DNA of 64,000 nt. It comes from Actinomycetes bacterium. Lineage in GTDB: Bacteria > Actinomycetota > Acidimicrobiia > Acidimicrobiales > Ilumatobacteraceae. The position numbers were made by a program, and so were the translations under genes. The notes below the pieces were generated by a model. It was given only the letters and a program-made list of their open reading frames with translations, did no database searches and was not told the DNA's origin. Shown in pieces: positions 1-64,000 of this stretch. The stretch is taken from contig JANYDH010000213.1 in assembly GCA_025359865.1 (NCBI GenBank), positions 1 to 64,000 on the forward strand. The letters are read 5' to 3'. Numbering within the stretch: the stretch's first letter is position 1; each line of letters opens with the position of its first letter.

Positions 1-56
1 ACCTCGATGAGGCCCGCACGATCGCCGACCGAACCGTCGTTCTCATCACAGCATGA
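1..56 (+). CDS. 3' end of an unidentified gene cut by the window edge
   Basis: A reading frame is open from position 3 and ends at TGA 54-56, giving a C-terminus LDEARTIADRTVVLITA. Only 17 codons are visible, too few to name a family. A 13-bp perfect inverted repeat starts 36 bases after the stop and may be its terminator, which mildly supports a real gene end here. The frame could also be chance. Confidence 0.35.
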   Translation, partial: LDEARTIADRTVVLITA

Positions 57-388
57 ATGGAACACAACACCACCACACCCACAAACTTCGCGGTCGTGAC
101 ATGTCGCTCAACAACATGTCACGACCAAAGCTCACACGATCTAGCCCAACCCGCCGAATTGAGTCGGTACTGGTGGAGTTGGTTGTGGTGGGGCGTGCGC
201 AGGGCTGGCGTGCCGATGTGCAGCCATGGGCGAAGTGACGAACACAACGAGCGAAAGTGCAATCTCGTTCTGCACTTCGCGACTCCACGTCGCGCCACCC
301 GATCTTTGGCGTTGGGCTGGCGCATACAGCAGTCGAACGATCCAGCCCAACCCGCCGAATACTGACCCACGCTCCTAGGGTGCTGGCG
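57..388. repeat. Gene-free 332-bp gap rich in short repeats
   Basis: I find no credible gene here; the short frames are not gene-like. The gap holds the 13-bp palindrome at 92-126, and a 17-bp direct repeat AGCCCAACCCGCCGAAT at 143-159 and 344-360. An imperfect hairpin GCGAAAGTGC/TGCACTTCGC spans 251-280. A minus-orientation copy of the short TTTGGCGTTG motif occurs near 304-320 and recurs at 41.1, 43.7, 63.15 and 63.5 kb. GTTGGGCTGG (311-320) also pairs with CCAGCCCAAC (342-351), so much of the gap could fold. Confidence 0.5.
92..126. terminator. 13-bp perfect inverted repeat, possible terminator
   Basis: GGTCGTGACATGT (92-104) is followed after 9 bases by its exact reverse complement ACATGTCACGACC (114-126). 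It lies 36 bp downstream of the first stop codon. There is no T-run, so it would be an actinobacterial U-less terminator, or else an operator or repeat remnant. The pairing is seen directly; the function is inferred. Confidence 0.45.
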
Positions 389-1435
389 ATGACGAAGGAA
401 CTGCGGGTCGGCTTCATCGGGGCCGGCCTGATCGCCACCTATCACTCGAAGAGCCTCCGCCGCAGCGGCATCGAGGCGACCCACGGCGTCGTGCGCACCG
501 GGGTGTACGACCCTGACACCGCGCGCACCGAGGCATTCGCCGCCGCCTCCGGTCACACGGCGATGGCCAGCGAACAGGCGGTACTCGACAGCTGCGATGC
601 GGTCTACATCTGCACCTGGACGAGCGAGCACCGCCGCCTAGTTGCGGCAGCCGCCGAGCGTGGGCTCGCGATCTTCTGCGAGAAGCCGCTCGCGATCAGC
701 CTCGACCTCGCCCGCGAGATGACCGAGACCGTCCTCGCCACCGGCGTCACCAACCAGGTCGGTCTCGTGCTCCGCCGCTCACCGGTCTACCTGTGGGCCA
801 AGCACCTGATCGACAGCCCCGATGCCGGTCGAGTGATGAGCGTGGTGTTTCGCGACGACCAGTTCATCCCGATCCAAGGTCACTACTCATCGACGTGGCG
901 CGCCGACAAGCGTCTGGCCGGTGCTGGCACCTTGCTCGAGCACAGCATTCACGATGTCGACATGCTCCGCTTCCTCGTCGGTGACGTCGCACGGGTCAGT
1001 GCCAACTCCGCCAACTTCCACGGCCACGACGGCATCGAGGACGTGGTGAGCGCGTGCCTCGCATTCTCCACCGGCGCGACCGGTGTGCTCACCAGTGTGT
1101 GGCACGACAACCTGGCCCGACCGAGCCTGCGCAGGGTCGAGGTGTTCTGCGAACGGCGGCACATCGTGATCGATGGCGATGATTGGTTCGGCCCCGTATC
1201 GTGGGTCGACCACGATGGAGTCACCGGCTCACTGGAGTCCGACGAGCTCGTTGCAGCGGTCGTGCCCCTGCGCGACGGCACCGACAATCCCGACGGCGAG
1301 TTCATCCGCGCCACCGTTGAGGGCCGTGCCGCCACGCCGGACTTCACCACCGCGCTGCGGGCGCACGAGATCGTCGATGCGATGTATCGTTCGGCGGCCA
1401 CTGACGGCGCGATGGTGATGATCGATGATGCCTGA
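389..1435 (+). CDS. Gfo/Idh/MocA family NAD(P)-dependent oxidoreductase
   Basis: 348 aa, close to the family norm of about 330-390. The N-terminus has the Rossmann motif GFIGAG (residues 8-13), and the family signature EKP lies at residues 98-100 (FCEKPLAIS). The C-terminal half is the usual alpha/beta substrate domain with EHSIHDVDMLR. I chose ATG 389 because it puts the Rossmann strand a few residues from the start; an in-frame start at 257 would add 44 low-complexity residues with no homology feel. The stop overlaps the next start by 11 bases, so it is probably co-transcribed with the GNAT and TesB genes. Family members act on sugars, inositols or related alcohols; the substrate cannot be told here. 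Confidence 0.88.
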   Translation: MTKELRVGFIGAGLIATYHSKSLRRSGIEATHGVVRTGVYDPDTARTEAFAAASGHTAMASEQAVLDSCDAVYICTWTSEHRRLVAAAAERGLAIFCEKPLAISLDLAREMTETVLATGVTNQVGLVLRRSPVYLWAKHLIDSPDAGRVMSVVFRDDQFIPIQGHYSSTWRADKRLAGAGTLLEHSIHDVDMLRFLVGDVARVSANSANFHGHDGIEDVVSACLAFSTGATGVLTSVWHDNLARPSLRRVEVFCERRHIVIDGDDWFGPVSWVDHDGVTGSLESDELVAAVVPLRDGTDNPDGEFIRATVEGRAATPDFTTALRAHEIVDAMYRSAATDGAMVMIDDA

Positions 1436-1901
1436 GCCCGAGATCCATCGCTTCTCGGTCGTGCAACTGACCGCCGAACAAACGCACCCGCTTCGTCTTG
1501 TGGTGCTGCGTGCCGACACTCCGGGCAACGAGGTGTCGTTCATCGAGGATACGTGGCCTGGCGCGTTGCACCTTGGCGTTCGCGACAACGCGGACCGCGA
1601 GCTGAGACTCGTTGCTACCAGCAGTTGGATCCCCCGCTCCTTCGAAAGTGACCCCAGTCGGCAGGCGGTACAACTGCGCGGAATGGCCACGTTGCAGCAG
1701 CTGCAAGGCACGGGCATCGGTGGGTTGCTGCTCCGTGCCGGTCTGAGACGTGCTCACGACAGCGGAGCCTCCTTGGTGTGGGCCAACGCCCGCGATGTCG
1801 CACTCGACTTCTACCGTCGGCATGGCTTCACCGTGATCGGCGATGGGTTCGTCGATGCCACCACACAACTCCCGCACCACGTTGTTCTCATGGAGTTCTG
1901 A
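1425..1901 (+). CDS. GNAT family N-acetyltransferase
   Basis: 158 aa with the GNAT acetyl-CoA loop visible as QLQGTGIGGLLLRAG (about residues 90-104), followed by the typical C-terminal block NARDVALDFYRRHGFTVIGD. The protein would transfer an acetyl group from acetyl-CoA to an unknown amine. The start ATG 1425 lies inside the end of the oxidoreductase gene; ATG 1428 is an equal alternative. The stop overlaps the TesB start (TGATG), so the three genes form a tightly coupled run. The substrate is not recognisable. Confidence 0.85.
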   Translation: MMPEPEIHRFSVVQLTAEQTHPLRLVVLRADTPGNEVSFIEDTWPGALHLGVRDNADRELRLVATSSWIPRSFESDPSRQAVQLRGMATLQQLQGTGIGGLLLRAGLRRAHDSGASLVWANARDVALDFYRRHGFTVIGDGFVDATTQLPHHVVLMEF

Positions 1902-2719
1902 TGAGTTCGGATGAGATGCGGATGAGTTGGCCGGCAGACACCCTGGCGGGCCGGCTGTCGATCGATCAGGTCGATAGCGATGTTTGGCACAGCCGCGATC
2001 CAGCCGACCGGCGACATGTTTTCGGCGGGCTCCTCGTTGCCCAAGCATTGCGCGCCGGGCAGTTCACCGTAGCCGCTGACCGCAACGTCCATTCTCTGCA
2101 CGCATCGTTCGTCAGCGGCGGCGTCGGAGGTGAACGGCTGCGGTACGAGGTCGAGCGCACACGCGACGGTGGAAGTTTCAGCACCCGGCGTGTAGTGGTT
2201 CGCCAGGAGCACGGCGTGGTCATGGTACTCACCGCAGACTTCCACCATGAGGAGCCTGGTCTCGAATACGCCGCACCAGCGACACCAGGAGTGCCCGACC
2301 CGGACGAGTTGGCTGCCGATAGTCGCCAATCACGGGTGTTCGAGGCGCGCGCTGTTCCCGTCGATGGCGCCGCGAACGGCGGCTTTCACGCGCGACGTAC
2401 GTGGTTCCGGTCGAGATCTGTGTTACCGGACGACCCCCAGCTACATCTCCAGGCACTCGCCTACCTGAGCGATCATGGCCCGTCGCGCGCCGCGAAAGCA
2501 CCACATTCCTCGCTGCCGCGTGAGGCGATCGCCAGAACCATGTCACTCGACCACAGCGTGTGGTTCCACCGCCCGGTCGACGTGAACGACTGGTTGTTGT
2601 TCGAACTGGTCCCGGTCGCCACGGGCCGCGGCAGGGGGCTGTCATTCGGGACGGTACGTACCCGAGCTCGGGTACTCGTGGCCTCGGTGGCTCAAGAGGT
2701 GGTGCTCCGCCCCACCTGA
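1901..2719 (+). CDS. tesB: Acyl-CoA thioesterase II (TesB-type double hotdog)
   Basis: 272 aa, normal for TesB (about 280). The N-terminal hotdog contains RRHVFGGLLVAQALRAG, matching the family block V(F)GGQ.xAQAL but with Leu at the usual Gln. The C-terminal hotdog contains LAYLSDHG and SLDHSVWFHRP, the usual D-H-S block with the WFHRP tail. It hydrolyses medium and long acyl-CoA to free acid and CoA. Start ATG 1901 overlaps the GNAT stop by one base. A start further upstream at 1778 would run through the GNAT gene and is rejected. The gene symbol reflects family assignment only. Confidence 0.87.
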   Translation: MSSDEMRMSWPADTLAGRLSIDQVDSDVWHSRDPADRRHVFGGLLVAQALRAGQFTVAADRNVHSLHASFVSGGVGGERLRYEVERTRDGGSFSTRRVVVRQEHGVVMVLTADFHHEEPGLEYAAPATPGVPDPDELAADSRQSRVFEARAVPVDGAANGGFHARRTWFRSRSVLPDDPQLHLQALAYLSDHGPSRAAKAPHSSLPREAIARTMSLDHSVWFHRPVDVNDWLLFELVPVATGRGRGLSFGTVRTRARVLVASVAQEVVLRPT

Positions 2720-2798
2720 CGGGACTGCCCGCTCGAGTCGCCACGCATGAAACGGATGCGGCGCTTGATTTCCGTTTGACCGCTGCCACTGTCCATCA

Positions 2799-3128
2799 AT
2801 GAAGGCGATGGGCGCCACACAGACTTCGGGGGCACCGCTACGGGCCCGGGCACAATGGCTTCGCTCGGCCGCGACTCAGTTGTCCGCCCGTGACATCGAC
2901 ATGCTGACGGTCAGGGCGGGAAGCGATACGTGGGTGGGGCCGACCCCGCAGCAGTGTCTCGACGATCTCCGCCGCATCAGTCGCGAGTTGAGTGCCGCAC
3001 ACGACGAGTTGGTGGCGGCCGCCCAACGGCTCGACGCCGAGGCCGACGTCATCGACGCTGCGGCGCGAGCAGCAGCCGTCGCGGCGGCGGCCGCCGAGCG
3101 GGCCAAGCACACGGCGGCGCTGTCCTGA
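2799..3128 (+). CDS. WXG100-like small helical protein (possible type VII secretion partner)
   Basis: 109 aa and almost entirely helical. A central W-x-G turn appears in DTWVGPTPQQCLDDL (residues about 43-57), flanked by amphipathic helices with an Ala/Arg-rich C-terminus. That layout (helix, WxG, helix, about 100 aa) is the WXG100/ESX pattern. The stop overlaps the start of the following 611-aa gene (TGATG), the usual arrangement of a WXG partner with its larger client. No ESX ATPase or membrane gene is visible in this window. ATG 2808 is an alternative start. The fold is reasonably supported; secretion is inference. Confidence 0.6.
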   Translation: MKAMGATQTSGAPLRARAQWLRSAATQLSARDIDMLTVRAGSDTWVGPTPQQCLDDLRRISRELSAAHDELVAAAQRLDAEADVIDAAARAAAVAAAAAERAKHTAALS

Positions 3129-4963
3129 TGGCATACATGGGCTATGACCCTGAACGAGTCGGCTGGTTGCGCGACGCCCTTCGCCGCAACGCTGACACCC
3201 TCGATACCGTACGGTGCAACGATCCGCTGGCCATCAGCGCCATCGCCCGCGTTCACGCCTGCCGCACCTCGATCCTCGATGTCTGGTTACCCGTCGTGAG
3301 TGCGCTGCTGCGCTGCGACGCGCTGACCTCGCCGCCGACCCTTCACCTCGATCCCACCGACCTTCGCGACTCGTTTTGGCTGAGCATTCAGGCCACCGGC
3401 TGGAACGTGATCACCGACCCGGATGGCACCACACACACCCGGCTCACCCGGGCGCAGGCGCACACACTCGGCGAGACCTTGGCCAGGGGTGACCTCAGCG
3501 CCTGGGTCGACACCCCTGAGGAACTCGACTGGCTGCGCGAACAACTGCAGACCATCCTCGACTCGCAGGTGTTGGTCGCCGCGTTCGCGACGGGGGTCGG
3601 CGACTGGGCCTGGCTGTTCGATGTGGTCACCGACGAGTGGCGGCTTGCCGCTCCAGGCCGTCAGGTACAGATCGAGAACATCATCCCACTGCTGGCAGGG
3701 GCATACGTCGCCGCGACGCCTCTCGGTCCCGCTGGGCCCGCCGCAGTCTGGACACCGTCGATCATCGACGTCATCGAGCCTTCGGCAGCGGCGCTGCTGA
3801 TCCGGTCGTTGCCCGCGACTGCAACGCAGCTGGCACAATGGTGCGACCAGATCCTGCTGCGGTGGACCACACAGCCTGTCGATCGCACGTCATGGGCCGA
3901 CGTCGGCGTACCCGGCCCAACCACGGCCGATCTGCTGTTTCCGCTCCTCATCGCGCGTTCACCGGCCGGCGCAGCGTTTCTGTCGGCCGCGGCCGACCAT
4001 CCACAGATTGTATTCGCCACCACCAACGACGGCGCCTTGGTGAATCATTTGCTCCTCACTGGCACGGATCCGTCCGTTGTCAGCCCTGAGCAGGCCGGAG
4101 CCATCATCGTCCCGATGATCAGATACCTCCGCGAGGCCGAGCCGTGGATGCACAGCGGGGTACTGGGCGGTGGCTTCGACGCCCATGATCTGGTCGGCCC
4201 GCTGATCGCTCCTTGGCTGCCGTTCATGGGTGCCCGCGCCGAAGACTGGGACTGGACATACGTCGACGGCGACAACGCACTGCGCTGGGTGCTCAAGGAT
4301 GGCACCAGCATGGATGCGCTTGTGATCGCGCTCGACGAGCGCCAGAACCAACTCGCATCGACACCGATGATGGGTCTCGACGGCCGGATCAACGATGCCG
4401 CGCTGTTCGAACTCGCGACGATGTTCGCTCAATTCAACCTGGCGTTTCGCGATGAAGAGATCAACGATGCGACTGCCAACCGGATCTGGATCAACCTCAC
4501 ACTCCAAACCATCAACACCGTCAGCTCTTTGGTGTCCGCTCGGGCGACGGTGCCATGGGTGAGCGTTGCGAGCACCGTCATCCCATATGTCGCCAATGGC
4601 AGCGAATGGCTGGCCACCAACATCGGCTGGTCGCCCCCCGATGAGGAGCAAGCAACTGCAGTCGCGATGCCGCGATTTGGTGACCGAATGGCAGCAACAG
4701 CGGTGGTGGCCGTCGCCGCCGGGGTAGCGCAACTGGTCGCGGAGGGCAGGCTCGATCCTGCCGCCACGGAGGAACTACATCTGGGTGATCTGGGTGATCT
4801 GGGTGATCTGGGTGAGGGCTGCGCACCTCGGGTCGTAGAGGAGCGCCTCCATGACTATCTTCAGACGTTGAAGTACCGCACTGATCCGGCGGGGTTCAAT
4901 GCCCTCGAGGCCGTATTGACCACGTTCATGAATCCTGCCGCAACCAGCCAGGCCTGCCGTTGA
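3128..4963 (+). CDS. Large unknown protein paired with the WXG100-like protein
   Basis: 611 aa with no signal peptide and a mostly soluble composition. It has Gly/Ala-rich stretches (LLAGAYVAATPLGPAG, near residues 200-215) that might insert in membranes. I do not recognise a catalytic motif. Its length and its position after a WXG100-like gene resemble the large helical proteins found beside such genes in actinobacteria (the DUF6571-type group is one possibility), but that is a guess. Near the C-terminus four 9-bp units encode LGDLGDLGDLG (4781-4816). The stop codon lies inside the first unit of a 13-bp tandem repeat, so repeat slippage there could change the C-terminus. Confidence 0.7.
   Translation: MAYMGYDPERVGWLRDALRRNADTLDTVRCNDPLAISAIARVHACRTSILDVWLPVVSALLRCDALTSPPTLHLDPTDLRDSFWLSIQATGWNVITDPDGTTHTRLTRAQAHTLGETLARGDLSAWVDTPEELDWLREQLQTILDSQVLVAAFATGVGDWAWLFDVVTDEWRLAAPGRQVQIENIIPLLAGAYVAATPLGPAGPAAVWTPSIIDVIEPSAAALLIRSLPATATQLAQWCDQILLRWTTQPVDRTSWADVGVPGPTTADLLFPLLIARSPAGAAFLSAAADHPQIVFATTNDGALVNHLLLTGTDPSVVSPEQAGAIIVPMIRYLREAEPWMHSGVLGGGFDAHDLVGPLIAPWLPFMGARAEDWDWTYVDGDNALRWVLKDGTSMDALVIALDERQNQLASTPMMGLDGRINDAALFELATMFAQFNLAFRDEEINDATANRIWINLTLQTINTVSSLVSARATVPWVSVASTVIPYVANGSEWLATNIGWSPPDEEQATAVAMPRFGDRMAATAVVAVAAGVAQLVAEGRLDPAATEELHLGDLGDLGDLGEGCAPRVVEERLHDYLQTLKYRTDPAGFNALEAVLTTFMNPAATSQACR
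4781..4816 (+). repeat. 9-bp tandem repeat inside a coding region
   Basis: Four copies of CTGGGTGAT (the last ends in G) keep frame and encode LGD repeats near residue 555 of the 611-aa protein. Loss or gain of a unit would be frame-neutral. Confidence 0.9.
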
Positions 4964-5023
4964 GTGCTGCAGTTGAGTGCTGCCGTTGAGTGCTGCCGTT
5001 GAGTGCTGCCGTTGAGTGCTGCG
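4959..5023 (+). repeat. 13-bp tandem repeat overlapping a stop codon
   Basis: Five near-identical units of GTTGAGTGCTGCC start at 4959, 4972, 4985, 4998 and 5011. The TGA stop of the 611-aa protein is in the first unit. As 13 is not a multiple of 3, each unit presents TGA in a different frame. Confidence 0.9.
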
Positions 5024-5293
5024 GCGTGTTCGTGGTCGACGGCCGCAGCAGGATCCGCACATCGAAAGTAGGAATAGGGTGAACTGTCACGATTCCTGGC
5101 CGGTTGTGAGGTAGGTCCGCTGACAGTGATCTGACGCCCCCGATCCCAGGCGCCGGGTCGGCCCTTCGTCGAGATCTCGACCATCAACGATTTGGCTACC
5201 TGACGCTCGGATCGGTCACAGATGTGCCCTTACCCAGGTCAAGGGCGACCAGCACAGTTCCGATCGGATCTCTTGACCGCCAGCGGGCGGTTT
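5024..5293. other. Gene-free stretch between convergent genes
   Basis: No gene is supported. ACTGTCA at 5083-5089 and TGACAGT at 5121-5127 can pair as a weak hairpin. The stretch separates two convergent transcription units and may hold their terminators, but no T-run is evident. Confidence 0.4.
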
Positions 5294-6901
5294 CTACGGA
5301 ACCGGCACGGTCGCAGAGAGCAAGAGGGTGTTCCCAGGTGTGACCTCGACCACGAGTTGCATCGTCCAGTCGCCGGCGAACGGCAGAGTGATCTTGCCGG
5401 TGTAGTGATTCGCTCCATCGGCTTCGAGGGTGATCGGCGACTCGGGAATGTTCTTGCTGGGCAACGTCATCCGACCCTGCACGCTGACTACTGGTTGCAG
5501 CCCGCCACCGGCGGGAGTGAACACGAGGTGGACTTCGTTCGCGCCTATCCGACCAGGAGTCACGGTGACATCGGCGATCAACCCAGCCTGGGTCAGCGAG
5601 GCGCTGAACACCTTGCTCTGCTCAGCTGGTCTCGGCGGAAGTGCCACCAAGCCCGCCGCCAGGCCGAGTATCACGACACCCATCACCGCTTCGACCATCA
5701 CCGTTCGCCGGATCGATGCAGCCCCGTGGTGTTGCAGCAGCCACCGAGACACGCCGCCGATCGACACGGCCATCACCACAACCGCGATCTTGACCAAGAG
5801 CAGTCGACCCCACGTGGTCGCCGTCACGTCGCCGATTCCGCCAGCCAACTTCAACGTCTCGATCACGCCGGTGCCGACGATCAGCGGGATCGCCACACTC
5901 GACATGACCGAGAATCGGTCGATGGCCCGTTTGTGCTCATCGGCTGCAACCCATGAGCGGCCGGCAGCCGAGATCGTGATCAACCCACCCAACCAGATGA
6001 AGACACCAAACGTGTGAATAGCACCAATCGCGACCCACAACGGCACCGGGTGCAACGTCGACGCGTGACCCGCCAACGCAAACGTGAGCACGATCGCCAC
6101 TGTGGCGATAAGCGCACACGCCTTCCACCAACTGTTCGCGGCCAATTTCACCGTCGCAACGAGCACCCCCACCCCAAGTACCAACCCAAGTCGCAGCGCG
6201 AACATCTGGCCAGTTCTGGTGTCACCGATGTCGCCCCATACCGATGTAGAAAAGGCATCACGTAGATCGCCGGCCACGATCGTCACGCCGTACAACGCGC
6301 AGCTCATCACCGAGCCGATGAAGGCGAGGGTCCATCCTGCGCGAAGCAGACGCGTGATTCGCGGCGCACTCAAACCGGTGGCGACCAGAACCAGCAGTCC
6401 ACCGCCGATCAGTACCGCGAAGCCGAGATAGCCAAGCATTCGACCCACGCCGTAGAGCCAGCGGACGATCTGCGGAGACTGCACTCCCTCTCGCGCTTGT
6501 TGGACCAACGCATCACCATCGACTGAACTCGAGTTGCCGACCTGGAAGCTGAACGCCCCGTCGACCACGTGTCCATCGACCGAACTGACGCGCCAGACCA
6601 CGGCATACGTTCCATCGCCGATCTGGGGGACCGTCGCCGAGACCACTGTGTCGTCCGACGCGGAACGCACCGCTGCCCCCAGCGGAATGCGATGATCGGT
6701 TTGATCGAACAGCTCCACGGATGCCGTGGTTGCCTCGATCGATTCGTCGAAGTCGAGCACGATCCGCTCGGGACCGCTCTGCAGCACCGAACTGGCCGCC
6801 GGCAAACTCGACTGGAGACTCGCGTGGGCCGAGACCGGCGTAGCCGGTACGAGCGAGAACAGAGCCATGAGCGCGAACCCGCCCAAGATCAATCTCCGCA
6901 T
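5294..6901 (-). CDS. CopC-CopD fusion, copper resistance/uptake membrane protein
   Basis: 535 aa. The N-terminus is a signal peptide ending VSAHASL, so the mature protein starts with the His typical of CopC. A CopC beta-sandwich follows (VSSVDGHVVDGAFSFQVG near residues 105-122), then about eight membrane helices of the CopD type (residues about 150-430), then a periplasmic tail. Fusions of this kind (YcnJ-like) bind copper outside the membrane and pass it in. The start ATG at 6901 overlaps the stop of the upstream minus-strand gene by one base. Longer in-frame starts would run antisense through that gene. There is no obvious copper-responsive operator. Confidence 0.88.
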   Translation of the reverse strand: MRRLILGGFALMALFSLVPATPVSAHASLQSSLPAASSVLQSGPERIVLDFDESIEATTASVELFDQTDHRIPLGAAVRSASDDTVVSATVPQIGDGTYAVVWRVSSVDGHVVDGAFSFQVGNSSSVDGDALVQQAREGVQSPQIVRWLYGVGRMLGYLGFAVLIGGGLLVLVATGLSAPRITRLLRAGWTLAFIGSVMSCALYGVTIVAGDLRDAFSTSVWGDIGDTRTGQMFALRLGLVLGVGVLVATVKLAANSWWKACALIATVAIVLTFALAGHASTLHPVPLWVAIGAIHTFGVFIWLGGLITISAAGRSWVAADEHKRAIDRFSVMSSVAIPLIVGTGVIETLKLAGGIGDVTATTWGRLLLVKIAVVVMAVSIGGVSRWLLQHHGAASIRRTVMVEAVMGVVILGLAAGLVALPPRPAEQSKVFSASLTQAGLIADVTVTPGRIGANEVHLVFTPAGGGLQPVVSVQGRMTLPSKNIPESPITLEADGANHYTGKITLPFAGDWTMQLVVEVTPGNTLLLSATVPVP

Positions 6902-7533
6902 CAGAACAACCCGGCAGCCGAAAGGCCGTCGATCGCCGTGCGGCCCATCAGCCACGCCAGCCGTACGGCGGGCGCCGCGGCAAGCGCCGCGTCGGGAAGA
7001 ACCGTGAGACCCATCGGTTGGCGACTGGCCCACAACATCTGCATCCGCGGCAGCTCCGACCGCACGTAACCGGGCGACCAGTCGGTGAAGGTGAACCCAA
7101 GGCCGAGATCGCTGTGGTGCACCTCCACCTCGCGCCATCGTCGCCACGGCACCTCCGTCATCGGCACCGTCCCAGCGAACGTGAGCCCACTCGCCCGCCA
7201 CACGGCCTCGGTCGCGGTTGACCACTGCTGGTCGAGTCTGTCGGTGCTGGTGCAAACATCGTCCACCAACGCTTCGGCCGAGCGGGATGCGCCGGACTCG
7301 ATGTCAGCACTACGTGCCTGCATGCTGGGGTACATAGCCACCACCTCAGCGCGTAAGGCACCCTGCAACATCTGCGTGAAAGCGTCGGCATTTCGGGCGA
7401 GATGGGTGAGCACGTGGCCGATCGTCCAGTCGGGCAGGAGCGAAGCACGACGAACGTCGCTGTCGGTCAGGCCCTCGAGGGAAGCGATCAGACGAGCGCC
7501 GGCAGCGACGCAACCTAGTGCATCTGCCTTCAT
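6901..7533 (-). CDS. Maleylpyruvate isomerase/DinB-like family protein (mycothiol-dependent type)
   Basis: About 210 aa. The N-terminal four-helix DinB-like domain carries the family block LLPDWTIGHVLTHLARNADA, with His residues that bind metal in this family. The centre has VPWRRWREVEVHHSDLGLG, the second family block. Members use mycothiol as cofactor, or have lost catalysis; the substrate is unknown. ATG 7533 puts the start just before the first helix. GTG 7584 and ATG 7626 are in-frame alternatives, but 7626 would leave only two bases to the divergent gnd gene. It is translationally coupled to the copC-copD gene. Confidence 0.75.
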   Translation of the reverse strand: MKADALGCVAAGARLIASLEGLTDSDVRRASLLPDWTIGHVLTHLARNADAFTQMLQGALRAEVVAMYPSMQARSADIESGASRSAEALVDDVCTSTDRLDQQWSTATEAVWRASGLTFAGTVPMTEVPWRRWREVEVHHSDLGLGFTFTDWSPGYVRSELPRMQMLWASRQPMGLTVLPDAALAAAPAVRLAWLMGRTAIDGLSAAGLF

Positions 7534-7628
7534 CCGTACGACAGTTTCGCGAGGTAGTTGTCCATCGGATTCTTCGGTAATCACGGAAAGTGAACCTACC
7601 GCCTGCCCAGACGTGGCAATCTGCACAC

Positions 7629-8642
7629 ATGCAACTCGGAATGATTGGTCTAGGGCGCATGGGCGCCAACATGGTTCGGCGCCTCAGCCGCGACGGGCAC
7701 GACTGTGTGGCGTACGACGTGAGCGCCGAAGCCGTGACGGCGATGGAGGCCGAGGGGGTCCGCGGTGCGCGCTCGTTGGCCGAACTCGTTGCTGCGCTCG
7801 ATGCGCCGCGGCACATCTGGGTCATGGTGCCAGCGGCCTACGTTGGTGACACCGTCGACCGCCTCGCACCGCTGCTGTCACCCGGCGATGCCATCATCGA
7901 TGGCGGCAATAGCTGGTACCGCGACGATGTCGATCGTGCCACTCCGCTGGCCGAACGCCAACTCCACTACCTCGACGTCGGTACGAGCGGGGGCGTGTTC
8001 GGGCTTGACCGCGGCTACTGCCTAATGATCGGTGGTGACGACGAAGCCGTCGCAAGACTCACCCCGATCTTCGACACATTGGCACCGGGCCTCGGCGATG
8101 CCGAACGCACTCCTGGTCGTTCAGGCGAGCCGACCACAGCAGAGCGGGGCTGGCTGCACTGTGGCCCGAGCGGCGCCGGCCACTTCGTGAAGATGGTCCA
8201 CAACGGCATCGAATACGGGTTGATGGCTGCATACGCCGAAGGACTGAACGTACTCGCCAAAGCCGACATCGGCAGCCAGGACCACACCAAAGACGCCGAG
8301 ACCGCACCACTGACCAACCCGGAGTATTACCAATACGACTTCGATCTCGGCGCCATCACCGAGGTCTGGCGGCGGGGAAGTGTGGTGGCCAGTTGGCTGC
8401 TCGATCTCACCGCCGCAGCGCTCCAGGCCGACCCTGAGCTCTCCGCCTTCACCGGGCAGGTGAGCGACAGCGGCGAGGGGCGATGGACGTTACACGCGGC
8501 GATCGACGAGGGGGTGCCGGTGCCCGTGCTCAGCGCCGCGCTCTACCAACGTTTTTCGTCGCGAGGCCGCGCCGATGTTGCCGACAAGTTGCTGTCGGCA
8601 ATGCGCGCTCAGTTCGGTGGCCACGCCGAGGTGAAACACTGA
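7629..8642 (+). CDS. gnd: 6-phosphogluconate dehydrogenase, decarboxylating (short YqeC-type)
   Basis: 337 aa, the short bacterial type rather than the 470-aa type. The Rossmann motif GLGRMGANM is at residues 6-14. The substrate block appears as [11 protein letters not shown], and the catalytic Lys-His region as [16 protein letters not shown]. It oxidises 6-phosphogluconate to ribulose-5-phosphate and CO2 in the pentose phosphate pathway. An ATG at 7629 gives the standard N-terminus. The stop overlaps the zwf start (TGATG), coupling two oxidative pentose phosphate enzymes; the lactonase is not in between. Confidence 0.93.
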
Positions 8643-10045
8643 TGAGCAGCACACATAGCCACCAGCCCACTGCCGACGCGCTCGTGCTGTTCGGCGCCAC
8701 CGGCGACCTCGCCAAACGCAAGCTGTACCCGGCGCTGTACCGCCTCGAACACTCGGGCACGCTCAAGGTGCCGGTGATCGGTGTTGCTCGCAGCGATTGG
8801 TCAGACGATGCGTTCCGCGAACACGCGCACGATGCGATCATCACCGCGATCCCCGACGCCGCCGCCACCACGATCGAGCCGTTGGTCCGTCGACTCGACC
8901 TCGTCCAAGGCGACTACACCGACCCAGAAACCTGGACATCGCTGCGCGACGTTCTCGACAAGCACCACAGCAAGCAGGCGGTGTTCTACATGGCCATACC
9001 GCCAACAATGTTCCCCACCGTCGCCGAAGCGCTCGCGTCGGTCGGGCTCAACTCGCGCGGTCGGATCGTGGTCGAGAAGCCGTTCGGACGCGATCTGCAG
9101 AGCGCGCTCGAACTGAATGAAACCCTCCACTCGGTTTTCCCCGAAGAGCGGATCTTCCGTATCGATCACTACCTCGGCAAAGAGAGCGTCGAAGACCTGT
9201 TGGTGTTCCGCTTCTCCAACTCGCTGCTCGAACCGGTCTGGAATCGCAATTACGTGCGCAGCGTGCAGATCACCATGTCCGAGCGGATCGGGGTCGAAGG
9301 CCGCGGTAGTTTCTACGACGGTGTCGGCGCGGTTCGTGATGTCCTCCAGAATCACCTCCTGCAGGTCGCTGCACTCGTGGCGATGGAGCCACCGGTCGGC
9401 CCCGACGCGCGATTCCTTCAGGACGAAAAGGCCAAGGTGTTCGCCGCCATGCGCCCGATCGATGCCGCCACGTTGGTGCGCGGACAATACGTCGGCTACC
9501 GCGACGAAGCCGGCGTGGCGCAGGATTCCCAGGTCGAAACATTCGTCGCTGCACGGCTCGAAATCGATTCCTGGCGGTGGGCGGGAGTGCCATGGTACGT
9601 GCGCTGCGGAAAGGGTCTCGCCGCCTCTGCCACCGAGGTGGTCGTCCAGTTCCGCGAGCCACCGGCGCTGTTGTTCGACGAGGCCGGCGGACCGACTCCA
9701 AACCGCAACCTCATTCGGTTCCGACTCGGTTCGAACGACGGTGTCACCTTCACCTTGCAGGCAAAAACACCCGGACAGCACCTCGACAGCCAAGACGTCG
9801 ACATCTCGGTCGACTTTGCGGCTGCACTCGGCGAACGTCGCGAGGCATACGAGCGACTGCTCGACGATGCGCTCGCCGGCTCACCACGGCGCTTCGCCCG
9901 AGAAGACATCGTGGAACAGACATGGCGAGTAGTGCAGCCCGCCCTCAACGAGCCCGGCCCGGTCCACCCGTACTTCCGCGGGTCCTGGGGTCCGGCCGAA
10001 GCCGACCGGATCTTGGGCGGCGACCACTGGTTCACCCCGGCCTGA
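8642..10045 (+). CDS. zwf: Glucose-6-phosphate 1-dehydrogenase
   Basis: 467 aa, normal for Zwf. The NADP-binding motif GATGDLAKRKLYPALYRL lies at residues about 19-36, and the active-site block RIDHYLGKE sits near residue 170. It oxidises glucose-6-phosphate to 6-phosphogluconolactone, supplying NADPH. The ATG at 8642 overlaps the gnd stop. The gene ends 9 bases before the convergent ABC ATPase gene, leaving little room for a separate terminator. Confidence 0.95.
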   Translation: MSSTHSHQPTADALVLFGATGDLAKRKLYPALYRLEHSGTLKVPVIGVARSDWSDDAFREHAHDAIITAIPDAAATTIEPLVRRLDLVQGDYTDPETWTSLRDVLDKHHSKQAVFYMAIPPTMFPTVAEALASVGLNSRGRIVVEKPFGRDLQSALELNETLHSVFPEERIFRIDHYLGKESVEDLLVFRFSNSLLEPVWNRNYVRSVQITMSERIGVEGRGSFYDGVGAVRDVLQNHLLQVAALVAMEPPVGPDARFLQDEKAKVFAAMRPIDAATLVRGQYVGYRDEAGVAQDSQVETFVAARLEIDSWRWAGVPWYVRCGKGLAASATEVVVQFREPPALLFDEAGGPTPNRNLIRFRLGSNDGVTFTLQAKTPGQHLDSQDVDISVDFAAALGERREAYERLLDDALAGSPRRFAREDIVEQTWRVVQPALNEPGPVHPYFRGSWGPAEADRILGGDHWFTPA

Positions 10046-10054
10046 CCGGCGGCA

Positions 10055-10834
10055 TCAACCGACAGTGCGCTTCGGCACCACCACCACCGTGCCATCTGGT
10101 TCGTGGTGGACCGCCACGCTGACGCCGTAGAACTCGCTCAACGTCTCGGGACGCAGCACCTGAGCCGGTTCGCCGACGGCCACGACATGCCCACGATGGA
10201 GCAACGCAAGGCGATCAGAGTACAGCCCGGCCAACGTGAGGTCGTGCATTGCGCTCACCACCGTCAGGCCGTGTTCGTGACGTAGCCGGTCGACCAACTC
10301 GAGTGCCTGCTGCTGGTAGCCGATATCGAGTGCGCTCGTCGGCTCATCGAGCAGCAGGATCGGCGCCTCCTGCGCCAGCGCCCTGGCAATGACCAACCGT
10401 TGCCGTTCACCACCGCTCAGCGTGCCGAGCATCCGGCGCGCAAATGGTCCCAGGTCGAGACGATCGAACAAGTCGTCGACCATCGCCCGGTCGTCAGCCG
10501 ACTCGCGCCCGAAGTAGCTGATGTACGGGTTGCGGCCCAACAAGACGTACTCGGCGCCAGTCATGTCACCCGGAAGCGTCGGCGTCTGAGGCACATAGGC
10601 AACCAATTCGGCTCGCCGTCGTGCTGACCGCAGCCGTAACGACGACCCGTCAACGACGACGTCACCGTGGTATGGCACCAACCCTGCCACCGCTCGCAGG
10701 ATCGACGACTTACCGGCTCCGTTGGGGCCGATCAGGCACAACCACTCCCCCGGGCGGACCGATTCGCTAAACGAGGCCACGGCATCACGACGACCGTAGC
10801 GAACCGCCAACTCGTGGAACACGAGCGAACTCAT
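10055..10834 (-). CDS. btuD: ABC transporter ATPase, cobalamin/iron-siderophore type
   Basis: 259 aa with Walker A GPNGAGKSS (about residues 36-44), ABC signature LSGGERQRL, Walker B ILLLDEPTS and switch His (SAMHDLTLAG). The sequence is of the FecE/BtuD/FhuC class. It is third in the minus-strand order binding protein - permease - ATPase, and its ATG overlaps the permease stop by four bases. The cobalamin riboswitch in front of the operon makes B12 or a corrinoid the likely cargo; class alone could also mean siderophore. Confidence 0.88.
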   Translation of the reverse strand: MSSLVFHELAVRYGRRDAVASFSESVRPGEWLCLIGPNGAGKSSILRAVAGLVPYHGDVVVDGSSLRLRSARRRAELVAYVPQTPTLPGDMTGAEYVLLGRNPYISYFGRESADDRAMVDDLFDRLDLGPFARRMLGTLSGGERQRLVIARALAQEAPILLLDEPTSALDIGYQQQALELVDRLRHEHGLTVVSAMHDLTLAGLYSDRLALLHRGHVVAVGEPAQVLRPETLSEFYGVSVAVHHEPDGTVVVVPKRTVG

Positions 10835-11814
10835 GCTGCTCCCCGGCGAGAGCGAAGGACGACGATGAAGAACGGCGCACCAAGGAACGCTGTGACCACG
10901 CCGATCGGGGTCTCCGCCGGATCTTGCAGCACACGGCCCGGGATGTCGGCGAGGATCAAAAACGTGGCCCCGACCACCAGGCTGAGCGGCAGCAACCGAC
11001 GATAGGACGATCCGGCGAGCAGCCGTACCACGTGTGGCACCACGATCCCAACGAACCCGATCAGCCCGCTGACGCTCACGACCGCCGCGGTGCCCATCGT
11101 CGCCGCGATCACTACCGACAACCGCACTCGCTGGATGTGTGTGCCCAACGCAGCGGCCTCGTCATCGCCAACGCGGAGCATGTCGAGATGTCGTCGGTGG
11201 AGCAACAGCACCGTGGTACTGACCACCACGTAGGGCAGCACGAGCTTGACGTCACCCCAGTCGGCAGTGGTGAGCCGGCCGAGAATCCAGCTATACACCT
11301 CGCGGATCACATCGTTGTTGCGCTGCAACACAAATGCCTGCACCGCGGTGGCGAGCGACGTGACCGCCACCCCGGCCAGCACGAGTGTCACTCCGCTGCG
11401 GTTGGCCCCAAACGAGGCACCAACGAGGTACGTGAGCAGCACGGCGAGCAACCCACCGGCAAACGCAACAACCGGCAGCGGGTCGATCGGCCAGCCAGAT
11501 GTGGACGATCGGCCGAGAGCAAACACGATGGTGGCGCCGAGGCCCGCGCCCGCCGCGACCCCCAGCAGGTAGGGGTCGACGAGCGGGTTGCGGAACACAC
11601 CCTGGTAGCTCGCTCCGGCGACGGAGAGCATCGCGCCGACAATGCCCGCCAACACGACGCGGGGCATGCGGATGTTCCAGATGATGTTCCAACTGGCCGT
11701 GCCCCATGAGCCTGCCGGTCCGATCATCACACCCAGGAACAACGCGCCTGCGAGCATCATGAACGACAGCGGTAGCCACCACCGTCCCCCCTTTGCCCCC
11801 ATTCGCGTCACCAT
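10831..11814 (-). CDS. btuC: FecCD/BtuC-family ABC permease
   Basis: 327 aa with roughly ten hydrophobic segments. The family blocks NIRMPRVVLAGIVGAMLSVAGASYQGVFRNPLVDPYLLGV and SGLIGFVGIVVPHVVRLL are both visible in shorter pieces of that order. It forms the membrane channel of the importer. ATG 11814 begins 34 bases after the binding-protein stop; a longer in-frame start at 11979 would overlap that gene and code for a non-membrane tail, so it is rejected. ATG 11802 is also possible. Confidence 0.9.
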   Translation of the reverse strand: MVTRMGAKGGRWWLPLSFMMLAGALFLGVMIGPAGSWGTASWNIIWNIRMPRVVLAGIVGAMLSVAGASYQGVFRNPLVDPYLLGVAAGAGLGATIVFALGRSSTSGWPIDPLPVVAFAGGLLAVLLTYLVGASFGANRSGVTLVLAGVAVTSLATAVQAFVLQRNNDVIREVYSWILGRLTTADWGDVKLVLPYVVVSTTVLLLHRRHLDMLRVGDDEAAALGTHIQRVRLSVVIAATMGTAAVVSVSGLIGFVGIVVPHVVRLLAGSSYRRLLPLSLVVGATFLILADIPGRVLQDPAETPIGVVTAFLGAPFFIVVLRSRRGAA

Positions 11815-11848
11815 GGTCGTCGCTGCGGTCGTCTCAGCAGCGGTCGGC

Positions 11849-12829
11849 TCAGCCGGCCGACAGCGCGGCAACCTTGCCAATGGCGTCAGCGACCAGCTTG
11901 ACGTAGTCCACGAGCCGTGGCCCCCACCGGGAGGCGATGTCGTCGTCGACGACCACGATGTTCTTGGTGGACACTGCATGAATGACCGACCACCCCGGCC
12001 GAGCGGTCACGGTCTCGGGTGTTTCCCCACAGCACTTTGAGTCGGCGAGGAAGATCAGGTCGGGGCTTTGGCTGATGATGAACTCGGGGCTGAGCTGCGG
12101 ATAGTCCGAACTCGCCTCCGCACTGTCGGCGATGTTGCGTAGGCCGAACAGTCCGTATACCTGGCCGATGAAGGTGTTCGACGTGACGCTGAAGAACGTG
12201 TTGTCGAGCTCGTGGTAGTACGTGGGAGGCGTGTCCAACTTCGGTACGGCCGCGACCGCGGCATCGATGTCGGCGTTCATCTGGGCAACGAGCACCTTGG
12301 CTTCGGTTACGTGCCCGGTGGCCGCACCGAGCTGCTCGATCTGGGTGTAGACGTCAACAAAGGTCGTAGCGGCCGGGCCGACCCATGTATCGATTCCGAG
12401 TTTGGCGAGCTGCCCTGTGAGCTGTTGGCTGTCATCGGAGATAACGACGAGGTCGGGTTCGTATGCGGCGATCGCCTCCACGTTGGGGGTGTAGCCCGAC
12501 AGATCGGTCTTCTTTGCCAACGCCTCCGCCGGGTAGTTGCTCTGGTCGTCAACGGCAATCACCTGGTCACCGGCGCCGATCGCAAACAGCATCTCGGTTG
12601 CAGTCGGGGCCAAGCTGATGATTCGTTGTGGCTCGGTGCTTGCTGGCTCGGTGCTTGCCGGCTCGGTCACTGCCGGCTCGGTCACTGCTGGCTCGGTCAC
12701 TGCCGGTTCGGTCACGGCTGATTGAGTCGTTGTCGGCTGGGACGTGGCCAGCTGGGACGTGTCGCTACCGCATGCGGCAAGCGTCAAGACGACGATGGAC
12801 AGGGCGATTGCCCGAATGGAACGGAACAT
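11849..12829 (-). CDS. btuF: Periplasmic binding lipoprotein of the B12/corrinoid importer (BtuF-like)
   Basis: 326 aa. A lipoprotein signal ends LTLAACGS, so Cys near residue 20 would be lipidated. A linker of six TEP(A/S)(V/S) repeats follows, then a BtuF/FepB-type helical-backbone binding domain starting RIISLAPTATEMLFAIGAG. The start ATG 12829 has a strong Shine-Dalgarno GGAGGA just upstream. The gene leads the importer operon and lies directly behind the cobalamin riboswitch, whose expression platform contains that Shine-Dalgarno. The ligand is inferred from the riboswitch. Confidence 0.9.
   Translation of the reverse strand: MFRSIRAIALSIVVLTLAACGSDTSQLATSQPTTTQSAVTEPAVTEPAVTEPAVTEPASTEPASTEPQRIISLAPTATEMLFAIGAGDQVIAVDDQSNYPAEALAKKTDLSGYTPNVEAIAAYEPDLVVISDDSQQLTGQLAKLGIDTWVGPAATTFVDVYTQIEQLGAATGHVTEAKVLVAQMNADIDAAVAAVPKLDTPPTYYHELDNTFFSVTSNTFIGQVYGLFGLRNIADSAEASSDYPQLSPEFIISQSPDLIFLADSKCCGETPETVTARPGWSVIHAVSTKNIVVVDDDIASRWGPRLVDYVKLVADAIGKVAALSAG
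12631..12720 (-). repeat. 15-bp tandem repeat encoding the TEP linker of the binding protein
   Basis: Six 15-bp units (plus-strand form GCTCGGTCACTGCCG with small changes) encode TEPAV/TEPAS repeats between the lipid anchor and the binding domain. They are frame-neutral and probably set tether length. Confidence 0.9.
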
Positions 12830-12832
12830 GGA

Positions 12833-12880
12833 AAATCCTCCGTACTTTCTGGAGGACACGGTCCTCCGGAACGGGAGGAC
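12833..12880 (-). promoter_or_regulatory. Expression platform: stacked anti-Shine-Dalgarno hairpins
   Basis: Reading the minus strand, GTCCTCC (12880-12874), GGAGGAC (12867-12861), GTCCTCC (12857-12851) and the ribosome site GGAGGA (about 12841-12836) follow one another. Each block can pair with its neighbour, so sequestering the Shine-Dalgarno excludes the upstream hairpin and vice versa. This suggests translational control by the B12 riboswitch. Confidence 0.7.
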
Positions 12881-12944
12881 AAGAATCTGGGCCGAAACGG
12901 AAACTTCCCGTTTGCGATCCGCCCTTGCCTCGAGGGTCTGGTTT

Positions 12945-13062
12945 CGCGCTCGGGCAGGCGACCGGACTTGTCGTGACCGGCGATCTGGAGGGATCGACAG
13001 CACGCTTCACCGTTGCGGGTCAGTGCCGGAGTTGAACCGGACTTCGCTGAGTACGAGCACGC
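12945..13062 (-). ncRNA. Cobalamin riboswitch
   Basis: On the minus strand the leader contains ACCCGCAACGGTGAA (13020-13006), the hallmark of the cobalamin aptamer core. Downstream is a B12-box-like AGTCCGGTCGCCTGCC (about 12967-12952). The segment GTCCGGTTCAACTCCGG before the core is the usual GGTGCGAATCCGG-type element in variant form. It lies just upstream of the btuF-like gene. Binding of adenosylcobalamin would be expected to reduce importer expression. The core and B12 box are seen; the precise ends are approximate. Confidence 0.85.
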
Positions 13063-13097
13063 AGACCATAGCACAATGTGCTTACACTCCCAACCCC
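13063..13097. promoter_or_regulatory. Divergent promoter region between B12 importer and cobO
   Basis: Only about 35 bp separate the riboswitch 5' end from the cobO starts. A 13-bp palindrome AGCACA-A-TGTGCT occupies 13070-13082. On the minus strand TATGGT (about 13069-13064) is a plausible -10 for the riboswitch transcript. cobO has almost no leader and no clear Shine-Dalgarno, so it may be leaderless. Confidence 0.45.
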
Positions 13098-13126
13098 ATG
13101 AGCAACCCCATGAGCAACCCCATGAG
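13091..13126 (+). repeat. 12-bp tandem repeat carrying three alternative start codons
   Basis: Three copies of CAACCCCATGAG (13091, 13103, 13115), each containing an in-frame ATG of cobO. Confidence 0.9.
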
Positions 13127-13700
13127 CGATGCACCCGACCACGAGCCACCGACCGACGACCCGCGCCCGCTCGGATTGCACGGCACCGATTCACTGCTGC
13201 TCGTCAACACCGGTGACGGCAAAGGCAAGAGTTCCGCTGCGTTCGGCGTGATGATGCGCGCGGTCGCCCGCGGCTGGCGGGTCGCTGTGTTGCAGTTCAT
13301 CAAGAGCGGCGACTGGAAGGTCGGCGAGGAGACAGTCGGTGTTCAACTCGGCGTCGACTGGTTCGCTCTCGGCGATGGATTCACCTGGGACTCCACCGAC
13401 TTGCACCACGATCGTGAACTCGCGGCCATCGCATGGGCCAAGGCGGCCGCTCTCATCGCCGACGGCCAGCACGATCTCGTGATCCTCGACGAACTGACCT
13501 ACCTCTGGAACTGGGGTTGGATCGACGGCGACGACGTGCTGCGCGTGTTGCGTGGCCGGCCCGCTCACACCAACGTCATCGTCACGGGCCGCGATGCGCC
13601 TGCGGCTCTGATCCAACTCGCCGACACGGTCACCGAGATGCGCAACGTCAAACACGCCTACGACAGCGGAATCGCTGCCAAACGCGGGATCGACTATTGA
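13098..13700 (+). CDS. cobO: Cob(I)yrinic acid a,c-diamide adenosyltransferase
   Basis: 200 aa. The P-loop is NTGDGKGKSSAAFG (about residues 38-51), and the family blocks VLQFIKSGDW and VILDELTYLWNWGW are clear. It transfers the adenosyl group from ATP to the cobalt of corrinoids. Three in-frame ATGs at 13098, 13110 and 13122 sit in a 12-bp tandem repeat (MSNPMSNPMS), so the true start is uncertain and could vary with repeat number. The stop is overlapped by the cobU TTG start. First gene of cobO-cobU-cobT-cobS. Confidence 0.92.
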   Translation: MSNPMSNPMSDAPDHEPPTDDPRPLGLHGTDSLLLVNTGDGKGKSSAAFGVMMRAVARGWRVAVLQFIKSGDWKVGEETVGVQLGVDWFALGDGFTWDSTDLHHDRELAAIAWAKAAALIADGQHDLVILDELTYLWNWGWIDGDDVLRVLRGRPAHTNVIVTGRDAPAALIQLADTVTEMRNVKHAYDSGIAAKRGIDY

Positions 13701-14248
13701 GTTCGCCACGCAGTCCCGGCGGCCTGACGTTGCTGATCGGTGGTGCGCGTAGCGGAAAGAGTTCCTTTGCAGTCGAAGTCGGCCTCGCCCAGCACGGAGA
13801 CGTCACGTTCATCGCTACCGCCACAGCGCTCGACGACGATATGGCACAACGGATCGCGCGTCACCGGGCCGAACGACCCGACTGGCTCACCATCGAAGAG
13901 CCGATGCTGCTCGGCGATGCACTCGGCACCGTGCCCGACTCGCACATGGTGATCATCGACTGCCTCACCCTGTGGGTCACCAACCTCATGCTTGCTGACA
14001 CGCCCTACGACGAGATGCTGGCGGCAGCCCAATCAGGGGCGCAGCGCGCAGCGGTGCGTACATCAACGACCATCGTGATCACCAACGAGGTCGGATTGGG
14101 CGTTCACCCACCCACAGCGCTTGGGCGTCGATACCAAGACCTGCTCGGTCAGGTGAATCAGATCTGGGCGCGCGCCGCCCGACGGACGCTGTTCATGTCT
14201 GCCGGTCGGGCCGTAACGTTGCATGATCCATGGGAGGAACTCGCATGA
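13697..14248 (+). CDS. cobU: Adenosylcobinamide kinase / guanylyltransferase
   Basis: 183 aa, normal for CobU. The P-loop GGARSGKSSFA is at about residues 14-24. The second family block RIARHRAERPDWLTIEEP holds the guanylylated His region, and CLTLWVTNLM and NEVGLGVHP follow in order. It phosphorylates adenosylcobinamide and converts it to the GDP form. No ATG or GTG lies near the expected N-terminus. TTG 13697 overlaps the cobO stop (TTGA) and gives a normal length, so I chose it. Confidence 0.9.
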   Translation: MSSPRSPGGLTLLIGGARSGKSSFAVEVGLAQHGDVTFIATATALDDDMAQRIARHRAERPDWLTIEEPMLLGDALGTVPDSHMVIIDCLTLWVTNLMLADTPYDEMLAAAQSGAQRAAVRTSTTIVITNEVGLGVHPPTALGRRYQDLLGQVNQIWARAARRTLFMSAGRAVTLHDPWEELA

Positions 14249-15231
14249 CCTGGTTGAGAGTTGCGCTCGAATCGATGCCGGGTGGTGATCTCGATGCCGG
14301 GCAGGCCGTTGCCGGGCGAGCAGCTGAGATCCTGCGGCCGGCCGGTGCGCTGGCCCGACTCGACGAAGTAGCGGCATGGGTCGCCACGTGGCAGCACACG
14401 GATCGCCCAGCCATTCGCCGTCCGGCGGCATTGATCTTCGCTGCCGACCACGGCATTGCTACGGCCGGCGTGAGCAACTACCCGGCCGACGTAACCGCGG
14501 CAATGCTCGCGGCATACCGAGCCGGTAGGTCCACGATCAACGCGTTTGCCCAGGTAGCAGGGGCTACCGTCGAGGCAATCGATGTTGGCGTGGGGCAACC
14601 CACCGGCGACATTCGTCTGGAACCGGCGATGGACGCCGACCGGTTTGAACAGGCCGCCGCCGCAGGGCGGGCGGCAGTCGAAGCGATCGATGCCGACCTG
14701 CTCGTGCTCGGCGAGATGGGCATCGGCAACACCACCGCTGCCGCCGCAGTCGTTGCAGCTCTGGCTGGAGGCGAACCGCACGACTGGGTAGGCCGCGGTA
14801 CCGGGGTCGATGACCAGGGCCTCGCCCGAAAGCGCGCCGCGGTCTCCACAGCAGTCGACCGGATTGCCGGCGTGACCGACTCTCTTGAGGTGCTCCGCCA
14901 GGTTGGCGGGGCCGAGTTGGTCGCCATCGCTGCAGCAATCGTGGCGGCGCGTCATCGTCGGCTTCCCGTACTGCTCGACGGCTACGTGGTCACTGCAGCC
15001 GCGTTCCCACTCACACTCATCCGGGCCGACGCCATCGACCATTGTCTAGTCGGGCATTGCTCGGCCGAGCCGGGTCACCGACGGCTACTGGAACGCCTCG
15101 GCAAGCGACCTCTCCTCGATCTCGAGATGCGCCTCGGCGAGGGCAGCGGGGCAATGGCGGCCGTTCCACTCGTTGCGATGGCATGCATGGGGATCACCGA
15201 CGTGCCCACGTTCGGTGAGTGGTTCGGCTGA
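14245..15231 (+). CDS. cobT: Nicotinate-nucleotide-dimethylbenzimidazole phosphoribosyltransferase
   Basis: 328 aa. The family block GEMGIGNTTAAAA is clear (about residues 158-170), and ADHGIATAGVSNYPADVT and the C-terminal LGEGSGAM(A) block are present. It makes alpha-ribazole phosphate, the lower-ligand nucleotide of B12. The ATG overlaps the cobU stop (ATGA). The C-terminal Glu-Gly-Ser-Gly region carries the catalytic Glu expected of the family. Confidence 0.93.
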   Translation: MTWLRVALESMPGGDLDAGQAVAGRAAEILRPAGALARLDEVAAWVATWQHTDRPAIRRPAALIFAADHGIATAGVSNYPADVTAAMLAAYRAGRSTINAFAQVAGATVEAIDVGVGQPTGDIRLEPAMDADRFEQAAAAGRAAVEAIDADLLVLGEMGIGNTTAAAAVVAALAGGEPHDWVGRGTGVDDQGLARKRAAVSTAVDRIAGVTDSLEVLRQVGGAELVAIAAAIVAARHRRLPVLLDGYVVTAAAFPLTLIRADAIDHCLVGHCSAEPGHRRLLERLGKRPLLDLEMRLGEGSGAMAAVPLVAMACMGITDVPTFGEWFG

Positions 15232-15980
15232 ACGTGGGTGTTCTCGCCGCTGCCCAGTTTCTCACCCGTGTGCCGATCAGGCTGCGCCAGGAACCGTCGC
15301 TGACGAAGGCGGTCCCCTGGTTCCCTGTGGTCGGCGCGCTCATCGGCGTTGCCGTAGGTGGCACCGCCGCAGGGTTGTGGTACGTGTCGGCACCCATCGT
15401 CGCCGCAGCGGTGGCAATCGCATTGGGACTGCTCATCACCGGAGCATTCCACGAGGACGGCTTGGCCGATTGCTCCGACGCATTCGGTGGCGGATGGACG
15501 ATCGAACGACGCCTCGAAATCTTGAAGGACCCGCGTCACGGCTCATACGGCGTCGCCGCGATGTGTTCGTCGATCATCGTTCGAATTGTTGCCGTCGGCT
15601 CGCTGCCCGGTCCCGGGGCAATGCTGTGGTCGGCGGTCGCCGCGCATGCCGTCGCCCGCGGCGCCGCGGTCGGAGCGATGGGTGTGGCACCGTTGGCCCG
15701 CCATGACGGGCTCGGCGCGGACTATGCGCGATCGCTACCGGCGCCACGGTGCATTGCTGGCACGTTCGCCGGGCTGGTGCTTGCCGCTGGAGCGCTCGCG
15801 GCGCGGTGGCACGACGATCTCGGCACGGCAGCAGTCGCCCTGGCCTGCCTCACCGTTGCAGCGCTCTCCGGCGCGGTGGCAGTCAGCGTTCTTGCTCGCC
15901 GCAAGATCGGTGGGATCACCGGCGACGTGCTGGGTGCGGTCGAACAGATCGTGGAGTGCCTTGCCCTCGTTGTTCTGGCG

Positions 15981-15998
<18 letters not shown>
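15219..15998 (+). CDS. cobS: Adenosylcobinamide-GDP ribazoletransferase (cobalamin synthase)
   Basis: 259 aa with several membrane helices. The family block [16 protein letters not shown] lies near residues 77-92, and the Lys-rich DPRHGSYGV block follows. It joins alpha-ribazole to adenosylcobinamide-GDP at the membrane, the last step of B12 assembly. GTG 15219 overlaps the cobT stop by 13 bases and gives the usual start [17 protein letters not shown] 15234 is an alternative. Its 3' end overlaps the convergent aminotransferase by 18 bases. Confidence 0.92.
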
Positions 15999-18390
<2,392 letters not shown>

Positions 18391-18409
18391 TCATGAATAG
18401 TGGCGCTGC

Positions 18410-19282
18410 GTGAACGTGGGCGACGTGCTCACCACCTCATTTGAAGGCCTTGCTCCGCTGCATTCGCCGATCATGGTGATCGCGCTTCGCGGGTGGTTCG
18501 ACGTGGCGGAGGTGGCAACCGGCGCGCTCAACCACCTGCTGACCGACCGGGTGGCACCCGTGGTCGCGTCTATCGACCCCGATCCCTTCTTCGACTTCAC
18601 GCAGGAACGCCCGGAGGTGTTTCTCGGCGACGACGATGTCCGCCAGCTTCGGTGGCCCACCAACGAGTTCCGCCTTGCACGCTATCCAGACAAGGCGCAC
18701 GACCTGATCGTGCTCGCCGGTGTCGAGCCGCACCTGAGGTTCGCCACATTCTGCGACAGCATCATCCACGTCGCCACCCAACTCAACTGCGGTGTCGTAG
18801 TCACCGTTGGTGCTGCCGCCGAGGCCGTGCCCCACACTCGCGTTCCGCAGGTGGTCGGCAGCAGCGCCAACAAAGGCCTGGCCAGTGCGCTCGGCCTCAC
18901 ACGCCCGAGGTACCAGGGCATCACCGGGTTGGTCGGTGTGCTGCAAGAGCGTCTCGATCGCCGCGAACTTCCCGCCGTATCGCTTCGTGTCGGGGTGCCG
19001 CACTACCTCGGCAATGCGCAGCATCCGCAAGCATCGGCAGCGCTGCTCCGTCACCTCGAACACGTGCTCGGGGTGCCGACACGCCATGCCGGTCTGAGTG
19101 ATGAGATCGAGCGCTGGCGTTCGCTCCACGACGAAGCCGTCGCCGAAGATTCGCAGGCCAGCGCCTACCTCGAAATGCTCGAGCGCGAGCATGATCAACG
19201 TACAGAGGCATCGCTCACCAGCGGTGACGAACTCGCCGCCGACTTCGAGCGGTTCTTGCGCGAGCAGCGCGACGAACCCTGA
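18410..19282 (+). CDS. PAC2 family (proteasome assembly chaperone-like) protein
   Basis: 290 aa, the usual length for actinobacterial PAC2 proteins. Family blocks are visible as IMVIALRGWFDVAEVATGAL, the acidic DPDPFFDFTQERP and LAGVEPHLRFATFCDSI. The C-terminus is a charged helix. The structure is shared with archaeal and eukaryotic proteasome assembly chaperones, but the bacterial role is not settled. Start GTG 18410, 19 bases after serC, suggests read-through from serC. It converges with the AhpD-like gene, 29 bases apart. Confidence 0.83.
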   Translation: MNVGDVLTTSFEGLAPLHSPIMVIALRGWFDVAEVATGALNHLLTDRVAPVVASIDPDPFFDFTQERPEVFLGDDDVRQLRWPTNEFRLARYPDKAHDLIVLAGVEPHLRFATFCDSIIHVATQLNCGVVVTVGAAAEAVPHTRVPQVVGSSANKGLASALGLTRPRYQGITGLVGVLQERLDRRELPAVSLRVGVPHYLGNAQHPQASAALLRHLEHVLGVPTRHAGLSDEIERWRSLHDEAVAEDSQASAYLEMLEREHDQRTEASLTSGDELAADFERFLREQRDEP

Positions 19283-19311
19283 ACGTCATCCTTGCCGGTC
19301 AGCGACTTCCA

Positions 19312-20310
19312 TCAGTGATTCGAGGTGAATCCGCCGATACCCAGCTGCTGATCCAAATCAGCCCGGAACGTGGACGCCTCGGCGGGGAACCTCGCTCCGG
19401 TGCCGTCAGCAACTCTGGTCATCATCTCGAAGTTCGCCGCCACCGCCGCAGCGTCGACCATGAACGCCTCGCCAGCTACTGCTGCCAACCGCGCTCGTGC
19501 ACGATCGAGCTGATCATCGTCCCAGCCGGCGATCGCCTCGGCGAACGCCACCAGTTCTGCTCCGTGTGGAAGCCCGCCGTCACCGCTCCCGTCGACGATT
19601 GCACCAAGATCTGCGGGGCCTCCGGCCTTGGTGCTGCTCCAACTGAGCATGCCGGCGTGAGCAGTCGTTCAAAAAAAGCACTGCCGCAACAGCGAGAGCC
19701 GACCGGCAACCAGCTCCATCTGCGGGCGGCTGAGGGTGCCCCGGTTCCATGCCGGGTCGGACATCTGCGCATCGCTCATGTACTGCGTTGCGGCAAGACG
19801 CCACAGGTTGGCGTCCTCATCCGGTAGCGCGCTGAGCGCCTGTACGACTGAGGCACGGGCATCGGCAGGCGCAGCGACCGGCACCCAGTTCAACGCCGCA
19901 TCGGCCAATTCGACCGCGACGTGACCTGTGGGATCGCCTCGTGCTGGCTGGGGCAGTTCCGGCAGCGCTAGACCGGCAGCGCGGGCGAACGCGACCGGCG
20001 AGATGACCGCAACCACGATCCCGACCACCTCGACCCAGTCGAGCGGCTCCAGCTCGGTCTCGACGACCTGCCGATACCACGCTTGGGTGATCGTGCCGGC
20101 GTGACGGCCCAACCGGTGGGCGACGTCGAGCGCCGGGTCGTCGTACGGCCGCGCCCACGGCGGTGCAGGGTCTCGCTGCAGATAGGCCGCCTGCGCAGCG
20201 CGAGCGATGGCGCACCGCCGCATCGCCTCGAACCGGGCACCAGGATGCGCCACATGCGCCAGCGACGCCCCGTGAGCATCGGCCAGATCCGCACGCACCA
20301 CGAGCCTCAC
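19312..20310 (-). CDS. AhpD-like (carboxymuconolactone decarboxylase-type) protein with in-frame TGA, probable selenoprotein
   Basis: The minus-strand frame from GTG 20310 runs to TGA at 19671-19669, then continues open in the same frame to a second TGA at 19314-19312; read through, it is 332 aa. The first TGA (codon 214) lies in CFF-TGA-TTAH. If it encodes selenocysteine, the residues form C-x-x-U-x-x-x-H (Cys211, Sec214, His218), the exact spacing of the AhpD redox motif CxxCxxxH. The preceding LSRPQMELVAGRLSLLRQCFF is the family's usual lead-in helix, and the following residues continue a helical AhpD fold. An N-terminal half (DWVEVVGIVVAV) looks like a degenerate AhpD repeat. A small hairpin begins about 19 bases after the TGA (see 19635-19649). 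AhpD-like selenoproteins are a known class. The alternative is a nonsense-mutated gene giving a 213-aa fragment. The start could also be GTG 20301 or 20298. Confidence 0.7.
19635..19649 (-). promoter_or_regulatory. Candidate bacterial SECIS hairpin after the in-frame TGA
   Basis: On the minus strand TGCTC and GAGCA form a 5-bp stem around the loop AGTTG. The loop starts 25 bases after the TGA, with G as its second base. These fit the published bacterial SECIS consensus (a short upper stem, a G among the first two loop bases, roughly 16-37 bases from UGA to loop). A longer outer pairing CTGCTC/GAGCAG is also possible. Such hairpins arise by chance, so it supports but does not prove recoding. 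Confidence 0.55.
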
Positions 20311-20347
20311 GACTCCTCACCCTAGCCCAGCCGGCACCCGTCCATCT

Positions 20348-20399
20348 CAGCGTTTGGTAGCTCGAGCCCCGCCCAGGGGGCTCCACCTACCAAACGCTG
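20348..20399 (-). repeat. 52-bp hairpin element, copy 1 of a tandem pair
   Basis: Perfect 13-bp arms CAGCGTTTGGTAG (20348-20360) and CTACCAAACGCTG (20387-20399) enclose a second stem GAGCCCC/GGGGCTC on the same axis. It lies after the MMPL gene and before the AhpD-like gene. It may act as a terminator or processing site, or belong to a palindromic repeat family. Confidence 0.85.
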
Positions 20400-20423
20400 C
20401 AGGGACCGAGGAGGCCGCCAACT

Positions 20424-20475
20424 CAGCGTTTGGTAGCTCGAGCCCCGCCCAGGGGGCCCCACCTACCAAACGCTG
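20424..20475 (-). repeat. 52-bp hairpin element, copy 2 of a tandem pair
   Basis: Identical to copy 1 except for one base in the loop region (T to C), with arms at 20424-20436 and 20463-20475 and 24 bp between the copies. The near identity of a non-coding pair suggests recent duplication or selection on the structure. Confidence 0.85.
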
Positions 20476-20488
20476 CTGGGACTGGGGG

Positions 20489-23476
20489 TCAGCCGGCGGT
20501 GGCGGCTGCCGCTGCGTCGAGCTGGGCCTGGGTGACGCCGCAGCGCTTCGCGGCAGCGTCGAGCAGCGCGTCCACCTCCGCTGGGCGAGGCACAGAGGCA
20601 ATCCCCAGCGCCAGCAACTCGGGCTCCGACGTGGTGGCGAGCAGGTCATCGGCCGCACAGCGCGCCATACCAAGATCGACCCCGACGGCGGTGAGACCGT
20701 CCCAGAAGATTCCACCGATCAGTCCGATCGGCCGTTCGGGCGGCCCGGGCGGCAACGTTGTCGACGCCGGGGGCGGCGGCGCCGTGTCTCCTGGCTGTGT
20801 GGAAGGCGGCACCGTGGAGGGTGGCACTGTCGTCGGCGGTGTCGGCGTGGAGGTGGGGATCGTGGCCGGCGCTTCGACCGCGACCATCGACTTCGGCACC
20901 GCAGCGGTCGCCTCATCGCTGCTGACAGCCGACGAAATCATCACTGCGCCAACGATCGCAAGTATGGCTCCCCCGACCAATCCGCTGATGTTGCGACCCG
21001 TCGAGTGGACGCGACCGCCATCTTGGTCCGGGCCCATCGCGAGCAGACCCCGCCGGTCGGCCTCTTTCACCAACGGCGGCACCACGACCAAAGCCGACAG
21101 CAAAGCAACGCCGATGTTGATGGTCACGACCATGCCGAAGTCCGCAAGTAGCGGCAGGCTCGAAAACATCAGTACCGCGAATCCGCCGAGCGTGGTGAGC
21201 GCAGAGGTGAAGAACGCCCGACCTGTCCGCTCGGCCGCCACACGTGTGCTCTCCTCAGGGTCTAGGCCACGCCCGCGTTCTTCCGCATAACGGGCCACTA
21301 GCAGAACCGCAAACTCCGCGCAGGTAGCAACCACAAGTGGACCGCCGACCGTGGTGAGCGGGCTGAGTGTGATGCCGAGGGTCCGGACCAAGACCGCAGA
21401 GGTGCCCACCGCCAGCAACACCGGGATCATCGTCAAGACTGCTCGGGCGAGGTCGCGGTAGCGCAACGCGATAAATGCGCCAACGAGTAACAACGCAACG
21501 ATGGTCAGTTCGGCTCGATTCGCGGTGATGTTCTTCAACAGTCCAACTCCGACGACGGCGAGCCCACCGGTGGTGGCTGACGATGACGCCGGCAACAACG
21601 CTGTGCTGCCCGGATCGGCAATGGTCGCTTGCACCCGATCAAGTACGACTGCGCGCTCGTCGAGCGAGGACGGGCCGACCTGGAACAGTACCTGGGTTGC
21701 GTTGCCGTTGTCAGCAACCAGCAAGCCCTGCAACGCCGCCGGTGCAGTGCGGAACGCCTGCAGCATGTCCAGCCCCGTCGGTGGAAGTGACGTGGTGCCG
21801 GGCACCTCGGTCAACCAGCCGACCGTGGTTGCCAAACTGGACGCCTCTGCCAGCTCCGGGTTCTTCGCAAGCGCCTGTTCGACGACGCCGAAGACGAACG
21901 CTCCCATCTGATCGGTGAACACCCCTTGCTCGGGGGCGGTTGCCGTTTCGACGAAGACCCCGAGCGTGCTGGAGAACCCCACCTCTCGTTCCAGGACTCG
22001 AGCGCTCTTGATCGCCGTGCTCGATTGATTTGCCCAGTTGATCGGGTCACTTTCGATCTTCGACCCACCCTCCAGTGCCAACCCGAGCACGGGGATCGCG
22101 ATCGCGATCACGACCAGTGGTAGCACGGCGACGCGAGGAAGCGCACCGAGGCGGTCGACGACCTTTTCGACCCAGCCGATGCCGGGCTCCTTCGTCGTCG
22201 GCGAACGCCGTTCACGCGCGCCGAGCACGGTAGTCGGCAGCACGATGCCTGCGATGAGGAGCGCAACGATGCCGACCGAAAGCAATACACCAAAGTCTTG
22301 CACCATCGGCACCTTCGAGATCTTGACCGTCAGGAACGCGATCACGGCGGCGACCGTGGCGGCCAACATCGGCGGTGCCAGTTGGGCGAGCGTCTCTGCG
22401 AACGGGTGCGGATCACGATCGACTGTGCGTTCCTCCTCGATCCGGTTCTGTACCTGGATCGCGAATTCGATCCCGAGACCGATCAGGATCGGCAGACCGG
22501 CGATGGTCACGAGCGACAACTTTGTGCCGATGAATCCGAACGCTCCGAATCCCCACGCAACCCCGATGACCATGCCGGCCAACGGCAGCAACCGCCAACG
22601 GACACCGAACGCGATGGTCAGAATAACCAGCATCACCAGCACTGCGATTCCGCCGAGCGTGAGCATTCCACCCTGGAGATAGTCGTTGATGTCGGTGAGG
22701 AAGGTGGGGGTGCCAGTGATGACGAAGGTGGCGTTTTCGAACGTGCGACCCTGCAGCGCGGCATGCACCGCCGAGGATCCTTGTGCCAGTTCATCGAGCG
22801 GCGCGTTGCCGACGAGCACAGCGGCGAGCACGGCGTGACGCGGGTCGGGAAGGAAGGCCCGCAGCGCCTTGCGCACGGTGAGCGCACTGTCAGGTGGGCT
22901 GATCAACGTGCGACTTTCGTCGAGCACAAAGCCGTCGTTGCTGAACAGCAAGAACTTCACCCAGTCCGGGTTGTCGAACGTCTGCTTGCCGGCCGCGCCA
23001 AGTCGCAGTGTGGTGACCAACGCATCGGTCTGTCGTAACGCCTTCGACGCTTCGACCGGCTCGCGTTGGATCGTGCGCGCCAAGATCTCGCTTGCTGCAC
23101 CCTTGGTGATCAGGTCCTGCGTCCACCGCAGGAGCGTCACCGGCGACACCACGGACTTCACCGCTGCGCTTGCGGCCAGCGTTGTTTCCACCTCGTTCAT
23201 CTGGGCGATGTTGTTCGAGGTGAACAGGTCGACCAGGGTGCTGCCCTCCGGCACGCTGAAGAGCACGACCATGCTCTCTCCGCCGAACAGTGCCTGATAG
23301 CGCTGATTGTTTTTCGCTACGGTCGAAGACGAATCGATGTAGCTGTCCTGTCCGGTGGCAAAGTCGAGCTGACGAAGCCCAATCGCGAACAAACCCGTGA
23401 CCACGACAACAACCACCAGCGTGGCCAGCGTCCGGCGGCTGACTACCCGCCCGATTGAACGCCACATCGTGTCCAT
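20489..23476 (-). CDS. MMPL/RND family exporter with a Pro/Thr-rich C-terminal extension
   Basis: 995 aa with two MMPL-type membrane units. The first is a helix at residues about 16-35, a large loop, then helices including LPILIGLGIEFAIQVQNRIEEE. The second contains GGPLVVATCAEFAVLLVARYAEER. Such exporters move lipids or other hydrophobic molecules using the proton gradient; the substrate is unknown. The C-terminus adds a Thr/Pro-rich linker (about residues 850-905) and a small helical domain with two Cys (ARCAADDL, AKRCGVT). That extension is unusual for the family. M4 is an alternative start. Confidence 0.85.
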   Translation of the reverse strand: MDTMWRSIGRVVSRRTLATLVVVVVVTGLFAIGLRQLDFATGQDSYIDSSSTVAKNNQRYQALFGGESMVVLFSVPEGSTLVDLFTSNNIAQMNEVETTLAASAAVKSVVSPVTLLRWTQDLITKGAASEILARTIQREPVEASKALRQTDALVTTLRLGAAGKQTFDNPDWVKFLLFSNDGFVLDESRTLISPPDSALTVRKALRAFLPDPRHAVLAAVLVGNAPLDELAQGSSAVHAALQGRTFENATFVITGTPTFLTDINDYLQGGMLTLGGIAVLVMLVILTIAFGVRWRLLPLAGMVIGVAWGFGAFGFIGTKLSLVTIAGLPILIGLGIEFAIQVQNRIEEERTVDRDPHPFAETLAQLAPPMLAATVAAVIAFLTVKISKVPMVQDFGVLLSVGIVALLIAGIVLPTTVLGARERRSPTTKEPGIGWVEKVVDRLGALPRVAVLPLVVIAIAIPVLGLALEGGSKIESDPINWANQSSTAIKSARVLEREVGFSSTLGVFVETATAPEQGVFTDQMGAFVFGVVEQALAKNPELAEASSLATTVGWLTEVPGTTSLPPTGLDMLQAFRTAPAALQGLLVADNGNATQVLFQVGPSSLDERAVVLDRVQATIADPGSTALLPASSSATTGGLAVVGVGLLKNITANRAELTIVALLLVGAFIALRYRDLARAVLTMIPVLLAVGTSAVLVRTLGITLSPLTTVGGPLVVATCAEFAVLLVARYAEERGRGLDPEESTRVAAERTGRAFFTSALTTLGGFAVLMFSSLPLLADFGMVVTINIGVALLSALVVVPPLVKEADRRGLLAMGPDQDGGRVHSTGRNISGLVGGAILAIVGAVMISSAVSSDEATAAVPKSMVAVEAPATIPTSTPTPPTTVPPSTVPPSTQPGDTAPPPPASTTLPPGPPERPIGLIGGIFWDGLTAVGVDLGMARCAADDLLATTSEPELLALGIASVPRPAEVDALLDAAAKRCGVTQAQLDAAAAATAG

Positions 23477-23482
23477 GTCGGT

Positions 23483-23535
23483 ACACCCTCCGTCTGGTCA
23501 ACTGCGTTCGACTGTACGACCGGCGGTGAGGGTGT
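23483..23535 (-). terminator. Possible terminator after the acyltransferase gene
   Basis: ACACCCTC (23483-23490) and GAGGGTGT (23528-23535) form an 8-bp stem in the gap between two minus-strand genes. The loop is long (37 bases) and there is no T-run, so support is moderate. Confidence 0.4.
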
Positions 23536-23556
23536 TACCAGGGCCGTTCGGCCCGA

Positions 23557-26100
23557 TCAGCCAACCGGTCGGTCGTCGAGCACGGCCATGACATCTTCGA
23601 CGAGGTACAGACGCGCCAGCTCGTCCCATGCCGTCTGGCCGAGATGGACGCCATCGGGTCGACAATCTGGGTGTTCGGTCTCATACGACAGGATTCGACC
23701 GGCAAGCTGCAACGTCAGCACCTGACCGTAGGAACGATCCCACTCGGCAATCTGCGCATTCCACGCTTGGAGCCGCGCAGGGTCTGCCAGGCTTCCGCCG
23801 GCAAACATCCCCGCAGTGATGGGTGGGGCATCGGCAATGAGCATCGGGATCCCGAGAGGAGCCAACAGTTGGAGCATCGCCGCCATCTCCGCCACATGAT
23901 GCGCGTGCCACGCCTCGTCACCCGGTACGTGCCACTCGGTATCCGGCGGGTACCGCTGTTCGGCCAACTCACCGAGCGAGTTCACCGCGATCACCAGGTC
24001 GGGGCGGAAGCTCACCAGTTGTTCTGGCCACGTCTCGGTGTATGGACGGCAATGATCGAGGCCCCACTCTGCTCCGGGCCACCATCTGATCTCGGATGCC
24101 CCGTCGAGCGGACAGTTCACCTGGCCGGCCCACAGCACGTGCAGTTGCTCTGAGGCAACGTCGTGGAGCCCCTCGGCAAATCCGAACGAGGTGCTGTCGC
24201 CCACGACCATCACCCGCAGCCGAGTGTCGGTCGTCTTGCTGCGGGTACTCACGGCCGCGATGAGCGGCGCGAAGTCACCGGCAGCGCTGTGCACTGTCAC
24301 CGCGGTGTCAGGGTGACGTAGCTGCACCTGATCGAGCAGCCGTGATGTGGGATCGTCGAGCGCCTCGCTATCCCATAACACCGTTCTCGGACTGATCGAG
24401 GCAATTGCGTCGATCGCATCCACGAGGATCACGGAGAACTCCTCCTCGCGCCGAAGTTGCTCAGCGGCGCCCGCCGGGAAGCCCGTGTCGCCGATTCGCT
24501 GTCGGATCCCGCGTTCGAGCGGGCCGATCGCGACAACCACGACATCCGGCCCGGCACCTTTCACCAAGTCGGGCCATGTGGCGGTGAGGTTCGAACAGGG
24601 TGCGGTATCGACCTCGGTTCCATCGCTGAGTGACAGCCGAACGGCCGGCGCGATCGGACATCCACCGACCACCTCGGCGTCGATGTGACCGACACCGGCC
24701 GTGCGTAGCTGAACTACCACCGAAGGCACGCTCCCGAGCACCAACACGCGTTGCGACGCCACCGGACTGGCTGCCGGAGATGACACGGCGCGCACCACCG
24801 GACGCACGATAGAAACCGAGCCTGCGGCAGTGGCTGCTCCGACGAGTGAGAGCGCCACGACATGCGCCGACCCGCCATCATGTTCGATGGTGGAAGTGGG
24901 TAGCTCGGCGTCGAAATCGATCGGTGCTGCCCCATCGACCGGTATGGCGGCGACCGAGGAGGCACCGGGATCCGCGCCAGCGACCGGGATCATCATCGCT
25001 GCGATGACGACGCCGACGACGCCCAACACCGCAGCCGAGCGAACCGCTCTCACAGACGACCAAACCTGTCGCTGCCGAACAGGCAATTCGATCGCGAAGT
25101 AGGAGACGAGAGCGATCGCAACAGTGACAGCGAGACGGAGCAGTACCAACAGCAACCCGGTCATCGACGTGCGGTGCTCGTCGAGCAGCACGAAGACAGG
25201 CCAGTGATACAGGTAGAGCCCGTACGAGATCCGCCCGACAAATGCGAGTGGTCGGACCCCCACAAGCCGCTGAATGAGCGGACCGTGCATCACGCCGACG
25301 AGCACCGCCGCTGAGGCAGCAGCGACGAGGAGGAACCCGCCCCGGGACAGCCACGTATCTACTCCCGACGTGACAGCGCACATCACTGCAAGGCTCAGCA
25401 ACCCACAAGTGCCGGCAAGTGCTGCGGCCTTGGGCGCCGGCGATCGGCCGAGCAGTGTTACCGCAAGCAACGATCCGGCCAGGAGTTCGCCGATGCGGAT
25501 GTGCGTGCCGTAGTACGCCAGGTTGTGATCACTGGTCGCCAGGCAAGCCGCTAACGAAGCCGCGATTCCGAGAACGAGCACCCCGGCGAGCCACCGTTCG
25601 CTTCGATGCCGTAACACGAGCACGATCACGACCGGCAATATCAGGTAGGACTGCTCCTCGATCGCCAGCGACCAGAAGTGCTGCACCGGACTCGGTCGGG
25701 CGAACAACTGCGCGTACGACTGGGAATCGAAGATGAATCGCCAGTTGGCCACGTCAGCGACGGCGGCCACCACATCACCAGGCACCCTGCGCCGCTGCAC
25801 CGGGTCGGTCAGCAGGAACGCAGTTGCCAGGACCCCCCCAAGACACACCAGTGAGGCGGGCAGCAGACGGCGCAGACGGCGCCCCCAAAACGCCAACAGA
25901 TCGATCCCACCACGACGTCGCTCCAACAGCAGCAACGTCGTGATGAGATAGCCCGACAGCGTGAAGAAGACCGAGACGCCGAGAAATCCGCCCTGCGCCC
26001 ACGACGCCCCGGCGTGGAATGCGATCACCGCCATCACGGCGAGCGCGCGGACACCGTCCAACGCAGGCACATATTCGAATGGCTGTTCGCCCCCGCGCAC
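23557..26100 (-). CDS. OafA/YrhL-type acyltransferase with C-terminal SGNH domain
   Basis: 847 aa. Residues about 10-370 are the acyltransferase-3 membrane domain with ALDGVRALAVMAVIAFHAG, the catalytic His block, about ten helices and FGRISYGLYLYHWPVF-type wording. A secreted C-terminal SGNH esterase-like domain follows: VMVVGDSTSFGFAEG carries the nucleophile Ser and DGVHLGQTAWDEL the Asp-x-x-His. Enzymes of this layout O-acetylate surface polysaccharides or peptidoglycan. The GTG start at 26100 is directly followed by the first helix. The gap to metY is 40 bp. Confidence 0.9.
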   Translation of the reverse strand: MRGGEQPFEYVPALDGVRALAVMAVIAFHAGASWAQGGFLGVSVFFTLSGYLITTLLLLERRRGGIDLLAFWGRRLRRLLPASLVCLGGVLATAFLLTDPVQRRRVPGDVVAAVADVANWRFIFDSQSYAQLFARPSPVQHFWSLAIEEQSYLILPVVIVLVLRHRSERWLAGVLVLGIAASLAACLATSDHNLAYYGTHIRIGELLAGSLLAVTLLGRSPAPKAAALAGTCGLLSLAVMCAVTSGVDTWLSRGGFLLVAAASAAVLVGVMHGPLIQRLVGVRPLAFVGRISYGLYLYHWPVFVLLDEHRTSMTGLLLVLLRLAVTVAIALVSYFAIELPVRQRQVWSSVRAVRSAAVLGVVGVVIAAMMIPVAGADPGASSVAAIPVDGAAPIDFDAELPTSTIEHDGGSAHVVALSLVGAATAAGSVSIVRPVVRAVSSPAASPVASQRVLVLGSVPSVVVQLRTAGVGHIDAEVVGGCPIAPAVRLSLSDGTEVDTAPCSNLTATWPDLVKGAGPDVVVVAIGPLERGIRQRIGDTGFPAGAAEQLRREEEFSVILVDAIDAIASISPRTVLWDSEALDDPTSRLLDQVQLRHPDTAVTVHSAAGDFAPLIAAVSTRSKTTDTRLRVMVVGDSTSFGFAEGLHDVASEQLHVLWAGQVNCPLDGASEIRWWPGAEWGLDHCRPYTETWPEQLVSFRPDLVIAVNSLGELAEQRYPPDTEWHVPGDEAWHAHHVAEMAAMLQLLAPLGIPMLIADAPPITAGMFAGGSLADPARLQAWNAQIAEWDRSYGQVLTLQLAGRILSYETEHPDCRPDGVHLGQTAWDELARLYLVEDVMAVLDDRPVG

Positions 26101-26140
26101 GCCGGGAACCTAACACTGTCGACGGTGGAAACTCTTCGGG

Positions 26141-27454
26141 TCAGCCGTTGACGGCGGCGAAACCGAGTTCGAGATCGGCGATGATGTCGGCAACCGACTC
26201 GAGTCCAACGCTGAGGCGTACCAAACCCGGGTACACCCCCGACGTCGCCTGTTCCTGCTCGCTGAGTTGACTGTGCGTGGTGGTGGCCGGGTGGATCACC
26301 AGGCTACGCACGTCGCCAATGTTGGCAACATGGCTGTGCAGCTGCAGCCCCTCGACGAACTTCTGGCCAGCTTCCTTGCCACCCTTGATGACGAACGCGA
26401 TCACGCTGCCGTAGCCCTTGCCACCGCCGTACTTCTTGGCGCGCTCATGCCACTTGCTCGTTTCGAGCCCCGCGTAATTGACGCTCTCGACTTCGCTGCG
26501 GCCGACAAGGAACTTGGCCACGGCGTCGGCGTTGCTCCAGTGGCGCTCCATCCGCAGGCTGAGTGTTTCGATGCCCTGGATGAAGTTCCATGCGTTGAAC
26601 GGCGACACCGCGCTGCCAAGGTCGCGCAGCAACTGCACGCGGGCCTTGATGATGTACGCCCCCGGTCCGAGTGCCGGCCAGTACGCCAAGCCGTGGTAGC
26701 TGGGATCGGGTTCGGTGAGCATGGAGTGTCGTCCGCTGGCACCGAAGTCGAACGTGCCGCCATCGATGATGGCGCCACCGATGGAGGTGCCGTGCCCGCC
26801 GATGAACTTGGTGAGGCTGTGCACCACGATGTCGGCACCCCACTCGATGGGACGGATGAGGTAGGGGGTCGGCACCGTGTTGTCGACGATGAGCGGCAGG
26901 CCATTGTCGTGAGCGACCTTGCTGACACCCTCGATGTCGAAGATGTCATTCTTCGGGTTGGCCAGCACCTCGCCGTAGAAGGCGCGGGTGTTCGGCCGGA
27001 TGGCCGACCGCCATGCTTCGAGATCGTCCGGATCGTTGACGAACGTGACCTCGATGCCCAGCTTGGGCAACGTGTAATGGAACATGTTGTACGTGCCGCC
27101 ATACAGCGACGGCGAAGCAACGATGTGATCGCCATGCTCGGCGAGATTGAGGATTGCGATCAGTTCGGCCGACTGGCCACTCGACACCACGAGGGCTCCG
27201 GGCAAGCCCACCGCAGTGGTGATACCACCTTCGAGGTCGCTCAGCCTGGCCTCGAGCACACCCTGGGTAGGGTTCATAATGCGGGTGTAGATGTTGCCGA
27301 TCTCGGCGAGCGCGAACAGATTCTGCGCATGCGCAGAGTCACGGAACTGAAAGCTGGTGGTCTGATAGATCGGTGTAGTACGCGCCCCGGTAGTCGGATC
27401 GGGTGACGCTCCGGCATGGATCTGACGGGTTTCGAAACCCCACTGTTGCGACAT
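26141..27454 (-). CDS. metY: O-acetylhomoserine sulfhydrylase (Cys/Met metabolism PLP enzyme)
   Basis: 437 aa, the length typical of MetY. The PLP Lys lies in VVHSLTKFIGGHGTSIGG. The N-terminus FETRQIHAG...PIYQTTSFQF and the block IYTRIMNPTQGVLEARLSDLEGG are diagnostic. It makes homocysteine (or methionine) from O-acetylhomoserine and sulfide. ATG 27454 has AGGGGA upstream. I saw no SAM riboswitch in the short leader, which also contains the ilvC terminator. Confidence 0.93.
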   Translation of the reverse strand: MSQQWGFETRQIHAGASPDPTTGARTTPIYQTTSFQFRDSAHAQNLFALAEIGNIYTRIMNPTQGVLEARLSDLEGGITTAVGLPGALVVSSGQSAELIAILNLAEHGDHIVASPSLYGGTYNMFHYTLPKLGIEVTFVNDPDDLEAWRSAIRPNTRAFYGEVLANPKNDIFDIEGVSKVAHDNGLPLIVDNTVPTPYLIRPIEWGADIVVHSLTKFIGGHGTSIGGAIIDGGTFDFGASGRHSMLTEPDPSYHGLAYWPALGPGAYIIKARVQLLRDLGSAVSPFNAWNFIQGIETLSLRMERHWSNADAVAKFLVGRSEVESVNYAGLETSKWHERAKKYGGGKGYGSVIAFVIKGGKEAGQKFVEGLQLHSHVANIGDVRSLVIHPATTTHSQLSEQEQATSGVYPGLVRLSVGLESVADIIADLELGFAAVNG

Positions 27455-27489
27455 GGTATGTCCCCTCTCGATGTGCAGAGACGACTCTA

Positions 27490-27528
27490 GCCGGTGATTC
27501 CCGACCTTTTCAATCAGGAATCACCGGC
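27490..27528 (-). terminator. Terminator hairpin of the ilvBNC operon
   Basis: GCCGGTGATTCC (27490-27501) and GGAATCACCGGC (27517-27528) form a perfect 12-bp stem just after the ilvC stop on the minus strand. It lacks a strong T-run. It would separate ilvC from metY. Confidence 0.75.
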
Positions 27529-27541
27529 AAAGTAATTCTTG

Positions 27542-29108
<1,567 letters not shown>

Positions 29109-29112
<4 letters not shown>

Positions 29113-30857
29113 TTCAACGCGCTCCTTCGGTCGTTCTGGCTGGCGGGCAAAAGCACATCGTCGTTGCTGAATCCGGCGGGGACCATCGGGAACACCTTCT
29201 CGCGAGCGTCGACTCGGAAGTCAACCACGACGGGGCGGTCGTCGATGGAGTTTGCCTTGTCGATCGCCGGCTGCACTTCCTCTGGGCTGTCGACGCGAAT
29301 GCCCACGCACCCCATCGCCTCGGCCCACTGGACGAAGTTCGGCAGTTCAGGCGACAGGTACACCTCGCTATAGCGCTCCTCGTAGAACATCTCCTGCCAC
29401 TGGCGAACCATGCCGAGGTAGCTGTTGTTCAAGATTGCGACCTTCACGGGGATGCGCTCGACCGACGCGGTGACCAACTCTTGCGCGGTCATCTGGAAGC
29501 ATCCGTCGCCGTCGACTGCCCACACCGTGCGATCCGGGCGGCCGACTTTGGCGCCGATGGCTGCTGGCACGCTGAACCCCATGGTGCCGAGACCGCCGGA
29601 GTTGACCCACGTGTACGGCTCGTTGAACTTCCAGTACTGGCTGCTCCACATCTGGTGCTGGCCGACGCCGCTGACGAGGATCGTGCCCTCGGGGGCGCTA
29701 TCGCGAAGCTTTTCCAGGCAGAACTGCGGCTTCAACGCCTCGCCCGGCTCGCTCGGTTCGTAGCTCAGCGGAAACTGCTCGCGCCAGCCACTGATACGGC
29801 TCTTCCATGCACCGATGTCTGCCTGCGTGGCTCCACCTTGGAGCAGATCCTTGATCGCCTTGATGATCTCCTGGGTGACGTACTTCGCGTCACCGACGAT
29901 GGGCACATCGGGCTTGCGCACCTTGCCCTGCTCCGCTGGGTCGATGTCGACGTGGATCACCTTTGCCTCGGGCGCAAACGTGGGGACCGTGCCGGTAATC
30001 CGGTCGTCGAAGCGCGCCCCGAGGGTGATCAGGAGATCGCTCTTTTGCATCGCGGTGATGGCCGTCGCGTTGCCGTGCATGCCCGGCATGCCGAGGCACA
30101 ACGGGTGATCGTCGGGGAATGCCCCGCGGGCCATGAGCGTGGTGACGACATGAATGCCGGTCAGCTCGGCCAGTTCCCGCAACGCTTCGGCGGCGCGGGC
30201 CTTGAGGATGCCGCCACCGGCGTAGATGATCGGACGCTCTGAAGCGAGGATCAGCTTTGCGGCCTCCTTAATCATCCGCGGATGGCCCTTCACGTTGGGG
30301 CGATACCCGGGCAGGCTGTCGATCACCTCGGCATCGGACGGCCAGTGCCAGTCCATCTTGTTTTGCAGCACGTCTTTCGGCACGTCGATCAGGGTCGGCC
30401 CGGGGCGGCCGGTTGTGGCCACGTGAAACGCTTGACGAACGGCCATCGGAACGTCCTCCGCGCGCATGATCAACTCGTTGTGCTTCGTTGTACTGCGGGT
30501 GATGCCAACCGTGTCACATTCCTGGAACGCATCGGTACCGATCGCCCAAGTGGGCACCTGCCCCGTGATGACGACCATCGGGATCGAATCCATGTACGCA
30601 TCCATCAGCGGGGTGACCATGTTGGTGGCTGCCGGACCGCTGGTGACCATGGCAACACCGGGCCGGCCAGTGACGTGCGCGTACCCCTCGGCCATATGAC
30701 CGGCACCCTGTTCATGCCGCACCAAGATGTGACGGATCGAACTATCGAGCAACGGGTCGTACGCCGGCAGGATGCAGCCGCCTGGCAGACCGAACATCAC
30801 TTCGACGCCTTCCATCTCGAGGGCTCTGATGAGGGCTTGGGCCCCGGTGATCTTCAT
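29109..30857 (-). CDS. ilvB: Acetolactate synthase large subunit
   Basis: 582 aa. The ThDP N-terminal block with catalytic Glu reads ILVRHEQGAGHMAEGYA, and the C-terminal ThDP/Mg motif is VDGDGCFQMTAQEL with NNSYLG. It condenses pyruvate to acetolactate. ATG 30857 gives the canonical MKITGAQALIRALE start; the in-frame extension to 31085 crosses the attenuator and is rejected. Expression is probably controlled by the leader peptide and terminator at 30940-31048. Confidence 0.95.
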
Positions 30858-30933
30858 GACATGGCTCCGTTCAGGAGTGTGTGGTTCGTGGACTGGTGTT
30901 ACTGATGAGGACTGGTGTGGACTGAGAAACGGT

Positions 30934-30969
30934 AGGGAAAAGCAGAAAGGCCTCCCGATTGGGAGGCCT
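30934..30969 (-). terminator. Attenuator terminator upstream of ilvB
   Basis: AGGCCTCCC (30948-30956) and GGGAGGCCT (30961-30969) form a perfect 9-bp stem with a 4-base loop. On the minus strand it is followed by TTTCTGCTTTT, a classic intrinsic terminator, located between the leader peptide and ilvB. Confidence 0.88.
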
Positions 30970-30970
30970 G

Positions 30971-30998
30971 GACGCACGCTGATATGGGAGCGTGCGTC
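30971..30998 (-). promoter_or_regulatory. Alternative hairpin of the ilv attenuator
   Basis: GACGCACGCT (30971-30980) pairs with AGCGTGCGTC (30989-30998), ending at the leader-peptide stop codon. The segment CGTGCGT at the leader start (about 31049-31042, minus strand) can pair with the ACGCACG of this hairpin, giving mutually exclusive folds as attenuation needs. Confidence 0.7.
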
Positions 30999-31048
30999 TA
31001 CACGACGAGTACTACGAGGCTGAGGACGAGGTTCGCATCGGCACGCAC
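30998..31048 (-). CDS. Leu/Val-rich leader peptide of the ilvBNC operon
   Basis: A 16-codon frame from GTG 31048 to TAG 30998 encodes MRADANLVLSLVVLVV. Nine of its last ten residues are Leu or Val. Ribosome stalling on these codons when branched-chain amino acids are scarce would favour the anti-terminator fold. There is no purine-rich Shine-Dalgarno upstream, and a TTTACT box about 7 bases before GTG hints at a leaderless transcript. Too short for routine gene calling. Confidence 0.8.
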   Translation of the reverse strand: MRADANLVLSLVVLVV

Positions 31049-31060
31049 GGAGTGCAGTAA

Positions 31061-31097
31061 AGCAGAGCCAGGGCGCGCTTCGCAACCTGGCCCTGCT
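31061..31097 (-). other. Inverted repeat upstream of the ilv leader
   Basis: AGCAGAGCCAGG (31061-31072) and CCTGGCCCTGCT (31086-31097) pair 11 of 12 bases. On the minus strand a short T-run follows. It could terminate upstream transcription or overlap the ilv promoter. Confidence 0.5.
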
Positions 31098-31138
31098 TTC
31101 CGGTCCTTCAGTACGGGTTGAAGTCGAGCGTCAGCTGC

Positions 31139-31442
31139 AGCGTGAACGTTCGTTGCATGACAGGCGGGCGTGGTGGAAGTCTGCATCAGCGGCCACGACG
31201 GCTGTGCGGGCAGGATCGCGTCGACTTTCATGTCACCAGCCCCGATAACTCGACGCGACTCGGCACCGCAACAACGGGTAGGCCCGGCGGGCGAGCTGTC
31301 AGTCGCCGACGTTGAGCCGACTTGTGCGGCACAACTACGAGTTCGCAACAACCATGACACCGTTGCCGACAACACGACCAGACGGCCAACCTCACCCGCC
31401 ACACCACCAAACAGCATTGTGCGACAGCATGCTGAGCGTAGG
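31139..31442. repeat. Dispersed intergenic repeat, copy A
   Basis: About 300 bp that recurs as copy B at 62856-63178, and its right half as copy C at 63357-63523. Shared stretches include CGTGAACG-TGCATGACAGG-like text, GGCAGGATCGCGTCGACTTT, ATAACTCGACGCGACTCGG and GACACCGTTGCC-type text. There is no transposase and no gene of its own. On the minus strand A and B both read MKVDAILPxQP after an ATG, like the N-terminus of F420-dependent LLM-class enzymes, but the similarity stops there. Confidence 0.85.
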
Positions 31443-31564
31443 TACTCGCGCCCCACCAATCGATCAGCACCACAGCCTCGTCGCCGACCACCCACGCATC
31501 GTGACCGTGCGGCACTTGCAATGGGTTGTACAAGCCCGCCCTCCACAAGCGCGATACTTGGCTG

Positions 31565-33052
31565 GTGGATTCGCTACGTATCCGCGTCCTCGGCCAACTC
31601 GAGGTGCAAGGGCTCATTCACCGCGACATCGGCAGCAGGAAGGGACGCTCGCTCCTCACCGCGCTCGCCGCTGCCCGAGGTGAACCGGTGTCTGCCGATC
31701 TGCTGGCCGAACTGTTGTGGCACGATCAATTGCCCGCAAACCCGGCTGAGCAGTTGCAGGTGTTGGTGAGCCGATTGCGTAGCTCGCTCGGCATCGAGGG
31801 CATCGAGCGAATCGGGTCCGGGTACCGCCTTGTCTACGACTGGCTCGACCTCGACGAACTGGAACAATTGGCCGACGAGTCGGCCACGCGTCTAGCGGCC
31901 GGTGCCACGGCCTCCGCGCGGGCAGCGGCGACCACGGCGCTTCGCCTGGTGCGCGGCACACCACTTGCCGAAGAGAGCGGAGCGTGGGCCGATACGGAGC
32001 GGCGACGGATCGATCGGCTGATTACGTCAGCGCGAACGACCGCTGCCGAGTCGGCGCTGGCGAGCGGAAACCTGCTCGACGCCATTCGGCTCGCCGAGAA
32101 CGCACTGGAGTTCGACCGTTTCGACGAGCCGGCCCTACGAGTCTTGATGCTCGCCCACGTGTCTGCCGGACGACCTGCGGCGGCACTTGCCGTCTATGCA
32201 ACCACTCGTGAACATATGGCCGAAGAACTCGGTGTCAGCCCGACCGACGCGACCGAATCCCTTCATTCGCACATCCTGCTCGGAACCGTTCCGGTCCCGT
32301 TCGCGACCGCTTCGAAGCACGACGACGGATTGGTCGGCCGCGAGCCACAACTGGCGATGCTGGATCGCGAGTTCGATCAGGCGGCAGGCGGGCCAGCGCG
32401 CCTCGTCGTGATCTCGGGCGAACCGGGCATCGGAAAGTCGGCGCTGCTGGAAGCATGGAGCGAACGCGTCATGGTCGCAGGGGCGCTCGTCATCGGGATC
32501 TGCGGTGATCCGACCGGTCGTGATCTGCCACTCCAACCCCTGTTCGACGCGTTGGCCACCAGGCTGCAGCCCTCGGGTCCAGTTGCATCGCGCGATGAGC
32601 AACCGCAGGCGACATACGTTGGAGATCAAGCACCGCTGCACGGTCAGCTGTACGTCGCGGCGCACGCACCCAGGTGCAAGAGCGGCCGCGTCGCCGCCCC
32701 GGTACCTGCGCCGATGTCGAGGACGAGATCGTCGGGGCGACGTGCACGCCCGAAATCAAATGCTCTGCGAGCGCGTCGTACACCAATCCCGGGCCCGACT
32801 GCCAGGTGGGTCCGGCGGACGAATACGCCTCGGAGACAGATCGCGTCACAACCGAGACGCACGTTCGCGTGCCCGGTCGCACCACCACCCGAATTCGTGA
32901 TCGTCGCCAAAAGCCTTCTCCCAGGCGAACTGGACGAATGCTCCGAGCAAGCACAAGTCGAGTTGCGCGGACCACCACGACGACGTCGCCACGCCGTGCT
33001 GTTCGAGCGACGCCCGAAGCGCTTCGATTGCGGAGTCTTTCGACTCGGGTAG
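31565..33052 (+). CDS. SARP/BTAD transcriptional regulator with AAA domain, 3'-truncated
   Basis: The N-terminal part is convincing: a winged-helix DNA-binding domain (LRIRVLGQLEVQG, LLTALAAARGEPVSADLLAELLW), then a BTAD domain (to about residue 250), then the P-loop VVISGEPGIGKSALLEAW. Regulators of this kind are usually 900-1,100 aa. Here homology-like sequence ends near residue 340 (about 32,585). The remaining codons to 33,052 are Arg/Pro-rich and antisense to recognisable minus-strand genes, so the true 3' part has been lost. GTG 31565 is preferred over a TTG at 31526. It is probably non-functional in its ATPase role, though the DNA-binding part is intact. Confidence 0.65.
   Translation: MDSLRIRVLGQLEVQGLIHRDIGSRKGRSLLTALAAARGEPVSADLLAELLWHDQLPANPAEQLQVLVSRLRSSLGIEGIERIGSGYRLVYDWLDLDELEQLADESATRLAAGATASARAAATTALRLVRGTPLAEESGAWADTERRRIDRLITSARTTAAESALASGNLLDAIRLAENALEFDRFDEPALRVLMLAHVSAGRPAAALAVYATTREHMAEELGVSPTDATESLHSHILLGTVPVPFATASKHDDGLVGREPQLAMLDREFDQAAGGPARLVVISGEPGIGKSALLEAWSERVMVAGALVIGICGDPTGRDLPLQPLFDALATRLQPSGPVASRDEQPQATYVGDQAPLHGQLYVAAHAPRCKSGRVAAPVPAPMSRTRSSGRRARPKSNALRARRTPIPGPTARWVRRTNTPRRQIASQPRRTFACPVAPPPEFVIVAKSLLPGELDECSEQAQVELRGPPRRRRHAVLFERRPKRFDCGVFRLG
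32560..32849 (-). pseudogene. Frameshifted 5' remnant of a class I SAM-dependent methyltransferase
   Basis: The minus strand starts at GTG 32849 with MTRSVSEAYSSAGPTWQSGP, then YDALAEHLIS. After a frame change comes DDLVLDIGAGTGAATRPLL, the SAM-binding motif I. A further frame change gives AVLDLQRMSPAVAHRAM. The pieces are in the right order for a small methyltransferase but in different frames, and they run into the truncated SARP gene. The GTG overlaps the phosphotransferase stop (GTGA), showing it was once the third gene of that operon. Boundaries are approximate. Confidence 0.65.
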
Positions 33053-33885
33053 CCGGGCGTTGTTGAGCGCCAGATACCACGCGAGTTCGTGACACACAGG
33101 CCCTCGCCCGGGTACGACCAGTCGAGCAGGATCGTCCGGCCATCGGGCGCAGTTCCGAGGTTCCCCAGCTTCCAGTCACCATGCAAGAACGTCGACGGCG
33201 TCGAACGCATCTCACAGATCAGAGGGTCGACCTCTCGCCGAAGTGATCCGATCAGCTCACGAATCTCCCGGGGGGCCCGCGTCTCGAAGAGCTCCCAGCC
33301 CTGTTGCGCGATGTGAGGCACGGGCGTCGGGAAGCCAATCCCTTCCTCGGCCGCAATCATTCCCGGCCCAAAGAACTGATAGCGCAGCTCGTAGGGTGCC
33401 AGCCCGACATCGTCTCGGAACCCCCATGCCCGTGCGGCCATCCCGGCGCAGTGGCCCAACAACGACCGGTGCTGCTCCAACGAGATGACGCTGTCGCCGG
33501 GCGGCACGAGCCAGGGCTCGACATCACGCATCAAGATGGCAGCACCCCACCCGTTACGGCCGATACCGCGCGCCACTCCGACGATGGCATGATCGATGAG
33601 ATCGGGTGCCAGGTCGACGAGGCCCGTCGACCACACGGTGAGCGCGCGCGGACCAAGATCACCCAAACAGCGAATGGTGAAATCGTCGTCGACGTGGACG
33701 TACTTCACGACGTGCGGCTCACCGTCGATGACGACCCGCTCGAACGGGTTGCCGGATTTGGAGTCGGTCGTCAGAAACGGAGCTCGGCCGATTGCTCCGT
33801 TCAGAAGTGCGTCCAACGAGTCGTGCACAGGTCGCTCATGCAGCGCGAGCCTCCTGCCTGGATCGGCTGTGACCATCGCATTCAC
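32846..33885 (-). pseudogene. Aminoglycoside phosphotransferase-like protein, single frameshift
   Basis: The first frame, from GTG 33885 (overlapping the upstream stop, GTGA), carries the kinase-like fold with FLHGDWKLGNLG (catalytic loop) and TILLDWSYPGEG (metal-binding Asp). Just after that, near 33093-33105, the frame breaks. The sister frame continues with CHELAWYLALN and ends at 32846 with RARERASRL. One missing base in the GGGCC run would restore a full protein of about 345 aa. The family phosphorylates antibiotics or small metabolites; the substrate is unknown. It may be a true mutation or a sequencing error. Confidence 0.72.
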
Positions 33886-34346
33886 TGTGCCACGCTTTGG
33901 ATGGAGTGAGCGCCCATTTCGGCGAGCAGCGCAGCAGACCACCGTCCGCCGCACCACACATGGTCGGAGACAATCCGGTCGCCCTCCACGTCGACATCAA
34001 GCACGTTTACGTGACGCGCTCCGTGAGGCACACCACTCTCGACCCACGACAAGGTGTACTCGACGACCTCGCCATGCTCGGTAGGCAGGCGCCGGAGTTC
34101 TTCGAACTCGCCGGGAGCTGCGAACCAGCGGGCGTACTCGTCGCCGATTGCATCGTCACCGTTCACGGCGAAGCGCCAACCTGGAACCACTACGTCGAGC
34201 GTGCTCTCGGTCGTGTAGATGCCGTCGCGCGAGGCGAATTCGCCGGACCTGACCGCATCGAGGAATCGATCGACCACGGTGCTGGTTGAGTTGGCTGTGT
34301 TGGTTGTGTTGGCTGTGTTAGCTGTGTTAGCTGTGTTGGGGTTCAT
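33882..34346 (-). CDS. SnoaL/NTF2-like small protein with N-terminal NTA repeats
   Basis: 154 aa. The C-terminal 115 residues have the NTF2-like pattern of alternating strands and an N-terminal helix (VVDRFLDAVRSGEF ... TLDVVVPGWRFAVNGDDAIGDEYARWFA). The N-terminus is a repeat NTANTANTTNTAN from five 9-bp units. It may be an enzyme or an orphan ligand-binding protein; no catalytic residues are assigned. ATG 34346 is preferred over 34400. It heads an operon with the phosphotransferase and methyltransferase remnants. Confidence 0.72.
   Translation of the reverse strand: MNPNTANTANTANTTNTANSTSTVVDRFLDAVRSGEFASRDGIYTTESTLDVVVPGWRFAVNGDDAIGDEYARWFAAPGEFEELRRLPTEHGEVVEYTLSWVESGVPHGARHVNVLDVDVEGDRIVSDHVWCGGRWSAALLAEMGAHSIQSVAQ
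34291..34335 (-). repeat. 9-bp tandem repeat at a gene start
   Basis: Five units of TTGGCTGTG (plus-strand form, with T and A variants) encode N-T-A repeats directly after the start codon. Confidence 0.88.
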
Positions 34347-34713
34347 TGCTGCATCATCGAAATACCGCCTTGCAGTCGCCTTGCAGCGTTCTGCTCTCAC
34401 TGTCAGGAGATGATGGGTTGGGTCGCACGATGGGACAGACGTTCACAAACGACCTCGTCAGCACACCCTGCAAGGAACCCAGATCGCAGCAATTCTGCGC
34501 CTGGACGTCAAGGCCTGCACCATAGAGCCTCGAGGGTCGATCGTCGGCAAGGCACCCTCCGCGACAGGTTCACTCTCATGGTGACGTCACCCGGCGCCTC
34601 GCTAGGTGCCTCACCGGGTGTCCCGCGTCGAGTTTCCCTCGGTGGCGATGGACAACTCGACGCGACTCACGTCACTGTTGGCCTGGGCGCCATTTTCCGC
34701 CGTAGCGCCGACC
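34347..34713. other. Gene-free 367-bp stretch
   Basis: No gene is supported on either strand. AACTCGACGCGACTC near 34655 also occurs in the dispersed repeats A and B, so a small piece of that repeat may lie here. The region should include the promoter of the NTF2-like operon and the 3' end of the lipoprotein unit. Confidence 0.4.
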
Positions 34714-35286
34714 TCACGGGTTGGCGAGTTCGCCGTCGATCTGGCCGAGCAGCACGTCGATGTCGTCGAGTGCCTGCTCGATCTCGGCCACCTCCGCGTC
34801 GGTCAATCCACCGGCAACAGTCGCGGGCGGCACAGTCGCGGGCGGCACAGTCGCGGGCGGCACAATCGCGGGCGGCACAATCGCGGGCGGCACAATCGCG
34901 GGCGGCACAATCGCGGGCGGCACAGTCGCGGGCGGCACCACCGTGGGCGGCACCGTCGTGGGCAGCGTCGTGGCCAGGACCGCAGTCGTCGATGTCGTCG
35001 TGGCGGAAGTGGTAGTGATGGAATCGATCGCGGTCGACGTCGTGGCCGTGGAGGCGGGCGAGAGAGTGATGGTCGCCGGTGTGACAGTCGTCGACACCAT
35101 GGCGGTGTTCGTGGTCAGAGATCCTGCGAGCCGCTCGGATTCGGTCGACGTCGCGGACGCGGTTGCCGAGGGAAGGGATGAGCCTAGTTGGTCCTGCGCG
35201 GTCGTCGACGGTGACGCTGCGTGGGACGAACTACAGCCGCTGCCGATGAGCGCGACCGCCACAGCGGCCAGGCACCACCTGGTCAT
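34714..35286 (-). CDS. Ser/Thr-rich lipoprotein with VPPAI/VPPAT repeats
   Basis: 190 aa. The signal peptide ends ALIGSGCSSS, a lipobox. A long Ser/Thr-rich region, likely extended or glycosylated, is followed by about nine VPPA(I/T) pentapeptides, then a short acidic helix LTDAEVAEIEQALDDIDVLL. It is probably a cell-envelope stalk protein; the function is unknown. ATG 35286 overlaps the stop of the preceding exported-protein gene (ATGA), so the two are co-translated. Confidence 0.78.
   Translation of the reverse strand: MTRWCLAAVAVALIGSGCSSSHAASPSTTAQDQLGSSLPSATASATSTESERLAGSLTTNTAMVSTTVTPATITLSPASTATTSTAIDSITTTSATTTSTTAVLATTLPTTVPPTVVPPATVPPAIVPPAIVPPAIVPPAIVPPATVPPATVPPATVAGGLTDAEVAEIEQALDDIDVLLGQIDGELANP
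34820..34954 (-). repeat. 15-bp tandem repeat in the lipoprotein gene
   Basis: About nine units of GTCGCGGGCGGCACA or its A-start variant, encoding VPPAT/VPPAI. The middle four units are identical, suggesting recent expansion. Confidence 0.9.
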
Positions 35287-35663
35287 ACCTGGATGCCGTT
35301 GCTGCGACACCGTTCCGCGACCCGTTCAAGAACGATGGCGCGAGCTTTGATCAGGGCGAGCCTCGCGGTGAGAAAGTCGAAGCGGTGCTGGATCTTGGCG
35401 GCGAGTACCGGATGATTGGTCGCTGTCGCCCGGTCGATCTGGGCCTGGAGCCAGGCGAGCGACCCATCGAGATCGGCCGCACCTTCGAGGTGGACGATGC
35501 GGAGGTTCATCTGCTCCCTGATCGGCGGGATTCGCAGACATGCTGCTTTGAGGCGGCTACCGAGATCACCATCGTCGGCCGATGCATGTCCCCCAACGAA
35601 CGGCACCACTAACGCGACCGTCAGCAGACAACCCGCGATGATCTGTCTCACCCTGATACTCAT
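35283..35663 (-). CDS. Small exported protein of unknown function
   Basis: 126 aa. The N-terminal signal peptide reads IIAGCLLTVALVVPFVGGHASA, with cleavage likely after ASA. The mature part is helical with two Cys (AACLRIPPI and AERCRSNG) that could form a disulfide. No family is recognised. It is coupled to the downstream lipoprotein, so the pair probably works together in the envelope. Confidence 0.72.
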   Translation of the reverse strand: MSIRVRQIIAGCLLTVALVVPFVGGHASADDGDLGSRLKAACLRIPPIREQMNLRIVHLEGAADLDGSLAWLQAQIDRATATNHPVLAAKIQHRFDFLTARLALIKARAIVLERVAERCRSNGIQV

Positions 35664-35757
35664 GTTGGCGACAGTACGGTCAGAGTGTGATGAATCTGTG
35701 AGGTGATCACGGGCACAGGGTGCACCGGATCGGGTGCCCAGTCGGGATCAGTCGGGA

Positions 35758-36033
35758 TCAGCCCGGGTCGGTGTCGGCCGACCGGCCGGCTTCAATCGCC
35801 ATGACTGGATTACGCATGGGATCGCCTTGTACACCGAGCGCACCCTGGAACAGCGTGATCGCGTGCATGCGACCAGGCTCTCCCAGCCCGGAATCCATGA
35901 TTCGCTTCACCGATGGGGCCAAGTCGCTGTACTCACCGAGGATCGCGTGCGCAACCAATTCGCTCGGTGTGAAGTTCTCGGTCGAAACCGGAGCCACCTT
36001 CTTGCCAGCGGGGCGTTTCGTGGGAGTGGCCAT
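35758..36033 (-). CDS. Small hypothetical protein
   Basis: 91 aa, starting MATPTKRPAGKKVAPVS, a basic tail, followed by a helical segment NFTPSELVAHAILGEYSDLAPSVKR. No signal peptide and no recognised domain. It is divergent from ino1 with 154 bp between. A short direct repeat (GTCGGGATCA twice) lies just after its stop. Confidence 0.55.
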   Translation of the reverse strand: MATPTKRPAGKKVAPVSTENFTPSELVAHAILGEYSDLAPSVKRIMDSGLGEPGRMHAITLFQGALGVQGDPMRNPVMAIEAGRSADTDPG

Positions 36034-36187
36034 CTGAAGAGCCTAGCGGATCCAACCCATAGGTCCTGCCGAAGGGGGCGCACCAGGTAGACGCACGCGG
36101 GTAGGTGGCCATTTCAGGACGTAGCCTTTCATCGATTAACGCCACGAAATCCGCCTATCAGGCGCAACCCTTGCCACTGGAGTACTC

Positions 36188-37504
36188 ATGACTCAGACCA
36201 TCGCCCCCGCCACCGGACGCCTCGGCGTACTCGTCGTAGGCCTCGGCGCCGTCTCGTCAACCTTGATCGCCGGCGTCGAGCTTGTCAAGCGGGGCCAAGG
36301 CCTGCCGATCGGCAGTTTGACCCAGATGGGCACCATTCGTCTCGGCAAGCGCACCGATCATCGCAGCCCGCTGGTGAAGGATTTCGTTCCGCTCGCCTCG
36401 CTGCACGACATCGTGTGGGGTGCCTGGGATGTGTATCCCGACGATGCGTACGTCGCCGCGTCACGTGCCGGTGTGCTCGAAGCCGGACGTCACATCGAAG
36501 CGGTCTCCGATGCGCTTCGAGAGATTCGGCCGATGCCCGCCGCCTTCGAACAAAAGTACGCCCGGAACCTCGAAGGGGATCACACCAAGGGCGACATTGG
36601 CAAGCGCGCCATGCTCAACGCCATCCGCGAAGACATCAACCGGTTCCGCGACGACAAGCAGGTCGATCGTCTGGTGATGATCTGGTGCGCCAGCACCGAG
36701 ATCTTCATCGAGCCAGGCCCGGCGCACATGAACCTCGAGGCGTTCGAGGCAGCTATCGACGCCAACGACGAGATGATTGCGCCGTCCATGCTCTATGCAT
36801 ATGCGGCGATTCTCGAAGGCGTGCCGTTCGCCAACGGCGCTCCAAACCTGGCCGTCGATACACCGGTCTTGCGCCAACTCGCCACAGAACGAAACGTCCC
36901 CATCAGCGGAAAGGACTTCAAGACCGGCCAGACCCTGATGAAGACCGTGCTGGCCCCGATGCTCAAGGCTCGACAACTCGGTCTATCCGGCTGGTACAGC
37001 ACCAACATCTTGGGTAATCGGGACGGTGAAGTGCTCGACGCACCGGAGAACTTCAAGACGAAGGAGGAATCCAAGCTTGGCGTGCTCGAAGACATCCTCG
37101 AACCATCGAAGAACCCCGATTTGTACGGCAACGTCTTCCACAAGGTGAGCATCAACTATTATCCACCGCGCGGTGACAACAAAGAGGGCTGGGACAACAT
37201 CGACATCTTCGGGTGGTTGGGCTACCCGATGCAGATCAAGGTCGACTTCCTCTGTCGCGACTCCATCCTCGCGGCCCCGCTGGCGCTCGACTTGGTGCTG
37301 TTCAGCGATCTCGCGCAGCGGGCCGGTATGGGGGGCATCCAAGAGTGGCTCAGCTTCTACTACAAGAGCCCCCAGGTTGCTCCTGGCTTGTATCCCGAGC
37401 ACGATCTTTTCGTCCAACTCACCAAGCTGCAGAACACACTGCGGTGGATGATGGGCGAAGACCAGATCACCCATCTCGGCCGCGAGTATTACGAAGAAGA
37501 CTGA
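36188..37504 (+). CDS. ino1: Myo-inositol-1-phosphate synthase
   Basis: 438 aa. The NAD-binding start VLVVGLGAVSSTLIAGV and the blocks PNLAVDTPVL, GKDFKTGQTLMKTVLAP and DGEVLDAPENFKTKEESK are diagnostic for actinobacterial INO1. It cyclises glucose-6-phosphate to inositol-1-phosphate, the precursor of mycothiol and phosphatidylinositol, consistent with the mycothiol-type protein at 7 kb. ATG 36188 gives the standard N-terminus. Confidence 0.95.
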   Translation: MTQTIAPATGRLGVLVVGLGAVSSTLIAGVELVKRGQGLPIGSLTQMGTIRLGKRTDHRSPLVKDFVPLASLHDIVWGAWDVYPDDAYVAASRAGVLEAGRHIEAVSDALREIRPMPAAFEQKYARNLEGDHTKGDIGKRAMLNAIREDINRFRDDKQVDRLVMIWCASTEIFIEPGPAHMNLEAFEAAIDANDEMIAPSMLYAYAAILEGVPFANGAPNLAVDTPVLRQLATERNVPISGKDFKTGQTLMKTVLAPMLKARQLGLSGWYSTNILGNRDGEVLDAPENFKTKEESKLGVLEDILEPSKNPDLYGNVFHKVSINYYPPRGDNKEGWDNIDIFGWLGYPMQIKVDFLCRDSILAAPLALDLVLFSDLAQRAGMGGIQEWLSFYYKSPQVAPGLYPEHDLFVQLTKLQNTLRWMMGEDQITHLGREYYEED

Positions 37505-37538
37505 TCGATTCTCCGCTCCGATGCGCGAGCATCGCGCC

Positions 37539-38681
37539 ATGCCCTCGATCGATGATCAGATCACCGACCTCCGCGCGCAGATCGCTGCACTGCAGTCTGC
37601 AGGACTGACGGCAGGACTGACGGCAGGACTGACTGCAGGACAGCCCGCACCGACGACGTCGCGACGCGGGTTGTTGCTGAGAGCGTTCGGCGTCGTTACT
37701 GCCGCCGGTGTCGTAGCCGATGCTCGACCTGCGGCTGCGACCCCTGGAGGTCCACTGCTGCTGGAAAATGTCATTCAGACCGCCGCAAGCCCGACTGGAC
37801 TAAAGATCGAAGGCGCGGTTCCGGCTTACGGCATCGGCGTCACAGACAGCGAACTGTTCAGCCTGCCCTATGAGGCCGGCGAAGGCGGGGCATTGTTGGG
37901 CTATGCGCGCGGCGTCGCGTTCGAACACGGCGTGCTCGGCATCGCCGACGGCAATCACACCGGTGTTCGCGGGCTCGCCATCCAGGGCACCGGCGTCTTG
38001 GGCACTGGGCGGATCGGCACCATCGGCCTCGGCACAGAGACCGGCGTGATCGGATCGGGGAACACCGGAGTCAGCGGTTCTGGCACCGAAATCGGCGGGC
38101 GCTTCGACGGTAAGCAGGGCGCACTCCTCGTCACCACACCGTGGAGCGCCGCGCCCCCGTCAAACACCACACTCCAGCATGCCGCAGGCACCATCGACGC
38201 CGATCCCGACGGCGGTCTCTGGCACTGCGTCGTAGCGGGCACACCCGGCACCTGGCGGCACCTTTCCGGCGTGTCCGCAGCGGGTGCCTTCCATCCTCTG
38301 CCCCCAACGCGGATCTATGACTCGCGTGCTCCGCAGCCGGCGCAGGTCGCGCTCACCTCCGGCGGAGTCCGCACGATCGGCGTGGCAGACGGACGCGACA
38401 TCATCACCGGCACCGTGAACGCGGTGAGCATCGTCCCAGCCGGCACCACTGCAATCACATGCAACGTCACCGTGGTCGGAACCAGCGGAGCCGGGTTCCT
38501 GACGCTCAACCCTGGTGGTACCACCAGTATCGGTGGGGCCAGCATCAACTGGTTTGCCGACGGCCAGATCCTCAACAACGGCACCGTCGTAGCGGTGGCA
38601 CCGAATCGGACGATCACCATCGTCGCCGGAGGCACGGGTGCCACCGATGTCGTTGTCGACGTCACCGGCTACTTCCGCTGA
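37539..38681 (+). CDS. Tat-type exported protein with Gly-rich repeats and a C-terminal beta module
   Basis: 380 aa. A coiled N-terminus (IDDQITDLRAQIAALQ) and LTAG repeats precede a twin-arginine signal SRRGLLLRAFG. The centre has Gly-rich TGV(R/I/L)G-type turns like a beta-helix (residues about 130-200). The C-terminus, from PTRIYDSR to VVVDVTGYF, is a module often seen at the end of exported actinobacterial proteins. The function is unknown, probably surface-bound. Having LTAG repeats before the Tat signal is odd. ATG 37521 is an alternative start. Confidence 0.75.
   Translation: MPSIDDQITDLRAQIAALQSAGLTAGLTAGLTAGQPAPTTSRRGLLLRAFGVVTAAGVVADARPAAATPGGPLLLENVIQTAASPTGLKIEGAVPAYGIGVTDSELFSLPYEAGEGGALLGYARGVAFEHGVLGIADGNHTGVRGLAIQGTGVLGTGRIGTIGLGTETGVIGSGNTGVSGSGTEIGGRFDGKQGALLVTTPWSAAPPSNTTLQHAAGTIDADPDGGLWHCVVAGTPGTWRHLSGVSAAGAFHPLPPTRIYDSRAPQPAQVALTSGGVRTIGVADGRDIITGTVNAVSIVPAGTTAITCNVTVVGTSGAGFLTLNPGGTTSIGGASINWFADGQILNNGTVVAVAPNRTITIVAGGTGATDVVVDVTGYFR
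37599..37646 (+). repeat. 12-bp tandem repeat encoding LTAG units
   Basis: Four units of GCAGGACTGACG (the last diverged), in frame, upstream of the Tat signal. Confidence 0.88.
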
Positions 38682-38698
38682 CCGCCCTACCGGTTCCG

Positions 38699-39670
38699 CT
38701 AGGCGGTCGGGGTTCGGCCGGCCAGGATCTCGGTCAACAGGTGGCCGTCGAGGTTGCCACCCGTGAGCACCGTCGCGACACGACGGCCCGCTTGACGCTC
38801 GCGTTCTATCAACAAGGCGGCGGTAGCCACAGCTCCAGCTGGCTCGGCCAGGTTGTGTGTGGTGCGGTACAGCACCCGGACCGCTTCGGCACAGTCGTCT
38901 TCGGATACCTGCACGATCCGCGCAGCACCCTCGACAATCGCACTGATCGCCGCCTCATCAGGCACACGACAGGCCACACCGTCGATGAACGTCTCAGCGG
39001 TCTCGGTGCTGACCGGATGCCCGGCGGCAAACGACAACGCTGTCGCTGGCGCACGCTCGGCAACCACGCCGACGATCTCGGTGGACAACCCGAGTAGATC
39101 GCGGACAGCGATCACCGCGCAGATCCCCGAGCCCATCCCGATGGGCACGTACACGGTGTCGAGGTTGCCTACCGCTTCGAACAACTCGAGGGCATAGGTG
39201 GCTACACCGAGCACCAGGTCGGCATGCATCGATGGCACCATTTCCCAGCCATGTTCGACCGCCAAAGCCTGCGCGTGCTCGCGTGCGGCCTGAAAGTCGT
39301 GCCCATGCTCCACCAGGGTCGCACCCCACGCGCGCATCGCCGCGTTCTTGTCGGGGCTGTTGCCGACGGGCGCGACAATCGTCACCTCGAGCCCTGCACG
39401 TCGACCTGCGAGTGCGATGCTCTGACCGTGATTCCCGCGGGTTGCGCCCACGACACCACGGACATGCGGGCGTTCTTGTACCAAGCGATGGATGTACGTC
39501 AGCCCGCCGCGCACCTTGAAGGCGCCCGTGGGCGTGTGGTTCTCGTGCTTCACCCACACGTGCGCACCGACTTCGGCTGCGAGTAACGGCCACGCGTATT
39601 GCGCAGTGGCAGGTACATGCGCATGCACGATCGTGGTGGCGGTCCGCAATTCGTCGAGGGTGAAGCTCAC
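38699..39670 (-). CDS. Threonine/serine dehydratase-like PLP enzyme
   Basis: 323 aa. The PLP Lys is in HTPTGAFKVRGGLTY, the phosphate-binding Gly loop is PIGMGSGICAV, and the Asn/Ser block is ATRGNHGQSIALAGR. It belongs to the fold-II serine/threonine dehydratase group and lacks the regulatory ACT domain of biosynthetic IlvA. It may deaminate threonine, serine or a related hydroxy-amino acid. A second paralogue lies at 51.6 kb. Confidence 0.88.
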   Translation of the reverse strand: MSFTLDELRTATTIVHAHVPATAQYAWPLLAAEVGAHVWVKHENHTPTGAFKVRGGLTYIHRLVQERPHVRGVVGATRGNHGQSIALAGRRAGLEVTIVAPVGNSPDKNAAMRAWGATLVEHGHDFQAAREHAQALAVEHGWEMVPSMHADLVLGVATYALELFEAVGNLDTVYVPIGMGSGICAVIAVRDLLGLSTEIVGVVAERAPATALSFAAGHPVSTETAETFIDGVACRVPDEAAISAIVEGAARIVQVSEDDCAEAVRVLYRTTHNLAEPAGAVATAALLIERERQAGRRVATVLTGGNLDGHLLTEILAGRTPTA

Positions 39671-39709
39671 GCCACCACTGTGCCAGCTCGCTGCCTCCTC
39701 CGTGCAGGA

Positions 39710-40228
39710 CTATGCGTGCAGGACAAGGTGCAGTCGTACGTCGTGCGGCTCGACCGGCAACTCGTCGACTATCTGCTCGGTGAAGCAGGCACCTACGGTG
39801 ATCGCTCGACAGCCAGGGAGGAACCTGTCGTAATACGCCTTGCCGTGCCCCAGTCGGTCGCCGACCATGGTGAAGGCAACCCCAGGCACGACGATCAGAT
39901 CGATGATGTCGCACTCGACGGCAGGCCCGTCTGGCTCGCGAATACCCCACTGGCCTCGTCGGAACCGTTCCCCGACGAGCGCCGGCACAATCGCAGCGTG
40001 TTCCAGGCGTGGCAACACCAACGTCTTGCCGTCGCGTTCCAATCTGGCGAACAACCCGTCGGTATCGGGCTCGGATGGCATCCCCGCGAACGCCATCACC
40101 ACGTCGGCCCCCTCGTACTCGGGTAGCTCAGCAAGCTGTGCCCAGAGCTGCACGCTGCGCAGCGTACGGTCGTCGATCAGCTCGCAGACCTGACGCATTC
40201 GTGTACGGAGCACCGCCTTGTCGATCAC
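39710..40228 (-). CDS. 5-formyltetrahydrofolate cyclo-ligase
   Basis: 172 aa. The family block GVAFTMVGDRLGHGKAYYDRFL carries the ATP/Mg-binding GxGxGxYD-type loop, and VLPRLEH and RRGQWGIREP precede it. It converts 5-formyl-THF to methenyl-THF. Start GTG 40228. It is divergent from the flavin reductase with 41 bp between. Confidence 0.88.
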   Translation of the reverse strand: MIDKAVLRTRMRQVCELIDDRTLRSVQLWAQLAELPEYEGADVVMAFAGMPSEPDTDGLFARLERDGKTLVLPRLEHAAIVPALVGERFRRGQWGIREPDGPAVECDIIDLIVVPGVAFTMVGDRLGHGKAYYDRFLPGCRAITVGACFTEQIVDELPVEPHDVRLHLVLHA

Positions 40229-40269
40229 TGTTGACAGGATCGCACATCAACGCCGTCTACAGTCGCGAC

Positions 40270-40764
40270 ATGAGCATTGATCCTCTCAAGTACCGTGCCG
40301 TCCTCGGTCACTTCCCGACCGGTGTCACCATCATCACGGGTCTGGCAGGCGATGAACCGGTGGGTTTCACGATCGGATCGTTCGCCTCGGTGTCACTCGA
40401 TCCCCCGCTGGTCGGCTTCCTGCCGATGATCTCGTCCGACCGGTGGCAACGGATCCGCACCTCTGGAGCGTTCTGCGTGAACGTGCTCGGCACCGATCAC
40501 AGCGATCTGTGCTGGCGGTTCTCGAAGGGCAGCATCGACCACCCCTTCGAGGGTGTGCCGTGGACGAAGGCACCAGGTACCGGCTCGCCGATCATCGACG
40601 GTGCCATTGCATGGATGGACTGCTCGATCACCGACGTCGTCGATGCGGGCGACCACCATTTCGTCATGGGACTCATCGTTGAGATGGAGCACGCCACACC
40701 GGAGATCGACCCGCGGCCGCTGTTGTTCTACCGCGGCAAGCTGGGCCAGTTCATTCCTCACTGA
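40270..40764 (+). CDS. Flavin reductase-like FMN-binding protein
   Basis: 164 aa. The split-barrel pattern YRAVLGHFPTGVTIIT, then GFTIGSFASVSLDPPLVGF and the C-terminal LLFYRGKLGQF, matches the flavin reductase/HpaC family. It would supply reduced flavin to a monooxygenase; no partner is next to it. ATG 40270 is clear, since upstream in-frame sequence is antisense to the cyclo-ligase. Confidence 0.9.
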   Translation: MSIDPLKYRAVLGHFPTGVTIITGLAGDEPVGFTIGSFASVSLDPPLVGFLPMISSDRWQRIRTSGAFCVNVLGTDHSDLCWRFSKGSIDHPFEGVPWTKAPGTGSPIIDGAIAWMDCSITDVVDAGDHHFVMGLIVEMEHATPEIDPRPLLFYRGKLGQFIPH

Positions 40765-40777
40765 TGCGTGCCAGACG

Positions 40778-41137
40778 ATGACCAAGTCGGTGGTTCGTGC
40801 TGCTGCTTTCGACGTCGTGTCGATCCTCGTGTTCGTCGCCATCGGGCGGCGTAGCCACGACGAGCCGGGCACTGTGATCATCGGTATCGGCAAGGTTGCC
40901 GCGCCGTTCCTCATTGCCCTCGCCTTTGCCTGGGCCGTCACCCAAGCGTGGAAGCGCCCCTTAGCGGTGAAGACCGGTATCGCCATCTGGGCGCTCACCG
41001 TGATCGATGGAATGCTGCTCCGCCACTTCGTCTTCGATCGGGGCACCGCTACGTCGTTCATCGTCGTCACTGCGATCGTGACGGCAGTCTTCCTGATCGG
41101 CTGGAGACTCATCGCGACAAGGCGCCGACCGATATGA
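40778..41137 (+). CDS. DUF3054-type small membrane protein
   Basis: 119 aa with four hydrophobic segments and an N-terminal block FDVVSILVFVAIGRRSHDE typical of actinobacterial DUF3054. A PLAVKTGIAIWALTVIDGMLLRH block follows. The function is unknown. It starts 14 bases after the flavin reductase stop. Confidence 0.8.
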   Translation: MTKSVVRAAAFDVVSILVFVAIGRRSHDEPGTVIIGIGKVAAPFLIALAFAWAVTQAWKRPLAVKTGIAIWALTVIDGMLLRHFVFDRGTATSFIVVTAIVTAVFLIGWRLIATRRRPI

Positions 41138-41147
41138 CGCCTGAAAA

Positions 41148-41201
41148 GCTGACCTTTGGCGTTGCGATGTTGTCAATGACAACCCAACGCCAAAAGTCGG
41201 C
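41148..41201. repeat. Short palindromic repeat (TTTGGCGTTG family)
   Basis: GCTGACCTTTGGCGTTG (41148-41164) faces CCAACGCCAAAAGTCGGC (41184-41201), an imperfect 17-bp inverted repeat with a 19-base loop, just after the DUF3054-like gene. Related sequences occur near 304, 43,738, 63,150 and 63,493. Confidence 0.82.
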
Positions 41202-41257
41202 ATAGCACCCGCTGGCTGCGCCTTGCCGTCTTGACCTCCAGTTCGAGAGCCGGGAAA

Positions 41258-41911
41258 TTAGCGCGCCCGCTTGTCGAGCCTTGCCCGATCGATGATCCGC
41301 ATGTGACCACGGCCGAGCAAGAGCAGCCCATCGGCTTCGAGTTGCTTCAACACGCGATTCGCGGTCGGCCGGGTTGTGCCTGCCATCGAAGCCAGATCCT
41401 CCTGGCGGATGGGGATGTCGGTGTGCTCGCTCCCGTCGCCGTAGAGCACGGCAAGTTCAGCGACCTGGCGAACGACACGCTGCTCGGCCGGCATGTACAG
41501 CGCATCGAGCACTTGATTCGAGAGCCGTCGCACCTGTGCTGCCAGCACGTCGACGAGAAACCGCTCGACCGACGGCTGTCGTTGGCGGAGCTCGTCGAAG
41601 TCTCGGCGGTGAAGCATCCGAGTCTCGACCGCTTCGAGCGCCACGACGGTGGCCGTACGCCTGGAATCGGAGCTGAGCAACGCCTGCTCGCCAAAACATG
41701 CGCCGGGGCCCATCACCGTCAACGTCACCACATCGCCCTGCGGGGTCGAGGTGCGTACTGCGACGCGCCCGTGCTGCAGAACGTGCAGACTGTCGCCCGG
41801 ATCCCCCTCGAAGAACAGGCTGTCACCTTTCTTGAAAGCCCGGCGGGTCATCTTTGCCAAAACCAGTCGTCGCTCGTCCTCGCTCAGCCCACCGAGCAGG
41901 TCGTTGTCCAT
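41258..41911 (-). CDS. Crp/Fnr family transcriptional regulator
   Basis: 217 aa. The N-terminal cyclic-nucleotide-binding barrel has FKKGDSLFFEGDPGDSLHVL and GPGACFGEQALLSSDSRRTATVVAL. The C-terminal helix-turn-helix is DIPIRQEDLASMAGTTRPTANRVLKQLEADGLL. It is the only DNA-binding member of three such proteins within 5 kb. The effector is unknown, as the phosphate-cassette Arg-Ser/Thr is approximated by SRRTATV. Confidence 0.92.
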   Translation of the reverse strand: MDNDLLGGLSEDERRLVLAKMTRRAFKKGDSLFFEGDPGDSLHVLQHGRVAVRTSTPQGDVVTLTVMGPGACFGEQALLSSDSRRTATVVALEAVETRMLHRRDFDELRQRQPSVERFLVDVLAAQVRRLSNQVLDALYMPAEQRVVRQVAELAVLYGDGSEHTDIPIRQEDLASMAGTTRPTANRVLKQLEADGLLLLGRGHMRIIDRARLDKRAR

Positions 41912-42081
41912 AGCAGAACTGTAGACGATCGTTGAAACACACTCCGCCGGTCCGGTCGAGACTCAGTCGCCAAGGGTGCATCGTGCGTCACCTACGTGAA
42001 CACGCCGTTGCCCAACTCCGTGAGGTCCCGCGGCGGCTCAGACATCACCCAAACTCACGGAGAATCAGGCATGATGCAGTG

Positions 42082-42822
42082 ATGCGACGTGACGATTTGC
42101 TCCACCAGCTGGCTGCGCTCACCGTGCAGCTGCCCGCCGTGCTGCCACCGGCGTCGACCTTGCGACAGGCCACGGCGTTGTGTGCTACAGCCAGAGTGGC
42201 GTTCGGTGCTGCGGCCGTGTCTGTGGCCGCACTCCACGACGACGTTTTGCGGTACCTCGCTGCTGACGGCGAGGGCGCCACCGAGATCGTCGGTACTGAG
42301 CTACCCGTGAGCCGCGGCCTGGCCGGATACGTGGCGCTCAGCGGACAGTCGCTCGCCGTCGACCGGGCGACCGACGATCCCCGCTTCGCACGAGATGTGG
42401 CCGAGCGCACGGGATACATACCCACGTCGCTGCTCGTCGTACCGATTCGCGATCCGCGCGGTGAGGTGATCGGTGTGCTCTCGGTACTCGACCGTTCGCT
42501 CGCCAGCGCCGACGCGTTGGTGCTCGCCTCGACCTTCGCTGACCAACTCAGCCTGTTGCTCCCCACGATCGACGAAGTGGGCCGTACCGCGCAGTTGCTG
42601 CTCGATGCCATCGTCGATGCCGTCAACACCGCCGATCCTCAGTTAGCTCCGGCGCTGCGTCGGGCACTGGCCCGTCGACCGGGGGATGAGGTCGAGGCTG
42701 AGCTGGCCGGAATCGCCGCCACGTTGAACGAATTGCGGTCGGCCGACGCTGCGACACGCGCTCGGGTCGGGACGTTAGTCGCTGAGATCGTGGCGCTTGC
42801 GACCATCAGGCGTCGCCGGTGA
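42082..42822 (+). CDS. GAF domain protein
   Basis: 246 aa. One GAF domain occupies residues about 25-165 (ATARVAFGAAAVSVAAL, GLAGYVALSGQSLAV, PTSLLVVPIRDPRGEVIGVLSVLDR), followed by a helical tail. No output domain is fused. The stop overlaps the next gene's GTG start (GTGA), so it is translationally coupled to a subtilase and may sense a ligand for it. ATG 42082 was chosen because upstream in-frame sequence is Arg/His-rich and unlike the domain. Confidence 0.82.
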   Translation: MRRDDLLHQLAALTVQLPAVLPPASTLRQATALCATARVAFGAAAVSVAALHDDVLRYLAADGEGATEIVGTELPVSRGLAGYVALSGQSLAVDRATDDPRFARDVAERTGYIPTSLLVVPIRDPRGEVIGVLSVLDRSLASADALVLASTFADQLSLLLPTIDEVGRTAQLLLDAIVDAVNTADPQLAPALRRALARRPGDEVEAELAGIAATLNELRSADAATRARVGTLVAEIVALATIRRRR

Positions 42823-43640
42823 CCGACTTCCTTCCTGCCTGGTCCGAACCGTTCCATGGTGACCAACTCGGCAGCGTTCCCGCTCTGGACTTTCGCGGTC
42901 GGATCACTCGCAAGTGGGCGTTTGGAGATGGTTCGGGGGCCGGTGTCAAGGTCGCGATCATCGACTCCGGGGTCGAAGACGGGCACCCGCTTGTCGGGCG
43001 CGTCGACCGAGCGATTGTGGTCGAGCGCGACGAGAGCGCCGACGATGGCGTGCGATTCGTCGACGAACCGCACGACGACCTCTACGGCCACGGCACCGCA
43101 TGTGCCGGCATCATCCGCTCACTTGCTCCACAGGTCGAGATCATCAGCATCCGCGTCTTGTCGTCGAACCTGAAGGGCAGCGCGTTCGCCTTCGCTCACG
43201 GACTCGACTGGTGCATCCACAACGGTGTGCACGTGGCGAATCTCAGCCTGTCGACCACCAACGAGGACTACGCCGAGACCTTTTGGGAATTGCTCGACAA
43301 GGCCGCATATCGGCGCCTGCTCCCGGTGGCGGCGCTGAACAACGAGCGCAAGCGCAGCATCCCGAGCGAGTTCGCCGGTGTGATCTCGGTTGCCTGCGCC
43401 GCAGGGAGGGACCGCGAGAAGTTCTGGTTCAACCCGAATGGTCCGGCGGAGTGGGGTGCGGCGGGCATCGACGTCGACATCCCCTGGAGCGGTGGTGGCA
43501 CCATCAACGCCAGCGGTAACAGCTTTGCCGCGCCGGTCATTGCCGGTCACCTCGCCCGCATCGTCGGCGCCCACCCCGGCATCACGCCCTGGCAGGCCCG
43601 TACCCTGCTCGCCGCGCTTGCGGAGAACGCCGCCCGCTGA
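42819..43640 (+). CDS. Subtilisin-like (S8) serine peptidase, apparently cytoplasmic
   Basis: 273 aa with all three catalytic blocks: Asp in VAIIDSGVEDGHP, His in YGHGTACAGI and Ser in SGNSFAAPVIAGH. There is no signal peptide, no prodomain and no membrane segment, so it is a compact intracellular subtilase, unlike secreted relatives. It is coupled to the GAF gene. The GTG 42819 start is fixed by the overlap. Confidence 0.9.
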   Translation: MTDFLPAWSEPFHGDQLGSVPALDFRGRITRKWAFGDGSGAGVKVAIIDSGVEDGHPLVGRVDRAIVVERDESADDGVRFVDEPHDDLYGHGTACAGIIRSLAPQVEIISIRVLSSNLKGSAFAFAHGLDWCIHNGVHVANLSLSTTNEDYAETFWELLDKAAYRRLLPVAALNNERKRSIPSEFAGVISVACAAGRDREKFWFNPNGPAEWGAAGIDVDIPWSGGGTINASGNSFAAPVIAGHLARIVGAHPGITPWQARTLLAALAENAAR

Positions 43641-43737
43641 ACTACGTACCGCTCTTGCGCCGCAGAAGTTGGCTCAGCGTCGGGGTCGACTGGGTTCCAT
43701 AACGCGCTCTTCGATGGATTTCAGGCCGATTCTTGTG

Positions 43738-43790
43738 ATGTTTGGCGTTTGGCTGTCCTTGGCAACAACCCACCGCCAAAGATCAGCCCA
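43738..43790. repeat. Short palindromic repeat (TTTGGCGTTG family), second copy
   Basis: TTTGGCGTTTGG faces CCACCGCCAAAGATCAGCCC with CAACAA in the loop, an imperfect relative of the 41,148 element, in the 260-bp gap between the subtilase and the MFS-cNMP gene. Confidence 0.72.
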
Positions 43791-43900
43791 ATACACGATC
43801 AGCGATTTGAACTCGCCCCGAGACAAGGCCATCACATCCGACTAACTTCTGCACGGCACCACTACGTAACCCCTCCCGCGCTCCGTTTGGCGTGGTGCGG

Positions 43901-45727
43901 TCACCCGGCCTGATGCGGGTGGGTGCGGGCCAAGCGGGAGGTCATCGTGCTCGACAGCAGACCTTGGGCCTGCACTGGTCCAGCGAGTGCAGCGGCGAAT
44001 ATTGGTCCGTCGATCTGCCACGCCGTGCTGTCAGCGAGGGCACTGACCGTCGCTGTGCGCGGCATCTGCCGCAGAATCCCGATCTCGCCGAACCACTCCC
44101 CCGGTCCCATCACGCTGAGCCGGCCGCTGGCCAGTGACTCGGCAACGAACTCGCCTGAGCGGACCACGTAGAGGTCGTCGGCAGTTTCGCCTTCTGCGAA
44201 CACACGCACACCGTCTGCGATCTGCACCTCACGCACACTGCGCGCAATCCGCTCGAGCGCTCCCTGCGATGCATCTTCGAAGATGCCGAGACTGCGCAGG
44301 TACTCGACCTTCGGCTTCAATTCGATACGCGCCGCCTCAGACCGGACCGTCTCGCGGTGCAACATCGGCCCGGTCGCGAGCGATCCGATCGAGACCACCA
44401 CAGCGAAGACGATCAACGTCGTCTGGAGCCCAACCTGCGTCACGAGGATCGGCGCGAGCACCGCTCCAACGATTTCGGTTGCGGCGCTGAGCGAGTCGTT
44501 CAGCCCGAAGACACGAGAGAGCGCGTCCTCACGACACCAGCGTTGTAGCAATGTGATGAAGGTCACCTCGAATGCCATCATCCCGACGCCCTGCACGCCC
44601 AGCAGAGTGAGCGCCAGTCCCGTGGAACTCACCGAGCCGAGCAGCGCCAGCGGTACAGCCATCACGACGCCCGACCCCGCCAGTAGCGCTCCCGAATACC
44701 GAGAGGCGCCAAGTCGGGCGGTGAACGGGGCGACCAACAGGCCGCCGACGGCCATTGCAGCGGCCATCACACCGACCCAATCGGCGCTCTTGCCGAGCAG
44801 ATCTTGCGCGATCAACACATGGAGCACTCGCTCAGCGCCGCTTTGAAAGAGCACGACACCGGTCAGGGCCATGATCGCCAGCAGGCCTGTGTGACGGGCC
44901 ACCTCACGCCCGCCGTCGACCACATCGCCCCATATCGACGAAGGTTGCTCTGGGCTCGCCTCAGATGGCGCGTCGACTGCTGAGACGTCCACAGCCTGAC
45001 TAGTGCGGCTGGAGCCGCCACCCAAATCACCGATCCGCGCCACCAATACCGCCGACACGAGGAACGTCGCCCCATTGATGGCAAACGCGATCGCTGGACT
45101 GGTGAGTGCCACCACCAGAGCACCGAGCGCCGGCCCGATGAAGAATGCAGCTTGGGCGATGACGCCCTCTGCGGCATTTGCAGCGGCAAGGTCGGCTTCG
45201 TCAACAACGTTTGGTGTGGCCGCAACTGCTGCAGATCGGTACGGGACGCTGAGGATCGCATTCACCACCGTGAGAGCGATCACCACTGCCACGTGGCCGC
45301 CCGCCCCGATCACCACCGCAACGATCGACATCACTGCGAAGCGGCCGAGATCGAGCACGATCATCAATCGTCGGCGGTCGTACCGGTCTGCGATGGCACC
45401 GCCAAACGGTCCAAGGATCACGTAGGCAAGGATCCGCAGTACCGATGCTGCTGCCACCCATCCGGCCGATCCGGTCTCTTCGATCAACAACACCACGAGC
45501 GCGACGAAGTACAGGAAATCTCCGGTCATCGACACGGCATAACTGCCGAGCAACCACCGCCAGCGACGGTGCCTCCATGCCCCGCGGAACCCGCCCGTTG
45601 ATCGCTCGCCCACGTTCCCCCACTTCGCTTTCGTCCTCGCGATATACACCGCCGTTTGCATCTCTGTTCGAACAGCGCGGTCGTAGCTTCGCGCAACCGA
45701 CTCGCTGACGGACCGATCGCCAACCAT
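43901..45727 (-). CDS. MFS transporter fused to a C-terminal cyclic-nucleotide-binding domain
   Basis: 608 aa. Residues about 50-455 form an MFS_3/EntS-like transporter (FGGAIADRYDRRRLMIVLDLGR is the loop motif). Residues about 470-600 form a cNMP domain (FAEGETADDLYVVRSGEFV, GPGEWFGEIGILRQMPRTATV). The fusion suggests transport gated by a cyclic nucleotide or similar ligand. M23 (45,661) is an alternative start. It is divergent from the single-domain cNMP protein. Confidence 0.87.
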   Translation of the reverse strand: MVGDRSVSESVARSYDRAVRTEMQTAVYIARTKAKWGNVGERSTGGFRGAWRHRRWRWLLGSYAVSMTGDFLYFVALVVLLIEETGSAGWVAAASVLRILAYVILGPFGGAIADRYDRRRLMIVLDLGRFAVMSIVAVVIGAGGHVAVVIALTVVNAILSVPYRSAAVAATPNVVDEADLAAANAAEGVIAQAAFFIGPALGALVVALTSPAIAFAINGATFLVSAVLVARIGDLGGGSSRTSQAVDVSAVDAPSEASPEQPSSIWGDVVDGGREVARHTGLLAIMALTGVVLFQSGAERVLHVLIAQDLLGKSADWVGVMAAAMAVGGLLVAPFTARLGASRYSGALLAGSGVVMAVPLALLGSVSSTGLALTLLGVQGVGMMAFEVTFITLLQRWCREDALSRVFGLNDSLSAATEIVGAVLAPILVTQVGLQTTLIVFAVVVSIGSLATGPMLHRETVRSEAARIELKPKVEYLRSLGIFEDASQGALERIARSVREVQIADGVRVFAEGETADDLYVVRSGEFVAESLASGRLSVMGPGEWFGEIGILRQMPRTATVSALADSTAWQIDGPIFAAALAGPVQAQGLLSSTMTSRLARTHPHQAG

Positions 45728-45796
45728 TCGGTAGCAGCGCCTGCACTACGCTGCCAACGTTCTGACCACCATGTACGATCAGGAGGCTCCTCCACC

Positions 45797-46240
45797 ATGA
45801 CCACACGCCGAAGCGCTGACCCGGAGATGACGGCACTGATCGAGGCGTTGGGCGCCGTGGGGCTGTTCTCCGGTCTGCCGAAGAAGAAGCTCCGGTTGAT
45901 CGCTGAGATGTGTCGCCCGCACACGTTCGCTGCGGGCGAGAACATCGTCACCCAGGGAGACAGTTCGGGACGGTTCTACCTCATCATCGACGGCGGCGCC
46001 GAGGTGCGGGTCAACGGGCGTGCCGTCAACATCTTGGGACCGGGCCAATACTTCGGTGAGTTCGCAGTGATCGACCAAGAGCCCCGTTCTGCATCGGTGG
46101 TCGCTACCACTGCGGTGCGAACTCACTCGCTCGCGTCGATCACGCTACGGCCGCTCCTCAAGGAGGAGCCCGAGATCACCTACCGATTGCTGCTCAACGC
46201 CTGCCAACGACTGCGCGCCACTCAGAACAATTTCGGCTGA
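45797..46240 (+). CDS. Stand-alone cyclic-nucleotide-binding domain protein
   Basis: 147 aa, nearly all one cNMP domain: FAAGENIVTQGDSSGRFYLIIDG, then GPGQYFGEFAVIDQEPRSASVVA. There is no helix-turn-helix. AGGAGG lies 10 bases before ATG 45797. It probably acts as a ligand-sensing partner, perhaps for the divergent MFS fusion. A small CTGAC/GTCAG hairpin overlaps its stop. Confidence 0.87.
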   Translation: MTTRRSADPEMTALIEALGAVGLFSGLPKKKLRLIAEMCRPHTFAAGENIVTQGDSSGRFYLIIDGGAEVRVNGRAVNILGPGQYFGEFAVIDQEPRSASVVATTAVRTHSLASITLRPLLKEEPEITYRLLLNACQRLRATQNNFG

Positions 46241-46361
46241 CTTCAACTGTCAGCGAGACATCGCACCATGTGTGTCGGCGCCTACAGAAGGCGACCTGAA
46301 TTGATGACATGATGCATTCCACCACAGCGCCTCCAACGGGGGCAGAGACCAAGGAGAGCAC

Positions 46362-46538
46362 ATGGACCAGGAGCAGAACCTCCCCACCGAGACCGATGCA
46401 GAAGACACCGAAGGCCACAAGCGCCACGCACGCATCGAGGAGGCCGGCGCAGAAGACACCGAAGGCCACGGCCTCCGCTCACACGGCAAAGTCGAAGAAG
46501 CCGACACCGAAGGCCACATCATCCCAACCAGGCGCTGA
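46362..46538 (+). CDS. Small acidic protein with repeated EDTEGH motif
   Basis: 58 aa, MDQEQNLPTETD followed by three DTEGH repeats, at AEDTEGHKR, AEDTEGHGLR and EADTEGHII, about 15-19 residues apart. A strong AAGGAG lies 7 bases before ATG 46362, and an intrinsic-type terminator follows, so it is a self-contained transcription unit. Small actinobacterial proteins with repeated D-x-E-G-H motifs exist, but I know no function. It could bind metal through the His/acidic repeats or be a precursor peptide. Confidence 0.72.
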   Translation: MDQEQNLPTETDAEDTEGHKRHARIEEAGAEDTEGHGLRSHGKVEEADTEGHIIPTRR

Positions 46539-46551
46539 ACAACTCGAAAGG

Positions 46552-46584
46552 TGGGGGTGGGGCCTGGTCCCACCCCTTCTTTCG
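46552..46584 (+). terminator. Terminator after the EDTEGH gene
   Basis: GGGGTGGG (about 46554-46561) pairs with CCCACCCC (46569-46576) around a short loop, followed by TTCTTTC. A good GC stem with a T-rich tail. Confidence 0.75.
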
Positions 46585-46633
46585 CGTCTCGGTGGTGATC
46601 GTTCGACCATTGTCCGCTCGGGACGTTCGACCC

Positions 46634-46647
46634 TACCCCCAGGGGTA
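46634..46647 (+). promoter_or_regulatory. CsoR/CstR-type operator palindrome
   Basis: TACCCC-CA-GGGGTA is a perfect 6+6 palindrome with a 2-base centre, 41 bp before the SQR-like start, and it is followed by TTTT. CsoR-family repressors (copper CsoR, persulfide-sensing CstR) bind palindromes of this form. Next to sulfur genes, CstR is the better guess. No repressor gene is in the window. Confidence 0.62.
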
Positions 46648-46687
46648 TTTTCGGCGCAGGCTGGCGGTCGAAAGCGAGGTGTTCTCC

Positions 46688-47974
46688 ATGACCCGGAACA
46701 TCGTGATTCTCGGTGGCGGAACAGGTGGAACGTTGACAGCGAATCGGCTACGGCGCCACTTCGACCACGACGACGTCGCCATCACCGTGATCGACCAGGA
46801 CGATCACCATGTGTACCAACCCGGCCTGTTGTTCGTGCCGTTCGGACTGGCCGCGCCGGACGAGATCATCCGCCCACTGCAACGGCAACTGCATCGGCAC
46901 ATCGAGTTCATCCAGGCCGACATCGACATGGTCGACGTCGAGCGCGACACCGTGGTACTTCCGGGTGGGCGTGAGGTGCACTACGACGTGCTGATCGTGG
47001 CGACGGGAGCGACGCTCGCCCTCGACGAGACCGAGGGGCTCACCGGCCAAGGCTGGATGTCGAACGTGTTCACGTTCTACGACCTCGCCGGGGCGGCGGG
47101 ACTGCATGATGCGCTCACCGAGTTCCAGGGCGGGCGAATCGTGGTCAACGTGGTCGATATGCCGATCAAATGCCCGGTCGCCCCATTGGAGTTCTGCTTC
47201 CTGGCGGACTGGTACTTCACCCAACGCGGCATCCGCGACCAGGTACACATCACGTATGCGACACCGCTCGATGCAGCGTTCACCAAGCCGATTGCGGCTG
47301 CCGCACTCGGTGATCTCCTAACAGAAAAGGGCATCGAACTCGTCACCGAGTTCAACACCGGCTCGATCGTCAGCACCACCGACGGGCCAGGAGCACTCGT
47401 CGGCTACGACGGTCGCGAGGTGCCGTTCGATTTGGCCGTGGTGGTACCGCTGCACAGCGGCGCCGCCTACGTCGGCCGCTCCCCCGGACTGGGCGACGAC
47501 CTCAACTTCGTCCCGACCAATCAGGCGACACTGCAAACGATGGCCCACCCGAACATCTTCGCGATCGGCGATGCCACCAACGTGCCCGCATCGAAGGCGG
47601 GGTCCGTCACCCACTTCGAGGGCGAAGTGCTCACCGAGAACGTGATCCGCTTTCTCGAAGGGCGCGAACTCGACGCCACCTACGACGGCCACGCGAACTG
47701 CTTCATCGAGACAGGCTTCGGTAAGGCGCTGCTGATCGATTTCAACTATGCGACCGAGCCGATGGAAGGCCACTTCCCGGCTGCTGTCGGCCTGCCGCTG
47801 CTGAAAGAGAGTCGCCTCAACCACCTCGGCAAGCTGATGTTCCAGTCGTTCTACTGGCATGGCCTGCTCCCTGGGCGCGACATCCCGTTGATCGGCGCCG
47901 ACATGCCGACTCGAGGCAAGCACCGACCCACTACCAAGACAAACCACACGACCCAACAAGGAGCTACCAGATGA
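46688..47974 (+). CDS. FAD-dependent oxidoreductase, sulfide:quinone oxidoreductase-like
   Basis: 428 aa. The FAD-binding start is VILGGGTGGTLTANRL. A conserved Cys lies in DMPIKCPVAPLEFCFLADWYF, the position of the catalytic Cys in SQR enzymes, and the second FAD block is NIFAIGDATNVPASK. It would oxidise sulfide or persulfide and pass electrons to quinone at the membrane. ATG 46688 fits the FAD motif; upstream in-frame sequence covers the operator. First gene of an SQR-DsrC-DsrE2 unit. Confidence 0.87.
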   Translation: MTRNIVILGGGTGGTLTANRLRRHFDHDDVAITVIDQDDHHVYQPGLLFVPFGLAAPDEIIRPLQRQLHRHIEFIQADIDMVDVERDTVVLPGGREVHYDVLIVATGATLALDETEGLTGQGWMSNVFTFYDLAGAAGLHDALTEFQGGRIVVNVVDMPIKCPVAPLEFCFLADWYFTQRGIRDQVHITYATPLDAAFTKPIAAAALGDLLTEKGIELVTEFNTGSIVSTTDGPGALVGYDGREVPFDLAVVVPLHSGAAYVGRSPGLGDDLNFVPTNQATLQTMAHPNIFAIGDATNVPASKAGSVTHFEGEVLTENVIRFLEGRELDATYDGHANCFIETGFGKALLIDFNYATEPMEGHFPAAVGLPLLKESRLNHLGKLMFQSFYWHGLLPGRDIPLIGADMPTRGKHRPTTKTNHTTQQGATR

Positions 47975-48288
47975 GTACCACCACCTAAGCCGGCGTCATG
48001 GTCGACGTCAACGAGGAAGGGTTCTTCGAGCACCCCGAGCAATGGACTCGTGAGATCGCCAGCCAGATCGCTGCCGACGACGGCATTGACGAACTCACCC
48101 CGCAGCACTGGCAGGTGATCGACTTCATGCGCAAGGAGTACTTCGCCAAAGGCACAGGGCCGACTGTCCGCGTGCTGGGCAAGACCTCCGGCGTGACCGT
48201 GAAAGACCTCTACCTACTGTTCCCGAAGGGCCCGGCCAAGATGGCCGCCCGCATCGCCGGGATCCCCAAGCCGAAAGGATGTATCTGA
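47971..48288 (+). CDS. DsrC/TusE-family sulfur carrier with an early in-frame stop
   Basis: The best ribosome site (AAGGAG) precedes ATG 47971, which reads MSTTT then TAA. In the same frame translation could resume at ATG 47998, giving a 96-aa protein MVDVNEEGFFEHPEQW...GIPKPKGCI. The family N-terminus usually reads TTxxAG-VDVxEEGF, so MSTTT-stop-AGVMVDVNEEGF looks like one gene with a TAA at codon 6. The C-terminus keeps the penultimate Cys used to carry sulfur; the second Cys of full DsrC is absent, as in TusE-like forms. The functional product is probably 47998-48288. Confidence 0.8.
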
Positions 48289-48806
48289 TGACCATGACAT
48301 CGCCCACCCCCACGACATCGCCAACCCCCACGAGCGCCAAGCCCGAGGCGATCACCAAGATCTCGATCGTCATCTCGAAGGGTTCACTCGACGGCATCTA
48401 CCCCGGATTGATCATGGCCAATGGCGCCCGCGCAGAGGGCATCGGGGCGAACTTGTTCTTCACGTTCTTCGGCATGGACGCCATCCTCAAGCGGAGGATC
48501 GACCACATCAAGGTCGCCACCGTCGGCAACCCCGGCATGCACATCCCCACGCTGCTCGGCGGCCTGCCCGGCATGTCGGCGCTCGCTACTCACATGATGG
48601 CGAAGAAGATGGAAGGCATCGACATCCCGCCGCTTGGCGAGTTCATCGAGATGATCGGCGACACCGGTGCTGGCATGTATGCGTGCAGGGCCTCGGTCGA
48701 CATGTTCGGCCTGACGAAGGACGACTTCGTCCCCCAGATCCAAGGCATCATCACGGTCGGCGATTTCTATGGACTTGCTGCAGGAGGTCAGATCATCTTC
48801 ACCTGA
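48288..48806 (+). CDS. DsrE2-like sulfurtransferase (DsrE/DsrF family)
   Basis: 172 aa. A TSPTPT repeat leads into the domain ITKISIVISKGSLDGIYPGLIMANGARAEG, with LFFTFFGMDAI and the Cys in GMYACRASVDMFGL, the DsrE2-type signature. It would hold sulfur as persulfide and exchange it with the DsrC-like protein. ATG 48288 overlaps the previous stop (TGATG). Confidence 0.86.
   Translation: MTMTSPTPTTSPTPTSAKPEAITKISIVISKGSLDGIYPGLIMANGARAEGIGANLFFTFFGMDAILKRRIDHIKVATVGNPGMHIPTLLGGLPGMSALATHMMAKKMEGIDIPPLGEFIEMIGDTGAGMYACRASVDMFGLTKDDFVPQIQGIITVGDFYGLAAGGQIIFT
48297..48332 (+). repeat. 18-bp direct repeat at the DsrE2 N-terminus
   Basis: Two 18-bp units starting ACATCGCCC/ACATCGCCA encode TSPTPT twice before the folded domain. 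Confidence 0.8.
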
Positions 48807-48849
48807 GGTGCCATCCTGTCGATGTAGCACTACCGAAACGGAGACCTTC

Positions 48850-49779
48850 GTGTACCGACTTCACGACACACTGACTAATGCCCTTGGCGGCGCTGTTGTT
48901 GTCGGAGTCGTCCTGGTGATGTCGGCGTGTGGTGGACAGTCGTCGCCTGAACCATCTGAATCTGGTTCTTCGCCTGTTGCTTCGCCTGCTTCTTCGCCGT
49001 CAGCGTCGTCACCACCAACGACAGCACCTTCGACCACGCTGGCAACCACGCCCTCGACCGCGCCGGTGAGTCTGCCATCTGTCCTCGTCTACGGACTGCG
49101 TAACGGACTACTCACGGTGGTCGGTCGCACCGTCGACGAGGCAACGCCGGAGTCGGCGCTTCGCGCCTTGCTCGACGGGTTCACCGACGACGAGTCGGCG
49201 ACCGACATCGTGACCATGATTCCCGCGGGCACCGAGCTCAACGCCGTCACAGTGAAGCGCAACGAGATCACCATCGACCTCTCGGCACCATTCGACACGG
49301 GAGGCGGAAGCCTGTCGGTGATGGGGCGGGCAACCCAGGTGGTGTTCACCGCCACCCAGTTCCCAGGAGTCGACATCGTACGGTTCGCGATCGATGGCAA
49401 ACCGATCACCACTCTGACAAGTGATGGATTCATCGTCGACGGCATCGGCAGGCTCGATCTGGCCGAAAACCTCGTACCACTGGTGTTGCTCGAATACCCC
49501 TACGAGGGCCAGAAGATCGGCCAACCGCTGCACATTCAGGGGATGTCGAATACGTTCGAGGCGACGGTGTACTTCGAGGTCGACAGCCCTGCGGGAACGG
49601 TGTTGCTCGACGGGTTCTTGATGGCGACGAGCGGCACCGGAACCTGGGGCACGTTCGACGCCGATCTACCGGCACTGCCTGCTGGCACAACGGGGCCGGT
49701 CACCTTGAAAGTGTTCGACCGCTCGAGTGATACCGGCGACCCGGTCAACGTCACCACCGTCGCCCTCACCCTCGTCTGA
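48850..49779 (+). CDS. GerMN-Gmad2 lipoprotein
   Basis: 309 aa. The lipobox reads VLVMSACGG. A Ser/Pro/Thr-rich linker is followed by a GerMN (sporulation/germination) domain (residues about 85-200), then a Gmad2 immunoglobulin-like domain (LEYPYEGQKIGQPLHIQG ... GTWGTFDADL). Such proteins sit on the outer face of the membrane, and the role in non-spore-formers is unknown. GTG 48850 gives a proper lipoprotein signal. Confidence 0.85.
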   Translation: MYRLHDTLTNALGGAVVVGVVLVMSACGGQSSPEPSESGSSPVASPASSPSASSPPTTAPSTTLATTPSTAPVSLPSVLVYGLRNGLLTVVGRTVDEATPESALRALLDGFTDDESATDIVTMIPAGTELNAVTVKRNEITIDLSAPFDTGGGSLSVMGRATQVVFTATQFPGVDIVRFAIDGKPITTLTSDGFIVDGIGRLDLAENLVPLVLLEYPYEGQKIGQPLHIQGMSNTFEATVYFEVDSPAGTVLLDGFLMATSGTGTWGTFDADLPALPAGTTGPVTLKVFDRSSDTGDPVNVTTVALTLV

Positions 49780-49796
49780 ACTGCGTTATTGGCCGG

Positions 49797-51584
49797 TTAG
49801 AGGGTGTTGGTGATGGCGCCAGTCTCGGCGCCCTGTACCAGTTTGGCGTACTTGCCGAGCACGCCGGTGGTGTAGCGAGCAGGGTTGGGCGACCACGAGG
49901 CCCGACGCTTCTGCAACTCACCCTCGTCGACAACCAGGTCGAGGGTGAGTGCATGTACATCGACGCGGATGATGTCGCCGTCGTGCACGTATGCGATCGG
50001 TCCGCCATCGGTGGCCTCCGGAGCAACATGGCCAATACAAAACCCCCACGTACCACCACTGAATCGACCATCGGTGATGAGCGCACAGTCCGACCCACGC
50101 CCCGCACCCTTCAATGCTCCGGTGATAGCCAGCATCTCACGCATTCCGGGGCCACCCTTCGGACCTTCGTAGCGGATGACGAGCACCGTGTCAGGCTTGA
50201 TCGATCCGGACAGGATGGCTGCCATTGCGCCATCTTCACCGTCGAACACTCGGGCCGCACCAACGAACTCCATCTGCTCCTTGGTGAGACCGGCCACCTT
50301 GACCACCGCGCCCTTGGGTGCCAGCGAACCGGTGAGGATGACGATGCCACCCTCGGCGTGCAGCGGCTGATCGAGTGGATACACGACCACACCATCCGGT
50401 GCAGGCGGATCGATCTCGGTCAGGTTCTCGGCCATGGTCTTGCCCGTCACCGTCATCACATCACCATGCAGCAGGCCCGCATCGAGCAGGTGCTTCATCA
50501 CCACGGGCACACCGCCCACACGGTCGAGGTCGCTCATGTGGAACTTGCCGCCCGGCTTCATATCTGCGATGTGTGGCACCTTGGCCGCGATGCGGTTGAA
50601 GTCGTCGAGTTCGAGTTCGACGCCTGCTTCGTTGGCGATGGCCAACAGATGCAGCACAGCATTGGTCGAGCCTCCCAGCGCCGAAGTGACAGCAATCGCA
50701 TTCTCGAACGCCTTCTTGGTCATGATCTGACGAGGCGTGATACCCAGGCGGAGCATGTTGACGACGGCCTCGCCGGCACGTCGCGCATCGCCCTCACGCC
50801 GACTGTCGATCGCCGGCGGCGATGCCGTACCGGGCAGCGACATGCCGATCGCTTCAGCGATCGAGCTCATTGTGTTGGCGGTGAACATGCCGCCACAGGC
50901 ACCTTCACCAGGGCATGCGGTCCGCTCGATCTCGCCGAGTTCCTCCTCGGTGATCTTGCCCAACGCGCAGGCACCGACCGCTTCGAACACAGTGGTGATG
51001 TCGGTGGCCATGCCGTGATGCTCCCCAGGCATCGTGGAACCGTTGTAGACGAACACGCTCGGCAGATCGAGGCGTGCCGCTGCCATCAGCATCGCCGGAA
51101 TGCTCTTGTCGCAACCAGCCAAGCCGACAAACCCATCGAGTCGTTCGCCGTGCATGACCACTTCGACCGAGTCACAGATCACCTCGCGGCTGACGAGCGA
51201 CGCCCGCATCCCTTCGTGGCCCATGCTGATGCCATCACTCACGGTAATGGTGCCGAACTCCATCGGGAAACCTCCGGCGGCACGCACGCCGACCTTGGTG
51301 TGTTCTGCCAGCTTGCGAAGCGTCATATTGCACGGGGTAAGTTCGTTCCATGCGTTTGCGATGCCGATCTGCGGCTTCACCCAGTCGTCATCACCCATCC
51401 CAATCGCGCGCAGCATCGCTCGTGCAGGTGCTTTTTGGAAGCCGTCGGTCACGTCACGACTGCGTGGCTTGATGTCGACGGGTGTATCCGAAGTGCCAGG
51501 GGTGCCAGGGGTGCCAGGGGTGCCAGGGGTGCCAGGGGTAGCGGGGGTAGCGGGGGTGCCGGGTGCTTGCGGGGCGGAAGCCAT
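49797..51584 (-). CDS. ilvD: Dihydroxy-acid dehydratase with a repeat-built N-terminal extension
   Basis: 595 aa, against the usual 555-570. [22 protein letters not shown] is the normal N-terminus, preceded here by about 36 residues of GTP repeats from 9-bp units. Fe-S and Mg blocks are present: [33 protein letters not shown] and [16 protein letters not shown]. It makes 2-keto acids for branched-chain amino acids. No start codon lies nearer the normal N-terminus (the Val is GTC), so ATG 51584 is taken. It is not linked to ilvBNC. Only 18 bp separate it from the divergent dehydratase gene. Confidence 0.93.
51492..51566 (-). repeat. 9-bp tandem repeat in the ilvD extension
   Basis: About eight units of CCAGGGGTG (plus-strand form, with GCGGGGGTA variants) encode Gly-Thr-Pro or Ala-Thr-Pro repeats. 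Identical inner units suggest slippage. Confidence 0.9.
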
Positions 51585-51602
51585 GACTCGACGGTACCAA
51601 GC

Positions 51603-52565
51603 ATGATCGCCCCAGCGGTAACCCCGGACGACATCGATGCTGCGGCCAAGCGGATCTCGCCCCATATCAGGCGTACGCCGCTCATCACCACGCAGGCGGG
51701 AGAGCTGGGCATCGCCGTGCCGCTCACCTTGAAGCTCGAACTGCTGCAACATGCCGGATCGTTCAAGCCGCGTGGTGCCTTCAACCGCATCCTTGCGGCC
51801 GCCGAATGGGACGAGGTGCCTCCCGCCGGTTTGATCGCGGCGTCCGGCGGCAACCATGGTGCCGCCGTAGCGTACGCGGCACAACGCCTGGGGTATCCGG
51901 CCGAGATCTTCGTACCGTCGTCCAGCCCCGCGATGAAGCGTGACCGGATCGCCGCGTTCGGTGCCACCCTGAACGTCATCCCCGGGTTGTATGACGATGC
52001 CCAACTTGCCGCCACCGAGCGGCAATCCCGCACTGGCGCACTCGCCGTGCACCCATTCGAGCACCAGCATGTGGTCGCCGGCCAGGGCACCCTCGCGAAA
52101 GAGCTCGACGAGCAACTCCCAGGTGGCTACGACACGCTGGTGGTCGCGAGTGGCGGTGGAGGATTCACTGCCGGGCAGGCCGCATGGATCCGCGAGACAC
52201 GAACCGTGGTGAGCGTCGAACCTCAGACCAGCCGCTGCCTCCACGCCGCGCTCGAGGCGGGATTTCCGGTCGCTGTGCCGGTCGGCGGGGTGGCAGCCGA
52301 CTCTCTCGGCGCCAAACGTCTGGGCGACGTTGCGTGGTCGATCGTCGAACACTTCGTCGACCACGCAGTACTGGTGACCGACGACGACATCCAAGCCGCG
52401 CAGCGGGCAATGTGGGATGCCTTCAGGCTCGTGGTCGAACCCGGCGGGGCAGCGGCGCTCGCTGCGCTGCGGTCTGGCGCCTACACGCCGGAAGCGGGCG
52501 AACGCGTGGTCGTTGTGGTGTGCGGCAGCAACTGCGATCCCGCCACGGTGATCGGGCGGAGTTGA
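51603..52565 (+). CDS. Threonine/serine dehydratase-like PLP enzyme (second copy)
   Basis: 320 aa. The PLP Lys is in [15 protein letters not shown], the Gly loop is [13 protein letters not shown], and the [13 protein letters not shown] block is intact. There is no ACT domain. It may make 2-ketobutyrate for isoleucine, fitting its place beside ilvD. ATG 51603 is 18 bp from the ilvD start, so the two promoters must overlap or lie in coding sequence. Its 3' end overlaps the convergent MFS gene by 85 bases. Confidence 0.88.
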
Positions 52566-53749
52566 CCGGGACGGACCAGTCGTCCAGCGAGCGCAGCGAT
52601 AGCGATCGCACTGCCCGCTCCGACCGTGACGACCCGTAGCGATGTACGGTCGGCGATGTAGCCCTGTACGAGTAGTCCAATGGGGTATGCCGCGCCGAGC
52701 ACAAAGTTGTTAACCGCCATCGCCCGACCACGCAGCTCCGGTGGTGCTGACTGCTGCGTGATGCTCGTACAACACGACAGCACCGACATGTAACAGCCGC
52801 CGACAACGACGAGAGCGGGTGCGGCGAACCACAGGCTCGGTGAGCTGCCGTACGCAACGAGCGCTGGCCCGAGCAGGCACACGGCTCCGGCGAGCACACG
52901 GCTGACGCCGAACCGGCTGGACAGCGACCCCATCGATGCGCCCGCGATCACCGCCCCGATCCCCTGCGACGTGACGAGCAATCCGGTGCCGCCCTGGCGA
53001 GCACCGAACACGTTTGTGGCCATCTGGGCAATGAACCCGATGAACGGGCCACCCAGGAAAACGACACCGAGCATCACCGGCACCATCGCCCGCACGGCTG
53101 GCGTCGTACGGGCGAACCTGACACCATCAGCGACAGCGCGCCACACCGCCCGCTTCACGCCATGTCGATGTGGGATCGCGGCGAATGACAACGCAACGAT
53201 GACGGCCAGGAAACTGACGGTGTTCACCCACAGAGCGGTGGACACCCCGCCGATCGAAATCGCGATGGCCGCAGCCATCGGACCGAGGATGCGTCCAAGG
53301 TTCCACTGCGTGCTGCTGAGGCCGATCGCAGCCACCAGTTCGTCGGGGGGTACCAAGTCGGGAAGCGTCGCCTGAAACGCTGGGAACCCGATTGCGCCGG
53401 TGCATCCACCCACGAACGAAAACAGTGCCAGCCGCCCTGGCGTTGCATTGCCTGACGCGACGAGCACGGCCACCGACCCGGCGATCACCGCAGACAGCGC
53501 ATTCGTGCAGTACATGATCCTTCGACGATCGAACCGGTCTGCCCACGCGCCACCGACCGGCCCCAGCAATGCAGTAGGGATGAAGCCCGCAGCAGCAACA
53601 AACCCGGATGCACTCGGACGTGACGTGTCGGCAACGAAGAAGCTGAGTGCGGTGGTCTCCATCCAGGTGCCTACGTTCGACACCAACGCCCCCAGCCAAA
53701 CCAGCAGGAACGCTCGGTGCCGGAACGGCGAGAACGAGCGAACTGCCAT
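52481..53749 (-). CDS. MFS exporter (EntS/MFS_3-like)
   Basis: 422 aa with about twelve helices. The loop motif [20 protein letters not shown] and [15 protein letters not shown] are typical of the MFS_3 group. The substrate is unknown. The C-terminus, from about residue 395, overlaps the convergent dehydratase gene antisense by 85 bases. It follows the Eis-like gene by three bases, so it is probably in its operon. Confidence 0.88.
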
Positions 53750-53752
53750 TCG

Positions 53753-54946
53753 TCAGTACATCGTCTGACAATGCGGGGCCGACGATGTGGTGAAAAACAG
53801 ATCGGCACGCCTCAACGCATCGTCGTTGCGGGCAGCCAGTCGACGCCCGGCCGCCAACGCAGACGGCCGTACACCGCCATACAACAGCGCTCCGAGCGCG
53901 GCGCTGTCCACCACCAGATCGGGGCGGCTGCGCACCGCCTTGGCGGACCCACCGTCGGGGCCGCCCTCGATCGCCCAGCGTCGGCCATCAGCTTCGAGCA
54001 CGATCCGGTCGGCTGACGCGTACGTGCGTGCACCGAACGCCACTGCCACATCGCGCACCGATGCCCACACGCCGTCGGTCACATTGACGGTGCGCACCGC
54101 CCGCGGGTCGGTGAGCAGGTACGGCAACGGGTCGTCGACAGGCATCTGGCGAGAGTTGATCGAACCGACCAGGTCGGTCGACAGCAACGTATGCCACAGC
54201 GCGGCGTGGGCATCGGAGGTGAGCGCAACGAACTCCACCACCGAGAGTTCGTGCTGCGGAAAGCCGTTCGCCCAGTTTGGCGTCACCCGGTAGCTCGCAT
54301 ACCCATCGGCGTGCACTAGATAGTACGCGGATGTTGCTGCGCCGTCGCCGGCGGAGCGGCGGTCGAACAACCGGTTGCTATCTACCTGATCGCGATGGAC
54401 TTCACCGGTTCGGCATCGCCACCATCGTTCCCACAGTGCATGCAGCACAGGGCGAGCCTCGTCGCCGGATAAGAACCGCACAGCCCCAGTTGTCGGCCGG
54501 AACCTGGGCTGCAACTCGGCGTCGCGCGCGATAATGCGGACCTCACGGATCTGTGTTGCCATGCCATACCCGAAACGCTCGTAGATGCCGGCCTGGCTGG
54601 CATACAACGAGGCGACCGGTTCACCACGCGAATCGATGTCGTCGTGAACGGCATCCATCATCCGGCTGAGCACACCCTGGCGACGATGCGTTCCCGCCAC
54701 GCATACCCAAGTCACCCCACCCATCGGGGCAGCGGTCCCGCCGGGTAGCGAAACGTCGAGGGCATACGAGCCGGCGATACCGACGATGGCGCTGCCGTCG
54801 ACGGCCAGCCGGAACCTGGACAGGTCGATCGAACTGCGGGCTTCGGCGGCCCGTTCCGGGGTGAACTCTTGACCGAAGGTGCGACCATCGACGTGGAGCA
54901 TCGCGGCCCAGTCGTCGTCGGTTGCCACGCGTACTTGAACATCCAT
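53753..54946 (-). CDS. Eis-like GNAT N-acetyltransferase
   Basis: 397 aa, the length of Eis proteins. The N-terminal GNAT domain has VTWVCVAGTHRRQGVLSRMM (acetyl-CoA loop) and SQAGIYERFGYG. A second GNAT-like domain and an SCP2-like C-terminal domain follow, ending at a free carboxylate as in Eis. Relatives acetylate amines, including aminoglycosides. It is divergent from the amidohydrolase with 48 bp between. Confidence 0.88.
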   Translation of the reverse strand: MDVQVRVATDDDWAAMLHVDGRTFGQEFTPERAAEARSSIDLSRFRLAVDGSAIVGIAGSYALDVSLPGGTAAPMGGVTWVCVAGTHRRQGVLSRMMDAVHDDIDSRGEPVASLYASQAGIYERFGYGMATQIREVRIIARDAELQPRFRPTTGAVRFLSGDEARPVLHALWERWWRCRTGEVHRDQVDSNRLFDRRSAGDGAATSAYYLVHADGYASYRVTPNWANGFPQHELSVVEFVALTSDAHAALWHTLLSTDLVGSINSRQMPVDDPLPYLLTDPRAVRTVNVTDGVWASVRDVAVAFGARTYASADRIVLEADGRRWAIEGGPDGGSAKAVRSRPDLVVDSAALGALLYGGVRPSALAAGRRLAARNDDALRRADLFFTTSSAPHCQTMY

Positions 54947-54994
54947 GACCTCAGCCTCGCAGATGCAGCATCACCCGTCGGATACCTTTTGTGA

Positions 54995-56254
54995 ATGAGC
55001 TCGCCCGAAACCACCATCTCCACCTATGACCCCGCCCGAGTGATCGCTGGTCTCCGTGTGCTCGCTGCGGCCACCGGCGGCCCCGAGGGCAGCCGCAGAC
55101 TGTGTTGGACTCCGGAGTGGTTGGAGGCACGGGCACTGTTGCGCGAGTCGCTCACCACCTTGCCCGTCGAGGTCGAGACCGACGAGGCAGGCAACCTGTG
55201 GGCTTACTTGCGCGGCCACAGCGCCGACACGGTCGTGGTCGGTTCGCACCTCGACAGCGTTCCGAAGGGTGGATGGCTCGACGGTGCCCTCGGAGTGATG
55301 TCCGGGTTGGAGTTGCTCCGGTCGCTGGCGTCCGAGGGGACGCTGCCGGTGACGGTCGCGTTGGTCGACTGGGCCGACGAGGAGGGAGCACGATTCGGTC
55401 GCAGCCTGTTCGGGTCTGCCGCGTGCATGGGCACGCTCGACATCGAAGTGTTGCGTGGCCTCACCGACAAAGATGGCGGCAAGCTGCCCGAGGTTCTCGC
55501 CGGGCATGGCGTCGACATAAACAACCTCGATGGCGCGCGTCTGCGGATGGCCGACGTGAAGGCCTACCTCGAGGTGCACATCGAGCAGGGTCCGATCCTC
55601 GAGTCGAAGGGCCTCGCGATCTCCACCGTGACCGGTACCAAAGGGATCGAGCGTGAGCGGCTGATCTTCCTCGGACAGGCTGCACATGCCGGCACGATGC
55701 CGATGGAGATGCGCCGGGACAGCTTCCGCGCCGCAGCCCGCTTTGCGCTCGCTATCGCCGAGATCGGCGAGCGTCATGCGGGCGTCACCACGGTCGGCCA
55801 GGCACAGTGCTGGCCCGGCGTGGTCACGGCCGTCGCCGGCGAAACCCGGATCACGATGGACATGCGCCACCTGTCGGCAGACTCGCTGGCAGCGATGTTC
55901 GCCGACGCTCACCAAGCCGCTCAGGCCGCAGCCGAGGCCGAGGGCTGCACAGTCGAATGGGAGCACCTCTTCCGGATCCCGCCGATGCCCTTCCACCCGA
56001 TGCTCCTCGATGCCGCCCGCGCCTCGGTACGCGAGGTCGAGGGTCACGACGTCGAGATCCCCAGCGGTGCCCTACACGATGCCAGCGAGATGGCCAGAGA
56101 AATTCCGACGGTGATGATCTTCTCGTCGTCGATCGCCGGACTCAGCCATACCAAGGAAGAGGACACTTCCGACGAACACCTGCACATGGCTGCCGATGCG
56201 TTCAACCGCACCTGCCGCAGAGCGATCGAGCTGGTCGCCACCGGCCGGCTGTAG
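54995..56254 (+). CDS. Zn-dependent amidohydrolase (N-carbamoyl-amino-acid hydrolase/allantoate type)
   Basis: 419 aa, M20 peptidase family. Metal blocks are VVGSHLDSVPKGGWLDGALGV, DEEGARFGRSLFGS and VHIEQGP, and the C-terminal metal His is in IPSGALHDASEMA. It hydrolyses N-carbamoyl or ureido groups; the exact substrate is unknown as no pathway partner is adjacent. Confidence 0.9.
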   Translation: MSSPETTISTYDPARVIAGLRVLAAATGGPEGSRRLCWTPEWLEARALLRESLTTLPVEVETDEAGNLWAYLRGHSADTVVVGSHLDSVPKGGWLDGALGVMSGLELLRSLASEGTLPVTVALVDWADEEGARFGRSLFGSAACMGTLDIEVLRGLTDKDGGKLPEVLAGHGVDINNLDGARLRMADVKAYLEVHIEQGPILESKGLAISTVTGTKGIERERLIFLGQAAHAGTMPMEMRRDSFRAAARFALAIAEIGERHAGVTTVGQAQCWPGVVTAVAGETRITMDMRHLSADSLAAMFADAHQAAQAAAEAEGCTVEWEHLFRIPPMPFHPMLLDAARASVREVEGHDVEIPSGALHDASEMAREIPTVMIFSSSIAGLSHTKEEDTSDEHLHMAADAFNRTCRRAIELVATGRL

Positions 56255-56373
56255 CCACGCCAACCCCAGCCCCAGTGGGTGCCACAAGGTCTGTGAGTTT
56301 CTACGCAAGCTGAGCCGCCGCAACCTCACAAACCAAGACATCCGTGAGGTTCGACGAGGGGTAGTGTGCCGAA

Positions 56374-56730
56374 ATGCAGACCTTGGGAATCCAACATGTC
56401 ACGGTCGGGGTGCGTGAACTCGACGAGGCGATCGCGTTCTACGAACTGTTCGGACTCACCCGGGTGCTCAGCCGACCCGATTTCGGCATTGATGGCGCAT
56501 GGATGCAGGCCGCTGATCAGCAGGTGCACATCGTGGTCACCGGCGACCGACCGGCACCCGATGCGGCCACCCACTTCGCGTTCATCGTCGACGACCTCGA
56601 CGCGTGTTTGGCCGAGCTCGACGTCGCCGGGGTGACGTATCGCCGGCCGCAACGATTCGCCGGTGCCGGAAGCCAGGCCTTCATCAAGGACCCGACCGGC
56701 AACGTCGTTGAACTGAACCAGCCGGACTGA
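56374..56730 (+). CDS. VOC/glyoxalase family protein
   Basis: 118 aa, one VOC unit pair: MQTLGIQHVTVGVRELDEAIAFYELFGL and THFAFIVDDLDACLAELDVAG, ending FIKDPTGNVVELNQ. His8 and the C-terminal Glu are typical metal ligands. The substrate is unknown. Confidence 0.87.
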   Translation: MQTLGIQHVTVGVRELDEAIAFYELFGLTRVLSRPDFGIDGAWMQAADQQVHIVVTGDRPAPDAATHFAFIVDDLDACLAELDVAGVTYRRPQRFAGAGSQAFIKDPTGNVVELNQPD

Positions 56731-56753
56731 ACCAGCCGTACGGGCCGGTTCAG
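56727..56753. terminator. Bidirectional terminator containing both stop codons
   Basis: CTGAACC (56727-56733) and GGTTCAG (56747-56753) form a 7-bp stem spanning the VOC stop and the convergent gatB stop. Confidence 0.65.
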
Positions 56754-58227
56754 CCCTTCTTCGCGTTCAGGAGGGCGGTGACGAGCTTGCCGTCGGCCTT
56801 GCCCTGGCTGGACTTCATGACTGCACCAACGAGCGCACCCAGTGCTTTGCCTTCTCCGGCCTGGAACTTCGACCACGCGTCGGCATTTTCAGCAATGGCC
56901 TGATCGACCAGCGCCTCGAGCGAGGATGTGTCGAGTGCCTCGAATCCCTTTGCCACGGCGATCGCCTGGGCGTCGCCGCCACCCGCTTCGACGATGTCGG
57001 CAAGTACAGCCTTGGCCTGCGTGGCGGTGAGCTTGCCGCCAACCTCCATCCGCGTGAGCAGCGCCAGGTCTTGGGCGGCAACGCTGGGTTCAGCACCTTG
57101 GTCGGCGTAGGCCTCCTTGACGTGCACGAGTGCACGGGCGACGTCACCGCCGAGATGGCCGACAGCGAGCACGTAGTCGTCCTGACCGCGCTCGACAACC
57201 ACCATGACGGCTTCGCTGTCCGGTGCCGTACCTGTTGCCGCCCCCAGCCGAGTACGGCGGGCCCCCGGAAGCATCGGCAGAGCTTCGCGTACGGCCTGGA
57301 TCCACTCGGGCGACGGGTCGAGCGGCACCAGATCGGGCTCGAGGAAGTAGCGGTAGTCGTCGGCATCTTCCTTGGTGCGCAACGTGTATGTGCGCCCATC
57401 GTTCTCATCCCAGTGCCTGGTCTCTTGGCGAACCGTCTCGCCAGCTTCGATCATCGCGATCTGCCGACGCGCTTCGTACTCTGTGGCGCGACCGAGCGAA
57501 CGCACGCTGTTGACGTTCTTGATCTCGCAGCGAGTACCGAACATCGTGCCGGGCTTGTGCACGCTCACGTTGACATCGCAGCGCATGCTGCCTTCTTCCA
57601 TTTTGGCGTCGCTCGCGCCGACAGCCAGGAGAATGCCGCGCAGTTCGGTGACGTACTGGCGCGCCTCTTCAGCGGTGCGCATGTCGGGACGGCTGACGAT
57701 CTCGACCAGCGGCACACCGGCCCGGTTGAAGTCGATCAGCGAATGCGAGCTGCCGTGGATCCGGCCGCTGGGGCCACCCACGTGGGTGCTCTTGCCGGTG
57801 TCTTCTTCGAGATGGGCACGTTCAATCCCGATCCGCTGACCGTTAGGAAGATCGAGGTGACCATCGATGTTGATCGGCTGGTCGTACTGGCTGATCTGAT
57901 ACGCCTTGGGCATGTCCGGGTAGAAATAGTTCTTCCGGTGGAACGTGCTTGGCTGGACCGTGCAATCGAGCGCCAGCCCGATACGCATGGCCAACTCCAC
58001 AGCGTGACGGTTGAGTACCGGCAAAGCACCGGGTAAGCCAAGCGTGACCGGGTCGATGTGGATGTTCGGTTCATCGCCGAACCGGTTGGCGCTCGCGCTG
58101 AACAGTTTGGTTGCCGTTGCCAGTTCGACGTGAACCTCGAGCCCGACCACGAGCTCCCAGCCGTCGATCAAGTTGTCGACCAGGGTCGGCCGCCCGTTGT
58201 CGAGCGGATTGACGAGCCGATTGTCGC

Positions 58228-58231
<4 letters not shown>
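56750..58231 (-). CDS. gatB: Asp/Glu-tRNA amidotransferase subunit B
   Basis: 493 aa. WELVVGLEVHVELATATKLFS opens the cradle domain. FHRKNYFYPDMPKAYQISQYDQPI and the C-terminal YqeY-like helical tail are standard. It binds misacylated tRNA and feeds it to GatA. It overlaps the gatA stop by four bases and is last in gatC-gatA-gatB. Confidence 0.95.
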
Positions 58232-59666
<1,435 letters not shown>

Positions 59667-59670
<4 letters not shown>

Positions 59671-59969
59671 AGGTCGAGTCCGAGGATCGGCGGAACCCGG
59701 AATCTGTGATCCTCGGCTGCTGGCGCCTCGGCCAGCACCTCGTCGCGGAGCAAACCTTCGACGACGACATCTTCGCGGAACACGTTGCGGAGCGGATAAG
59801 GCTGAGTCATCGGCACCACATCGGTGAGATCGAGCGCATCCATATCGGCAAAGTGTTCGAGCATGCCGGCCAACTGGCTGGTAGTACGGTCGATTTCGTC
59901 GGGGTCTAGGTCGAGTCGGGCCAGTTTCGCGACCTTCACAACGTCAGCAGCAGTAATCCGTTCAGACAC
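59667..59969 (-). CDS. gatC: Asp/Glu-tRNA amidotransferase subunit C
   Basis: 100 aa, the normal small belt subunit: VVKVAKLARLDLDPDEIDRTTSQLAGMLEHF and FREDVV...PILGLDL in order. It holds GatA and GatB together. It begins 11 bases after the patatin-like gene stop, so it may be transcribed from that gene's promoter. Confidence 0.94.
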
Positions 59970-59980
59970 AGGTACAAAGG

Positions 59981-62557
59981 CTAGGCGCTGACCCCGTCGA
60001 ACAGCCCCACCATTCGCTGACCAACGTGGACTCCGAGCGAAATCAGGTGGGTGTACTCCTCGTCGGTGAGGTATTGGTCGGCAGTGGAGTAGTGCGGGAA
60101 TCGCCGGTCGATGCCCGCATATTGCAGCAATACCGCCGGTGCCGACCCGCTGATCTGCGCACGACCGTAGAGCAGTCGCCCTGTACGGCCGCCCAACGTG
60201 GATGGGTAGGTAACCTTGCCCTCGACAACGCAGTCATCAGGCAGCGTCCCGTTCGCGGCCGTCAGCGAGTCCAGATTGATCTCGATGTGGACGTCGAGCT
60301 CCGTCTCGGCCAGAGCAATTGCCTCGCGAAGGGTTTGGAACGACCCTGGCGCATCGCCGCTGGCATCGATGGAGATGACCACGTCGGGGTGTTCCCGGAG
60401 CAACTCCACAAGCCCGAGATTCTCACGGTGACCCCCATCAGCGACGTACACAAATGCATCGCGCTCGGGGTGGTAGCGACCGAGCAGCTCCTTGGCCAAG
60501 TAGCCGATGTGTACGCGAGGCGATGTGTTGGAATCGGCGAACCACTGCGCGAATCGCGGGTTCGGCACCCACGCTCCGAGTCGCAGGTTGAAAGCGACGA
60601 GGAGCGCCTGGGTGGTACCCAACGCTTCGCGGCCCATTGCTGAAGCAAATGCTGCGCCGGACAATGCCATCGAACGACTGACCAACCAACCCCGCGGGTA
60701 ACCATCCCACCACGACCCGCTCGGAAACGCATCAGTGGCAACTGACGCGCTCGAGTCATCGGCCCGATCAAACAGGGTCACCCTGCTCGATCGAAACGTG
60801 AACCCGTAGGCCTTGATACCGCAGAACGTGGTGGCCGACGAGTGCGCAGTGGCGGCGATGATCAGTTCCGGACCCGGCGCGTCGCGGTAGCCAGACCACA
60901 GCGGCTCGGCGCTATAGGACAACGGATCGAGCGGTGCCTTCGACCCGGCAGCGAGCGAGAACGTGGCAGCGATCCGCTTGCGGTACAGGCCGCCAAGCGT
61001 GAGCCGATGGGACGCAACCGAATCGACGGTCATCATCCATACGACGGCGACTACCAACACGACCCAAGACGACCAGAATCCCGAGCGCCCGCTTGCGGTC
61101 GCATCGGCGACTTTGCCGCCGAAAACCACCATTCCGAGTGCTAGCGCTACCCCGCCAAGGCGCAGCCAGCGACGCTTCACCTGCGCCACGAGCAATCCGG
61201 TGAGAGCCCCAACCAGTCCGATGGACGACAAGATACCCAGAACGCCGGCGCCGGAATCGGGCCGCGTGGCGAGCGGCAGATTTTGCAACAACCGACGCCC
61301 GTAGACGATGCCGATCGGCACCAGCACCATGAACAACAGCAGGACCGCACCGACTAGCGCCAGCGGACCGGCAATGCGACGAGCCCGCAGACGCACCTCG
61401 TGATCTTGGCGAGTGATTGCGACAACCATCACTGCAGCTGCGGCCAGGCACCATGCGCCACCTGGTAGCCACAACCGCACCGGCACCAGGTCGCGCAACG
61501 CTAAATGATGCCGGAACGAACGGTCGGCATACGGGAACCAGGGGTGCATCGCACGACTGTGCACTGCCCGTCCGGCGAACCACGACAGCACATAGACGAA
61601 CGACAGGAGCGCACCGAACACGGCCACGGTGCGCGCCAACGCGTTGAGGACACCGCCCGCAATCGACAACGCGCCGTTGTCGAGAAAGCGGTGCCGCTTG
61701 TGGACGGTGGTTGCCCACGGGCCGGCTTCGTCGAACAGGAAGTCCTGGGTTGCTGATGACGGTGGATCGATTCCGCCCCCAGGCCGGCGGCTGATTCGCC
61801 ACCCGCCGGCCATATACGCGCCACCGGAGACACCGCTGATCCATCTGGCTCTGAGGAACAGCGACGGTGCCGCAAGGCGCGGCCCGTCAAGGCTTCGCAA
61901 GGCCCCGAGCGCCACGCTTGCGGCGCGGATTCCGCCACCCGAGACCGCGATACCGATGCTCGGGCCTATCGCAGCAGTGCGTTCGGGTACCTCGTTGGAA
62001 GGTTTGTCCGGCGGATGCGTTCCGGCGAGTCCGTCGAGCGTACCGAACAACGATCTCATGGCCGGCCGGATGAGCGGGGCGGTCTGGGGGCCGATCACCA
62101 GGCCGAACACTCCAACCAGCGCTGCTCCATAGAGCACGTACGCGGAGCATCCTGCGGTGGTCACCAGCACAGCAATCGCTGAACGAGGAGCTTGCTTGCC
62201 GACGATAGTGAGCGCGGCAACTGTCCGAATCAGATCGAACACCCCCGCGGCGACGGCTACGCGGGGCGCCCGGCGCCACCAGCCAACCTGTTGGCGACGT
62301 TCGGGTGCCCACCGTTCCAGGCCCGTTCTCAATAGGCGCGGCACTACTAGGGTCCACGAAATCGCAAACACGTTGGCGAGCCAAAGAGCGCCCCGGGCAT
62401 CGGCACGTCCGGCCCGCACGACGGTCTCGTAGAACCGGTGCGACGTGCCCGCGAGCGTCAGGTGAAGATGGAACACATCGAACGGTGCGGTCGCAAGCAG
62501 TACCCCGAACATCGTGGCTGGTACCAGCAGCAAGAGCGCCCAGGCACGATGTCGCAA
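59981..62557 (-). CDS. Multi-helix membrane protein with patatin-like phospholipase domain
   Basis: 858 aa. Membrane helices occur at the N-terminus and in the middle (about residues 300-540). The patatin oxyanion loop reads GIAVSGGGIRAASVAL, the nucleophile elbow is GVSGGAYMAGG (GxSxG) and the catalytic Asp block is VADGGHRENLGLVELL, so the Ser-Asp dyad is intact though split by the membrane section. It would be a membrane-bound lipid acyl hydrolase. Start TTG 62557 has GGGGGA about 6 bases upstream and leads into a hydrophobic segment. Confidence 0.82.
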   Translation of the reverse strand: MRHRAWALLLLVPATMFGVLLATAPFDVFHLHLTLAGTSHRFYETVVRAGRADARGALWLANVFAISWTLVVPRLLRTGLERWAPERRQQVGWWRRAPRVAVAAGVFDLIRTVAALTIVGKQAPRSAIAVLVTTAGCSAYVLYGAALVGVFGLVIGPQTAPLIRPAMRSLFGTLDGLAGTHPPDKPSNEVPERTAAIGPSIGIAVSGGGIRAASVALGALRSLDGPRLAAPSLFLRARWISGVSGGAYMAGGWRISRRPGGGIDPPSSATQDFLFDEAGPWATTVHKRHRFLDNGALSIAGGVLNALARTVAVFGALLSFVYVLSWFAGRAVHSRAMHPWFPYADRSFRHHLALRDLVPVRLWLPGGAWCLAAAAVMVVAITRQDHEVRLRARRIAGPLALVGAVLLLFMVLVPIGIVYGRRLLQNLPLATRPDSGAGVLGILSSIGLVGALTGLLVAQVKRRWLRLGGVALALGMVVFGGKVADATASGRSGFWSSWVVLVVAVVWMMTVDSVASHRLTLGGLYRKRIAATFSLAAGSKAPLDPLSYSAEPLWSGYRDAPGPELIIAATAHSSATTFCGIKAYGFTFRSSRVTLFDRADDSSASVATDAFPSGSWWDGYPRGWLVSRSMALSGAAFASAMGREALGTTQALLVAFNLRLGAWVPNPRFAQWFADSNTSPRVHIGYLAKELLGRYHPERDAFVYVADGGHRENLGLVELLREHPDVVISIDASGDAPGSFQTLREAIALAETELDVHIEINLDSLTAANGTLPDDCVVEGKVTYPSTLGGRTGRLLYGRAQISGSAPAVLLQYAGIDRRFPHYSTADQYLTDEEYTHLISLGVHVGQRMVGLFDGVSA

Positions 62558-63518
62558 ACTCTTCCCCCTGTGAACCGAACCGCGTGTCGGGTGAGCCTAG
62601 TTGACGGGCGTGTCGGCGCTCGCCGGTGCCGGCGTTTGTGCCGGGTGCTCGTGCCAGCGGCTCGCGTGTAGGGCCGTCCTGCGACTAATCCGGCGAACCT
62701 GTCGGTGGCCATGATCACCAAGCCGAGAGGTGTCACAGGTGACACCGGCGGGACCTTGTCGAACGTGCGGCGATCGGATCCGACGTGAGCACGGGGTGAC
62801 CACTCACCTTGGTTGCCGCTGTATACCCGACCCCGGCAGTGCGCTCGCGCCGCAACGTGAACGATCCTTGAATGACAGGGGCGTGTGGTGGAAGTCTGGA
62901 TCAGCGACCGCGGTGGCTGTGTGGGCAGGATCGCGTCGACTTTCATGTCGCTAGCCCCGATAACTCGACGCGACTCGGCATCGCAACAGCGGGTAGGTCC
63001 GGCGGGCGGGCTGTGAGTCGATGACATCGCGCCGGCTTGTGCAGCACAACCACGAGTTCAGCAACAACCATGACGCCTTTGCCGACAACACGCCCAGATG
63101 GCCAACGCCATCCCAAACCGCACCGGACGGCATTCTGCGACGGCCTATACATGACAGCCCAACGCCAAAGGTCAGCGAATTCGGTTTTACTATCCGGCCG
63201 ATTTCACGTGCAGCGTGTATCCGGATACCTGGAGTGACGAAATGTTTCCTAGGAAACCGAATGACCGGCTGCGTCGTGCCAGCGTTGCTCCGGTTGCTCA
63301 TACTCGGGTCTCGATCCGAGCACTGTGTGTTCGACAGGCCGCGATCCAGGTTCCCGTCGACGTCAGTCGCCGACGGTGACCCGACTTCTGCGACACAAGC
63401 ACAAGTCCAGCAACAAACACGACACCGTTGCCAACAACACGACCATATGACCAGCCTCACCCCACACCACCAAACAACAATTTGCGACAGCCCGCTGACA
63501 ACAACCCAACGCCAAACG
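62558..63518. other. Gene-free 961-bp region occupied mainly by repeats
   Basis: No gene is supported. It contains dispersed repeat copies B (62856-63178) and C (63357-63523). The piece 63179-63356 between them is unique in this window and shows nothing recognisable. The promoter of the patatin-like gene should lie in the first 200 bases. Confidence 0.6.
62856..63178. repeat. Dispersed intergenic repeat, copy B
   Basis: Same order of blocks as copy A: CGTGAACGATCCTTGAATGAC, GGCAGGATCGCGTCGACTTT, ATAACTCGACGCGACTCGG, CACGAGTTCAGCAACAACC and GCCGACAACACG-type text. It ends with the short palindromic-family motif CAGCCCAACGCCAAAGGTCAGC (63155-63176), here in the orientation opposite to the copy near 304. 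Confidence 0.85.
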
Positions 63519-63523
63519 TCAGC
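63357..63523. repeat. Dispersed intergenic repeat, copy C (right half)
   Basis: Starts at GTCGACGTCAGTCGCCGAC and follows copy A through GACACCGTTGCC and CACACCACCAAACA. It ends in GCTGAC...GTCAGC (63493-63522) around AACCCAACGCCAAAC, again the short palindromic-family motif. Confidence 0.82.
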
Positions 63524-64000
63524 CCGGAGGGGTGGTCTCCGGCGCCGGGTGCTCGTGCAGCCACACCAGGTTGGCCGCGATTCGGTCGTCGTGGGGTGCC
63601 AGGTCGAGCGCCACGTGCGCATGACGCAGTGCGGTGTCGCCATCGCTGAGGTGCCAGGCTGCAACGCTCGCCAGATCGTCGGCGCGCTCACCCCATGCCC
63701 ACGGTTCGGTCATGTACTCCCCGTCTGCACCGTGACCGCCAACGCGTGGGTGCATGCGTCGTAGCACTGACGCCAGCGACCGGCGTCGTGACATGCCTGC
63801 GCGAATTCGATCCACGGCTCACGACTCTCGGGATGCTCCACCGTTGCCGCGGCGAACGCCTCGACGGCTTCCTCCGGCAGGCCGAGACGGGCAAGGCACC
63901 GCCCGATGTAGCGGTACGACGCCGACCGCTCGGCGCGCCACACACTGCTGGGCAGCGCGACATGCCGACGAAGTTCCGCGAGCGCATCGTCGAGTCGGTC
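63519..64000 (-). pseudogene. TPR-containing protein, frameshifted and cut by the window edge
   Basis: From the right edge the minus frame reads a TPR pattern (YRYIGRCLARLGLPEEAVEAFAAATVEHP, then WIEFAQACHDAGRWRQCYDACTHAL) and stops at 63710. The sister frame continues without a gap as EYMTEPWAWGERADDLASVAAWHL and ALRHAHVALDLAPHDDRIAANLVWL, ending at 63519. A single missing G in the GGGG run near 63718-63722 explains it. Similar repeats follow glycosyltransferase domains in many bacteria, but that part is outside the window. It may be a mutation or a sequencing error. Confidence 0.68.

Follow-up and report, generated by a model that had tools for sequence, protein, structure and literature searches.

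The closest described system is the NCBIfam family NF041238 (AhpD_rel_CFYUT, "alkylhydroperoxidase-related (seleno)protein"), which a 2026 review places among the CxxU selenoproteins and identifies with "hypothetical protein 1" from a 2005 Sargasso Sea survey (PMC13188914). For that protein, the survey of the Sargasso Sea selenoproteome reported four selenocysteine (Sec) sequences, SECIS elements and a CXXU motif (Zhang et al. 2005; PMC1088965). The rules for bSECIS elements specify a loop of 3–9 nt, an upper stem of 4–16 bp, a G in the first two loop positions, a distance of 16–37 nt from the UGA and a minimum free energy (MFE) of −7.5 kcal/mol or lower (PMC13188914). In AhpD of M. tuberculosis, the catalytic set consists of Glu118, Cys130, Cys133 and His137 (PMC3141380).

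The gene analysed here occupies positions 19312–20310 on the minus strand of the window, i.e. the whole 64,000-nucleotide stretch of DNA under study. It has a GTG start and a TGA stop at 19314–19312, and read-through of an internal TGA yields a complete frame of 332 residues, from 20310 to 19315. The sole in-frame TGA before the terminal stop, at 19671–19669, falls on the second position of a CxxC motif (minus strand: ...CAG TGC TTT TTT TGA ACG ACT GCT CAC...), which gives C211-F-F-U214-T-T-A-H218 (CxxUxxxH). The 118 codons 3' of it (residues 215–332) contain no further stop and no frame change. These readings bear out the initial annotation, which had placed the TGA at the second cysteine of the motif and had noted the 118 open codons and the flanks free of frame changes. 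Default gene calling would cut the product at 213 aa, directly before the active-site residue.

The translated frame matched NF041238 with 285 bits against a cut-off of 175, spanning residues 5–329 and profile positions 1–356 of 357. The family motif C-F-[YF]-U-T is present as CFFUT at residues 211–215, with the in-frame TGA. Since the Sec identity of NF041238 was already known, the gene is an additional member of a known selenoprotein family: it is a sound new example and no discovery, as the family's entry among catalogued selenoproteins dates from 2005. Knowledge of Sec insertion itself is unchanged by it. Separately, the class-wide search often met short AhpD-like frames (~190–200 aa) with one in-frame TGA in the smaller genomes (e.g. 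G005:C3 and G073:C1; family f29, ~1-Mb genomes); these apparently represent a second CxxU AhpD-like selenoprotein group.

The spacing E-x11-C-x2-U-x3-H, comprising E199, C211, U214 and H218, equals that of the M. tuberculosis AhpD set, so that Sec or Cys in place of the TGA restores the catalytic spacing, as had been proposed (PMC3141380). Glu199 (codon 19714–19716, minus strand), 12 residues before C211, is by spacing the counterpart of Glu118, and His218 (19657–19659, minus strand) that of His137 (PMC3141380). Cys211, the first (partner) residue of CxxU, is encoded by TGC at 19678–19680 on the same strand. In alignment A1, which holds 21 homologues, E199, C211, U/C214 and H218 are invariant. 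Pfam CMD (PF02627) gave one match, to residues 187–221, with 15.7 bits, which is below the gathering score of 23; other members of A1 match the same family, with a best E-value of 2.4e-08. Weak matches to Pfam Phostensin_N and DUF7064 were below the cut-off and were disregarded. The AlphaFold model is all-helical, with a pLDDT of 92.7, and its relevant high-probability Foldseek matches in the PDB (6k40, 2prr, 3c1l and 3lvy) are AhpD/CMD proteins, with probabilities of 0.97–0.99 and E-values above 0.05, for the C-terminal domain only.

The N-terminal 150 residues matched no recognised domain. The initial annotation had assigned the protein to a "two-repeat" family, which found no support: Pfam delimits a single CMD stretch, and profile comparison of the N-terminal with the C-terminal half by hhalign gave a probability of 0.2% and an E-value of 0.24, no better than the reversed control and with no signal of a decayed AhpD repeat in the N-terminal 150 residues.

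With the AhpD motif and fold observed in the protein, we infer that its role is most likely AhpD-type thiol/selenol redox chemistry, exerted through the invariant E-C-U-H set. The label "selenoperoxidase", which the initial annotation had used, is a putative one, read from the motif. Among the other explanations, the one that retains most weight, while still being unlikely, is that the protein is a selenoprotein other than an AhpD-type redox enzyme, i.e. a regulator or a non-peroxidase CMD member, for example a dehalogenase-like one. The domainless N-terminal region would fit such a role, as would the debrominase Bmp8 (6ohi), which is one of the catalytic domain's fold matches, and the literature search for the family, which found no functional study and no assayed function. 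The E-C-x-x-U-x3-H set, kept invariant with AhpD spacing, argues against it and for the redox enzyme. With a consistent TGA and hairpin and no assayed function found, NF041238 is a tidy target for biochemistry.

For comparison of the TGA column, 45 homologous loci were assembled, consisting of 15 relatives from a species-genome scan and 30 loci from a class-wide NF041238 profile search (own copy included); the set contains a few near-duplicates. The codon aligned with the Sec214 codon (19669–19671, minus strand) is TGA in 44 of the 45, own copy counted and always in the same frame, and TGC in the remaining one (L034). Identities to the query range from 76% down to ~30%, so the TGA and the sequence 3' of it have been kept over long evolution. 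Beyond the TGA, N293, F294, M297, R299 and G305 are likewise invariant in A1. This persistence weighs heavily against a genuine stop or nonsense mutation, which would leave either a pseudogene or a 213-residue product. That reading draws on TGA being a stop in table 11; the TGA nevertheless stands at one column down to ~30% identity and is followed by 118 codons conserved across the family.

The TGA is followed by a SECIS-like hairpin at 19633–19652 on the minus strand (GGCATGCTC-AGTTG-GAGCAGC region), with a 4-bp core GCTC/GAGC. Its 5-nt loop, AGTTG (19644–19640), starts 24 nt after the TGA and has G at position 2, and the local fold, with a stem of 4–5 bp plus 2 after a bulge, has a computed energy of −8.8 kcal/mol, all of which agrees with the bSECIS rules of PMC13188914. 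The core GCTC-NGNNN-GAGC, including the second-position loop G, occurs 3' of the TGA in 45/45 loci. The codons it overlaps are strongly restricted: CTC encodes the Leu inside the hairpin in 45/45 loci, against a share of 492/1152 among the Leu codons in the rest of the same genes; AGC encodes the downstream Ser in 44/45 (153/649 in the rest of these genes) and AGT the loop Ser in all 19 cases (26/649). As these counts derive from related, non-independent sequences, they should not be converted into a probability. They show a codon choice fixed at the RNA level, with a nucleotide constraint exceeding the protein's need. Paired cells in the hairpin amounted to 89%, against 32–56% for slid partners, and the covariation score was matched by 17 of 500 shuffles, a modest signal because the four core pairs hardly vary. 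When the own genome was searched by pattern for hairpins of this type behind a TGA, only the 19312–20310 gene was returned.

The own genome (4.99 Mb in 219 contigs, 96.6% complete) contains a tRNA-Sec (64.7 bits, anticodon TCA), selB (281.6 bits) and selA (399.8 bits) adjacent on contig C83, and selD (309.8 bits) on contig C58, whose product has Cys at the active site as read from the sequence. All four genes by which a bacterial selenoprotein gene is judged, selA, selB, selC (tRNA-Sec) and selD, are thus found in one genome. A second selenoprotein gene, for a formate dehydrogenase alpha subunit on contig C169 (L066 1501–3372, minus strand; G000:C169:20408-22279), carries its in-frame TGA precisely where Sec classically stands (NNIDSCNRT-U-HAPSVVGL), and a GGTCT loop-like sequence is part of the hairpin 3' of it. 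That a single genome has at least two Sec genes confirms the lineage's use of selenocysteine. Two copies of the tRNA-Sec were found, one at an end of contig C89 and the other at an end of C200 (L002 45–140 and L003 2–97), with flanks identical on one side and different on the other. Given the contig-end positions and the shared flank, the copies are probably a single gene (or a site variant) that the assembly has split; the doubling could stem from a break in the assembly or from integration of an element at the tRNA.

In a survey of 296 genomes of the class, NF041238 scored over the cut-off in 45, and selA was present in 44 of these, compared with 157 of the 251 genomes lacking the family (Fisher p = 1.6e-7). 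The one family-bearing genome in which selA was not found, G234, is ~90% complete. Sec machinery in the gene's own genome further opposes the stop or nonsense mutation, which we regard as very improbable. The checks proposed at the outset, i.e. a search for selA, selB, selC and selD and inspection of homologues at the TGA column, returned all four genes and, at that column, only TGA in 44 loci and a Cys codon in one. The selenocysteine reading, together with its corollary of a Sec-using actinobacterium, is accordingly strongly supported by the TGA column, the hairpin in 45/45 loci and the host Sec genes, including those for tRNA-Sec, SelA, SelB, SelD and the Sec-type formate dehydrogenase.

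Decoding of the TGA as another amino acid, such as Trp or Cys, by a suppressor tRNA or a code change would accommodate the TGC of L034, but the same gene ends in TGA as its ordinary stop, and tRNA-Sec, SelA, SelB, SelD and the SECIS-like hairpin make another decoder unnecessary; we give it hardly any credence. Because the codon adjoins a run of seven T, an assembly slip was also considered, but a sequencing or assembly error has practically no chance of being the cause, as an indel would shift a frame that is intact on both sides, and relatives lacking the run—most TGA-bearing ones have TTC TTT, TTC TAT or TTC TAC before the codon—carry TGA at the same place in independent genomes. We regard it as almost certain that the TGA at 19671–19669 stands for selenocysteine in a redox protein's active site, with Sec insertion at residue 214 predicted from the open frame, the TGA conservation, the hairpin and the host machinery.

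As to the neighbourhood, a conserved operon partner was sought and rejected: an MMPL transporter and a PAC2 neighbour recur in the close relatives L021–L026 only and not at ≤50% identity, in a view partly limited by short contigs. Since these neighbours are confined to close relatives, they were not taken as functionally linked to the gene. Two copies of a 52-nt near-palindrome (CAGCGTTTGGTAG...CTACCAAACGCTG) stand in tandem between the MMPL gene and the selenoprotein gene (20342–20487, copies at 20348–20399 and 20424–20475). Its family is found on many contigs, with 81 matches counting both strands, i.e. very roughly 40 places, and it resembles an interspersed REP-type palindrome.

We hold with high confidence the overall explanation that the gene encodes an NF041238 AhpD-related selenoprotein, with Sec directed by SelB and the hairpin to UGA214 and an AhpD-like redox working thereafter. 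The tRNA-Sec (anticodon UCA) would be charged with selenocysteine by SelA and SelD, and SelB would bind the hairpin beginning ~19 nt after the UGA, thereby delivering Sec at UGA214 and allowing the ribosome to continue as far as residue 332. Once the all-helical protein has folded, a reversible selenenylsulfide would form between C211 and U214 (selenenylsulfide/selenol cycle), with E199 and H218 acting as a proton relay as in AhpD. The protein might then be either a direct reducer of (hydro)peroxides or related electrophiles, or a redox adaptor. A more specific and rather doubtful extension is a two-domain selenoenzyme, whose ~150-residue N-terminal domain might guide the AhpD-like Sec centre towards a partner or substrate foreign to known AhpD; such an enzyme would be concentrated in Acidimicrobiia-like actinomycetes with aerobic use of Sec.

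Compared with M. tuberculosis AhpD and PA0269 of the AhpD-like peroxidase family, the protein shares the Glu-x11-Cys-x2-Cys/Sec-x3-His arrangement and an all-helical catalytic domain. It differs in that Sec replaces the second Cys, Phe occupies the His132 position and an N-terminal domain of ~150 residues is added, and the sequence similarity is weak (PDB matches with E-values of 0.004–0.3). The peroxidase-related, Sec-containing AhpD-like proteins of TIGR01926, which also possess CxxU, resemble its C-terminal domain (24 bits, E-value 2.7e-05); this score is, however, below the cut-off of 81.8 bits, and TIGR01926 proteins measure ~180 aa. With NF041238, it has in common the full-length match, CxxU, the TGA at the same column and the SECIS-like hairpin, and it departs from that family in nothing of substance, reading CFFUT where the family name has CFYUT.
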